Origin: Aspidiotus rigidus
Taxonomy: Eukaryota; Arthropoda; Insecta; Hemiptera; Diaspididae
Length of the DNA: 64,000 nt
Assembly: GCA_035079385.1 (NCBI GenBank)
Contig: JAVHKY010000054.1
Coordinates: forward strand, 12,501,501 to 12,565,500
Direction: 5' to 3'
Every line of letters begins with the position of its first letter. Position 1 is the stretch's first letter. The position numbers were made by a program, and so were the translations under genes. The notes beneath the pieces were generated by a model. The model ran no database searches, was not told the origin of the DNA, and saw only the letters and a program-made list of their open reading frames with translations. Positions 1 through 64,000 of this stretch are shown here, in pieces.

Positions 1-3000
1 TGCCCAACATTGATTCACCGGGATTTTTCATGTTACATTGTTGCGGGGGGGTCCACATAGTGTTCTTAGTGTTCAGGTAGATGTCTTCATTTCTTGGTCT
101 GGGGAGAATAAAATTTCTGGTGTAATCCATTCTTGTTGGAAAAAAACCTCGTGAAAAGCTTAAAAAAAAGGCAGTTCTTATCACTACCTATGTAAAGTAT
201 TCGGGTGAGGACCTAGCGGTATTCTCAGTAATGTAAACAAACCCGTGAAATGGTTTTGAGCTTTGAGAAGGTGGTGCCGCACCACTTCTCCAACACTCAA
301 AATGACTACACGTACGGGCAAAAATAAAAATTGCCCTATGACGTCATCAGGGTTGTCTCTTTGTAGGTGAAAGTCATTCTTGATCAAAAGTATGATGTTG
401 CTGAAGGGAGGATACGATTTGCGACCTTCCAACTGAATAGGGTCCGTTGGTTGAGAAATTGAGAAAACCCGACAAAATGTGATTCGATAATAGTTTTCAT
501 CGACGCATCAAGTAAGACACGACTAGGCTCTCCATGTCCGATTCCTCCCTCCTAATTTGCATTCAAAAGTTGACATATGTGATGCTCTGCTCTCACCAAG
601 GATATTTTTCGGAGTATCGCAAAAAAAGAAAAAAGTTGTTCACCTTAAGAGTCCTTCTCTATTGAAAAGTCACATTTCTACATGTGTGTCACTATTCGTC
701 CCAGGGCTGCGAGTGAATAATTTTATATCGTAACCGGTTTCGAACAGGTAGAGTTGTCCATCTTTAGGCGAGGAGAGAGTAAAACTGACGGAAACGAGAG
801 GCGAGTGAGAGTCATTCGCGAAATGAGTTGAACGAAGTCAATTGAATTGATAAGAAGATGAACGAGATTAGAGTGCAAAGTTTTCACAATCTCGTACTCT
901 ACTATACACGATTTAGAGTCGCATCTATGGAGCTGGATGTTCAACAAAATAGAGCTATGGCGAAACCGGCAGATGCTTGAGCACATCGACGCCTGGGTAT
1001 CGAAGAAATGTGGTTTGTCGGCATATGCTATTCACTTAATTGAAGGTGGACACAGTTTTAGGGGAGGTTCGGAAAAATGACTTCATATTGAAAATGATTT
1101 CCACCGTCGTTTAACCTTGAAAGAACTCGGGATTATACGTCTTAGTCGCTTCAACAAAAACATCCATACAGGAACAAAATTTTCATATTATCTTTTTCTC
1201 GTTCGTCGGTCATTTTCTTCTTGATAGTTTTGATAATGGTCGTAATTTAAAAGTAATAATCAATGCTCATTAGGTGTGGTCGAGATTTATGATCGCGACG
1301 CTGTGACAAAAATTTTTCTAAAATGTTCCGAACGTTTGTGAAAAAGTTTCGCCAAACTATTCACAAATGGCGAGGTCACATTGCTTAGCCTGCGGACTAA
1401 GTTGAAGAAACCTTTTTATTCTGTCTCCACGGGTCTTCTTGGCTCGGAGCTAGTTCGATTTTCTCCCAACAAATATTATTCATCTAATATTTATGCGGCA
1501 TCGAGAGATCGACCTCATCATTACAGTTTAAAAAGTTTCTCAGTCTTCTCAGCGTCGTTAAATTCTACTTTACTTTATTTCATTCGTATTATATTTTATG
1601 GACCTATCGATGGTAAATCATGAAGTTGGAAATTTATGGATAGTGTAATTCCTCGTAAAACGAGCTTTAATTTTTTCTTTTTTTTTTTCTTTCAAATTTC
1701 GTACAAAAATTATAAGTATTTCTGTTATGAGCGATGAATAAGAATGTACTATTTTCACGAGTGCGAGCTGTATAGCGATATCGTAATCTTAATGGCTTCT
1801 TTATACGAGTATTATGTTGCTTTTTTGGAGAAGGTGTGTACTTAAGATTTTCAAATTATCTCGTAGCTTGTGTTTATGAAGTGCGCATTGATGACCAAAT
1901 TTACGGTCATTTTAATAATTCGATAGTGCGTTTTGTTAGTGACTGATGATGTATTTCAAGTTTCTCTCTCGTTTATATTTCTTTTTGTTATTTTTATCTC
2001 TCGATGTGGGACCTTGACCAAGTGGTTCCTCTTTAATTTCGTGCAGTGAACGGTATATCGTGCTTTGATGTATTCTGAAAGCATGCACCGTTCATAACCA
2101 AAACAATGACCATCTAATAAGTGCTGATCCTCGAGCCCAACCTACTAAGAAGATGAAACTTCTTCCCCATTAAAAAAAAAAAAAAAAAAAAAATGTATTG
2201 AAACGTAGATTTGTAAAGGAATGGGAATCGTATATCATTTTTGGAGGAAGGAAAAGCTATACGTCCCACATTCATTCCTTTTTTTTTTTTCTTCTTCTAT
2301 ATTTCATCAACTACACTGTACTAATGACAGATGTTGAACAGAACGACAATAAGCGTCGCCTACACATTCATGTTTACTTAGGCAAACGTACGTATGTGTA
2401 ATTGTGTATCATCAACGTGAAACGAGAGGAAGAGCACGGATATGGTCTATGCTGTATAATATGTAAGTACTAATTTCCGTCGGTCGAGAAAAACTCCAAA
2501 TACAGTCGTCAATCGCACGAGAAAACCTTTCGTCATTTATCTGTTGTAATTAATCGACGATGGTTTTGGCAAATGCATTTTCTGTCCTAGAATGATCAGT
2601 AGGGAGGTTGCGGGTACTGCATCGCCGACAGCGAATGAACATTCTATTTGAATTGCCCGTCAGTCGTTTCGTTGGAAGATATTAAGATTTGCGGTGAAGA
2701 ATTTATTTCTCGTGGAACTTTTAATAATTATTTAAAAGGCTGTAATTTTGATTTATTCGAAGATTCATCATCCGAAGACGAAGTGATCTTTTCATTACAA
2801 TCGTGTAAGAATGAGCGTGGGGTACTTGGCCATAGTTTGCTGACAGTTTCACATAATACTGCGTTATGAGTGCGGATATCGATGTCAGCTTTCAAGGTTT
2901 GCTCCTTTAGAAAAACTAATAATTGAAATGTAATGGACTGAGTACTTACGGATAATGCTTGTTGCGTGACTAGTTCGTATTGGAAGAAGTTTTAGAATAA

Positions 3001-4520
3001 TGTATTCTGTTTTCCTAATTTGATTGCCCTCAACCGCCTGCCATTTAAATGAAATGAAGTGAAGGCTCGAGCTCCTACAATGACGTCATTTTTCGGTACT
3101 TGACGAACGTATTGTCGATTTTTTTTTTTGGTCATCTTTTATAATCTTCTTTTATTTATTTAAGAGATTCTGAATCATTTATGGCTTCGAGTATAGAATT
3201 GTCGTTGATAAAATCTTGAAATTTTTTTTTCGCTTTTGTACTTACCAAGCTATACTTTCCCCAAATTCAGTAAGAACGTCCTTCCCGTCGGAGTGAAGAT
3301 GAATTTTGTAATTTTCAGAGAGGAGCGACTTCCTCGATGTAGATTGTAGGGAAAGAAGGGATAAATTCAATTCTGGTGGGTACTTAGTGTATCTGATGAC
3401 AATCTTACCTTTTTTCATATTTTTGATGAAAGGATGTGATCTGGTGGTATTGATGATGTTGAGATTCTAGTCCGGTCAAAATTTGGTGAGCGAAAAAGAG
3501 ATCGTGAAAGGGAAAGTATAAGAATAGGGGACCTTCGAGCATTTTAAAAAGAATTCCCGAAAACCATTGAGACTTTATATCGGCTTCATTTCAACTGCAG
3601 ACGCATAGAATTATCGCCAATATTTTTATTATTATTTTTCTACGAAAAGGGCGTGGGCATTCGAACCTTGAAGGTTAGTGTGCAGTGGCATTAGAGAAAA
3701 AATTGTAAACAAATTATGTGCAAATAATATTTGTTTGCGCGTACATAATTCACGATGATTTTATTTGCCTTACGAAGTTCATTTACGGTGGGAGAATAAA
3801 TCAATTTAGAGCAGGTTAAAACTATATTTATCGATGAATGTCTGCTGTATTTTTTGTCGAAAGCTAAAGTTAGCGAGTTTGGAAGGTCGAGTTTGCGATA
3901 TTGGGCTTCGTCTATCACGAATAATGAGTAGTTGAACAAACACTGTTATTGGTGTGGCTTCGTGACGTGTTACCTTCTCGGTCTTATCGTACCTTGAAGG
4001 GGTAGGGAAATCTGATTCTCTCAGAAAATTTTCGAAATTCGGTTCGGTAGGTTACTAGAAGAATTTATGAACTGGGGTACGGTTGTGAGATACTCGACTC
4101 TTAGTTCCTTCTTTTTCACAAATACGTCTGTTAGCCTGAGAAAGCTAATGAACTTCGGTTTGATTTTTAATTGAGATGGAAGTAGCGTGAATAGCTTGAA
4201 AACTGCATGTTTTTCGATTACTTTCATCGAACTGTACCTGCGCTATGGACAAGCGTAGCAAGTGGTTGCGTATAGCGTAAAATTCAAGGGGGCGTCGATT
4301 TTGCGGTCGAAAATTATTACCAAAATTACTAGACTTATTCCTAATTGACAATTTTGCTCATATTCTGCTCCGAGTTCCTGTAGAATCATCATTTTCTGCT
4401 ACTGAATGGAAAATTCAGGAACTCGAATTTGACCTACAGCAGAAAATTTATTCTCTACACATGCAGGAGGCAGTTGATATCTCAAGCAGAATGCAGCTGT
4501 TACTTGTCTTTTCTGAACTT
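1..4520. other. intronic sequence, little structure
   Basis: No gene was recognised. It contains a near-perfect 26-base palindrome at 265-290 (GAGAAGgTGGTGC / GCACCACTTCTC), a poly(A) run at about 2171-2192 and T runs near 2278 and 3119. Short open frames here have no recognisable motifs. Confidence 0.5.
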
Positions 4521-4524
4521 TTCT

Positions 4525-4680
4525 GAAACTTGGCCCCTATTCCCAAAATTCGCGAGTTTATACCACCCCCGCGAGTTACCCCTCCCAAGAAAGTATACCT
4601 TTCTCCTGAAGTTTCCTGAATCCTAGTCTCTAATTCCCAAAATTTGCGAGTTCACACCACTCCCGCGACTTTCCCCACAC
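4525..4680. repeat. two-copy direct repeat, period about 100 bp
   Basis: Two adjacent degenerate copies share TTCCCAAAATTcGCGAGTT (beginning near 4540 and 4633), followed by CACCCCCGCGA-like sequence and a CCCC end. No coding potential. Confidence 0.6.
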
Positions 4681-4724
4681 CCCCAATGATCCTGTTTATT
4701 ATATCCCTTCTCTTCAATTATGAT

Positions 4725-5110
4725 AAACTATGACGTCATCAGTCGTGACCTTGAGACCCCCCTCCAACTATGAAGTAATCAGCTGGTGACGTCATCAACC
4801 GTAACCTCGAGCCTGATTCTGAAATCTGCGAGTCCTGGTTTCATGAAGGCGTAGCCCTGGTATTTTAGTCTACTGTATAGCCCAGTATCGTGGAGACTAA
4901 GGAGTAGTACCTTAATTTTTGAATCTACTACTATGAAGTCATCAGCCGTGACTTGGAGGTCTATTATAAAAGAGACAAGCAGTATTACTATTAGTCCTAG
5001 TATGATGGAGACGTTTGGGAAGCTTATGAGCGGAGTGAGTGATCTGTAGAATAGAAGAAATTCAGGAAGAGAGAGCCCAAGCTATGCTCATGACTTCACA
5101 GGCAACAATC
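4725..5110. repeat. dispersed TGACGTCA-bearing repeat fragments
   Basis: Contains TATGACGTCATCAGTCGTGACCT, a related TGACGTCATCAaCCGTaACCT, and further imperfect copies with CCGTGACtTgGAG and ATGACGTCAC. The wording resembles the 11.5-13.2 kb array and the repeats at 26.5, 33.1 and 37.5 kb, so this is probably a member of one dispersed family. Confidence 0.5.
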
Positions 5111-5821
5111 GTAGTCGTTATGACGTCACTAATGCATCAGAAGTATTACTTTTTCTCCGTCATTTAATGTATGTTGAATGTCTCTACCGGTATTTTGAGG
5201 AGAGAAGTCTTACGTCATGCTTCTCTCCAGCTTCTCGCTTTTTCGTATGTCTCTTCATCTCATATATTTCTCTTTAGCTTCTCTCGCCGTCTTCTCCGGC
5301 TATTCTCTGCGGAAACCACGAGTCTAACCGCATTATTCCCGCTTAAATAACTTTTCCAGCTCTTCTTAAGCTTCTCGCTATTCTCACCGGTTACCTTCAT
5401 CTCTTTGCCGTTGCTCGCCGAGGGTATGGTGTTTTCAACTCATCCAGCTCTCGCCGATCGCCGCGAACACCGCGGGCTCACCATTTCACTCCGTGCGATC
5501 CAGTGCCTCTAGACTGCTTGCCACGGAAATCGCGGGTTTGACACTTTCTATCTTTCACTGCACTACAAGGTTCATTTTTTCTTTTTTCGGATCACATCGC
5601 ATTTGGGTCTAAATCTATCTACCAATTTCTCTCTCTCCGTTACGACATTGCCAGACGCTGCGCTGTATATGAACAAAGAAATTGAAGTACTTTGCTCTTT
5701 TCCTAAAAGCCCTTGAGTTTTTTTCTTCAATCTGATGTCGCGTACCATCGATTTACCGCTCGAGGCATTCAAAAGCCCCCGGTACCGTACAGTTTCATTA
5801 GGGACCGCCGTGGGTAACAAT
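5111..5821. other. pyrimidine-rich intronic sequence
   Basis: Rich in CTTCTC and TCTCGC blocks (5200-5480), with no open frame of interest and no clear repeat boundary. Confidence 0.4.
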
Positions 5822-6085
5822 TTGTAGGTCCGAATCACTCGTTAGACTTCTTGGTGACTTCGCTACGACAGAATGAAACGTGTTGAGGAGACCAATACTG
5901 CAATTTGACTGGCAGGACGCATTATAAGTCGTCGCTAATACAAGCGTAAGAATGCATGTATCGAATGCCCTTATGTCTAAAGAGGTAAATTTTGAATCAA
6001 CTTCTTAGTCTTTCTCAACACGTTAAATTATCTCGTGCCTTAGTTAGTTTCGTCGCCAACCTTAATTAACTCGGTTGAGGAAATA
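5822..6085 (-). repeat. downstream direct repeat (pLTR-like) of Penelope-like element
   Basis: This roughly 260-bp block resembles 7743-8005 in the same orientation, about 1920 bases away. Shared landmarks are CGCTACGACAG (5861 / 7781), GCATGTAtyGAATGCC, AACACrTTAAA and AATTAACTCrGTTrAGGA (6064 / 7982). Direct repeats flanking a Penelope coding region are typical of pseudo-LTRs. A duplicated host segment is the alternative. Confidence 0.65.
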
Positions 6086-6235
6086 AAATGATTGAACGCG
6101 AAAAACGAATACTCCGAAGGGGAGAGTAAACAATGCAAACCGCAGAAAAATATAAGACGAGAGCGCTTTCGGTTAATAAACCATCTTCAAGCCTGAAATG
6201 AAAGCAACTGACGAACAGAAAAGAAGAGCAAGATA

Positions 6236-7588
6236 TTAAGATTGTCCAAACGAGAAATCGCGGTGTGAATCATAAACCAGTTTGATCAGGCCATCTTCTG
6301 GAATGTACGAGTTGAGTACAGTGATACCGTCGGTGTTTAGATGAGGCATTATCTCTATATGCTCGAGGGCAATGGTCTCCTTATGGAGGAGCTTTTTGGA
6401 TCCCTCGCGGAAGCCGTGGCCACTGTTTATTAAATGATCAGCAAAAGCTGACTCCCTAAGTGTCCCTTCTTCCAAGACTTCAGGTGCTCAGCTACTCTAA
6501 CTTTCATTTGGCGGCTGGTCTCACCAATATAAAAGCCTCCACAATCCCCACATTCCAACTTTTCAACACCACTCCTCTCACCAACAGGTATGGGGTCCTT
6601 CAGTCTCACAAACAACTTCTTGACTGTGGTAGGGTTGTAATACGCGGGTCTGAAGCCAAACGGGCGGAGGGCCCGACCCAATTGGATGGAGAACTTCCCA
6701 AAGAAAGGGAGACTGATCCAACGCAAACGGCGATCACGGATCGTGTCTCGGGGGTGGGAGGTGGTGGAGTCAAGAAGGCTCCTCGTAACTTTCCTCCAAA
6801 CCATCACGTCAATATCGACATTAACGCTATTCACTCTGGCCAGGTGTTTTATTGTAACTCTTTCTTGAAGGCAGACTGACTCAAAGGAGTACGAGTCAGT
6901 CTGTGAACTAGGCTGTGAAAAGCAGCTATCTTATGAGCAACAGGACCGAACGAACCACCGTGGACTAAAACATCGGTCGTAGTATCTTTCCTGTAAATTC
7001 CAAACTTATGGATACCGTCTATCATAGAGATCGATAAATCCAAAAAGTTGATGGAAAATACCCCTATTTCCAACGTAAATTTGATGGAAGGGTACCAGGA
7101 ATTGAGATACCTCAGAAACTCACCAAGGAGATCTGCGGGACCAGTCCAGGTAAATAGAACGTCATCAACGTACCTGTGCCAATGATTAAGTAACACCTGG
7201 TTCGAGGAAAAGAGGTCAAGTTCAAACTTGGACATGAAAATTTCGGAGATGAGAGAGCCTAAGGGTGATTCGATAGGGATCCCTACTTCATCAGGAAACA
7301 CGAAAAGTTTTCCTTCAAAGTTATAGTAGTTGGGGGACCAGCAAAATATTCAGAAGATAGAAAAATTCCTGAAGCTCATCGTGAGGAATATTGGCTTTGA
7401 CGAGTAGCTCACCCATACGCTGGATAGTAGCAGCCTTTGGAATATTCGGGAACAAACCAACAACATCAAACGAGCAGATGGTCGATCCTGGGGGAAGACT
7501 TACACCCTTCAGAACGTCAGTTAAAGAGGCCGGACGTTTTTCGCGTTTATTATGGGTAGCCGTAATCTTGAGGAAGGAATTCGTTTAA
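6236..7588 (-). pseudogene. Penelope-like element: reverse transcriptase + GIY-YIG endonuclease, frameshifted
   Basis: Reading leftwards, the RT palm begins with motif A (SFDVVGLFPNIP, about 7439-7474), then a frame break near 7330. Motif B region follows (GIPIESPLGSLISEIFM), then motif C YVDD (7162-7173), NFLDLSIS, and the thumb-like FGIYRKDTTTD...HKIAAFHSLVHRL. After another frame change comes a linker and a GIY-YIG nuclease with the CxxC-type insert of Penelope elements (ECGDCGGFYIGETSRQ, about 6510-6560). After a third frame change the nuclease C-terminus runs SAFADHLINSGH...LEHIEIMP to a stop near 6236. At least three frame disruptions and a missing RT N-terminus make it inactive. In intact elements the enzymes copy the element's RNA at a nicked target. 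Confidence 0.9.
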
Positions 7589-7742
7589 ATAAAAATAATT
7601 ACTTCGTCTGAACGGAATGTGTAAATTTAGAAAAAAATTTACTAAAAATCGGTCAAGAAAGATTGACGAACCAAGATGGACTTGATTTTGACTCATTTAT
7701 CCTGTCGACCTGTGGTCAATCTACAGCTATTCCCCCCCCCCC

Positions 7743-8005
7743 TCCTAGCGTCGAATTTCTTACCTCTTGGTTGGTAACCTCGCTACGACAGATCTTGAGA
7801 CCGACGCAATTATACTCGCATCAGTCCTGGATAAGGGTGCATGTATTGAATGCCTTCATGTCCAAAGGGACGAGTATTGAATCTTCCCACTAGTGTGTGC
7901 AGTCTTCTTTAACACATTAAAGCCACAGTTCACTCGCATGTAAAATCTCGTTCCTTGTAGTTAACTTCCTTTGCCTGTCTCAATTAACTCAGTTAAGGAG
8001 GGAAG
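7743..8005 (-). repeat. upstream direct repeat (pLTR-like) of Penelope-like element
   Basis: Partner of 5822-6085, and starts just after a C-run (7734-7743). The 150 bases between it and the truncated RT (7589-7742) lack any RT N-terminal sequence, so the element is internally deleted as well as frameshifted. Confidence 0.65.
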
Positions 8006-11000
8006 ATCGACGCGACGAACGAACGAAATAAGCTACGAGGTTTTTTTCCCTCTAATTTGACTAGACTATAGTTTGAAGATTTATACGGAAACTAAGTCAC
8101 GCTTTGTATGGCGTTGTATCGCAGTCTACGTTTTCGTTTTCGCGATAACGAATTCGCGAATACACTTTGTACGCCTACAAGAATTCGAATAGACTATTAA
8201 CAACACGTAATAGCGTACTCGAGTGAATGAGACATTTACGAGGGGTTATGATGTGTCGTATTGCTCAGTTCTTGTGTGCGTTTATTGAAGGACGAAAACG
8301 CCGCCGCTGCCGCCACCACCGACGACGACTACGAAGATGACGATAAAGTTTAAATTACATTTTACCAAAAACTTCGTAGACGGTGTGCAGCGAGAAGAGA
8401 GGAGAGGGTCGTGTAACTTCTCGTTTGTCAATAGACTACGAGTGTGGATAACGAGTGTTTAAGGTCAGGATTTTTACTGTCGTTGAATGCGGTAATTGTG
8501 GCGTGTATTCACAAACCGGGTGGGCAGTTTAGATGTAACTAACAGGTGTAAAAAGTATGCCTTTCTAGCGCAAGTCCCGAAGCCGGTCCACTCGTGAGCG
8601 TGCGGTGTGTAACTGTTGCTTGTCTGCACACGAGCTCGTAAAAAATTCTACGAAAATTCATCTTAAATTGCAACTTTTTGTCGTCTACATCCTGCGCTAC
8701 TCGGTGTCGTCTTCGATCTTTTTCTTCTCTTCGCTTGTCTCGTGTTTCTTCTTTTAGAATGAATGAAATTCCGGAATAATATGCATCGCACTTATGGAAT
8801 ACGATCTATAACCCATTTAGACAGATTTTGGCATCGTGGAGCCGGTATTGTATGCAAATAAGAAGCATCCGAACAAGTCTTAGAAGATACTTATTATTTA
8901 GACTTACACGATGTACACATAAGTTATGTTCTCGTGCGCTATAAACTATGTTTATTCGTATTTCATTTTATAATCGATTATGGAAATTGTAGGCCATTGT
9001 CCTGCGTTCGGCCGGCTCGGAGGAGACATACGAAGAGCGCACGCTACATCAGAAACCCCGAAAACTAACTTTAATGTTATCCGATTTCCGGGAATCTTCG
9101 TAACGCCGACAGTATAATTTCGGTCCATCGTCGCGCAGAGTCTGAGCTCGCTCTCCGCGTGCGTCTTCCATGTCTCGCGAATTTGCGATAGAGTGGGCGC
9201 CATCGGTGAACAGCGTGCGATCGAAATTTTTGCTGATTAATTACGCGGTCGTGTATAGTCCATACTATTAATTACGAATACCGCACGTACGTAGTCCGGA
9301 CCGAATTCGTCGATCTGCGAGAAAATGAGAAATTTTTCGTAGCAGCTTTCTCCTCGCCGTTTGATATCTCCCCGCGACTCCGCGAATAATTTATGTACGC
9401 GGTGTGTATATGGAGTCGAATTTCGCGGCATCGAGCGATTTACGATCGAATTATTATCGGGGGGACTGTATAGGTATCTAACGGTGTCGTGATTTTTTAC
9501 GACTCGAAAATGCGAGCTTAGAGAGACGTACGTGCGTGCGTACGTTGGATGGAGGCGGCATATCTGTCTGCAGAAATAAACGCAATCTATATTGCACTCA
9601 TTCGGGTAAAATGCAACAATAACCATCTTCGGTTATTACGGTATGTCGCGTCGTTCGAGCACATGGCCCGTTTCATTTTTCCGGCTAGAATGGGTCGCAT
9701 CTAAATGGGTTCACTTGAAGTAGTAGAAGAGAGTCCGAGAGGAAAGTTCATTTCCTTGTTTTTGCTCGACGCGATTACAATGCATACATAGTACACTTTT
9801 ATACGTGAGCCGCTTCTCCACCCTAGGAGACTCGGAGGGATGCGTCGACGGTGTCTTCTTTTCCCTCTTACTTTTCGGTTTTCTTCCCCATGCACGCGCC
9901 ATCGTCTTCAAAGCAGAAAACTTTCATCGCAGTCGTTACCGCGTATCTTAATGTCTTTTTTGACAATCGTATCCCACGCTTACCGCGTACAATAATCGTA
10001 AACCACTACGATAGTGATACGCTCGTATCTTGAAATTAAAAATGCTTTAAATGATCTTTTCGTCGTCTTATAATAATATAATAAATACAGTCAAAGGTGG
10101 AGGCGGTACGTTATCGGGCTCGCAAAATTACGATAAATACGATTTCAGTCGTTCCCGAAATTAGACTCTAGACTTTCTCGTCGTGTCTTCGACGAAGATG
10201 ACGCGAACTAGTTTTTCCTTGAAGTATCGTATCTGTCAAATCTGTGGATATTGGTTTCGCTTCATGAATATAAACGCGATATGGTGTAGCGAAGACGTAC
10301 AAAGCGTGCCTAATTAGATTGAGGTTGTGGTACAATTTAGGAGCATTTTTCGATCCCGAATCGTATTGACGATAACGAAGAGCTTGAGCGTGGGTAAGTG
10401 AATTGCTGATTAGTGTTCTGGAGAATTCGAGACGATGGTAATGTTTTGGAAAGCGAAAATGGATTCTTTCGAAAGTCAGATTGAAAAATCGGAGCGGTCC
10501 TTAGAATGGAGTTCGAATTCTCCTATTCACGAAGCGAGATATGATTCACGTCTTCACACCTTCGGTCAATCCATTGAATTCGCGGATTCGGAATTCAGTA
10601 AGAGCGCTAGTGGCAAAGGTAGATGTTGTACTTCTGATCGTGAGAGGTTCTACAAGTAAAATCGACCCCACTGCTCTGAATATTGTTTTATATAATAGAA
10701 AAATGTGGAGATGGAAAGTTGTAGCCGTCGTAATTATCTTTTTCAACTTCGAGTTTTTTTGAGAACTTTTCTTATATCACCGCCCATCGTACTTCGATGG
10801 GACCTTTCGAGTCCAAGAAACTCAACGATCAAGGTTTGGACCTTTCAGTAATGTTGATCGAAGATTCAAATCAGTATTCTGGTAGCTGTGGAGAAATACA
10901 AGCAACTTGGATTGTTCGATCTTTTTGCCTGTGCAGGTCTTCATATTTTTTTTTGGTGGAAGGGGGGAAAATATTCAAGTTTTTTTGGACATAGGTATGT

Positions 11001-11110
11001 ATTTTCTGAGAGGAGCTGATGAAAGTTACCAAGATTACGTCACGACTTCACGATGTGAGAAAAGTGAATACATCTTGAGATCAGAAGTAATGCCGTCATC
11101 AACTTCCTGA
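8006..11110. other. CpG-rich, repeat-poor intronic segment
   Basis: Unlike the flanking transposon-rich DNA, this stretch is full of TCG/CGA words and shows no dispersed repeat. It includes a GCC/GAC triplet-rich tract at about 8298-8345 and ACGTACGTGCGTGCGTACG near 9525-9545. No splice-bounded frame was recognised. It may be a conserved regulatory block or an alternative first-exon region; that is inference from composition only. Confidence 0.35.
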
Positions 11111-11514
11111 TACCGAAAATGTTAAGCTTAGCCTGATATAAAGTGTACTAAATACTGTTGAAGGAGAGGCTGAACTAGGCTAAGTACCCTGAACTAGACT
11201 GAACTGTTGAAGACGCTAAACTATGCCAGAAGCGTAGATGTAACTTTTTGAATGGTGTTGAACTCGGCTGGTCCTGTAGTACTGTTGGCTGTAGAACTAA
11301 ACTTAGCGAGATGGGTTGAGGCGGATAGCCGGTGGGTTCCATATCAAGATGAACTAGGCTAAATGTGTAGCCTATCATGTAGCTACGAAATACTGTTGGA
11401 GATGCATTTGGTCTGTTTGGATCGCTCTTCAGTATGCAACTTCATGCCTATAGAAATGATAATACGAGCTCCGTTTCTGCAGTACTGATGGTCACACAAT
11501 CTCAAGATCAGTAT

Positions 11515-13200
11515 TGATGACGTCATTGGTTGATGATGTCACGAAAGTGTATATGTTCTAAACATAGGGGTGACGAGGTCTCTGAGGTTTGTACGTTACA
11601 AAAATTTATGTAACTCAAGATTAGAGGTGATGCTGTCACTAAGGTTTGTGTGGAGACGGCGTCACAGGTTGATGACGTCACAAAAGTTTGTGTTTGGATG
11701 ATGTCACGGGTTGATGACGTCACACAAATATAAATCTCCCAAGGCTAGAGGTGATGACGTCACTGAGGTTTGTGTGGGGATGATGTCACGGGTTAATGAC
11801 GTTACAAAAGTATATAATATGCCTCAAGGTTAGGTGTGATGACGTCGCTAAAGTTTGTGTGGGATGACGTCATGGATTGATGACGTCACAAAAATTCAAA
11901 CTCCCAAGGCTAGAGTTGATGACGTCACTAAGGTTTGTGTGGGGATATGACAGGTCGATGACGTCAAAGAAGTATATAATATGCCTCAAGGTTAGAGGTG
12001 ACGACGTCACTAAGTTTGTGTAGTGATGATGTCACGGGTTGATGACGTCACAAAAGTATAAATGTCCCAAGGGTTTGTGTGGGGATGACGTCACAGGTTG
12101 ATGACGTCGCAAAAGTAATAAATTTCCCAAGGCTAGAGGTGATGACGTCACCAAGGTTTGTGTGGGCACGGGTTGATGACGTCACAAGAGTTACCTTAAG
12201 GTTAGAGGTGATGACGTTGCTAAGGTTTGTATGGGGATGACGACACAGGTTGATGACGTCACAAATATAAATGTCCCAAGGCTATAGGTGATGACATCAC
12301 TAAGGTTTGTGTGGGGATGATATCATAGATTGATGACGTCACAAAAGTATATAATATGCCTCAAGGTTAGAGGTGCTGACGTCACTATGTTTGTGTAGGG
12401 ATGATGTCACAGGTTGATGACGTCACAAAAGTATGTATGGCTCAAGGTTAGAGATGGCAACGTCGCTGAGGTTTGTGTGGGGATGACGTCACGGGTTGAT
12501 GACGTCACAAAAGTATAAATGTCCCAAGGGTTTGTGTGGGGATGACGTCACAGGTTGATGACGTCACAAAAGTATAAATGTACCTAGGCTAGAGATGATG
12601 TCGCTAAGGTTTGTGTGGGGATGACGTCACAAGTTGATGACGTCACAAATGTATAAATGTCCCAAGGCTAGAGGCGATGACGTCACCAAGGTTTGTGTGG
12701 GTACAGGTTGATGACGTCACAAGAGTTACCTTAAGGTTAGAGGTGATGATGTTTCTAAGGTTTGTGTGGGATGATGTGACGGGTTGATGACGTCACAAAA
12801 GTTAATAATATGCCTCGATGTTAGAGGTGATGACGTTGCTAAGGTTTGTATGGGTTTGATGTCACAGGCTGATGACGTCACAAATATAAATGTCCCAAGG
12901 CTAGAGGTGATGACGTCACTAAGGTTTGTGTGGGGATGATATCATAGATTGATGACGTCACAAAAGTATATAATATGCCTCAAGGTTAGAGGTAATGACG
13001 TCACTATGTTTGTGTAGGGATGATGTCACAGGTTGATGACGTCACAAAAGTATGTATGGCTCAAGGTTAGAGATGGCAACGTCGCTGAGGTTTGTGTGGG
13101 ATGACGTCACGGGTTGAAAACATCACAAAAGTGTATTATATCTCCAGATTAAGGGTGATGATGTCACTAAGGTTTGTGTGGGGTTGATGGCATCACAAAC
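11515..13200. repeat. tandem satellite with CRE-like TGACGTCA palindromes
   Basis: Roughly twenty degenerate copies of an 80-90 bp unit. A typical unit contains GATGACGTCACTAAGG, TTTGTGTGGGGATGACGTCAC, GGTTGATGACGTCACAAAAG and TATAAATGTCCCAAGGCTAG. By eye about 30 perfect TGACGTCA octamers occur in under 1.7 kb, with many one-base variants. A block around 12295-12480 recurs at about 12914-13100 (offset about 619 bp), a higher-order duplication. TGACGTCA is the full cAMP-response element bound by CREB/ATF bZIP proteins. Whether it acts as one here is untested. Confidence 0.93.
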
Positions 13201-13710
13201 CAGTATAGCTTTCATGAACTTTTTTCCTGGGAGGTATACGAGTACTGCCGAAAAATCAACAAAAGTGATCTAAAATTGGTCTAAAAAAACTTGGGGAACT
13301 TGATTGAAAAAAAAAGTGACCTTTGTCCAACCCCCTTGTATTTCTATTTGCCTAATATACATACACTGGTAGAGAAAGTAATCGAGTACTAATGTAACTT
13401 AATAACTTGACTGAAGCTTGGAAAAAAATAATTAAGAACTTAGCTTCTTTAGTTGTGAAATTACTGTTTGAACCTGTTCTTCTTTGAACAATGGATCTCA
13501 ACCATATTTCATTATGGACAGATACTTTTTTTTTTTAGACTGTATCACAAATTCTTTTGTTTGGCGAAGATTGATGAGGTAAGTTGAATTGATATCTTCT
13601 CTATTGATATTGAGTTTTCAATTTCCGTAGTATTTGAGAGATAAATGAGAGTTCGAAAAAGGGAATAAGAGATGTCCGCTAGCAAATATACATCTCATAT
13701 CTCTTAGGAG

Positions 13711-13905
13711 TTTGTGTACGCCATCACCTGTAATCTTGAGACATTTATACTTTTGTGACGTCGTCAGCCAGTGACATCATCTCCACTCAAACCTTAGTGA
13801 CGTCATCACCTTTAATCTTGGGACATTTATACCTTTGTGACGTCATCTGTACACTTATCTTAGTGACGTCATCCCTCTAACCTTCATCTACCCCTAATTC
13901 TGAAA
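13711..13905. repeat. inverted remnant of the TGACGTCA satellite
   Basis: Two to three units in the opposite orientation: CTTGGGACATTTATAC, TTTGTGACGTCATC and CAAACCTTAGTGACGTCATCACC are reverse complements of satellite words. They are separated from the main array by about 500 bp of AT-rich non-repetitive DNA (13201-13710), so the array and remnant could fold back. Confidence 0.85.
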
Positions 13906-16472
13906 CATATACACTTTCATCTATACTGACCTTGAGACATATATGACCAGTGCTGCAGAAACCGGGCTCATATTATTTCTGTTAGTGAAGACGATGGACA
14001 TGCGATGGTGAAGTAGCGCGAGACGCGAGAAAAAGATCTTCTCGTGTACTATCTTGTCGATTTAGATGCCGATCTCACCTTACTTTAGTCCTACGTGTTT
14101 TTGGTCTTGGAAATTTTCAATGGAATGCGCCCATTATTGTAAATGTTAATCACTCTTCTTAATTTTCGAAATAGAAATTGTATTCTAATTTCTCTCGAGA
14201 AAGGGTATCTCGAGCTGTACACTTCGCTATGCTTCATTGTTACTTCTATAAGTGTGTCAGCGTCCCTCATCCCTACCCGCGTGAAGTAATTAAAATTAAC
14301 TCAACACAAGAGGAACCTTTTTGTCGAGTTTCAACAATTCGAGCACGGAAAGAGCAAGAAAAAAAAAAGTATTTTATTTCTGTAAACACCCTGTAAAAGT
14401 ATTCTTACAATATCGTACTCGGTGACGCAATTTTCGCAACGTCATTATCGTGTAGTGAGCCACATTTGAAAAAGAGAACGTGCCCGCAACACCATTGTGT
14501 AAAAGACCTCACTGTTGCGCGAGTAAAAGGTTATGATGTAAAAACAGAGCACTTCTTTCGTCGCTTTGTCATCCTATAAGGTAAACAGCGCCGCGCCGCT
14601 TCCGCACGCGATAATAAAGAAAGATTAGCCGGAACAAGGAAAACATTCGTAATTTGTCATTAAAATTTCGCCGGTTGAACTTATACCGAACGCCGTATAC
14701 TCTGTATACTATTCGCGTGTGTACATCATCAAAAAAGGTAATTAACATTATAACGTCGCCCAAATTGAGTTAAAATGTAAATTCGAAATCATTAGTTCGT
14801 TAATAGGCTCGAAGCTCGGTAGCATCGGTTGACAGGCGAATTATTCTTTCGTCATTGTGACGCGTCGTGTCTTACGGGGACTACGCGTAGAGAAGTTGTA
14901 GGAATGGTAATGAAACACTTGCCGGTGGGGATGTCATCGGCGCGCTGTGCGAGAAAAAGGGTTGCATCGGGAAGCGGACTTGCAATTTCGCGGTTATTTG
15001 CATATATTGATTGGGTAATCGCGAATCGGAATGATGAATCTGTGAGGTATCGCGCGTAATGCTCGCGTACGTGCTGATTTTGAACGTGAGATGAAAATAT
15101 AAACGAGTCGCGAGTAAACGAATTTGTGACGAACTGTGATATGACGTTTATTTGAGTGTATTTTCGATGCGAATTTTCTATCCTCATGTTGATGTATTGG
15201 AAAAGTTGGGCGTGAAGTTTGAAAAAAGTTGGAAATGTGCACTCCTTGAAGAAAATAAAGTATTGTACCCGAAAATAGTGGTGTCTGGTTTTCTGGAAGT
15301 ATTGAAACGCTGCAGATATGGATAGAAGAGGAAATATGACAAAAAAATCTCCTGGCCTGAGCGGGAGTTGCATCCACGACTTCTCGTTTTCATAACGAGC
15401 GAGCGGCTCGGCCCTATGATTAGATCCTCATATTTCGCCTTCAGACGGAAGTTCCACTTTGTGATGGAGTGGGTACGAAGACCACAGTTCATCGGGCTGT
15501 TGTAAACGCACTCTGAAGCCTGCAGGAAAGAGCCTTAAATCCCTGGAGAGGGGAGGTAATTGAAGATCCACCATTTGACTCAAGTCTTTCAGCTAGGAAT
15601 TTACCGAAATTTTCCTTTTCAAACGCGTTCCATGTATATGCAGGATGTCTTCTCGTTTTTATTCCTGAGCAGTGGCCGACAGTTCTGTACCCTAAATCTT
15701 GACCCATTCTTCCATTACTTTCGTTGGAGTCTTCAGAAAATCCTCTGGTTCGGCCAGATAGATAACATTGACGGAATTTCGAGACTTCCTGATGTATTTC
15801 GAATATCACTAGTACAGTCGCTTGTGATGCAGTAAAACTGACGGATGAAAAGGCTTTGAGCATTATCAAGCGTATGTCCAGAATTGGCCCTGCAATTGTT
15901 TTCCATTTTTTTACCTTGAAACTAAGCGTAATCAAATTTTCCTCGCTGGAAACTAGACTTAGCGCACGAGTACTAGGCTTCTACCTCTTTCCAGTTGATG
16001 GACTTCTAATCCACCACCTATTCCAAAAATCTGCGAACTTCAGGGGCTAGGAAATATCTTGTCTGTAGAACTTTGTTTACAACTGGTGAGACTTGGAAAA
16101 CTTTTAATACTGAGCCACAGTCATAGTCAGTGATTTTGAAAAATAACTGATCCTATGCTCGTACTTACGAAGAAAACATTCTACTCACTGTCATAGTCTT
16201 CTCTCTCCTAAGGGGAGAATCCGGGAGAGAAAGAGAGAGAAAGACAAATAGTGAGTTAGGTTTAAGCTAGTTGATGTCTTTACTGTGCCTGCTATTGAAA
16301 ATTATTTTCTCTCAGCTGTCAGCTGGATCGAGCAGCTATAAAAAGACATTAAAAATAATCTTCATTTATTTGGCTCCGCCGGAATATTCATTAGTAATCA
16401 GACATTTTCTATTGCTCCAAGCTTTATTCACTTCATTAGTAAACCAGGAAGATCAGGCTCAAAAATAAGACT
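13906..16472. other. intronic sequence without recognised gene
   Basis: Mostly unique and CpG-rich up to about 15480. Several overlapping open frames at 14850-15940 on the minus strand show no family motif and no consistent splice sites. A GA-rich tract lies at 16217-16247. Confidence 0.4.
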
Positions 16473-17025
16473 AAATGGAAATAAATGCCGGCAAAGGTTT
16501 TTTTCGTGGATTATGTTTGAAATGGTCTCCTGATAAACATACTAAAAGTCCACAGCGATCAGAGAGCAGGCCTTCCCCCAAAGGGGGTCAAAGTACCACA
16601 AAAATTAGTTTTCTGAGAATAAATCGAAAGCTAAGCATCAGAGAAAAAAAAGTTTCGAACAAAAGTTGTTCCTCATTAAATTTCCTATAAATTTCACTAT
16701 ATGTATGTCAACTTAGCCCAAAAACTCGAGCTGAAAGTTGGGTTGAAAGTTGAGCGATTTTCTAAAATTTTTGACTTCAGTGTTAGTGTAGTAAAATTAG
16801 ACAGGTTTTGGAAAACAAAAAAACATTGCGACATAGTAAAGGTCTGATTGCTGGAAATAGTCAAGAATAAAGTCCAAAACATCATACTAACTTCTCCGCA
16901 TTTTTCCCCGAAAGCATCTTCTTTATGGGGGTTGAAACCCCCTCAAAATCAGTTTTTTGTAAATATCCCGCTCAATACGCATTTTAGAGAAAAAAGTCAT
17001 CAGTCAAAAATTATTCCTCGTAAAA
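16473..17025 (+). repeat. left arm of long inverted repeat
   Basis: About 550 bp that recurs as its reverse complement at 18056-18611. The match begins at AAATGGAAATAAATGCCGGC and ends at AAATTATTCCTCGT. Both arms keep a 71-codon open frame (MEINAGxGFFRGLC...), differing at only a few residues. That could reflect past coding use or simply recent duplication. Confidence 0.9.
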
Positions 17026-18055
17026 TTTCGTATCGGACTACGTATTTCATTTCTAACCTACACGTGATAGTTAGCTCAAAAATTCATGGAAATTGAGCCT
17101 CCGCCATGCGAATCCGTGAATGACGCGCTCCTTGCCGAGAGATGACGTCGTTGCGCCGTGGTTACGCGCGAAGGTAACGTTAATATTTCGCTAGTACATA
17201 CGATGAAACGTATACTAATTTTATTAGTTTTAATTGATTGTCACCGGGGATTTGCTGCACGATATTATTTTGAGAAAGGTATAATCAACTGCCTATCATA
17301 CATGAAAATAAAGTTTTCCATACATGGACAGACATTTTAAAAATCGTTTCTTATGCATTTATGATAAGTAAAAAGCTGAATGGGGGGCTGTAAACATGTG
17401 AGCCCTTCCCCCATTTCGATTTTTCTAGTTGGAGTGGGTGGATTCGTTCGTATTGGATTGTGCCGTAGAGTTTTACGTTCGTGCTGGTCGTCTTCCCCCT
17501 CCAACCTTATGAAGGGGCTGTATGCCAGGACAGGCCAGCATGTCGTACTCCATTTTCGGACTGAAAACAAGCTGAATTTCGTGTGCTACGTTTTTGCTGT
17601 ATTATGCTCTCAAATTTTCCATTCTGGTTGTTTCAAGCGATAGTGGGAATGGATGTGGTCTTCTGTTGTGGACTCGCGGTGAGATTTTGACTTCGACCCG
17701 CATACAATTGACGTGGGCTAACGTGTGGAATTGTTTCAAGCAATGGAAGGAATGTCACCAAGAACCTTGTTATTGTTGTTTGCTCCCACAAATTCAAGAA
17801 GAACCGCCGCAATACAAATCCGAGAATAACGCGCTCCTTGTAAAAGTTGGCGTAGTCGTATGAGGGTTTCACGTTGATAGTCGATTGGGTCAGGCAAACT
17901 TGCTCTGCCATTTCAGGCGATCTCCCAAGAAGACGGTGAGAGATTGACTACATGAGTCTTGCAATTATCAAAACGGAGAAACAAGAGATAACAAGCTTCT
18001 TGGTATCATTCCCTATATCGCCTGGAACAATAAGAAATTCAGCAAGTTTGCCTGG
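17026..18055. other. spacer between the long inverted repeat arms
   Basis: About 1 kb with no transposase motif that I can recognise. Overlapping frames at 17380-17911 are not clearly coding. If the structure is a mobile element it is non-autonomous. Confidence 0.5.
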
Positions 18056-18611
18056 ATTTCACGAGGAATAATTTTTGACTGATGACTTTTTTCTCTAAAG
18101 TGCGTATTAAGCGGGATATTTACAAAAAACTGATTTTGCGGGGGTTTCAACCCTCATAAAAAAGATGCTTTCGGGGAAAAACGTGGAGAAGTTAGTATGT
18201 TGTTTTGGACTTCATTCTTGACCATTTCCAGCAATCAGACCTTTACTATGTCGCAATGTTCTTTTTTTTTTCCGAAACCTGTCTAATTTGACTACACTAA
18301 CACTAAAATCAAAAATTTTAGAAAATTGCTAAACTTTCAAACCAACTTTCCAGCTCGAGTTTTTGGGCTAAGTTGACATACATATAGTGAAATTTATAGG
18401 AAATTTGATGAGGAACAACTTTTGTTCGAAACTTTTTTTTCTCTGATGCTTGGTTTTCGATTTATTCTCAGAAAACTAATTTTTGTGGTACTTTGACCCT
18501 CTTTGGGGGAGGGTCCGCTCTCTGATCGCTGTGGACTTTTAGTATGTTTATCAGGAGACCATTGTAAACATAATCCACGAAAAAAACCTGTGCCGGCATT
18601 TATTTCCATTT
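18056..18611 (-). repeat. right arm of long inverted repeat
   Basis: Reverse complement of 16473-17025 with scattered substitutions and small indels. Matching stops immediately outward of the TTTATTTCCATTT end. No clear target-site duplication flanks the two arms. Confidence 0.9.
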
Positions 18612-18614
18612 CAA

Positions 18615-19003
18615 AACCTAATCTGCCTGGGCAGTGTCCACCCTCTTCATTATTTTATAGATTCGTGGTCTCAGCTTATTCGTCTCTCGCTCTGAACTGG
18701 AAACGAATCTGTATTCCAGTTCTCTTCTTGGGCACCAGTTCTCCTGCTTCTTCCTGGCGTCATATATGGCTTCATTTTTTGCTTTCTTTATGTCAGCCTT
18801 CAACAAAAGCATCTTTACTTTCCTTTGGCGCCTTTAGCTAGCTCATCGCTCCACATGAGTAATCGTTTAGGATTTTTGTGCGTTATTATCCATCCTAGTG
18901 CTGCTTCTTCAACGCTCTCTTGTAGAATTGCTTTCATGTTCTCCCGCTCTTCTTCAATGTCATCACCGGTCTGCAATCCAGTGTCTTGCAGTACAGCCAT
19001 TTT
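18615..19003 (-). pseudogene. LINE-like fragment (endonuclease-RT linker region), tentative
   Basis: Two adjacent minus-strand frames read ESVEEAALGWI...NPKRLLMWSDELAKG and KADIKKAKNEAIYDARKKQ. The order ALG, W-x-DEL, K-rich, A-x-Y-x-A-R-K resembles the region between endonuclease and reverse transcriptase in many non-LTR retrotransposons. No catalytic motif is present, so the call is weak. Confidence 0.4.
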
Positions 19004-19015
19004 AATCTAAGAGAA

Positions 19016-21840
19016 ATTCTTTTCGAAGTTTATCGAGGACCGTAAAAATTGCTAACTTCTGTGGATTGATGAGTTCTTCCACGAATTTCCATTTCAGTTC
19101 TCTCGAAACCGTTTAAGATCGCGTCCTTATTCTTAGTCCTTCTAGTTTACAGTTGAAGTGATTCACGCTAAAATTCGGTAGAAATGTTCCTTTGTAAAGA
19201 CTGAACTCTTCTGTGCACCGTACAGAACTTAGTGTACTCGTCATTTGAAACCGCCACATTTTGTACGCACAAGTTAACGCCCTGGAAATGTAAAACTGGT
19301 CATTCGAAGTTCGTATCGCGGGCTGTATATTTTTGCGGTTTTCAAAATTATAGGTCCATCCGGACATTGTTCTCAATATCATTAGGATGTGGCGGATCAA
19401 GTGCGAATTAATGTGTATAATATTTGTGGGAACGACGATAATTTGGCGATTCCCGTGGCCGTATAAGTGGCGTGTTCGTGATGCGTTGCGAAAATTGATC
19501 GGTTTGCGAAATCGAACGCATCATTCGCTCAGTAGGGCATTGGAAAAATACGCTTCTAGAGGTATCATCGTGCACCTGTTATTTTGGATTTGGGGTTCGG
19601 AATAGGTAGAATTTTCCTTCGTTCGCTATCGAAATTGTGGGGGACGATGACGAATTTAGGTGAACTATTTCGATGGGAATTTCTCGCGATATTGTGAAAG
19701 CGTCGTCGTTCGAACCTCGGCGTATTAGACTTACTTATACTTTAATAATATATGATTCACGCTCTTGTGATCACCAGACCTATCATTTTCGTTCTCCTCT
19801 CGCATCGTACGAGTGGTATAAATTTTGTCACTTCGTTTCGTACGATACGCGAATTTTGACGTGACCTCACATTAAAGCGGACCTCGCATGTGTTGCGAAT
19901 ATCGTGAGCGAATGCGTGAAATTTTTCAATTTTATTTTAGAAGAAAAAAGAGGCGTCAAAGTGATAATGAACGTTTTTAGAAGCTCCGCAATTTTGCGAG
20001 AGAAGGAAAATGATCGAAGCCGACATCTTTCGTACTCGACGAATTTCGAACCGAATTATACCTCTTGTATGCTTGAATGAGAGGAGGATCCTCCGCCCCA
20101 AGCCATATATCGTGTTCTTTTGTTTCAATACTTTTATATACTTCCGTGAAGCGTCGAAAATGGCATACTATACAATATTTTGGCAACACTTTTTTTTTAT
20201 GCGAGTTCGTTTCTCAGTCGGATGACTTATCATCCATATCGTGAGGGAGGAGATTTGTTGTTTCGTCGGTCGCGCACGAGATCTTAAGTTTTATAATTAC
20301 ACCGTACCGCATGTATAATTAATAACACGTGCATATCTCTTTGTTGGCATTGTGCGAGTCGTTGTGTGCCACTTAATTTTTCGGCAGTTTATGAACTCGC
20401 ACAGGTTATAGACATAGTTATGATCCTTTTCCAGGAAATTCGCGCTCTATCGGACTTCACCGATTTCTCGAACTTCTTTCCGTTCTTTATTTGCTTTGTG
20501 CGCACGTTTGTCACAGCCACCACCTATGTAGGGATGTACAAAATGGACTATTTTGTTGCAATAATCGTTTCCGATCTAATAACGAGTTCACTCCACTCAC
20601 TCTCTATCTCTCTCTCGGCTTTGTCGTTTCTCTTTTTCACGGGCGAAGATCAAAAACGGTAAAGCTGTAAGTAATAATACACGCTCGTGTTTTTAATCTT
20701 GACTTTTCGTTGAATGATCTTTTGATTCAATGACGACTGCCTTCTTTCCCCATCGTGTAGCATTAAACCACTCGAAGATAATGTAAACGTCAAATAGCAG
20801 CGAGTATACTGCATCGCCTCCGCCGCCGCTCCACTCTTCGCTTTCGAGAGTGGAAACAAAATGAAAACTTCGCGAACGAGGATTTCAGTCTTCTTCGCTA
20901 TACTTTTGAAAACAAACTTATAAACGTTTATCTGAGCGTTTGGTCGTAGACGTCGTTTTTTTCTCTCCCCCTCCACGTGTGCGTTTTTATTGTTTGTATT
21001 GTACTCTAATTTCGGTTTAATTAAAAATACCTTCTTGTTTAGGTTTCCATTACTTCTTCATTGCAATCTCAATCTCGGACTTGTGCGAGTGCAGATATTG
21101 CGGAAAGTTCGGCACAATATCATTGCTGCTCGCACTTTCTTATTTTTGTCCAGCTAAAGCTGTTGTTGACTTTCTCACAAATTTAGAGATTGATAGGGCC
21201 GCTGAACGTCGGTAGGATCGCATTCTCGCCAACTCTGTGTAGGAATGGAAAGCTAGTTTATGAATAGAAGGATTGCAATATTGTAGGAGAATCGTAGTTC
21301 TTTCGCTTGTGAGTAGTTCCTTATATATTTGAGACGTACTCTTTGATGTTATATCACTTGACAGCTAGGGACAAGGTGTCCTACTATCCGTGCAAACATC
21401 ATATTATTCTACTTCAGTAGACAACATGGCAGAAAGTACAGCAGTAGCATTAATACTCGCGGATGAAGTTGGTAGTTGTTCTAAAACGAAACGGAAAAGA
21501 TGGAAGGCCGGAATGTAGAAAATAGGCAACAGCGCAGTAGATTCGTTTGCAGTGGACGTCTCGGTGTTCAACGGGGGCACAGTGAGGTTGTACAAGGTTT
21601 TACCGCACGTTTTCCTCTATCACATTTTCAATTTTCAATTGACAAAAACTCGTCTCGCACGGCACCGATTTTAATGAAATTAGACTCAACAAATAAAAAA
21701 TCGTATTCTTTTCAAATTATCTTCTCAGCAATTTCTTAGAAAATCCCTTCCTATCTGCGTAAAAAGCCGAATACTCGCAGACTTGATTTTGGAGTGCCTA
21801 CATTCCGGCCTTATGTAAAAGAGGCCGTGACTCAGCGTCG
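19016..21840. other. repeat-poor CpG-rich intronic segment
   Basis: No dispersed repeat, RNA gene or convincing coding frame seen. Composition resembles 8006-11110. A possible regulatory region by inference only. Confidence 0.35.
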
Positions 21841-22345
21841 TGCTGGCTTACATTTTTTAGGCTGGGTAAATTAGCTCGTCGGGCCTCCACCCCCAATTCT
21901 CGTGCTCAAACTTCCCCATGCATTTTCTCGCAAGCCCCATAAAACTTTCGCGGGCCTTTTCTGGCCCGGCCAGCTCGACACTGCTACTTGCGGGACCATT
22001 AGCAATTTTGTGGTAAATGATAACGCAAACGCCTCTTTTCCGATGAGGACTAATGGCAGGACCATTAGCGATTTTCTGGCAAATGACCCTGCAAATGCCT
22101 TTTTTTTCATTTGATTGTGATTTTTTACTTCTTAATCTGTGCTATTTGGGGGACCATTAACGATTTTGTGGCAAGCGACACTGGGAACGTCTCTTTTGCG
22201 ATTTGGATTTTTTTTAGAATCTATTGCGATTTTTTAGCGAGTGACACCGCGAACGCCTCTTTCTCAATCTGTGCTATTTGCGATTTTGTGGCAAATGACA
22301 TCGCAAAGGCTATTTGGGAGACTATGTTCGACTTTGTGGCGAGAC
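21841..22345. repeat. degenerate tandem repeat (GCGATTTTGTGGCAAATGAC type)
   Basis: Five or so imperfect repeats share GACCATTAgCGATTTTgTGGCAAaTGAC and GCgAACGCCTCTTTT. Spacing varies from about 70 to 120 bp, and the sequence begins near the GTAAATTAGC at 21866. Confidence 0.65.
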
Positions 22346-24599
22346 TATTTGCCAATATCGTGTCGTGCTGATCATATTGCATTGTTTAGATTCGATTGGT
22401 GGTTTTCACGATGTTACGAGACATGGTATTATGTAGGTGCCAATTTGCAATTGCTCGTAATTTGGAGCACTAAATGAAAAAACGAAATAATTAAACTTTG
22501 AATGAAGGTTTCATAACACATTTTTCATTATTGAGTTCTGAAAACAATACACTTTAATGCTAAGCTATAGTAATGAGGCCTTTCGACGGGACCGTCATCA
22601 TCAGAGTGGCTTCGAAGGCATCACGTTAATCACAAATGGAACAGAAGAACACTAGGAGGCAGTAAAATGAAGAAAACGGTTACCGAGTGCTTCAAATTAC
22701 AGCTTTTTCTCGTGAATACGATTTCCTAAACGATATTTGGTTGATGGTCCACACCTTGGAATAGGACTAGAATACATCATTCATTATTCCTTCATTGTGG
22801 ACTGTTTTCATACGTCAGGCGAGAAAACAGTTATCCGTAAAGGACGCGCGCGCCCAGAGGCGTTGGATGATGTTTCGTAAGAGATTGGTGACTTCACAAA
22901 AGGAAATTCATCCGCCAGAAGGATTTTAATTACTTATTTAATCGAATCAAAGCGCTAAAATGCGCTCCTACTTGTTAAATTGATTTAGCAACAAGTTCGG
23001 TCCATTAGACGAAGTCGACCTGCGAAACTTACGATTGTTGATGGAAGGGACGCGTGAATACCTTATTAAAACTGCTTTTGTCATCGACATTTAAAGGGTG
23101 GGCAGTCGACGTTCCTCGCGTGTTCTCGTGCTCAATTACGCCGTGTTAACAATCAAAGAATTTGGTGGGGTTACGAAGGCCTTTGAAAATCACGTCGTCT
23201 TAATTCCCTGGCGATCTTCCATTTGCAAACTGTTTCTTATTCGTTGGCCGTATACTTTCGAAGTAGAAGAGAAGCTGACCCACCGAGATAATTAAATAAT
23301 TATATCGGCTTCGGGAGTACGCGAAGAAAAAGAAGGAAGAAAACGTCGAGCGAAAAAGGGAACGTGTGAGGTGCTCGGCTAAAATTTTCATTCCGCTTAC
23401 GTACGTCGAATACAAAGAAGGATGGTTGAAATTAACGTCCGCATTTCATTTTTCCCGCTGGGATAAAATAGAAATTTTTACATAAATGTACGCACATATC
23501 ATTTTTATCGGTCTCAACAGTAGTTATTATACGGTAAAAGAAGCGACGGCATATTTTATTTTTTAGCTTCTGTGTTTTTTTTTCTTCCCTTTCTTTTCTT
23601 TCATTTATTAGCCTTTAAGGGATGATTCTTTAGCACTTTTTTTTTCCTTTTCTTCTCTGTACACGGTATCGTATTCACGAATATGTACATTCCTGTCGTT
23701 TTTTTTTTTTGTTTGTTGTTGTTCTTCCTCATCTATGCAGAACTTACTTGGAGTTCTCATTTCCACCCCAGCGGACTTATATTCGCGGTGTTGATGTTCG
23801 TTTTCTTTTATGAAAAAACACCCAACTAGGTTTTTACAGAGTTTTGCCGTAGCTTCTCTTTAAACACACTTCATCGTTTTCCGTAGGCCTATGTTATTTA
23901 TAAGCCCGAGTGTAAATATTGAAGAAAATTTAATATTGAAGATAGCTTATTTGGTTGGCGCGCGTGGAAGCGGTTAACCCCGACGAGCTCTGTATCGCGT
24001 GTGTTGCACATATCGGAAGGTGGGTGGGAGGGATATTTATTCGAATTTTTCGGCAGAAAAGCCTCGAGACTGCGGCGTTCCAATTTTAATCTTTCGATAG
24101 CGCGAATTCGAGTGTGAACCTGCGTCAGTACTTTCAAATACGGTGGTAAACAGAGAGACTGTAACCTTTGTGCGAAAGTGCAGTCACCGAATACGGCGAT
24201 TATATCGTTCTCAAAATTTGGTCAACGGTACGAGCTCAGTCCCGAGCGTTACAAGCAAGATCTAATTTTTGCCAACTTTTGCCAAAAACAACCCTGTTGA
24301 AGATTTCTGCCCGAAGATTTTGTAGCAAAATGCTACCTTCTGAAATAAGACTGATTCATCTGCTTCAGGAAAAAGCAAAAAAATACATGCTGCATTCTGC
24401 TTCAGATATTAATTCTAGCCACTATGTAAATTGAGTAGATAGCATTCTGCTATAGAATTTTCAGTCCAACATCCCCACGAAGAAAATGTATATTTTGCTG
24501 CAGACGACTGAATTTAGTATGCAGCAGATATCATACCAGAATATACACTTTTGATACTGACTAAACGGCGTAGTACGCCACCCGCTGCATAAGATATAA
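22346..24599. other. intronic sequence without recognised gene
   Basis: Mostly unique, with long T-rich stretches at 23570-23720. Near 24370-24540 several related words (GCATTCTGCTTCAGAT, TGCAGCAGATATCAT) suggest a worn short repeat. Confidence 0.4.
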
Positions 24600-24804
24600 C
24601 AGGGTGTCCACTTTTCTGGAAAATCTGGAAGTCAGGGAATTTTGGGGATTTTACTCACAGAGAATTTTTTGAGATACGTCAAAAAAAGTTCGAGCCAAAA
24701 AGTTTTTCCTCTTTTGCTTTTCAGTGGAGAATATGGTCTGGGAAAACCTGAGAAGTCAGGGAAAAGTCAGGGAATTTCATTTCAGAGAAAAAGTGGACAC
24801 CCTG
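24600..24804. mobile_element. MITE, CAGGGTGTCCACTT family, with TATAA duplication
   Basis: A 205-bp element bounded by CAGGGTGTCCACTTTT and its reverse complement. It is flanked on both sides by TATAA (24595-24599 and 24805-24809). The interior carries GGAAAATCTGGAAGTCAGGG and AAAACCTGAGAAGTCAGGGA. Copies of the same family lie at 35388 and 38680. Too short to encode a transposase. Confidence 0.85.
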
Positions 24805-25944
24805 TATAAGCAGGGATGCTTAGCTAAGCCGGAGCATTTAGCTATTGGCCGTTAGGCGAGGAATTTTCGGTCAAAATTGGCTAGCCGTTAGGTTAATCAT
24901 GAAATCAAGTTAACGCTGAGGGATTTTTGTTCAAAATTAGTTAGCTGTTGGGCTCACCGAAGAAATTAGCCCTGCTAATGGCTAATTTTCTCTCTCAAGC
25001 GACAAACATTCAAAAATTGGCGTGCCACCAGAAAAAAAAATGCGTCAATGTGGCACTTGATAGCACTACAGACCGGCTCACTTACTCCGTTACTTCACCC
25101 CTCTCCTTCAAACCGGAAATACGTTTTATAGCCTAGAATATTTGTACTATCTTAGTTAGGCTAACTAGCTGATAGCACGGCCTAGTATACTGTCCATTAG
25201 GCTAACGAACCGGCCTCCCCAATCGCCACACGATTTCAAACACAAATCCTACCTCGCACCCATTTGGCGTCCTCGCATCTTCTTAAATTTTAACAGCGAC
25301 CATTTTTGACGGGGGAGGGGGAGTCGAAAAAAATATCCGCCAGTCGGCAAACTGCTTAAAAGTCGACATTTTTCCAAGTTCCTCTCATATCATATATAGC
25401 TCAGAGGTCGACACAGTGCTGCCAAATTGGGCTATAAATCGCTGATTGAGCTCGCTGATGAAGGTGTTTGACGACTTGAAATTATGATTGGCGACTTCCA
25501 ACTAGTCGCCGATTGGGCTCTTTGCCTGTGTGGCGACTTCCAACTTGTCGCCAATTGGGCTCTTTGCCTGTGGCAAGGTTGGAAGTAGGCGATTTCGGGC
25601 TACTTCGCTATGAGTGGCGATTTCTAGCGATATCAACCAGCAGAATTGCTACTTTTCATCAACAAAATCTGGCAGAACTGGATCGACATTTCAACAGGGA
25701 ACCTGTTTTATCGTGAGGGGGGAGGGGGGGGGGACGAAATCGCGAAAAACGCCCGCGGAAATCTCCCTCCTGTTATATATAGCTCGGTGATCGGTGTATG
25801 TAGCCTAAATGATAGCTCCTTCGAGTAGTTAGATGTGCAATGCTTCATACACCATTCGGCTTAGCCCCTTCAATGAGCAAGATATGCAACACTTCAAACG
25901 CCATAAGATTCAAAACTCTCTTCTAAGGTATTCCAAGTCCCCAA
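24805..25944. repeat. mosaic of worn repeats
   Basis: Two to three imperfect copies of GGATTTTTGTTCAAAATTrGTTAGC-like sequence occur at 24850-24970. A 42-bp direct duplication (AACTnGTCGCCnATTGGGCT) is at about 25500-25572. From 25690 comes the dispersed AACCTGTTTTATCG / ATATATAGCTCGG family. 25845-25910 is shared with 60705-60790 (CCCCTTCAATGAGC, AGATATGCAAC). Confidence 0.55.
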
Positions 25945-26136
25945 TGCAGGGAATGCTTAAATTCTGATGATGATCCGGATCTCACCTTTATAAAATGCAA
26001 AAATTTTGATCGTATCAGGGGGGGTGCTAAAATAACTACAGAGGAATTAGGACAGTGCCTGCAGAACGGGGAATGCCACCAAAAATTGGATGGATATATA
26101 AGAAAGATATTAAAAACCAAAAAAGAAATCAAATAG
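25945..26136 (+). pseudogene. 3' end of R1-like LINE ORF2 (CCHC-like tail)
   Basis: A 63-residue open frame begins CRECLNSDDDPDLTFIKCK and ends KTKKEIK with TAG at 26134. The C-x2-C...DDPDLTFIKC...R pattern matches the zinc-knuckle tail of R1-clade non-LTR retrotransposons, usually seen as C..C...DD.EH.FF.C..W...R. It also has the ENL-like TTEELGQCL and a following coiled segment. Only the last part of the element remains, as expected for 5'-truncated retrotransposition. Confidence 0.72.
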
Positions 26137-26155
26137 ACTGAGAGGAGAAGGAAGG

Positions 26156-26330
26156 AAAAAAAAAAATAATAAAATAAAATAAAAAATAAAAATGAATGAA
26201 TAAATAAATAAATGAATGAATGAATGAATAAATAAATAAATAAAATATAATAAAATACATTGAAATAAATTGAAATAAAATTAATAAATGAATAAGATAA
26301 TAAAATAAGTTAAATGAAATAAAAACAGAA
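26156..26330. repeat. AATA/AATG microsatellite after LINE tail
   Basis: A run of AAATAAATAAATGAATGAATGA-type repeats about 175 bp long, starting some 20 bases after the LINE stop codon. Short tandem repeats often form the 3' tail of non-LTR elements. Confidence 0.9.
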
Positions 26331-26504
26331 GTCATACCCTCTTTCAATAGGTAGAGTTAAGTGTATCGTTATACAGTGTATTCCGAACTTGCCATGAGAG
26401 GGGTGGGGAAAAACCATGGTAAAACCCACCCAACCCTCGTGACTAAATGTAATGTTTAAATTCAAATAAATGAAAAAAAAAAAAAAAGTTCCCTTCTTAG
26501 AAGA

Positions 26505-26760
26505 TCGGTATGTAGCAAGTCCAAGCCTGTGACGTCACAACCTGATGACGTCATACATTTTTCAGATCCCACATACCCCATAAAACAGGTTCCCTGACAC
26601 CCCTCGTTTAACTCGGTTAAAGAACCCTTGAGTTTTTTCCAAGTCCCTCTCCTATCATATTTAGATAGTTTCAAAGACAGGGTCTGTAACGTCACAATTT
26701 GATGACGTCATGAATCAATCTTGTGATGTCGCGATCTGATGACGTCATGGACCAGTTGTT
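26505..26760. repeat. dispersed TGACGTCA-bearing repeat copy
   Basis: Contains TGTGACGTCACAACCTGATGACGTCAT, CAGGTTCCCTG, TTTAACTCGGTTAAAGAACCC and CTCTCCTATCATATTTAG. The same order recurs at 27310-27700, 32950-33240, 37130-38040 and 39050-39270. Confidence 0.85.
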
Positions 26761-27118
26761 TTCAAATTATTATTTTATTATTTATTTATTTATTTCAGTT
26801 ATTTTACGTCCCCCTCCACAGCTTGTAGCCATTTATGGAGGACGACGGTGTACAGGGATAAACTAGGTACTTAAAACAACTTACTGCACAATACCAAAAA
26901 AAAAAAAAAGAAAAAAAAATGAAGAAAAAAAACAAAAAAAAAAGCAGCCTTTATTATTCTTTACAATGATTACTTATTATTTAATAATTACTTACGATGA
27001 CTGATATTTTATCCTCGATAAAATTACGGTTCATAGTATATTTATGCAAATTCAGATGAAATAAAAATACAATTCCCGTATAAACTGTACTGCGCGAGCG
27101 CTTTCGGCGTGAGCCATT
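26761..27118 (-). repeat. probable 3' UTR and TAAA-type tail of a LINE
   Basis: Follows the LINE stop codon on the minus strand. It is A/T-rich with A-runs (26896-26945) and finishes at TATTTATTTATTTATTT (26777-26797), which on the minus strand is an (AAAT)n tail. Reading this as the element's own 3' end is inference. Confidence 0.45.
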
Positions 27119-27289
27119 TCAGTTACTTACGAATTGGGCCCGTGTGTCGGGCATAGGCCTCCCTCGCCTGTCGTAAGCCTTTCTATGAAATAGTTTGTTC
27201 CCTTCCAGGAATTTTATAATATCATCGTCCCATCTAATTTTTTGTTTTCCTTTTCTCCTCCCTTCTTTCAAGAACCAATTTTTAATTTT
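27119..27289 (-). pseudogene. LINE reverse-transcriptase C-terminus (WDDD-type tail)
   Basis: The minus-strand frame reads GRRKGKQKIRWDDDIIKFLE, then FHRKAYDRRGRPMPDTR and a TGA at 27119. R-x-RWxDDI...W/F..A.DR is the usual end of RTE/CR1-like non-LTR ORF2 proteins. The copy is cut off upstream near 27290, where a TGACGTCA-type repeat begins. Confidence 0.6.
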
Positions 27290-27720
27290 TTAGGTCCATC
27301 TCTCTTCGTTCTGTCTCGATTTTTCAGATCCCACATACCCCATAAAACAGGTTCCCTGCCAGCCCTCGTTTAGCTCCGTTAAAGAACCCTTGAGTTTTTT
27401 CCAAGTCCCTCTCCTATCATATTTAGATAGTTTCAAAGACCGGGTCTGTAACGTCACAATTTGATGTGTCATGGATCAATCTTGTGACGTCACGATCTGA
27501 TGAAGTCATAGTAGACCAGTTGTTTTCAAATACCCTTTCTATTACATAGAGCTCCAAAGTGCGGGCCTGTGACGTTACAATTTGATGACGTCATAGCTCA
27601 GCCTTGTGACGTCACAATCTACATTTTTCAGATCTACGTGCCCCATAAAACAGGTTCCCTGCCAACCCTCGTTGAACTCCGTTAAAGAACCCGTCAGTTT
27701 TCTCAGAATTCCTAGGTTAG
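27290..27720. repeat. two to three tandem copies of dispersed TGACGTCA repeat
   Basis: GATCCCACATACCCCATAAAACAGG at about 27325 and a related block at about 27629 each precede GTTCCCTGCCA...CTCCGTTAAAGAACCC. TGTGACGTCACGATCTGATGA and TTTGATGACGTCATAG lie between. Confidence 0.8.
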
Positions 27721-29930
27721 CGGATACAACCAACTTAGCGGTTAACCCGGTGGATTTCTGGCAGAAATAAAAGAAGACAATATTGATGAAACTAGCCCGG
27801 TTGCCTCCTTCTGGAGTATTTCTTTCTCAGTTTAGTATTTGGTAGTATATTACAGGGCGGGTGTGTGTGAAGCTAAATATGTTCAAGTTTCAAGTAAAGG
27901 GGACGCCATGCTATGCGATTTCAATAGAGACCTTATCCTCAAATCCAGCTCAACTTGTCGGGCTCTACATGAAGAGAGAACTCAATAAGAGCGACATTCG
28001 CGGTGTGTAGAAGAGGAAGCGCAGACGTGTATCCCCGTCTCTTCGCGGTCGTACTCCCACTCGATTTTTTGGTATCGTCAATAAAAAGTTCCACTCGTAT
28101 ACTACAATGATACAGTCGATAAATTGGTTGTAGATGGATAAGAGCATAAAAGCACCGAAAATCTTTTTCGTTACTTCAAAGCGTCTATTATGTTGCTTAA
28201 ACGCTCGTCGATGACAAAACAGTAAAAACTGTCGACGAGTTGACAGAAGACGCAATGGAGAAACCTCAAGCTACTCGAGAAGGCAAAACCATTAAAAAGT
28301 TCGAAAAACTTCGAACAGTCGTTTTCCATCTCTTAATTTTTTTTCCACCCTCTCTCGACGAGGGAACGTAATTAATTCACCTGCAACGACTCCCAAAACA
28401 GCCATCACAAAGTTGATCGTGCTTTACGACGTTTATTTGTTAATTTAAATTTATTTTGAACGGCTATTTCTTTTTTCTTTAGTTTTAAAAATTGAATTAT
28501 TAAAAAAAAAAAAGAAAAAGAACGGTATTTTCCCTCCATTATATTGCGAGGACACGATATTTTTTAAATTTTTGTTTAAAGATTCCGGCTCACATTAATT
28601 AGATGGTTGAAGGAGAAAAAAGCGCGTCGATTCCCTTCTCTGTTTTCCTTACTTTAATAATTAAAATACTATAGGGTTTAGCTTGACGTGACAGGGTGGT
28701 GAGGATTTCACGCTAAAAGTTGCTCGGGTAAACGAACTTTCGTTTCAAGATTTTCCAGTCGAAGACAAATGAAACGGGACAACATCAAAACACAATAAAA
28801 CGATTCCCCAGAATTGAAATCACCATTCGTTAAATTATAATATATACCGTTGGAACTTGGGCGTAACGTAATCTCAAGAAACAAGTAATACGTTACGAAG
28901 CTAATGGATCGTACTGGCTAAATGTTTGGGAAAGAAAACGTTATTTTAAGCAGCAGCAACAACAACTACAAGAATAATAACAACAATAATAATGATGATA
29001 ATAATAAGAGAGGATGAAACAAATAGAGTTGTTTAATGTCAAGTTGTTACTATGATAGCATCACAAGTACCACCACGAAGTACGACATATAGGTAGAAAT
29101 GCATTGGCATATATACCGAAGCTTTTGCGAAAAGTAAACAAGGCGCCGCACCATCGTTCGTCGAGAGACAAATGGATTTTTGCTAAGATGGAAAACTCGC
29201 GTATGTATATTGTATAGTTATATAGGCGAGCGTATGCAAATTACTCCGAGGAAGCATCAGCTACAGCGACAGCGATACAATGCATTTGTCGTAATTTTAA
29301 ATAATATACGACCCGAACCGTAACGCACACCAAAAAGCGGCGGCAAACGCCTAAGAGTACCGCAGAGTCGAGCGAGATAACAGACGGAATAAACGGGGCG
29401 AGCATCGCGACATAACGCAGCTACACATTATTATGTATCTTGCCTTTAATTTATTTTCTTTTTGATTGGAAAAACAGCGATTTTTCCTCTCTTTCACTTT
29501 CGCGTATCCCGAACAAAGATCTTCGTACAATATTACACCCCGCCTTACGAGTACTCGAAGTATGAATCTCAATTTCTTCTCGTGTGATAATTTTACGAAT
29601 TTTTCTTCATTTTCATACAAACCGCTACGAATACGACCGTATCCTAATTTTATGAAAGAGAGAACAATTCGTTGATCCGAAGGGGAAGTTTCAGGGCCTA
29701 TAGGAAATTGAAATGAATGCTATGTAAGAGATTGGTATAAAGATAGTTGTAGTGTTTGAGAATTGAAAAGATTGAACGATTGATTTTCCCGGTAGATTTA
29801 ATGAAGCTGTCCCTATGCGAATTTGATCAGTTGCCTTAAGTTCTGTAAAATTAGCAAGGTGTCCATTTGATCACGTTTTTTCACTTTTTTAATTAGTCCG
29901 TCTATCCAAGGAACGAGGCTTCCTTCACTA
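27721..29930. other. mostly unique intronic sequence
   Basis: No gene recognised. Microsatellite-like AAC/AAT repeats at 28953-29008 (CAGCAGCAACAACAAC onwards) and an A-run at 28501-28520. The portion 28000-29660 is CpG-rich and lacks dispersed repeats. Confidence 0.4.
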
Positions 29931-31790
29931 AATTGAACGAGGATTGCAGGAACCTGTTCAAAGGGGCAACTTGGTTTTGGTATTGAGAGTTCAAAGTCTC
30001 TTTACTGTCGTATATTATGGCTCGAAAGTGGAAATTTTTCTGTATCCAAATCGTGTTTACGTCAACATTTTTTCCAAGTCCTGCTTCTTTCGTGTATTAT
30101 GGCTCAAAAGTCGAAATTTTTTGAAGTCCGAAACCTTCATTAGGGTAGATTAGTTTTCGCTGGTCGTCGCGTGGCGCACGGCGTAGCAAATTTAGTGTAC
30201 GGCAAATTTTACGAAAACCCCCCCTGGAGAATAGGTTCCCTATTGAAAGAAGAAATTACTATAAAATAATCACTTCTCTCCCTCTCTCTCATGAATTTTT
30301 CAAGTCCTCTTTTGAATAATTTGTATAGTGAAAAATTTTCAAAGTCCCTCAAATGTCCAAATTTTTCTAAGTCTCTTCTCTCTCATATATTATGGCTCGA
30401 AAGTCGAATACCTCCCAAGTCCCCCTTCTGTCGTATTGGTTCGAAAGTCGAAATTTTTCTGAGTCCAAATACTTCATGTCGACATTTTTTCATCATGTAT
30501 TATGACTCGAAAGCCGAAATTTTTCGAAGTCCAAAGCCTTCTTTAGGGTGTATGTCATTTTTTGCCGCTCACCGTACGGCGTGCGCAAATTTTTCGAAAA
30601 AAAAAAAAAAAAAAGAACAAACAAAAACAAAAAAAAACAAAACAGAACAGGTTTGAGCGAACTGCTGTAAAATAATGCGCTAAATCTCTCCCTCTCTTCG
30701 CTCATGAATTTTTCAAGTCCTCTTTTGAATACTTTGTAGTGAGAAATTTTTAAAGTCCCTCAAATGTCCAAATTTTTCTAAGTCTCTTCTCTCTCATATA
30801 TTATGGCTCGAAAGTCGAATACCTCCCAAGTCCCCCTTCTGTCGTATTGGTTCGAAAGTCGAAATTTTTCTGAGTCCAAATACTTCATGTCGACATTTTT
30901 TCATCATGTATTATGACTCGAAAGCCGAAATTTTTCGAAGTCCAAAGCCTTCTTTAGGGTGTATGTCATTTTTTGCCGCTCACCGTACGGCGTGCGCAAA
31001 TTTTTCGAAAAAAAAAAAAAAAAAAGAACAAACAAAAACAAAAAAAAACAAAACAGAACAGGTTTGAGCGAACTGCTGTAAAATAATGCGCTAAATCTCT
31101 CCCTCTCTTCGCTCATGAATTTTTCAAGTCCTCTTTTGAATACTTTGTAGTGAGAAATTTTTAAAGTCCCTCGAATGTCGAAATTTTTCCAAGTAACTTC
31201 CCTCTCATATATTATGGCTCGAAAGTCGAATACTTGCCAAGTCCCCCTTTTGTTGTATTGATTCGAAAGCCGAAATTTTTCGAAGTCCAGAACCTTCATT
31301 AGGGTATAAGTCACTTTTTGCCGCTCATTGTACGGCGTGCGGCAAATTCTTCGAAAAAAAAAAACAAAAAACAAAAAAAAATACAGAGAACAGGTTTGAA
31401 CGAATTGCTGTAAAATAATGCGCTAAATCTCTCCCTCTCTCTGCACATGAATTTTTCAAGTATCCTCCCTCTCGTATATTACTCGAAAGTCGATTACTTC
31501 CCAAGTCCCCCCCTTCTGTCGTATTGGTTCGAAAGTCGAAATTTTTCTGAGTCCAAATCCTTCATGTCGACATGTTTTCATCATGTATTGTGTATGATTC
31601 GAAAGCCGAAATTTTTCGAAGTCCAAATCCTTCGTTAGGGTATAGGTCAGTTTTTGCCGCTCATCGTACGGCGTGCGGCGAATTTTTAGAAAAAAAAAAC
31701 GAGAATAGGTTTGAACGAATTGCTATAAAATAATGCGCTAAATCTCTCCCTCTCTCTGCTCTTGAATTTTCCAAGTCTTCCTCTGAAACT
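29930..31790. repeat. tandem array, about 411-bp unit, about four copies
   Basis: Units start with ATGAATTTTTCAAGTCC at 30291, 30704, 31115 and 31447. Each contains TATTATGGCTCGAAAGTCG, CCGAAATTTTTCGAAGTCC, a GCCGCTCAyCGTACGGCGTGCG block and an A-rich stretch. Two neighbouring units (about 30355-30765 and 30766-31176) look identical over almost their whole length. The outer ones diverge and the fourth is shortened. Partial units extend from 29985. Open frames inside are repeat artefacts. Confidence 0.93.
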
Positions 31791-32160
31791 AAGGTCATCC
31801 GCATATGTTTCCAAGATGTACTCCCAACAAAACTATTGGCGGATTCTTTGTTGAAAAAAATGTCTATTCTTTAATTTATTGTGCGACCGATGTCCTAGAT
31901 CTCACAAAAATCATCCTCACCATCAGTTTTTTAATCTAAATCGTCTTCGGAAGAAGTATCGCCTCGGAACCCGAAATCAAAAATTACTTGAATCATTCAC
32001 AAAGGCCCCCAGTTGGAAAATGGAAGAGAAAAAAATCGTATTCCTCAGTTTAATGTCTCGCGAATGCTCTGGAGGTCTAAATCATCCGAAACTATCCTCT
32101 CCTTCCTTTCCCCGGAATTTCGGCTTCAACGACCTTGAATCGTGAACGCTTGTGTTTTTC
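31791..32160. other. short unique stretch
   Basis: No repeat boundary or gene was recognised. One 88-codon frame lacks any motif. Confidence 0.35.
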
Positions 32161-33250
32161 TTATTAACAGGGATTATTGGGGGGGGGGGGATTTGAGAAA
32201 ATCGCCGTGCGTCACGTGCCGTCCGGCAAAAAACTTGGAAAAATTTTGACTCCTATCATGTAAAGCTCGAGAGTCGAAATTTTTCCAAGTCCCCCTATAG
32301 CTCGAGATTCTAAATATTTATAAGTCCTCCTATCATGTATAGCTCGATAGTCCAAATTTTTCTGAGCCCCCCTCTCCTATCATACATAGTCCGAGATTCG
32401 AGAAAATTTTAAGAGTCTCCAACTACGTATATTATACTAGGCTTGTAGTAGGTCTAGGCCTTCTTTAGCTTTATCTAGGTCTAGACTTCCTTGAATTTTC
32501 AATACCAAATCCGATTTGATTCATAAAACAGGTTCCTGCGTTCCTCGTTCAACTTTCTTAAGGAATCTGTCGTTTTCTTTTGCTCTCTTTTTCTTCGTGA
32601 CTTACTGTCGCAGAGATTTTTTATTATCGGGAGTAATTTTTCTTTGGCATTATAGATCAAGAGGCTTTTTCTTATCTGTAGTAATTTTTCTGTGGCACTA
32701 TAGATCAAGAAACTTTGTTAGCCCGTCTCTTTTCAAGCTGCCGTCTTCCAACCTTGGATCAGAAGTTTCAAGTTTCCGTGCGTAAAATAGGCTCTCATCT
32801 CATATTTCAACCGGAAGATGTTTTATCGGGGGGTTTTTCGGAAAGAATGTCCGCCGTCCAGCCGGCCGGTAACCTCAAGGTTGTTTAGAGGTCGACCTCC
32901 TATCATACGTAGGTCGGAGATCGAGAATTTTTCAAGTCCTTCTTCTATCATACGCAGCTCCGAAGTCCAAGCCTATGACGTCATAGATCAGGCTTGTGAT
33001 GAAATACATTTTTCAGATTCAGGTTCCCTGCCAGCTCTTGTTCAACTCCTTTAAAGAACCCGTGAGTTTTTCAAGTCCCCCACCTATCATATATAGTTCC
33101 GAAATCCGGGTCTATGACGTCACAATTTGATGACGCGATAGGTCAACCTTGTGACGTCACAATCTACTACATTTTCCAGGTCCCACGTGCCCGATAATAC
33201 AGGTTCCATCCCTTCCCACGTTTAACTTCGTTAAAAAACCCGTGAGCTTT
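32161..33250. repeat. mosaic of dispersed AGCTCGAGAGTCGAAATTTTTCC and TGACGTCA repeats
   Basis: A G-run (32178-32191) is followed by repeated CTATCATGTAtAGCTCGA units. A 52-bp TTTTTCTTTGGCATTATAGATCAAGA duplication lies at 32633-32712. The TTTTATCGGGG, GCCGGCCGGTAACC and TGTGACGTCACAATCTAC modules of the dispersed family follow. Confidence 0.7.
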
Positions 33251-34990
33251 TCTCCTCTTTTTCACTAGCGCAAGGTTTGTCACTGTTTTTCAGAAGATTG
33301 GAGAAAATCAAAGTTCCCGATTAATCAAAGAGACGAGAGGAATTTTTTACTCAAGTCAGAAAAATTTTCTGGTTTATATTTTTAGAAAATCTAAACTGGG
33401 AGTGTCTCTGAAAAGATGCAACTCAAGTCCGGCAAAATTGACATTGAATTTCCGATTTCAAGTTCTAGTGGCTCGAACATATTGCATCGAGAGCCATTTT
33501 TAGTCATCTCTTAAGATTTTTTGGTCTCTCTTTCGTCACTTTTCCCACTCTTTTCTCGCTTGGAGTAGAATAGACACACTAGATTAGGTGAAATTGGGTA
33601 TTGTTTGCATCTCCTCGAGTGGCTGTATGTGAGGGGGTTGAATGAAACATGTTTTCTTTTCCTGGTAGAAAATTGCACTCAGTGAACGGGATCTACAGAA
33701 TTGGAGTCGCGAAGAGTCTAAATTTTCCTGAGTTCTTTCCTATCGTGCATAATTCGAAAGTCGGAATTTTTCGAATATGGAAAAAAAACTTCATAAGAGG
33801 ATTTAACCTGACCTAACTATAAAAGGGGGATTTGGGAAATCTGGAAGCTTCAAGGGCTTGTTGGAATTCTCTTCCATCAAGCTTGAAACGCACATGTGAA
33901 TCCACCTTCTCGGTCTCTTTTCCACTAGAGATTTGAAGATATTGGTAGTAGACCTCTTATTAGCCACCAATAAAATATCGCTCGGAAAAAAAAAAGTACG
34001 GGAATTTCTCGACCATCTCAAGCTCTACCTCACGTCAACGGTGGGCCTCCGAACGACGAACTCCGTCGTTTGCATGAAAATTTAATTCGTATCGTTGTCA
34101 ACTAGAATTAACGGATTATATTCGTTTGCATTATCCTTCGGAAAAGTAAATTAATTAAATGAGAAAGAAGTTTCTGCGTGTAGAATTAGAACAGGCGACG
34201 ACGTGAAATTACCTTCGTAGGCTTGTTTACATTTCAATAATCGAATTAACATTTCAATAAAAGGATTAATTTGAATAAAACGTGAAAACTCTTCTTTTTT
34301 CATTCGCGTAGACCGTTTCCCTCTTTCTGGCTATTTTTTAAGCTGAAATTTCTTCAATTCATCCCTTTACGCTAGTTAAGGCGGTTTTCTTTGTTGTATT
34401 TTACCATTATTATTTCTTAGAACATAGTTCGTCGAGGAGATTGCAGAAGACCGTGCCGCGTTAGCGAAGGGGCGAAAGAATCTCGTTTTTTCAACCCTTT
34501 TGTTTTTTCCGATACGTGCGCTTCATTTTGATTCTCGTTTTCCTTAATTTGTGTACCGCAGTATTTCTTGCTATGTTGCAGTTAAGAAAAGAAAAGGAAA
34601 AAAAAAACAAACGAAAACGGAAGAATTCGCCTTTTTAAAATTCTGTTCGTTTGACATTTTTATTTTTAAAGAATCTCGAGGAAGAGAAGAACGACGTTTG
34701 ATTTTATATAGACCTTTTCCGAACACGAATCACGACTACACCGTAATGAAAACGATGAGAAATTCTTCTTGATTCGTGTTCAAGAATCGTCCACTTTGTT
34801 TCCGGTACGCGGCAACCCCTTACATAACAACCCGTGCTGACTCGTGTAATTGCGAAGAAAGATACACGTTTCTTTTTTTTTTCTCCCTCTCTCTACTGCT
34901 GTTGAGTAAACAGCATCTGAAATTTGTACACCTATAGAGTAACGTGAGCGTTTACTAAATCACACCAAACTGGTCAATTTTCTGTTACAG
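33251..34990. other. intronic sequence flanking the first recognised exon
   Basis: The last kilobase (34020-34990) is repeat-poor and CpG-rich and ends in the TCTGTTACAG acceptor. 33251-34019 has worn copies of GAAAGTCGGAATTTTTCGAA. No gene recognised. Confidence 0.45.
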
Positions 34991-35179
34991 ATGGAAGATG
35001 AAGGTAATCATGGTAACGATGAAATTCGCTCGTTTGTGTTGTCGAATCTGACCGCCCACCACCAATCGAAAGTGCTGTGCGTATTGTGTAGCGCACCGAT
35101 GAAGGTTTACGATCGGTATCCGCTGATTGATGGAACATTCTTCCTGAGTCCGGTCAGACACGCCAAAGGAAGTGTTGAG
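34991..35179 (+). CDS. hdc: headcase (HECA/hdc) internal coding exon, first in window
   Basis: The exon encodes 63 residues beginning MEDEGNHGND. It carries a CxxC pair (CVLC) about 30 residues in, followed by a DGTFFLSPVRH segment. This matches the start of the C-terminal cysteine-rich part of Headcase, where human HECA has an equivalent MEDD...CALC...DGTLFLSPSRH run (from memory of the family). Headcase is a cytoplasmic regulator of imaginal-cell proliferation and tracheal branching in Drosophila, and is linked to Unkempt and mTOR signalling. The exon is bounded by a TTACAG acceptor ending at 34990 and a GAG|GTAATT donor at 35180, and both ends are phase 0. The ATG directly after the acceptor is probably an internal methionine, because in the human protein this methionine lies deep in the chain. 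Upstream exons with the N-terminal Headcase domain were not found. Confidence 0.92.
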
Positions 35180-35387
35180 GTAATTATAGACGATTGTATT
35201 CAATTTTAAAAAGTTCGGGGAAATTTGAATGCTCTCCCTCTGGAGGATTATGGAGGCTCCTGACTGTCTGAAAATGTTTCGAGTCTCGCTCCTAAAGCTG
35301 AGAACTATAGCTCTTTTTAAGTTTTAGCTTCGATTAGTGCGAGCAAACTGGCCCACCTCTTTTCCACAGGCTTAGATTTACAAAGAG

Positions 35388-35604
35388 CAGGGTGTCCACT
35401 TGTTTGGAAAATCTGGAAGTCAGGGAAAAGTCAGGAAATTTTGGGAATTTTACCCAAAGTCAGGGAATTTTTTGAGATACGTCAAAAAAAAATCGAGCTA
35501 AGAATGTTTTTTTTTTTTTTAATTGGAGATTATGGTGTGGAAAAACCTGGAAAAGTCATGGAAAAGTCAGAGAATTTCATTTCAGAGAAAAAGTGGACAC
35601 CCTG
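35388..35604. mobile_element. MITE, CAGGGTGTCCACTT family, second copy
   Basis: A 217-bp relative of 24600-24804, with CAGGGTGTCCACTTGTTTGG at one end and AAAGTGGACACCCTG at the other. It lies 209 bp after the headcase exon end. Flanks AAGAG and AAAGA do not form a clean duplication. Confidence 0.8.
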
Positions 35605-36199
35605 AAAGAAAATAAATCATTTCTATCAAATATCCCAACCGTCAACTTTGAAGCACAGCCAAAAGCTTTCCATGAAATAAGTTACCTAATATTCCACAGT
35701 ATGCCGCGTGTACGATTCTCGATACGCTCCTGGCTTTCAAGCTGATATTGGAATTCGACTCATCTTCAACTTCATAGAATTCTCCAGTCCTGAATTCATT
35801 ATTTTTTCATTGGGATTCATTTTCAGTGTCATGAGGTGTAAACAGAGCACTGGATATGAATTGTTTAAGAGTACTTTCGGATCTCACTGAAGAATAAGGC
35901 CTCTAACATTAGTCCTCATGGTATGACCTTGTGATCACATTGGCTACAACGATGCGGCGTGATGAATAGTTCACTCTTCAACCTATGTAGTCCGTGTATA
36001 TTGGCTACCAGATTCGTTGTCTCATTGATCGACTCTGTTGAGCAACAAGCCAAATAATTTTTCGCTGTCAAGTGTGATTACATTGTTTAGGACGATGGCT
36101 TTTCTCCTCTTTGCCCATCTGTTCCCAGAGTTTCCTTCTCCTTGTGCGGTTTTCTACGTGTATGACTTCAAATATTAATCTATCATTGTATTCTTCATT

Positions 36200-36610
36200 G
36201 AAGTTAACAGTAGCTATCCATCTTCTTTATCCTTTGATGTTTCGTACCCCTTTTTCTGATGTTGACGTTTCTCCCAGTCTCTCCTATATGGATAGATGCC
36301 TTCGCACTGTTTGCAACTGAGCTCGTACTTTAGGCTCAAGTTTTCCTTGTCCCTTTCTTCAAGCTCCGTCTTGTCGTCACTTATTCTCTTCACCATGGGC
36401 GGGGCTGTTATAGATGCCCAAATTTATATCTTTACCGCTGAATGTTTTTATCATCTTGTTGGTGTACTTTCCTACGTGTGGTACTGATCCAAAGTTCTTT
36501 CTTACTGTGCTGTCATTTGCCTGCATCTTCCCGTGGACATGACCGTTGGCTGCCGCGATCTTTCCTCTTCTCTTCATTATTCTTTAAAAAATAAATTTCT
36601 CAGTAGCAGT
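36200..36610 (-). pseudogene. Penelope-like remnant: linker and GIY-YIG start
   Basis: The minus strand reads VPHVGKYTNKMIKTFSGKDI followed, in another frame, by KYELSCKQCEGIYPYRRDW. A VPxVxxxTxKI linker followed by a Y.L.C..C...Y block is how the RT-endonuclease junction looks in Penelope-like elements. The expected FYIGET core is already destroyed. Product is inactive. Confidence 0.7.
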
Positions 36611-37016
36611 AGTTCCAAGCCTACCAAAGGGTCACTATTTTAGTGACTGGATCACTTTTTTCTCTCTTGGTCACTATTTGTCCCTACTGACTCAAAATGG
36701 TCGTTTTTGGTCACTATTTTCATGAAATGAGAAACAAAAGGAGAGGAAGAAAACGATAATACAGTAAATAACAAGTGCACTAAGAGAAATATTTTCGAAT
36801 TTGTTTCCTTGTGAGCTCAAGCTAGCGCCAGAAAATGCGTTGGAGCCCGCAGTGGCTCGTGATCAATAACGAACCGTCTTTTTGCCCGGTAGGTTCAACT
36901 TACTCCCTATTCTGCGGAGCTACCTCCATGTCCTCTTCCAATTCCTTCCTCTGTGGTCTTGGAGGAAGAAGAAAACGAGGGTCACCTCTTACTCAGCAGA
37001 TCAGTATAATACATTG
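36611..37016. other. short worn repeats and unassigned sequence
   Basis: Three copies of GGTCACTATTT within 36630-36720; the rest shows no recognised feature. Confidence 0.4.
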
Positions 37017-37129
37017 CAGGGTGTCTATCGGTCAAATAAGTCAAGTTAATCAAGTAAAAGTCAAGTATTTGATAAAAGGTCATGTAAAAATGGAAAAAAT
37101 GACAAAAACTTTTGAAAAAAGCCAAGAAA

Positions 37130-38045
37130 AACTCATTGGTTCTCTAACGGAGTTAAACGAGGGGAGGCAGGGAACCTGTTTTATGGGGCATGTTGGACCT
37201 GAAAAATGTAGATTGTGACGTCACAGGCTCCGCTCCCAAGCTACATATTATAGGAGCGGACTTGGAGAAGGACTTAAAATTGCCGAGCTCCGAGCTTTAC
37301 CGGATGGCGGACGTTTGTTGTGACCTCCCCGATGAAACAGGTTGCCTGTTGAAACAGTATTTTTAGCCAAGCGGGGAACCTGTTTTATCGGGAGTTTTTC
37401 AGAAAAAACCTCCGCTTTCCGGCCAGCCGGCAAAGCTTGGAGCTCGAAAATGTTCTAAGCGCACCTCTAAATTCCTCTGCTATCATATATAGCTTGTGGG
37501 CGGGGCCTGTGACGTCACTGTTTGATAACGTCATAGGTCAGCCTCGTGACGTCACAATCTGATGACGTCATAGATCCACTTTTTCCAAGTTTCCTTCCTA
37601 TTATACATAGCTCCAAAGTCCGGGATTTTGACGTTACAATTTGATGACTTTATACGTCAACCTTTTGACATCTCAATCTGATGACGTCATCAGTTTTGTT
37701 CAAGTTCCTCTCCTATCATGTATAGCTACAAAGTCAGGGTTTGTGACGTCACAATTTGATGACTTCATATGTCAACCTGGTGACGTCACAATATGATGAC
37801 GTCATAGATCCATTTTTCTCAAGTTCCTTCCTATTATATACAGTTTTAAAGTTCGGGACTCTGTTCATACGTCAATTTTGTGACGTCACAAGCTGATGAC
37901 GTCATCAGCTTTTTTCAAGTTCCTCTCCTATTATGTATAGCTACAAAGACCGGGACTGTGACGTCATGATTTGATGACTTCTCAGGTCAGCCTTGTGACG
38001 TCACAATCTACATTTTTCAGATCCCACGTGTGCCATAAAACAAGG
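37130..38045. repeat. dispersed TGACGTCA-bearing composite repeat
   Basis: Begins GGTTCTCTAACGGAGTTAAAC, then GAACCTGTTTTATGGGGC and a GAACCTGTTTTATCGGGAG module. Three to four tandem subunits follow of the pattern CCTATyATgTATAGCT...TGTGACGTCACAATyTGATGACGTCAT. Several perfect TGACGTCA sites are present. Confidence 0.85.
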
Positions 38046-38057
38046 TCGAGTAAATGT

Positions 38058-38423
38058 CAGGGATGTCCAGCCAATCATCATTGACTTAAACTTGGCTTAT
38101 GGCTTTCAGCTCTTTCCTCGCATTGGCCTTAGCTGAAAGCCAATGGTCCTCGATTTCATTGGCTGACTTACCATTGGCTAATAGCTTATTCATTTATCGT
38201 TCCGGAGTCGCTTGATAACGTTCCGGAGTTGCTTTTATACCGTTCCGGAGCCGGTTTGTATCGTTCCAAAGCCGATATCCAATTTTTCGATAATTGGCTG
38301 ACTTTGGGCTGACAGCCAAACAGGGCGCATTTCATTCGCTGACTTTTACCTTCCGCAAAAACGGTCACAACATTGGCTTAAGCTTTTGGTTTACGTTTGG
38401 CTGGCTTTAGCTGAACATCCCTG
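38058..38423. mobile_element. hAT-type MITE with perfect 8-bp target duplication
   Basis: A 366-bp element running from CAGGGATGTCCAGCC to GCTGAACATCCCTG, flanked by GTAAATGT on both sides (38050-38057 and 38424-38431). An 8-bp duplication and a CAGGG start are hallmarks of the hAT superfamily. The interior is palindromic (GCTTTCAGCTCTTTCCTCG / AGCTGAAAGCCAATGG). It inserted into the older MITE around it. No coding capacity. Confidence 0.88.
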
Positions 38424-38679
38424 GTAAATGTCAAGTATTTTCGGAATTTCCTTTCAGTAGACACCTTGTATTGGCAAGATTAGAAAAACATACCCATATT
38501 ACAATATTTCTCTCGGAAGGAAAAATTCCTAGGAATCTATTTGAGTTAGGTAATCGTTTTGCAACCACATTGAGCGAGTCAAATCTTGGATTCAGTTTAT
38601 TGATTCTGAGTCCGTAGTGTATCAGTTTTGTCGACTCATTTAGGCTGAAAAGAGAGTCGATAAAGAAGCAAATTGACGA

Positions 38680-38885
38680 CAGGGTCTGGAAAATCTGGGA
38701 GTCACGGAAAAGTCAGGGAATTTTGGGAATTTCACCCAAAGTCAGAGAATTTTTCAAGATACGTCAAAAAAGTTCAAGCTAACTTTTTTTTTTCTTTTTT
38801 CTGCGTTTTAGTGGAGATGGTTTGGAAAAACCTGGAACCTGGAAAAGTCAGAGAATTTCATTTCAGTGAAAAAGTGGAGACCCTG
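38680..38885. mobile_element. MITE, CAGGGTGTCCACTT family, third copy
   Basis: Interior matches the family (CTGGAAAATCTGGGAGTCACGG...AAAACCTGGAACCTGG) and the right end is GTGGAGACCCTG. The left end has lost part of its terminal repeat (CAGGGTCTGG). TGACGA lies directly on both sides. Confidence 0.75.
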
Positions 38886-39049
38886 TGACGAGTTGAAACA
38901 ATAAGGTGTCATTCGCGACTCAACCTTCCCAATGCATGTCCCATTTCGTGTGTAAAGGAAAAGACTGATGAAAACGTCTTTGTCGTGATAATTTTCAAAA
39001 CAAACAACGAAATATCCAGAATTACAAAAATTATAGAAAACCCCATGCT

Positions 39050-39275
39050 TTCTTTCCGGAGTTGAACGAGAGGTGACTGGGAACCTGTTTTATGGGGCAG
39101 GTTGGACCTGAAAAATGTAAATTGTGACGTCATAATGCTGACCTATGCCGTCATCAAATTTTGACGTCATAGGCTCGGACTCTGGAGCTATATACAATTG
39201 GAGGAATTAGGAAAAACTGATCTGTGACGTCACAGGCTCGTCCTCCTAGCTATAATATATGATAGAAGGACCTAT
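39050..39275. repeat. dispersed TGACGTCA-type repeat copy
   Basis: Inverted relative to the 26.5-kb copy: GAGTTGAACGAGAGGTGACTGGGAACCTGTTTTATGGGGCAGG, then TTGTGACGTCATAATGCTGACC and CTGTGACGTCACAGGCTC. Confidence 0.8.
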
Positions 39276-39289
39276 TTTTTTCTTCTCTG

Positions 39290-40030
39290 ATTCAATGCTC
39301 AGTGTTGGCAGGCCTGTACTTTTCACTGTGCTGTCATGGATTTCTTTCTTTGCTTCCGTTTTCCTAATGACCCTCTCAACCACGCCTCTAGAGTAGCCGT
39401 GGCCTTATGCGATCTGCTTTCTTGTCTCGATTACTTTCCTTTTTTTTCCTCTTCGTTCTTTAGGATAAAAATTATTCAACAGCAGTAGTTCTAAGTCGCC
39501 GATAACTTATGCTTGGGGTGCTGATGGGAGTCGGCTACCAGTGCCTGACCATGTAATTAAGGTATCATCTACGTATATAACCCAGTATTTGATTGAGTTT
39601 TTGAACTTGCTTCCCTTCAATATCTTGTTTTCCATGTCATACATGAATATCTTCGTCAGTATCTGTGACAGCTTTTATCCCATCATTAGTTCTTCTACCA
39701 GGTTGTAGAACTTCTTATTGAATTGGCCACGATCTCCTCCACTATTTTGGCGTGTTTAGCCCTCCTCCTCTTTCATTGCCGTCTTGTCTTTGACCGGCTT
39801 TTGTCAAAATCAGGTTCTTCTATCCTTACTTCCTCTATGGATTAGTGACCTTCCTGTGAATTACTTCCGCTCTGTCATTGGTTAGACGCCTATTCTGTTT
39901 GATGTCCAACAGTACTTTCCGAATCCTCACGTCATAGTCCATGGTTTGGATTTTTTGTTCGCAGTTTACACTGCGTCACTTTCTCTGGCTCGTTTTACTT
40001 GGTGTTTTTTTCTAGCAGTTTCCTTCATCT
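39290..40030 (-). pseudogene. Penelope-like remnant: reverse transcriptase palm
   Basis: On the minus strand, FNKKFYNLVEELMMG, a stop where SPLS would be expected, then LSQILTKIFMYDMENKILKG and WVIYVDDTLITWSGT are motifs B and C of a Penelope reverse transcriptase. YVDD lies near 39560-39571. Downstream (39340-39430) a GYSRGVVERVIRKTEAKKEI segment resembles the thumb. No intact frame exceeds about 45 codons. It differs from the 6.2-7.6 kb copy, so it is a separate lineage. Confidence 0.72.
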
Positions 40031-42298
40031 TTTGTGGAAGTGACGCTTGATAAGTTCTCGATCTTGGGGACAGAGTTGTGCTTTGTTGTCGATGTCTATT
40101 CTTGTTTTGGGTTAGTTCGGCTCGTTTCTTCTTCTTCCCCCGGTCTCTCAGTTCTCCATCTATTCCTCTTCTCTATTGAGTATCATCTCTTCGAGTTTTC
40201 GGTGGTTCAGCAATTGTTCAGCTGGAAATATAGATCATTTAGTAGTAAACCAATCAGCTCGTCGGCGACATAATTTGCCTATTCTCCAATTGACTCAGGT
40301 GATTGTCTCACAGAAAAAACGACCTCTTAGACAATTCGTCCATTTGAAAATGAACTTCGGTAAAACTTATTGTAAACTTACAAGTTGACGCAGTGAACTT
40401 TCCCAAGTTACTTTCTCTTCTGGTAGTATCACGAATGGTTCGTTCGTTATTTATAACTTCTTCGTTACTGAATTCTGAATTTCTCATAAGGAGCATGAAA
40501 TCTTCAGACGACGTGATTCTTTCCAGAAAGATGAGTCGAAAATCATCCTCTTTTTTGATGTACTGTAGAGTTAATTCTATTCAAATTATACTTCGGTCAT
40601 TGAATTCGGAAATAAGAAAGTGAATTTCGCGTCTATATTAGAGAAGTAATTTCATAAATTTGAGAGGCCGTCGAAATAAGAAATAAAGAGAGTGAAAGCG
40701 GCGCATCCCTCAAAGGAAAAGTGTGCATTTCAAATGAAATTCACGATAGACGTTTTTCGTCTTCGTTTCGCGCTTGCATTTGTATTTTTTCGGTTTCCCT
40801 CGCGCGTTCGCGGCTGCACCGGTAGCGGTGCCGAATCTCTTTTTCTATAGGAAGCTACTCAAGCTGAAATGGTTGTAAGGGCAACCATAACAACGGATAA
40901 AGGTACTCTTAAAAATATATATTTTTTATCTCCGTTTCCTTTTTTTTTTTCTCGTGTCTCTCGATTCTTCACTATTGGCTCTTCAGCCGATTCGCTTGCT
41001 AAGCGGCTAGGCCCTCGCTAGAGACGTCAAAAGAGGAAATGTCTTAAAAAGATTGTCAAATGTAATTGAAGCGCATGAAAACCTTTGAAGTTGATTTTTT
41101 TTTCTCTCTTTTTTGGTAAATACTAAAAGAAATTTCATTTAAATTCAATAAGTTCGGCGTTCAGGAAAGGAAAACGGTTGAAGATGAAACGTATATATTA
41201 TTTTTCTCTAGTTTATTTGTTCCACTTTCTTTTTCGGACTTTCTTTTTCATCTCTTTTGCGTAATCCTCCTACACACGTTCATAGAAATAGATCTGCGGC
41301 ACGATTACGTGAATAGCGAGTGACTTGAATAGATACCGATGACGCTATTCGAGTTACCTGATGCAAACGTGATATAGGCTTTTGCGTCGTTCGAGTAATA
41401 GCGTGATTATTCAATGCTGACCAGCGATGCGTTCTTCATTCCCCAGCGAGAGGGCATTTGGCGTGTGAAAAAATAATGCAAGTTAGTTAATTCGCCGGCT
41501 AATAAATGCCGGACGTCTGCTTGCGCGAAGGTACGCGCAAGCGAAAAACATTCATACCCGGTCTCGAGGTTAATATTCTAAATGAAGAGCTCAGTCTGTG
41601 TCGGCTAATCCACTGGGGAAACGCGTTGACGTATGGGGCGAAAAATAGATCGACGTTTTTCCGCCGCGTTTTTACGTCGGGTCTCGGACGTCTCCGAGTG
41701 GCGAATCTGGCAATAAATGTTTTGGATGACGAAGTGACGGGGCGTTAGTTGGCGTTAATTTCTTTTTCGACGTTCATCGTGGGTCGGCGAGCCTCGTCAT
41801 TTCAGATTAGTTCGTGCTGACCCCTGAACTATATGTGACCCGGGTACTCGTGTTTATTTGGAACGCTTCTTGTATACAAGATTCGAGCGTATCATGATAA
41901 GGGTCGTAGAACTCCATGAAGATGAAATAAATTTTTCCGCGTGAGATGAACTTCATATCTTCCCTCAAAAATGTGTACGTTGACTTTACATGTGGGGGTT
42001 TTAGAAAGATTGTTTTTATTCTTCGAATTTCAAGTTAAGAATGTGGCCATTCGGTCCCCCCATTTCCCTGGTGACTGCTTATAATTCATAGTAAGGAACG
42101 TAATTTAGTGGTTAGATTGATTGAAAGATGAGTTTGCATTAGTGCATGGATAGCCTGATCTTGAAGCTCTGTAGTTTTCATGAGTATTGCAGGATTTTTC
42201 TTCTCTTGAAAATTCTCAATGTATATAAATTGAATGACAATATTTCATAGAATTATTTTCGTTTTTTTAAAAGATTCGAATTTAAATATTGTTTCCAG
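40031..42298. other. repeat-poor intronic sequence
   Basis: No gene or repeat recognised. CpG-rich from 40600 to 41850. No splice-bounded frame that extends the headcase domain. Confidence 0.4.
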
Positions 42299-42487
42299 GT
42301 CGCGAAAGACAATCGCCGCCAATTTCTCAGTGGAATTTGTATGCGCTGTTTGGAAGCGTTCGCACCTGGTAGCCGAGTGCGATGCATTTACTGCAATAAA
42401 GCCTTCGACGGTGGCTCCATGGTTTTGGGAACCATGTACACGTACGACGTTTTCGCAGCCATGCCTTGCTGCCAGGATCGTGTCAAA
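42299..42487 (+). CDS. hdc: headcase (HECA/hdc) internal coding exon, second in window
   Basis: Another 63-codon phase-0 exon, with acceptor TTTCCAG ending at 42298 and donor AAA|GTGAGT at 42488. It reads VAKDNRRQFLSGICMRCLEA and continues to a second pair CIYC, then GTMYTYDVFAAMPCCQDRVK. The GTMYTYD...A..PCCQ block is the most recognisable signature of the Headcase C-terminal domain. The CxxC pairs (residues 77/80 and 92/95, numbered from the previous exon's first residue) and the CC pair (120/121) suggest treble-clef-like zinc binding. That is inferred from spacing; I see no closer relation to a standard RING or FYVE finger. It joins the previous exon in frame as ...GSVE|VAKD... with no lost residue. 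Confidence 0.95.
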
Positions 42488-43368
42488 GTGAGTACTTTTT
42501 ATTCTTATTGAGTCTTAGTTTCATGAGTAATCTTCTCGATAATAAATGAGAAGTTCTACTGAGTCGTTGTGAACTCCGTCGTAAACGTTAAATCTCGGAT
42601 CATGAGTAAAAATGAAGTTGAAACAAAAGATTCAAGAATCAGTAGTCTTCAAGAAAGAGTGAAATAGAATGTATTCAATTTCAAAATTTAATGAGGAAAC
42701 TGAAAAATTGATAATTTTCTACCTCAAACGTCAGTTTAGGGATTGAAATTCGGACTCTTTCTTTTCCAAGTCTATTGTTGTGTAATTTACCTGTCTCTGG
42801 TGCGAGGCACAGAGAAACAGGGCAATACTGTGTTGAGTGAGCAAACTGGTCAGTAGGTCTGTTGTAGTCATTCTCCTCTTCTTCAATATTATCAAATAAA
42901 CGTTAGAATGATACTTTTTACCTTCTCAATCCCATCTACAATTTGTTCCCACCAACCTCTTTGCAAATACTTTCACAGAGGCCGTGAAGGGGTTAAACCT
43001 CTTCTGTTCGTTGATATGAAATTGTCGAAATGACTCAAAGGTAAACTATAGATTAGTTCTATGTTCATCGAGATTTTCAGAAAATCAATTACAAACATCT
43101 TTAGAGTGAGTGCTAGTATAGAAGATGTAGTTGAGAAAAATTTCTTTTGAAATAACGCACAATTTTTGGTTACAATAGACAGATTTCTTGGTAATGTTGA
43201 TAAATTGAATATTATGCCTTAATGAAAAGCCAATGATTGGGTCGGATGCTCGACGGAAGCTGCAATTCAGGCCAGGCAAATTATAGGTTCGCTAGCATCA
43301 TTTGATAAGGAAACAGAGGAATTGAGAATGTTCTGTGTGGAATTGATGTGTTACTGCCTATAGCAATA

Positions 43369-43753
43369 CAGGGTGTCTACCAGGTCAACTAAGTCAACTA
43401 AGTCAATTAAAGTCAACTTTTTTGAAACATTGTCAAGTAAGTCAAGTAAAGTCAACTTTTCTATCCGTAGGTCAACTAAAAAGTCCTAAAATGCATAATT
43501 TTGTGTAAAGAATGTTTTTCACATGTCTTCCTATATGCACAATATCAAAGTACCTGACTTTTAAAATGGCACTTTTCTCAATTAAATATTAATTCTTGCA
43601 AACGAATAAAAAAAATACCGAAATTACAATATTAGTTTGGAGGGGGGGAGAGGGGAGGGGGAGTTTGATATTTTTTAAGGTCAAATAAATAATATTGAAA
43701 AAAGGTCAACTAATGTCAACTATTTCCATTTTTCAATTCTGGTAGACACCCTG
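43369..43753. mobile_element. MITE, CAGGGTGTCTACCAG family, with CAATA duplication
   Basis: A 385-bp element with 15-bp perfect terminal inverted repeats (CAGGGTGTCTACCAG), flanked by CAATA (43364-43368 and 43754-43758). The interior has repeated AAGTCAACTAAGTCAA and a G-rich tract at about 43640-43662. No coding capacity. Confidence 0.87.
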
Positions 43754-44112
43754 CAATAGTTCTATGATAAGTACAATATCAGCGGTGCCCGGTTTGAGTT
43801 GCAGGCTGTTGCTTCTTTTTAAAATATCAACAAACTTTTTGTTTGCCAATTCCCATAGAGAACACATAGCGTTCAAAAAAACGCGAATATTTTCAAAATA
43901 AACGATATTAGTCTTTTTTCATGAAACACAAACTCATTACTTTGTTTATCAAGATCACCCATCATTAATTCTTGAAATATTTGTGTTTTTGCAAATGGTT
44001 TGATTTTTTCATGGGAATCGGCACACAAAGAAGTTTGTTTACATTTTCAAGGAAGCAGGCTTACAGCACACAGTTCTGCATTGAACAGAAGTATTGTTGT
44101 TCCTTCAATATC

Positions 44113-44390
44113 TGACGCTCAGAGTAAACAGAGGTCGTCTTTGCTATACTTATAACGTTAACAAATACGGGCATCATCCAAATTTGTAGTTTAGGTTCGC
44201 CTAATGCGTTGAGTGCGCGTCAAGCTCTGCAAACAGCTGTGCACAACGTGAATTGTTGAGTGTTGCAGATTCACCGCCAGATTAACTGCGTTAGGCGAAC
44301 CCTAAACTATGGATTTCAATGATGCTCGTGTCTTGAGCTCTCTTGGACGAACTCTGTTTACTCTGTGATCTGACGTCCGGGAGCATTCGG
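44113..44390. repeat. imperfect 270-bp palindrome
   Basis: The arms share CAGAGTAAACAGAG, GGGCATCATcCAAAT and TAGTTTAGGTTCGCCTAA in inverted order, for example 44194-44210 against 44300-44320. The centre is GCTCTGCAAACAGCTGTGCAC. Probably a foldback MITE; no clear target duplication. Confidence 0.75.
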
Positions 44391-46236
44391 ATTTTAACAC
44401 AAAGGAGGCGCTTTCTTCATTTACTGTAGCGGCAAATTGTTGAAGCCTGTTTTAAGGGGACGATTTCAAAAAAGTTACTTGAATAACCCGGAAATAGACT
44501 CACCTAAAAAAAACTTAAAAGAGTTACAACTTTTGTTCTTTCAATTTTTTCCAAAAAATAATTATTTCGAATGGCATAATCGATTTTATTAACATTGAGC
44601 CTTATGGCCAAACAAAATTATCCCCCTGCTTTACACCGATGACAGCGACACTCAGCGGTTAAAATGCAAATTGGTCTATGTTTTTAAGGATATTTGAAAA
44701 GATTGATTGTCTTGTGTATTAAGTGCACTATAGGAGCGTAAGTGTACATGTTGAAAAGGTGATCATGGTACGTTTCAGCGTAAGAACTTTGATGTGAACA
44801 AATTCACTTCACTGACTCGTGAAGAGCTCTGTGAGGGGCAGGAAAGTTTTTCTTATGATTCTCTTCAAGTAATTCAAATTTTGGATGTTTTGGAAAACAT
44901 TAGGTGCTTCATTTCTGACCCGTGATCACCTCAACCAGATTCACCAATTAACCCAGATTTTATGCTACCACCAGAAAGCGCAACCTTCACTTTGACGTAC
45001 CAATAGAGTTGATGTTGAGTATTTCCCTAGACCATTCACGTTATATACAAATAGAGGAGTTCCTAAATTAACAGCGTCCACGTTTATTTTGAATTCAGTG
45101 GAAACTTGGTTTATTTTTGTATTTTTGCGCCTTTTTTGTAACGTCATATTCACTGATAACAATGATTTAAATGAGGTGAAAATATTCTGACCTTTGGCTT
45201 TGAACAAAAATTGAAGGTGTTCAAGGAAATGTGAACAATCGCTCTTTCATCTGAACAATCCTAAAAAGTTTAGACTGTCATCCGCTAGGAGTGTTACAGT
45301 TGACAGTAATTCTTCCTTACAAATATTCAGGCAGTAATCTTGAGACCAAATAACCATTGGGAACAAAGCAAATTAAGAGAAAAATTATGAGGATAACACG
45401 TATGCATAATGTAAAAATTTCTAAAAATCAACTCATAAAAATATAATATTTAGATTCGCGCTGCCCATCAATCATCCAGTTTTCATCGACCAAATAAACG
45501 TAAATGGTGATAGAGGGAACCATTACTGGCAGAGTATTGCAGCCAAAAATTTCAACTTTTACCTTCTGAAAAAATTCAGCAGCCTTTTGGCTCAGTTGAT
45601 CTGATGTCCGCCTGATCAATATTGTGAAGAAATGTTGAGTTTGAATGAAATGAATAGGAGCATTGGAGCTTTCTCATATTTATGGAAGATACCTTTTCTC
45701 TAGTTTGTTCTTATCTCTATTGGATGACTGCACTGCTACAGGCTTCTATGCTGAACAGCTGAACTGAACCAAAACTAATCTTCCTCATCTTCGTTCATTG
45801 CTTGGCAAAGCCAGTCTGGCCTAGAGAGTGGAGTAGTTGAACTTGAAATTTGAACAGTCAAACAGTACAGAGCATTTCCTATTTTGCAGGAATCCTATCA
45901 AGGTTGAAATAGTGAAGCTTGCTTTCAGCTTCTTTTGTATCAGTAAAAATTCAGATGAATTTGGCTTTTGGCTTTCACCTAACTCTGCAATACTCCGATT
46001 GCTGGTATTTACTCAGTCTCTAAACTCTTATTGTTCTATGTTTTATTTTACTTTTGAGTGCTAGTCTTCTAATGATTTTGAAAGTATTTTTAACGTTGAA
46101 TTTGAATCCGTTCTCCAGTTTTCACTAATACGTCTGTTATTGAGTAATCACATGAAATATCTATGATACATAAATCATCATATTATCATATCATAGATAA
46201 AGATATGGAAATGAATCTTTTTTTCATCGCACATCA

Positions 46237-46381
46237 GAAGTTCAAAAAGAATCAATATTCTCCAAATGAATGATCTGCAATCGTCTAGAACTATAAAGAT
46301 AATAGGTAACACTATCAAAACGCAATGTTCCACAAAATTTCTGATGATTCATTTGAAGAATATTAAATCTTTTTGAACTTT
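46237..46381. repeat. inverted repeat, 39-bp arms
   Basis: GAAGTTCAAAAAGAATCAATATTC at 46237 pairs with GAATATTAAATCTTTTTGAACTT ending at about 46381, and CCAAATGAATGATC with GATGATTCATTTGA. Arms match at roughly nine of ten positions. It abuts the MITE that starts at 46388. Confidence 0.75.
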
Positions 46382-46387
46382 CATTAT

Positions 46388-46795
46388 CCTCTTCGTTCAC
46401 GTGACGTCACTAACTGCTAACATCGAGCAATTTTGATTGATAGTGCGCGATATTCTGCGATAGTATCATGCGATGGTGCTTAGAACATTATCGACTCCCA
46501 TAAGAATACACAGGGAACATTTCGATCATGTGTTAGTATTTCAAAATGAGAAATAAATGAAGGGATTCAACGTTGATAATCAAGATCTGGAAGATCTCAA
46601 GTATTTGAGAATGTATTTTTCGTTTTTCACTTTATTCTCCTATTCAAATATGAGCAAATGATCGAATTCAATTTTTATTGTTATGGAAAAGTCCGTGTAA
46701 AAAAAGTTTGTTTACTTTCCCTAAGCACCATCGATCACAAATCTCGAAATTATTTTGAATATAATGATGCTGTGACGTAGGCGTGAACGAAGAGG
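46388..46795. mobile_element. MITE with CCTCTTCGTTCACG ends and ATTAT duplication
   Basis: A 408-bp element: CCTCTTCGTTCACGTGACGTCAC at left, inverted CGTGAACGAAGAGG at right, both flanked by ATTAT (46383-46387 and 46796-46800). The perfect 14-bp termini are followed by subterminal TGACGTCAC and TGACGTAG. No coding capacity. Confidence 0.85.
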
Positions 46796-46898
46796 ATTAT
46801 GTGATAGAGAATGATCAATTGATCAATATTACATTTTCATGATCTTGTTTATCTGATCATCGTTTCCAACATGATGATTATGGTATTTGGAAGATTTA

Positions 46899-47035
46899 AG
46901 CGTCGTTCACACTAGCGTTTTACAGTCGATAACGCCGCGTTATTTTTATTTTCCTGGTCTGGGGTTGGACCGGTTCAACTTTAACGCGGCGTTATGTGAT
47001 ATAAAGCGGAAAATTACGCTAGTGTGAACGACGCT
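46899..47035. mobile_element. 137-bp foldback MITE, AGCGTCGTTCACACTAGCGT ends
   Basis: The terminal 20 bases are perfect inverted repeats. A second inner pair, ATAACGCCGCGTTA and TAACGCGGCGTTAT, is also perfect, so nearly the whole element can fold into one hairpin. Flanking target duplication unclear. Confidence 0.82.
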
Positions 47036-47981
47036 ATAACAATCTTTCATGTTTTTCATATTAATTGTAAAAAAATGCACTGTAGGAGCGCAAGTGTGCA
47101 TCTCGAGGATGAGAGATCTTGAATATTGATGAGCTGTTGAATTTACTACCGTTTGTATCTTCTTTTTTTATGTAAAACTATGACAAGCAAGAGTGTTTAC
47201 CATGTGATTTTCTTCAAATTTGTTGAGAAAAATTTGCTACATATCTAAAAAGCCATGGCCATGATGACCTTGACCAGAACCACCAATCTGGAGGCTGTTT
47301 TTCATGTAGCCACTAGAGAGAGCTATCGGTTCATCTGCTAGGTTCTTGTGACTTCTAATTAATTTACAAAAAATGAGAAACGGATTTGAATGCAGCGTTA
47401 AAAAATTCAGTAGTGATTTTCAGCCTCTGAAATTTTTCGAGTTATTTTGTTTCCAAACTTCATGAATTTTTCAAAAAAGATATTTCGGAATTCGATTTAC
47501 TTGATGATCGTTCCTTTTTACCTGTGATGATGAGATTTACGTTTTACGGTGGTGATATTACGTGACTCTTTTTTTATTTAGCTTAACGCAGACCACTGCC
47601 TCGTAGAAATGTGATTTTGTGCAAATATTGTCCCCCTTCTTTCATATTCTCGTTCGGAAGGAACACAGTGGAAGATTTTATATTTCAAGCATCAAAAGAA
47701 CACGATAAGTGGTCTAGTTATGTACCGTAGTTGCACCCTAAAATAAGTAGCTTAAGGGCGAACGTGGACAATTCGTTTGTATTGAAAGCGGAAAGAGTAG
47801 AAGTGTGTTGTCCGAACTGTGAGTGAGTGGACGCCGTCGACAACGGTTTAAGTACTAAAAAGAGATGTCCCACGCCGAAATTCAAAAAAGATCGTGTCTT
47901 TTATACGAGATTTTTTCGTCGTATTTGTACGCTAAGTGTATTCGAATTTATTCGTATAGTCGAAGGGATGCGTCTTTGACC

Positions 47982-47985
<4 letters not shown>

Positions 47986-48016
<31 letters not shown>
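47986..48016 (+). repeat. poly(T) tract upstream of headcase terminal exon
   Basis: Thirty-one consecutive T, 82 bases upstream of the terminal-exon acceptor. It is probably a length-variable homopolymer. It lies too far from the AG to be the polypyrimidine tract proper, although it may contribute. Confidence 0.9.
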
Positions 48017-48019
<3 letters not shown>

Positions 48020-48098
48020 CGTATATAAAAGGGATAGTTTTTTCCAGAAGGAGTATACTGCAACGGTGGCGTTGTTGTTTGTTTTATTTGTCTTACAG

Positions 48099-48254
48099 TG
48101 TACCGGATGCCAAACTCCGCTATTATTACCTCACGAACGACTAAATTTCTACAGCGATTACAGTCGTCTGATCATCTGTCCGCAATGCGGTACAAAGGAC
48201 TACCATTTCGTGCGCCCAATTTCGACGTGTTACGCCTTGGAGAGTCCCACATAA
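48099..48254 (+). CDS. hdc: headcase (HECA/hdc) exon ending at first (leaky) UAA
   Basis: The acceptor TCTTACAG ends at 48098 and the exon opens CTGCQTPLLLPHERLNFYSD, directly continuing ...CCQDRVK from the previous exon. It holds two more CxxC pairs (CTGC; CPQC) and the terminal Headcase motif CGTKDYHFVRPIS. The human protein ends shortly after the equivalent HCGNLDYHFVKPFS segment. The frame stops at TAA 48252-48254 after ...CYALESPT. This gives 51 residues here and 177 over the three exons, so the short product has the canonical Headcase C-terminus. The apparent ATG ORF upstream (from 47865) is intron sequence containing a 31-base T tract, not exon. Confidence 0.95.
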   Translation, partial: CTGCQTPLLLPHERLNFYSDYSRLIICPQCGTKDYHFVRPISTCYALESPT

Positions 48255-48317
48255 CAATTATTTGAGGATACCCCCGTCAGCCTCGAGCACGTTCTCCAGG
48301 GGGGTCCTTCCTCAAGT
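48252..48317 (+). promoter_or_regulatory. stop-codon readthrough signal: UAA-CAAUUA context plus hairpin
   Basis: The stop and next two codons are UAA CAA UUA. The hexanucleotide after the stop fits the CAR-YYA consensus of TMV-type leaky stops exactly. After a five-base spacer comes a stem in which 48260-48268 pairs with 48309-48317 (9 bp including one G.U). Next is a 1/3-base internal loop, then 48270-48275 (ACCCCC) pairs with 48300-48305 (GGGGGU). The apical loop is about 24 bases. Drosophila hdc readthrough is known to depend on an RNA stem-loop just 3' of the UAA; position and size here agree. The pairing was drawn by eye, not computed as a minimum free energy structure. Confidence 0.85.
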
Positions 48318-49052
48318 CAAGCACCGAACGTATCTATAACCGACGACTTTACCTTGAAACGTAATACGGATTCATCAGCCAGCCCGCTTGTCGTCAAACC
48401 TAAGCCAATACGTCACGTGAATAATAATAACAACAATAACAATAATAAAATGCTCGTCAAAAGTCCGGGTAGTTACGCGAAGAACGCCGCTACAAATCCG
48501 CAGCAATCGAATACATTTCTCGGCAGTACCAACGTTTACACCGGTAATGGGATTCCGAGTTTGAACTTGGATATGAATTCGAATAATGTAAGCGCCAATT
48601 ATCCTATAACTTTGAATTCGTTGATTGCGAATTTGAACGGTGGTGGTGGCAGCGTTAGCAGTCCGGAAACGACACGGAATTTCATCGGTCGTTCGCGGTA
48701 CGATCCGAATTCGCCGAGTTCGAGTTCAACATCGAGTTTCGAGATGACGGCGGACGCGACGAGTCCGCTAGCGTCGACTACTTTCTTCTCCAATACGAAT
48801 CATAATACAGTAAAGCCCAACTTCGGTCCGAAAACGATGAAAATCGCGACCGAATTGGGGGAGAATAACGACTTCCTGCGGCTAAGCAATGTTACACCTA
48901 ATATCAAAGACGAATTGGAATCGAGTTTTGTGGCCATCAATTCGCCGACCAGGCGTACCGCGGTCGATGACAATGATAATAATATGCATCACTTCTGGGA
49001 CGCCAGAATGAAGGATATCGCCGAGGCGATGAACTATCTGGAGTTGATTTAA
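48255..49052 (+). CDS. hdc: headcase readthrough extension (265 codons, stop-codon readthrough)
   Basis: The codons after the TAA at 48252 stay open in the same frame for 265 residues to a second TAA (49050-49052). The extension starts QLFEDTPVSLEHVLQGG. It is rich in Asn, Ser, Thr and Pro, includes a run of nine Asn encoded by mixed AAT/AAC around 48420-48449, and ends in a more ordered segment with HHFWDARMKDIAEAMNYLEL. A 798-base open frame in AT-rich DNA exactly in phase with the upstream exon is strong evidence for translation. Established knowledge: Drosophila hdc makes a short and a long protein by UAA readthrough, and the long form is needed in the trachea. The extension here is shorter than I recall for the fly protein. 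I infer a disordered regulatory tail; no catalytic domain is visible. Confidence 0.85.
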   Translation, partial: QLFEDTPVSLEHVLQGGPSSSQAPNVSITDDFTLKRNTDSSASPLVVKPKPIRHVNNNNNNNNNKMLVKSPGSYAKNAATNPQQSNTFLGSTNVYTGNGIPSLNLDMNSNNVSANYPITLNSLIANLNGGGGSVSSPETTRNFIGRSRYDPNSPSSSSTSSFEMTADATSPLASTTFFSNTNHNTVKPNFGPKTMKIATELGENNDFLRLSNVTPNIKDELESSFVAINSPTRRTAVDDNDNNMHHFWDARMKDIAEAMNYLELI

Positions 49053-50570
49053 TATTTTTTTATTCTTCGAAATTTTGCACTTCTCTCAGGGGTTTATTAT
49101 TATTATTATTATTATTGTTTTTTATATATATATTTTTATTTTCCGAACGAGTTATACCGGTGTTCTCGCCAGATATTACGAATTTTTATCTCTATCAATA
49201 ATACAAACGAATTTGTAAATTTTGTATATTAATTAGTGATGGCTCTCTTTTAGTTAGTTGTGTTTTGTTTCTTCCTCACCTCTCGTCGTGTAATTAAAAG
49301 TTTGACCTTTCGTCATCGTCGTCTTCTTTTTTTCCTTTCCCTTTATTTTCGTTTTCTGTTTTATCATTTTCGTGTATAATACTAGTCAACGATTTATTAT
49401 TATTATTTTTTGTCTATAAAACAATCATCTGTTTTTTTCATCGATTATCGAGATATGATGTGTATAGACGGGAATAATTATTGTTCGTTGTTATATATTA
49501 TTCCTGTTTCGTGTTTATTATTTTTTTATCTCTTTTTTCTTTTATTGAAACTCATCTTTAGCTTCATCTGTTAGTCTGTTTTTCTTTTTTTCTTCCCCTT
49601 ATATTCCTACATTTTGTAGTACGCGAGAGTTTAAATTTTACTTTTTCTTCTCTCTCCTATATTTGTACACTTACCGAGTACTTAATTAGAAGAATATGAG
49701 TAGCGTATATTTTGGTTGGTGAAGTGCACATTGATTTATTTTTACTTTTTTTCGAAGGGACTTCGCAAAGACTAAGAAGTTGCAATTTTCTGGACGACGT
49801 GTGTATTTGGTACGGATGACCAACCTTTTGGTTTAGAATACGGTTAATTGTAAAATTATGCCCCTCCTGTCCCAGGTTTGGACTAGAATATTGTAGGAAA
49901 TATTTCATTAATTTTCTCCAGATGTTATCTTTTTGTTGACTAGTTGTATTTTAGAAGATTGATATTACGAGATGACTGGCATCAATAAGAATGGAATATT
50001 TCCCTGGATTTTTAATCGCGAGTTCCGACCCAAGTCGTTCTCTGGTGTAAAATTTTATCCTGAATGAAGCTCAGACCCTCCAACCGACAAGGAGGACGTT
50101 TTCTTGAAGTGCTGTCAGAGTAAAACCTCAACTTGGTACGGACTCTTTCTCATTTTGATGCATGATTGACTTTTTTCTTGTCATTATGGCCTCTTTTCGA
50201 ACCCAATCTACATTCATCTTTTCCTCATTTCCGGATGTTGGTCCAAGAAAAATGTACCAAATGATGGTGGGGTGTAGATGAAACTTGACATGATTGTCAG
50301 TCAATGTGTCCTAATGAACCCATGAAAACCTTGCACTCCCTGATATACACACCACCCACTATAGGGAAATAAGTGCCTCCTTCAGCTGTTTTTTGGTATC
50401 ACCTCGATAAATATCAATTTTCAAGCGGTAGTTATTTTCCTGTGGTTGGTTCCGCCTAAAGTAGAGAGAGGAGTTGAAGGGCTCAGTAGGATCGAGTAAC
50501 TGACGATTGCGCCCAGTTTCAACTTTACTCGATTCATTTTTGGCCAAAGTGCTCATCTTTCTTGAAGTTT
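49053..50570 (+). other. start of headcase 3' UTR, extent unknown
   Basis: Sequence after the second stop is T-rich and unique, with short ATT repeats (49090-49113) and no recognised coding frame. No convincing AATAAA with a downstream GT-rich element was found close to the stop. AATAAA hexamers occur at 52484, 53590 and 57035. Drosophila hdc has a long 3' UTR, so the transcript may run several kilobases. The end cannot be fixed from sequence alone. Confidence 0.5.
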
Positions 50571-52060
50571 CTCTTCAAACTATTTCTCAGATTCAAAAAT
50601 ACTGTAGTACCGTACTAATTCTCAGATTCAAAAATATCTCCCTGTAGCTCCTGAAATTCCTCGTTTCAGATTGCAGTGTAAATTTATCTCCTGCCGATAC
50701 TTTGGTGAGTACTTTCACGAAGTGTGACTCTTAAACTCTCTCAAGAATTCAATTTCGACTTTTTTTGTTGTGCACAACTTCCATGTTTTGTATTTCCTTA
50801 CTTTCTTTCTGTTGACTGGGTACTTTCTCTGCATCATTACCCTTATTTTATCGTACAGTCCAAGGTCCATCATTTCTGAGTAATTTTGAATAAGAAAGTA
50901 AACAAATAAAAGAAGTATGAACCCGAGTTTCTTCACTCATTTCCCTCGGTCTATATTGAGTTTTTTTGAACTCTTTCAAAAATTCAATTTTTGCTTCCTT
51001 TGTAGTGCACAACTTCCATGTTTCATATCCAATACTTTAGTACTTTCTCTCCTTAATTACCATCATTTTATTATGCAGTAGGATCGGTCAATTTTGAATG
51101 ACGAAATAAATGAAACAAAAGACTGGAGAAATTGAAAAATATGAAGACATCCTCTTACTTTTTCAATTCTTTTTTTGCTCTTATTCAATACATATTGGGA
51201 CACCTAATCTCTGTCTCAAACCCAAGCTTCTTTACAGATTTCTTTCCCCTCGTTTATATTGACAATCTGGAACTGTTGCAAAAATTTAATTTCCGCTTCA
51301 TTTGCAGTGCACAACTTCCATGTTTTATATCCTAATACTTTCTTCTGTTGCGATCAAGTACTTCCTCTTAATTGTTACCATTATTTTATCGTACTCTGAG
51401 TCAATTTTCGGTCATTTGAATAACACAGTAAACGAATCAAAAAACTGGGGAAATTTGAAAAAAAAATTGAAAAATGAAGTTTTTTTTTTTTCAATTCAAT
51501 TTTTTTAGACATTCAATCTCTCAATTTAAACCTAAGTTCTTGTACAGATTTATTTTCCTTCACCCATATTATGAAGTGTTTGAATCTTGAACTCACAAAA
51601 ATTCAATTGTAGTGCACAACTTCCTCGACTCATATCCAATACTTCCTTGCGTTGAGAATAAGTACTTTCCATCCATCCTTTGTTACCATTATTTTAGGGG
51701 GCATTCATTGATCATGTAGAGGCCTCAGAGGGGAAGAGGGTAGAGAGCCATTCTTACATAAGTTTTTTCTAATTTTTTCCGAGTCAAAACCCCCAAAATT
51801 CATCTTAAGAGCGAGCGAAAAAAAAGTCACATGTTGCCAATTTGAAAATTCTGCGAGGAAGTTTTTTTTCTATAGAACTTGTGGCAGAATTTTGCGTAAG
51901 AATGGGGAGGTAATAGAATCTTGAATATCCTTATACGGGGGAGAGGAGGCTTAAAAATAGGCAGATTTGCAAAATACTCTGAGTCATTTTTGGGTAATTT
52001 TGGATAACGAAGTAAAAGAATAAAAAAAAATCAGGTAAATTGGAAGAAAAAAATGAACCA
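50570..52060. repeat. degenerate tandem array with GTGCACAACTTCC units
   Basis: Four or five units of about 240-306 bp. Landmark GTGCACAACTTCC occurs near 50770, 51006, 51307 and 51612, each followed by GTACTTTCTCT-like and ACCATTATTTTAtCGTAC-like sequence. The array lies 1.5 kb after the headcase stop. Confidence 0.8.
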
Positions 52061-55000
52061 ATACAAAAATAATATTTTTTCTGGGTCAATTTTATGTTAA
52101 AGTCTGGACGCTTCCTATAACAATGCTACTACCGTGCTATATTTAGATAAGGAGGAGGGTTAAAATTGAGGATTGCTCTGAGTTCCAAATTCATAGAGTG
52201 CTTAAAAGCATTGTGATTTTATAGTTTGTTAGGTTTTTGGTCTTCGCTGGTGGAGGTGATTTTTATTGATTGAGAAAAAATTTGAATTTGCGAGGACAAA
52301 GGAGGAACCAAGGAAATCTGAACTCAAATGTCAATATTATACCTCAGTTTTGCGGGCGAGAAGCATCGCTTTCAAGATAAGAAATGATAAGAGAGAAAGT
52401 ATGTCATTATTGTAGTTTTGATAGTGTTTGCTTGCTATTTGGAATGAATTCGAAAGTTTTGATTTACTCATTCGTTCACTTGAAATAAAACTTGTCAATA
52501 ATCACACCGTATGCCTCTAGTTATAGAGTACACTATTCAACATCCCTCTGTGTTACTCTTTCAAGTATCCTCGTCATCCCTGGTTTCGTTCTTCCTCTTA
52601 TTTGTTTTGTCGCATTCAAAGAAAAATTTCATGCACACCGTCTTCCCCTTCTTTTGGCTTTCTTTTTGTCTTCAGCCTACGGGGCCCTTTATTGGCTCTT
52701 TATTGTATTCTTGCATCTACTTCTGTCATTTCCTTCAGTCCATCCATTTTACTCTCTATTGTTTTTGCTTTTCACCCCCTTGTCAAAAAATTGTAACACC
52801 AGAGAACGTAATGCGCTCCCTATCCGGTTCTTGTGTTCTGCGCGCGCCTGTCTTTTAATATAATATAAAAACTGGTTCCGATTATATTCCCTTGTTTCGC
52901 GGCCATAATAACTTCTGAAATCCCGCACTCGTCAAGAACTTTGTCTCGCTTTTTAATTTGCGCGAAGAAAATATCTCTTCATTTTTATGCTCTAAGAAAT
53001 AGTGGAAGGGAAAATATTACAATTTCGACTAATTCCTTTCTGTAGCTGTACATTATTATTATTATTACTATCATTAATTATTATTAAACATTATTATTAA
53101 TAATTTACTTTTACGTATTGTGTGTGTGAGTCACTGTACGATGAAGGACACACAATGAAGGGGAAAACCTATACGCATTCTATACATTTAAGTCTTTTAC
53201 GATAAAAATTTTACAATAATATTTTGCATTTCTTCCAGTCGAGATCGATGAAAAAAAAAAAAAAAAAAAAAAATCGTGCACCCAACCGTATCTCATTCGA
53301 GGCATTCATTATTTTCTAGAATTTTTCGTTTAAATATTAAGCGGAGTGTTGGAAATATCCTACGACTACCGAGCTCCAAATCGAATCGAAACATGTAAAA
53401 CTAATACTCGCCGATTTTATGTATTCGTACTTTTGTTGTTCATTTTGATTATTGTTAAATTCGTACTGTTGGCATACGTACAATCAGCGGCAAAATACGA
53501 CAAGAAGTGATTCGCGTCAAACACGATTTTCAATTAATTAGTTCTTCCTTTGAGAAGTGATATTTTTTATTTTTACACGATTACGCGAAAATAAAAAACG
53601 AAAAAAAAATATACATGTACAAGAAAACGCTTATTATCGTTTAAGATCTTGAAATTATAATAATAGTATTGATAATGATAATAATACGTAATACTAAATA
53701 CTTTTTAATATCATGGAAAACGTTTGAATGCCGGCTACTCTACATTTATCGTTAAAATATTCTGTATCGTTTTAAGACCATATATAATTACTATGTATCA
53801 TGTAAAACTTACGTTTTTTTTTTGGCGGGAATGATTTGAAATTTTACTTCGGAAAATTAGACATACGAAGTGCGTGTCTGAAAAAAACTGCTTTAAAAAA
53901 AAGGACGCTTATTAGTGCTATGTAGAAGCGTTAGTATGTTTAATCGGTCTCTGTCTTACACACAATCTATATAATTATCATGTTTTTAAAATTTAATTAA
54001 TTTTCATTCTCACTGAAGTATATAGAAGAGGGTGATCGCAAAACGACCGCTTATCAAAGTTACGCTGCTGTTGTCGTTTGCGGAGCCTGAATGAGGAAGA
54101 ATATACACGAAAATGAAGAAATAATGTTCCTATAGTCAATTCAGGCAGACTTCATTTCACGAACGAATTTTAGTAATTTGTAAAAGAGAATTTCATCAAA
54201 TTTTAGTACTTTTTATTTATTATAATATATATATATTTTTCTTTATTTGAGATACACGTGTGGAGAGCGCGTGTACAAATGTGAGTCTTAGGTGCTCTCG
54301 AGTCGAGTGCTTGTGTCGTACGAACGTAACGTAGCGTCGAGAACTCGTTAAGATCAGTAATTTGTTGGAGAAAATGAGAGAAGGACTGCCGTTGTGCGTG
54401 CAAAAGAAGTTCCTTTTCAGAAACGAAAACGAACTAACTGTTGCTCGTACCCAATAAGGAGGGCGCGCGTCTGTTTTTTTTTTGTCAAGAACACCTAAGC
54501 CTCAAATCATCGATCGTGTAAGAGTGTTCGTAATTATTTTTATTTTCTCCCCCTAATCAAATCAACCCTCAACACACAAGCAATCTCATACAGACGACTT
54601 AATTTATAAATTCTTTTTAGTTGAAAATTAGTCGGATTGAGAAATCGGTATTATAATTTCTTTCTTTTATGTACGATTCTGAAATAATAGAATTGAAACC
54701 AAAAAAAAAAAAAAAAAGTATAACTTGGAAGTACAAAATTAAAGTAATTTTTACAAAGTTGTTTTGTTGTGAATATAACAATGTTACGTTTATATTATTG
54801 TGTGTTATTTTAATATTATTATACGTACTTGAGACGATGATATATTGCATGTATGATTGAATTGGTACCTCTATGTCGAGAAGAAGAAAAAAAAAATTAC
54901 GATTATTATTTAAATATTGATATACATTATAGTACAATGCATTCAATCATTTTGTGATATAATGCTCATTGATAATATTATTCTCTTTCCCGTACAAACG

Positions 55001-58000
55001 AAAATGTTTACCATTTCAAAGTACAAAATAATTAATAAGTAGGACATTCCTAATTTTTAGCTCTCTTCGAAAATATCTTCTCTGTTTCCGTACAAAATAA
55101 TTCTCGCTTTCCTCGCGGCTACTGGTGTTTACATTAATAAAAACCGCCGCGAGCGAAAATGTGGGAACAAGAACAAAAATATATATCAAGGATAATGAAT
55201 CAATGACGTATTAATGCCCGAATGTTTCGTTTACTCTTCATTTTCTTCTTACTCTGTCCTTTCTGTTTGTTTTTCTGTTGATTTTTTGGTCGTTATATCG
55301 AGAATTTAGACGTGTTGAAAATTTGTATTATCATTTTTCTTTATTTAATACGGGTTGTGACGCTTAATCGAGATAATGTTTTTTTTCCTAGCGTCTACGT
55401 ACTTTTTGTCTGGGAAATTTTCACGACGATGCGGGTGAACTTGTCTAGTTCTGGAAGATGTAGGTAGCAAATTGAAACGCGTGATTTAGATTTTCGATCG
55501 AGACGCGATAATATTTTGTTCGTTAGCCACTCTGTACGTAATTCATTTTTCGCTAATTTAGGTGTAGGTGGTTCTGTAGTACAGTTTGATCAACGAACTA
55601 TGTGAAAAAAAGAAAATAATAGAGACTCGTATTTTTAGAGTTTGGTAGACGACGCTGATATGCCAAAAAGTGATTTTTCGACTGTATCTTCATAAATATC
55701 GATTTTCGGTGAAAATACCCTGTTTAAAAATGGGAGAACGCGAAATTTTCTACAAAATCGGTCCCTTACATTGTAGTCGTTGAATCGGTATTTATCGAGA
55801 AAATCGTCAATGAAGTATGGTGAAATCATTTATTTTCCTTAGTCTGTGTGACATTGCAGGACTAGAGTCACCTCGGGTATACGTAATATTTACGAGTATC
55901 TCAAGCGATCTTATTCTTGCCCCTCTTATCAAATTTGATACATTTCTATTCCTGTGAAAGTACCATCGTCAAAAAATTATACGTTTTGAATAACATAGTT
56001 CTTGGACGATTTTCTCAATAAATTTAGATTCTACGACTTGAATATAAAAGACCATTTTTGTAGAAAATTTTGTGTTCTTCAATTTTGAAATTAATATCTA
56101 TAGAGATACAGTCATAAAACCATTTTTTGTCCTAGTTTTTCGAGTTTTTTGGACTTGGAGTTATCTCGAGTTTCTTATTTTTGCTCCACTATCTGAATCT
56201 ACTTTTTGTGAATAACTTTCTTTCTGAGAAAAGATAATGCGATAATTACAAAGGACATTGTTTTAGTTTAATGTGTTGTCCTCGGAATTAGGAAAATGGC
56301 GATCCTGTTATTTTGATATTGTAACTGTGCTCGCGTGACTTTTCTCAGAGTCGAACGTATAATTAGGTGAATCCGTATCGTCGTGTTTGTATTATATCGA
56401 AGTGTTCGGGGCAAATCCCTTCCCTTCCCCCCGCGTTGTTAAGACAAATATTTTCATTAATCTCAGGTATTAATTTGTATAACAATCATAATGTGTATAT
56501 CGCAGTTGGTGGTTTTTTGCTTATGGCTTTTGTTTTTCTTCACGATGAAATACGTAACTTTAGTACAAATTATATCGCTTGTCAAAATATAAACGATGCG
56601 AGTGTGTGTAATGATTTTTTTCTTTAGGAATGTCCAAGTACAATCGAACAATTTGTTGAATAATTGAACTCCTGGTTAATTTATTGTTTTATCTAATGAC
56701 AATGCATAATAATATAAAGTATATTACTCCTGTTGAATTTACTTTAAATGAAGAAAAAATAATAATAATTGATCTCTCTTCGCACCTACTCCCCACTCAC
56801 TTCCCTTTGCGTTTGAGTAATCATAAAAAAGAAATTCTTTCTTGAATTTTGAATCGATCTACGAGCAGCTTCCCTTTTCAATGTTATAAAATCAGTGCTC
56901 AAAAGATGTACACAAGCAAGATTATTGTCTCTACATCTTTATTTGGTATTTTTATTTTTTTTTATTTAGTTATTCATTAATTTATTCACTTACCTATTAG
57001 TTTATTGTTTTTGTAAAAAAAAAAAAAAAAATGAAATAAAAATAAAAAACAAATATTGTGTTTTTATATTTATAATTTTTGATTATACAATTTCATTTAT
57101 TGTTACTATTTTCGGTTGATTTATTAATTTACGAATGTAATACAAGCTAAACACGCGTGTTAATTTTTCATGTTTTCCTCCATCAATGTGGACGTGTTTA
57201 ATAATTGGAAAATACGAAAAAAACATTAACTAAAGTTTTTTTTTTTTTTTTTTTTTAATAGAATAATTTGCTTATTCTTCTTGTTTGTTTTATTTTCTTT
57301 TAGTTAATTTTGTTTGCGTGCGAGTTTTGTTATGAATATTTTTTTTTTTTTTAATTATTTACTATTTATTTTTTCTAATTTTTTTTTTTTTATTTAGTAT
57401 ACATAAAACAATTGTATCAGGATGGAAGAAGGTTTGTCTGCATTATTATCGATAAAGTGGAAAAAAAATTGTCATTTATTGTATCATTAAATGTTTATTC
57501 AGAAAAAGAAGAGTTTTGTTATTCCAACAAGCAATCGTCGTGATATAAAAAAGGAAGTTATAAGGAACTTGAGAATGACAAGCGTCTACAAGAATGGCGA
57601 CTAGAACATATTGTGAACAAAAAATTCTGCGCGAGAAAAAGAGTCGAGCTCATAAGTAGCATTGTTTCTTACGCAGCGAAATAAATAGCTCTATATTCTC
57701 GAGATAATAAATTTAGGAAAGCGTTTTGGAACCGGGTCAAATATCTTTCGATAAATAAAGACGACATAACGCCGTTGTTTGCGCCGCTGCTACCCCCTTG
57801 ACGAAGTCGCGTATTGGGCGTTCTCTAAAAGCGCCTAATTCGGCTCGGCATATTGAACGAACAATTTTTCTTTAGGCTCGCGATAAATCACTTAAAATGA
57901 ATTGTTTGCCAATGACTATGGCGAACGAGTTAGATAGAACTTCTTGGAAAAAACATGTTAGATGCTCGTTACGCCGTATAAGAAGCACTAGAATCGAAAG

Positions 58001-58970
58001 AATTATGCCGGAAAAATGTTATTTTTATCGCGTCGCTGATCTTTCCAGATCGTGAGTGCTTAATTCGCTTACGAGAAGGACGCGCGCGCGAGGCAACGAC
58101 GACGGGAAGCAGCAAGGTTACGTCGAGCACAGTAGGCCATATCGATGCGATCATATTTTCTGTTAATTTTCGATTGTCGGCGAAAAATGCAGGGGTTGGT
58201 CCTACTGGATTCGCGTGTACGCGAGGCCAGAGGAAAAAAGAGGGTGATAATGCACGCATCTATATGTGAGTATATCGAACGTCGGATTTATTACGGAGGT
58301 CATTATTAAGCGAATTACATATTGTTGGGTTGATAGTCTTGTGCAGCATCCATTTCTTTAATAAGATGAAACAATCGCTTACGACGAATTGCTTTCAGAG
58401 GTCGAAAACAGCGCTGTTCCATGGGCTAAAATAAGTCGCTTTATGAGACCGGATTTGGTGAATGATGCTGCTGTTAATAGCCCGCCGATTTTAATGTGAA
58501 CTTCTCATCAATTTAAATCTTTTGGCAACCTCTCTTTCGCATTCATCATTCCATCAACAATGTTCGATTATTGACGCGAGATCTCTTGAACAAATACCCG
58601 GCACTGAAGTTAGGCAATTTTATTCACGGATCGGAATTGAACTTTGTATTATGGTCACGCATACGGATTTCTTGAAGGAACAAGTTGCGTTCTAGATTAA
58701 TGGTCAAAATACAAGTTTCGGAGTTTGTACTTACCATCGCTCATCTAACTTTCAGTGATGAAAATTAGCCCGTCTCCTCCCGCATGCTAATGTGTAGCCA
58801 AACTAGTACCAGTCTATGTAAGAACTCATCGCAAAATATGAAGTTTATCTACTTAAATTCTACCAAGTTCGCAGAATAAACTAAAAAATACGAACTAAGC
58901 ATCCTATTGCACGAGGTTTGAGCAAGATCACCTACCCAGTTTTTTATTTATTATTGGAATCTGATAATAC
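52061..58970. other. AT-rich unique DNA downstream of headcase
   Basis: No gene, RNA or dispersed repeat recognised. A-runs at 53253-53273 and 57017-57031 and T-runs near 57236-57256. Potential poly(A) signals at 52484, 53590 and 57035. From about 57600 the sequence becomes CpG-rich. May contain distal 3' UTR or intergenic DNA. Confidence 0.4.
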
Positions 58971-59250
58971 TCACTCCCCAAACTCGATATGGCCGGTGGA
59001 AATTAGATAAGCAAAAAAGGCTGAGGTGTCTACCGATGAAGACTTCCACGCATTTATATGTTGGTCAACCTCAATCTTCATCTGTCTGCCAGTCGTGCCG
59101 ATGTAGAAGGCAGGACAAGTTCGACATGCGATCCTATAAACTCCGCTCTTCTCTTCACGAACAATTCCATCCTCGGCTCTCAGAAAAAGTAGTTGTTGTA
59201 AACAGGACAAAAATCAAAATGGCGCAGGGTGTAGATTTCGCAAGCCGGAT
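58971..59250 (-). pseudogene. Penelope-like remnant: GIY-YIG endonuclease fragment
   Basis: The minus strand reads SGVYRIACRTCPAFYIGTTG, RQMKIEVDQHINAWKSSSVD and SAFFAYLISTGH. The Y-R-I-x-C-x2-C...FYIG core with R and H downstream is the GIY-YIG domain of Penelope-like elements. About 60 residues remain. A third or fourth independent copy in the window. Confidence 0.82.
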
Positions 59251-59645
59251 CTGCGTTAACAAGGGACCTGTTTTATTATTTTTTTTTTAATTTCCATAGA
59301 CCGTCGGGCGAAAACTGACCTATGATGTCATCAGATTGTGACGTCGCGGGGTCAATTCAAAGAAATTTTCAAATCTCTAAAATAGGTGAAGCTCACAGGC
59401 GTTCCCGCCTCTCTGCTTCCGCTCCATGCAGTATATTAATTTTTACCAAGTCTTTCCCTCTTTTATACTATCCTTATACTGGGTCTAGGCTTCCTTTATG
59501 CTTATTCTGGGCTTCGAATGCGAAGCTTGTACTAATGTACTCGTATAGCTTTCCCCTAATTCGAAAATTTCTTAATTAACAGGAAACCTGTTCAACTCGG
59601 AGAGGAGAACCCCTGCGTTCCTCGTTTGACTTCGATAGGGAAGCC
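59251..59645. repeat. dispersed repeat fragments
   Basis: ACCTGTTTTATT with a T-run (59268-59289), TATGATGTCATCAGATTGTGACGTCGC (59322-59347) and GAAACCTGTTCAACTCGG (59582) are worn modules of the TGACGTCA family. 59380-59580 shows nothing recognised. Confidence 0.55.
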
Positions 59646-60249
59646 TAGGAATGTCCAGCTAACGCCAGCCAAAAGCTTGAGCCAATAGTCAGCCAATGAA
59701 ATGTGTCTGTTCGGCTGTCAGTCCAAACTCAGTCAGTCATCGATGGGCTATTGGCTATGGCAGGTTGCCATTTTAGCATTAGTAATGCCAAAAAGAAATT
59801 AGATATTAGCTCCGGAACAATAATTGAATAAGCTTATTACCTAATGGTAAGTCAAACAATCGAATCAACGATCATTGGCTTCCGGTTTAAGCTAATACGA
59901 GGAAAGAGTTGAAAGCCATAAGATGATGATTGGCTGGACATCCGGCTATCAGCTCTTTCCTCGGATTGGTTCAACTGACAGCTAATGATCGTCAATTCTA
60001 TTGGCTGACTTACCGCTAGCTAATGGCTTATTCATTTATCGTTCCGAATCTGGTCTGTACCGTTCCAGAGCCGGTATCTAATTTCTTTTTAGCATTACAT
60101 GCTAAAATGGCAACACTGCCATAGCCAATAGCCTATTGATGACTGGCTGACAGCCGAACACTCGAACAGACACATTTCATTGGCTGACTTTTGGGAAAAC
60201 GGTCACAACATTGGCTTGAGCTTTGGCTGGCCTTAGCTGGACATCTTTG
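59646..60249. mobile_element. inverted dimer of the hAT-type MITE
   Basis: The outer ends TAGGAATGTCCAGCT and AGCTGGACATCTTTG are inverted. The left half (to about 59945) is the 38058 element in reverse. The right half is a forward copy lacking its first tens of bases, so two copies meet near GGCTGGACATCCGGC. Flanks GGGAAGCC (59638-59645) and GAGAAGCC (60250-60257) match at seven of eight bases, suggesting the dimer moved as one unit. Confidence 0.78.
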
Positions 60250-61018
60250 GAGAAGCCGTCGCTTTAATAGGAAGCCTGTGTTATCGGGGAGGGGGGGGGG
60301 AAGAGGGCTCGGAAAAAACTTCCACCAGCCGACAAGCTCGGAGCTCGAAAATTTTTCAAGTCCCCCTCCTATCATATATAGCTTGGGTGCCTGTGACTCC
60401 ATGACTTCATGGGTCAGCTTTGTGATGTCACAATCTGGTGACATCATAGGTCAGCCTTCCATAAGTCTTCCATATAAAACTCGGTGGTCAGTGTATATAG
60501 CCTGAAAGTGTTAAAATTATCAGGTTTTGCAAACCTTCAGCCTACTAATTATATATAAATGCTTGTTGACTTACTATTGGCTGTCAAGGTACTTATGAAT
60601 ATAAGTTTTGCAGTTCACAAATATTCTGAAATAAATATTCACTTCTTCCCTTGCCTTCGTGTGTAAAACTTCTACAGAAAGATTGCCCCTTCAAGTGACT
60701 AGATATGCAATGCTTCTGACTAAGCCCCTTCAATGAGCCAGATATGCAACGCTCCAAACACCCTAAGACTCAGAACGTCCTTCTGAGGTATTTTGAGTCC
60801 CTCTCTTATCATTTACTGCTTGGAGGTCGAATCATATAATAGCTTGGAAGTCAGAATTTTTCCAAGTACCACGCCTGACGTCATGGAGAGGGGAGGGGAC
60901 TTGGGAAAATTTCGACCCTTTAGCCATATATGATAGGAAAGGGACTTGGAAGAATTCCTACCTCCGAGCTATATATGATGGGAGGGGGACTTATAAAAAC
61001 TCCTACCTCCGAGCTATA
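60250..61018. repeat. dispersed ATATATAGCT / CAAGTCCCC repeat modules
   Basis: Includes TGTTATCGGGGAGG (G-run 60287-60300), CCTCCTATCATATATAGCTTGG, TTTGTGATGTCACAATCTGGTGACATCAT, the AGATATGCAAC block shared with 25.87 kb, and tandem CCGAGCTATATATGATGGGAGGGGG units up to the insertion at 61019. Confidence 0.75.
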
Positions 61019-63029
61019 CAGGGTGAGGCCAAAAGATGTTACCAGTTGAATGGAAGTTTGCGTTAAATCTGTTGTAGCGCAAAAACACGAAACTTTAGAC
61101 GGATACTTCAAATCTACAAAATTCGCATCCCAATTTTATCTTCAATTTGCGCCGAATACGAAGTTCCTACGTCTTCTCTGAGCCGAGTTATGGACCAAAA
61201 TGTGCCGAAAATTCAACAATTTGCCAGGGTTCCCAAAATAGGACTTGAAAATTAATTAATTTACAGTATTGAGCTGAATTTCGAACACTCCGATCATTTA
61301 ATTACTGTTCCTGAAGTGAAATTTTACGGGGAAAACGAAAAAAATAGTCACAGAATACTGCGAAGCACAAAAATGGGTTAATGAGCCCAAAATGGGTCAA
61401 AATGTCTCAAAGTTGGAAAATCGCTAATTTTATTCAATTCTTCAGTAAAATTTTGCGCTGAGTTCGAAAAAATCACCCAAATCACCCTGCGAAGCCTGAA
61501 AATGGATGTACGGCCCAAAGAGGGTCAAAATTCCCTCAAATAAAAAAATTGCGTAATCTTCAAAAATTTAGTAGAATTCTGAAGTAAAATCTCGTGCTCA
61601 GTCTGAAAAAATCACCCAAATCATCTTACGAAGCCTGAAAATGGATGTACGGCCCCAAAGAGGGTCAAAATTTCCTTAAAGAAAAAATTGCCTCATCATC
61701 AAAATTTTGTACACTTTACTAGTGAAATTTCACGCTCACAAGTTGAAAGATCGCTCAAATTTTCATATTTTATTCGCGATTCTCTTGCGAAATTGAGCTT
61801 AGTTCGACTAAGGCCCTGAGTATGATTGAAGCTGGTGGAAGACTCGTTGTTTCAGACGATGAGGGAAAACATGGAACTAAGAAGCTTGTCTTCCGTTGTA
61901 AACTCGCAATGAAAAATTAGCCAGAGTGCCTCTATCGATGAAAGCGGGCAAGAATGTGATCATTCTTGTTGTGTCAGTCGAAAGAGTGAATTTTCAGGGA
62001 ATTGGGGGGATTTTGACCCTCTTTGGGCCCGTACATCCATTTCGAAGCTTCGTAGGGTGATTTGGGTGATTTTTCCGGACTCGGCACGAAATTTTAACTC
62101 GAATTCTACTAAATTTTCGAAGATCACGCAATTTTTTTATTTGGGTGATTTTTTCGGACTCAGCACGAAATTTTATTTCAGAACTCTACTAAATTTTCGA
62201 AGATCCCGCAATTTTTTTATTAGCGGGAATTTTGACCCACTTCGGGCCCGTACATCCATTTTCAGGCTTCGTAAGGTGATTTGGGTGATTTTTTCGGACT
62301 CGGCACCAAATTTTATTTCGAATTCTACTAAATTTTCGAAGATCCCGCAATTTTTTTATTAGCGGGAATTTTGACCCTCATTGGGCCCGTACATCCATTT
62401 CGAAGCTTCGTAGGGTGATTTGGGTGATTTTTCCGGATTCGGCACGAAATTTTATTTCGAATTCTACTAAATTTTTGAAGATCACGCAATTTTTTTATTT
62501 GGGGGAATTTTGAACTTCTTTGGGCCCGTACATCCATTTTCAGGCTTCGTAAGGTGATTTGGGTGATTTTTTTGGACTCAGCACGAAATTTTACTTCAGA
62601 ATTCTACTAAATTTTCGAAGATCACGCAATTTTTTTATTAGCGGGAATTTTGACCCTTTTTGGGCCCGTACATCCGTGTTGAAGCTTCGTGGGGTGATTC
62701 GGGTTGGTTTTTCAGACTCAGCGCGAAATTTTACTTCAGAATTGTACAGAATTTCAAAGATCAAGCAATTTTTTAAAACAGAATCATGTTTTGTTTTCAT
62801 AATTGAACACTTTGGGAACCCCTGCAGCAAAATTTCGGCACGTTTTGGTCCATAACTCGGCTCAGAAAAGTCGTAGAAACTTCGTATTGGGCGCAAATTA
62901 AAGATAAAATTGAGATGCGAATTTCGTAGATTTGAAGTACACATCTAACGTTTCGCGTTGCGTTTTTGCGCTACGACAGATTTAACGCAAACTCCCATTT
63001 AACTGGTAACATCTTTTGGCCTCACCCTG
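61019..63029. mobile_element. 2-kb foldback element inserted at TA, with internal satellite
   Basis: Terminal inverted repeats of about 190 bp start CAGGGTGAGGCCAAAAGATG. The neighbouring repeat copy at 60966 (GAGCTATATATGATGGG) shows the unfilled site. The flanks GAGCTATA and TATATGATAGG then imply a 2-bp TA duplication, as in Tc1/mariner-type elements. Inside the right arm a 138-140 bp unit (GGGCCCGTACATCCA at about 62025, 62243, 62384, 62522, 62662) is tandemly repeated. Inverted copies lie in the left arm near 61510 and 61645. No transposase frame seen. Confidence 0.87.
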
Positions 63030-63260
63030 TATATGATAGGAGGGGGACTTGGAAAAATTTTGACCCTCTAGCCATATATGATAGGAAGGGGACTTTGAAA
63101 AATTCCTACCTCCGAGCTATACAATGATAGGAGGGGGACTTGGAAAAACGACGGCTTCTTTGAAATTGCAGCGCGTTCAAGTTGTCACGGCATGATTTTC
63201 AGGACTTGGAAAAACTTCAGGCTCTAGGGGACTCGGGACAGAGGGTTCCCCGCTGCAATT
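63030..63260. repeat. continuation of the interrupted dispersed repeat
   Basis: Resumes TATATGATAGGAGGGGGACTTGG, then CCATATATGATAGGAAGGGGAC and CCGAGCTATACAATGATAGGAGG, the same tandem modules seen before 61019. Confidence 0.8.
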
Positions 63261-64000
63261 GCAGTCCGGCAATGGCATCTAATTTCGAATCTGTTAATGT
63301 TAGTATGGCGGGCATTTTTAAAGGATTGATTGAGGATTGTGAAATGTAAAGTAATTATCTTTTCTCTATCATGAGATCGTGTAGGCTAATAAATCGAGCT
63401 CGTATTTTCTTTCTCTCTCGTCTGTACCTATTCTCCTCGCTTTTATTCTCTTTTCATTCCTTATCACTGTTCGATGGGTACTCTGTGCGTATCGAGCAAA
63501 ACTATCCTTTGTTCTATTGTATTTCTCTAGCTAGTATCTTCCGATACGTATTTCTATTCGTCCATCCTGGCTTATCTTGTGAGACAGAGGAAACCTATTG
63601 CCCGATTAAGCCGGTTCTTTATCTTGTTCTTTATACAAAAAATCCAGTGTAAGACCAGCCGTTGTGCGAACGTTGAGTTGTTCTATACAACCTAACTCTC
63701 TCGTACGCGTCGAAAATTTTAAGTTTTTCCAAGTTCGAAAATGAATGAAAAAAAAATGCCGCGTGGGGTCGCACCCCTTGCGGGAGGGATACACCGAAAG
63801 TGTATGTTTTTTATGGTTCGAGAGTGAAAAGTTCGTGTTTTTAAGTCGTGGAGCTTAGTGCGCGTGTTCGGGATATTCCTCGTGTGGTTTCCCGAAAAGA
63901 TTTAAGGTCGAATCAGGAAGACTCGAAGAATCAGTATCGCAACCGACGGAGGACAAAATTTAATTGGTTTTATTCTTGTTCGTAAGCGGAATATGTTGGT
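63261..64000. other. unique sequence to window end
   Basis: No repeat. A 93-codon + strand frame at 63371 lacks motifs or splice context I can support. Confidence 0.4.

Follow-up and report, generated by a model that had tools for sequence, protein, structure and literature searches.

Does translation of the headcase gene in the scale insect Aspidiotus rigidus end at its first stop codon, or is the open frame behind that stop translated as well? The question was raised by a stretch of 64,000 nucleotides (the window; C54:12501501-12565500 of contig 54), in which the last headcase exon ends at an in-frame TAA and the same frame then stays open for 265 codons. The best explanation is programmed readthrough of the UAA, by which headcase would yield a 476-aa and a 742-aa form; we give it a probability of about 0.84. 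Readthrough itself is what we infer from the gene model and the extension described below.

The canonical part of the gene was placed as follows.

C54:12386980-12387776 (L013:5480-6276), headcase exon 1, with the ATG; from the 200 kb searched upstream of the window
C54:12456852-12456951 (L006:5352-5451), headcase exon 2; from the same 200 kb
34991..35179, plus strand, headcase coding exon 3 of 5, 63 codons, phase 0 at both ends; tblastn with the Headcase of the mealybug Planococcus citri (P0009, 480 aa), splice sites and frame
42299..42487, plus strand, headcase coding exon 4, 63 codons, phase 0 at both ends, donor AAA/GTGAGT; tblastn with P0009
48099..48251, plus strand, last exon, canonical C-terminal part, acceptor TTACAG/TGT, ending in ...ALESPT; PF16002 and P. 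citri
48252..48254, plus strand, first stop codon TAA, the proposed readthrough stop; sequence

These five exons are collinear with P. citri headcase isoform X1. The frame from ATG to UAA is complete and comprises 476 codons interrupted by four introns, all of them GT...AG, and the coding part extends over about 164 kb. Six splice variants keep the frame; the chosen one uses the best-looking sites (CCC/GTGAGT, TTTCAG/ and AAG/GTAAGG), and in the other five the donor of exon 1, of exon 2 or of both is less good. The short form thus has 476 aa and the long form 742 aa (476, one residue at the UAA, and 265). The 51-aa last exon has one match in the genome (441 Mb, 102 contigs). Its Headcase identity was established with Pfam PF16002 (E 2.8e-12, 47 bits against a cutoff of 27, profile positions 158-198 of 198), and 41 of its 51 codons (80%) specify the same residue as the C-terminus of the P. 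citri protein, whose last residue corresponds to the one just before TAA 48252-48254. By this homology, the shared end residue together with the PF16002 match, headcase normally ends at the first TAA, and the original prediction that the Headcase C-terminus ends at UAA 48252 is borne out.

Other features of the window were recorded as well. A short element in the last headcase intron (46899-47035) looks like a MITE: its terminal inverted repeats are perfect over 20 nt (AGCGTCGTTCACACTAGCGT), and a further, inner inverted repeat is imperfect (78%). On the minus strand at 6430-7349 there are two overlapping ORFs. One has a weak reverse transcriptase match (RVT_1, E 0.0035; 17.5 bits, where the cutoff is 29.6); the other, without a Pfam family, by eye resembles a GIY-YIG endonuclease, and the pair may be the remnant of a Penelope-like element. 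Tandem arrays at 11628-13189 and 37508-37838, with units of 42 to 375 bases, are dense in TGACGTCA-like palindromes, which we take to have a CRE-like core. Long tandem repeats lie at 30275-31289 and 61436-62774, with a 411-base unit at 96% match and 139-base units at 81-88%.

Behind the first stop, the following features were marked.

48255..49049, plus strand, readthrough extension of 265 codons; open frame, periodicity, 8 relatives
49050..49052, plus strand, second stop codon TAA, end of the long form; sequence, and a homologous end residue in 8/8 relatives
49293..49298, plus strand, first polyadenylation-signal-like hexamer 3' of the long form; pattern only

The frame had been predicted to be open from the UAA to 49050, and it is: the extension, which runs directly into TAA 49050-49052, is the longest stop-free stretch of the window in six frames (runner-up, 191 codons). 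Depending on whether bases are taken as independent or as a first-order Markov chain, the chance of remaining open over 265 codons at the given composition is about 5e-7 or 6e-6, and none of 20000 Markov simulations did so. The two other forward frames across the extension hold 18 and 20 stops. The 3-base periodicity of the extension (G = 74.6) was equalled at 1 of 2107 plus-strand positions sampled every 30 bases, and that sole position starts at 48271, within the extension itself. When the Asn tract was left out, the value was 63.4, compared with a maximum of 22.4 among 2000 shuffles.

The signal is not spread evenly along the frame. Periodicity was strong in three later stretches of the extension, with 0, 0 and 1 per 1000 shuffles as high; elsewhere in the window the same or higher values were found at 28/6284, 23/6284 and 21/6285 positions, respectively. 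In codons 1-55 (48255-48419) periodicity was absent: values as high came up in 430 of 1000 shuffles and at 2812 of 6288 positions elsewhere. The first in-frame ATG of the extension is at 48450 (residue 66), and the 65 codons from the UAA to this ATG had a 3-5% chance of staying open. The extension itself had no Pfam match at E 1. An antisense ORF at 48375-48725, for which no Pfam family was found at E 0.01, was interpreted as a by-product of the coding frame on the opposite strand. These observations support the reading of the long second ORF behind the headcase stop as coding sequence, most weakly for codons 1-55. The earlier description of the extension as clearly non-random coding sequence accordingly stands for the whole, on openness, periodicity and relatives, and is weakest for codons 1-55, which taken alone lack periodicity.

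Relatives were sought with the extension alone, and four were found among 674 candidates (E 2.7e-7 to 2.2e-4). A profile of these four, which recovered its founders by construction, brought four further ones (E 2.3e-41 to 1.5e-22) among 7992 scored candidates. Candidates were picked by shared five-residue words, a choice that favours the best conserved stretch, and their length was limited to 0.55-1.75 times that of the query, so that long fusions were excluded. The alignment has nine rows, the window extension and all eight relatives; the rows are not independent, as P0004 to P0007 are closely alike. The one named relative, P0003, is hypothetical protein PGB90_006585 of the lac insect Kerria lacca; likeness to this species and to P. 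citri is what a scale-insect gene would show.

All nine sequences share the C-terminal end point, and of the last 19 columns (FWDARxKDIAxAMxYLELI) 16 are identical in 9/9. The centre of the extension also holds residues identical in 9/9 (P.TLNS, G131, P137 and N142), and a block PLxDLNF is common to most rows, of which the window retains part only. The proposal that the long form has a C-terminal segment of its own, conserved as a motif, is therefore upheld by these invariant columns. The two terminal features are:

48993..49049, plus strand, conserved C-terminal module FWDARMKDIAEAMNYLELI; 16/19 columns identical in 9/9 sequences
48972..49046, plus strand, predicted C-terminal helix, extension residues 240-264; AlphaFold2 on the 9-row alignment

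The AlphaFold2 model of the extension, run on the 9-row alignment, is mostly of low confidence (mean pLDDT 50, pTM 0.20, 178 of 265 residues below 50). The terminal helix stands out with mean pLDDT values of 82 (residues 241-250), 92 (251-260) and 79 (261-265); a second short helix is predicted at low confidence for residues 120-127. According to the model, the tail would be a mostly disordered chain with one confident terminal helix. A Foldseek search with the model gave no match at E 10, a result of little weight since the model is mostly of low confidence, and no sequence relative of the P. citri Headcase was found in the PDB at E 0.01. An amphipathic character is not claimed for the terminal helix, its hydrophobic moment being 0.25 over the last 20 residues, with 37% of shuffles as high. 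Of the whole tail the terminal module is best conserved, which makes it the likeliest working end; it probably docks a partner. Its invariant -ELI end resembles a class III PDZ ligand.

If the extension is coding, by which route do ribosomes enter it? One answer would be that ribosomes start anew inside it, at ATG 48450 or elsewhere, so that the extension would be an independent coding unit of some alternative or shortened transcript. That ATG is the first in frame, and significant periodicity was found only in tested stretches after it. The Kerria lacca piece is annotated as a protein of its own, and P0002, P0005, P0007 and P0008, which begin at or after the region of residue 66, are silent on a start there. 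Among the four relatives that extend across residue 66 (P0001, P0003, P0004 and P0006), none has a Met at this place; the first Met after their database start falls at window residue 252, 182, 236 and 110, respectively. The extension frame is moreover continuous with Headcase, and the similarity of P0006 begins at residue 13, that is, 53 codons upstream of ATG 48450 (18/48 identical, pairwise E 3e-8).

Close to the stop the other relatives contribute less. P0004 aligned weakly from residue 26 (10/32, E 0.035), and P0003 gave a short match (IKRNTES vs LKRNTDS, 5/7, E 0.066). The matches of P0001 and P0008 were at chance level (E 0.34 and 0.46), and P0002, P0005 and P0007 had no match to the near-stop part of the extension. 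Fewer sequences cover this part, since database proteins begin at a start codon. Coding conservation near the stop thus depends mainly on one relative, P0006. As judged from these alignments, the evidence against an internal start is fair, not strong, and we consider such a start improbable.

The relatives also bear on the connection with Headcase. The Headcase C-terminus is absent from 8/8 relatives, although the candidates were length-limited and entries may start at an internal codon. Such an absence would follow from a stop in front of the extension, and it is weaker evidence than its appearance suggests. A search of longer proteins (about 467-1487 aa, 4741 candidates) gave no long Headcase form carrying the extension; its two matches were the P. 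citri and Musca autumnalis Headcases, alike only before the stop. When the loci of the relatives were sought in viral contigs and genome contigs, 91 and 38 pattern matches were obtained, of which none was confirmed.

Two database entries deserve mention in their own right. In the Musca autumnalis headcase-like isoform X1 (P0010) the conserved C-terminus is followed by another tail, KCLTGRLSAIA, and flies may therefore have an alternative last exon of headcase. PGB90_006585 of Kerria lacca, the presumed readthrough part of headcase, is annotated as a separate hypothetical protein; the separate entry is probably an annotation artefact, which may recur in other insects.

The surroundings of the stop were examined for signals known from readthrough systems, and two were marked.

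48255..48260, plus strand, CAATTA, a CARYYA readthrough hexamer at +4 to +9; sequence
48260..48317, plus strand, predicted RNA hairpin at +9 to +66, -22.9 kcal/mol; folding

The CARYYA context is reported to stimulate readthrough (PMC4132726), and UAA is described as the tightest stop, also within this context (PMC4132726, PMC13170385). In the window, 4 of 2598 TAA trinucleotides on both strands, that at 48252 included, are followed by such a hexamer. None of 299 windows of 58 nt, taken every 3 bases across 48099-49052, was as stable as the predicted hairpin, and 13 of 6395 sampled positions of the window were at least as stable. Synonymous recodings folded as well in 53 of 2000 cases with the gene's own codon usage and in 36 of 2000 with uniform usage, and dinucleotide shuffles in 19 of 1000. 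Over 149 nt the excess was less marked: z was -1.5, and 16 of 200 shuffles reached the same stability. Rfam placed nothing in the window at gathering scores. Support for the predicted hairpin is thus moderate.

A further route around the stop would be an alternative splice, either from exon 4 to an acceptor downstream of the UAA or through a small intron within the last exon. AGs with 9/12 pyrimidines before them are present at 48287 (in frame) and at 48321; the real headcase acceptors in the window score 10, 9 and 7, so that the pyrimidine score does not discriminate. The list comprises AGs at this level, and weaker acceptors might work as well. Skipping to 48287 would remove the whole 51-residue Headcase part of the last exon, 80% identical in P. 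citri, which makes this path unlikely, yet possible. The AG at this site is preceded by G (GAG), an unfavourable context for an acceptor. The best donor-like GT in 48099-48252 scores at most 4/9, compared with 8/9 for the donor of exon 4, and for lack of a better one it is unlikely that a small intron spans the UAA. The original prediction had named a spliced isoform that removes the stop as one of the findings that would refute it. Such an isoform is unlikely to arise from an intron across the UAA, where no good donor was found, while the acceptor score leaves 48287 and 48321 possible; overall, we would not expect splicing to be the route. It is very improbable that an assembly error or a recent nonsense mutation has put the UAA into what is normally one long chain, even though the window rests on a single assembly: the P. 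citri Headcase ends at the homologous residue, the relatives and the longer-protein search offer no joined form, and the stop directly precedes the readthrough hexamer.

Programmed readthrough of the headcase UAA is therefore the best route to the extension, given the stop hexamer and hairpin, the lack of a good donor across the stop and a similarity that sets in well before the first ATG. Most ribosomes would terminate at UAA 48252 and release the 476-aa Headcase. A ribosome may pause at the UAA before the hairpin, and the CAAUUA context may lower the efficiency of release. In a fraction of passages a near-cognate tRNA would be accepted and the UAA decoded as an amino acid, after which 265 further codons would be translated to give the 742-aa form. 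The conserved terminal helix, as a proposed protein-docking module, would be displayed on the readthrough form only. On a more speculative note, the tail might add a contact to an Unkempt-bound complex or relocate that complex.

It is plausible that readthrough of headcase was present in an ancestor in common with flies and that the mechanism has been kept. A more ambitious proposal would make it older than the split between Hemiptera and flies and kept in order to show the conserved helix FWDARxKDIAxAMxYLELI-COOH, with the helix or its -ELI docking a partner and failure of the stop serving as an interaction switch. We offer it tentatively and regard it as doubtful in this full form.

The closest known system is headcase itself in Drosophila, where the long form is made by UAA readthrough (PMC2754532, PMC4161320) at a reported 20% in larval tracheal cells (PMC2754532). 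The programmed readthrough of hdc goes back to Steneberg et al. 1998 and Steneberg and Samakovlis 2001, as cited in PMC2754532, PMC8417969, PMC3609751 and PMC4161320. Placed in other genes, the hdc stem-loop is reported to bring about readthrough there too (PMC3609751); PMC13170385 calls it unclear if structure or sequence is at work in the fly gene. The fly short form, as FLAG-HdcS, binds Unkempt (PMC4161320). The A. rigidus locus resembles Drosophila melanogaster hdc, as far as the latter is described in these sources, in the gene, the UAA stop, the in-frame second ORF and the stem-loop region after the stop. Unlike Drosophila hdc, it belongs to a hemipteran scale insect, with an extension of 265 codons, a C-terminal module conserved among the relatives found, and readthrough deduced from sequence.

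Drosophila dfr has the hexamer CAA UCA and a stem-loop at +9 to +59, whose distance and stability mattered in reporters (PMC13170385). Headcase shares with it a CARYYA-class hexamer at +4 to +9 (here CAA UUA) and a predicted stable hairpin from +9. The genes are unrelated and the reported dfr stop is UAG; the dfr hairpin (+9 to +59) was tested experimentally, whereas that of headcase (+9 to +66) is predicted. A stop followed by CAAUUA is also of the tobacco-mosaic-virus type of CARYYA signal (PMC4132726, PMC3609751). In contrast to that type, the stop is UAA, reported to be less leaky with CARYYA than UAG or UGA, and the gene is a cellular insect gene with a hairpin. Abundant readthrough has been reported in most insects tested and in one crustacean, but not in Tribolium castaneum or Apis mellifera (PMC5100048).

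For headcase beyond flies, no report of readthrough was found in the open-licence main texts examined, though one may be listed elsewhere; on the gene in Hemiptera, a whitefly expression study came up. The present locus would thus add a case of headcase readthrough in another insect order, with the same gene, stop and kind of signals, and with a terminal module that appears to be undescribed in the literature examined. To judge from the Kerria lacca entry, in which the extension stands alone as a hypothetical protein, annotation can split headcase. Drosophila hdc is a classic case of functional readthrough; hemipteran headcase provides a distant species for comparison and a testable part, the last 19-25 residues.
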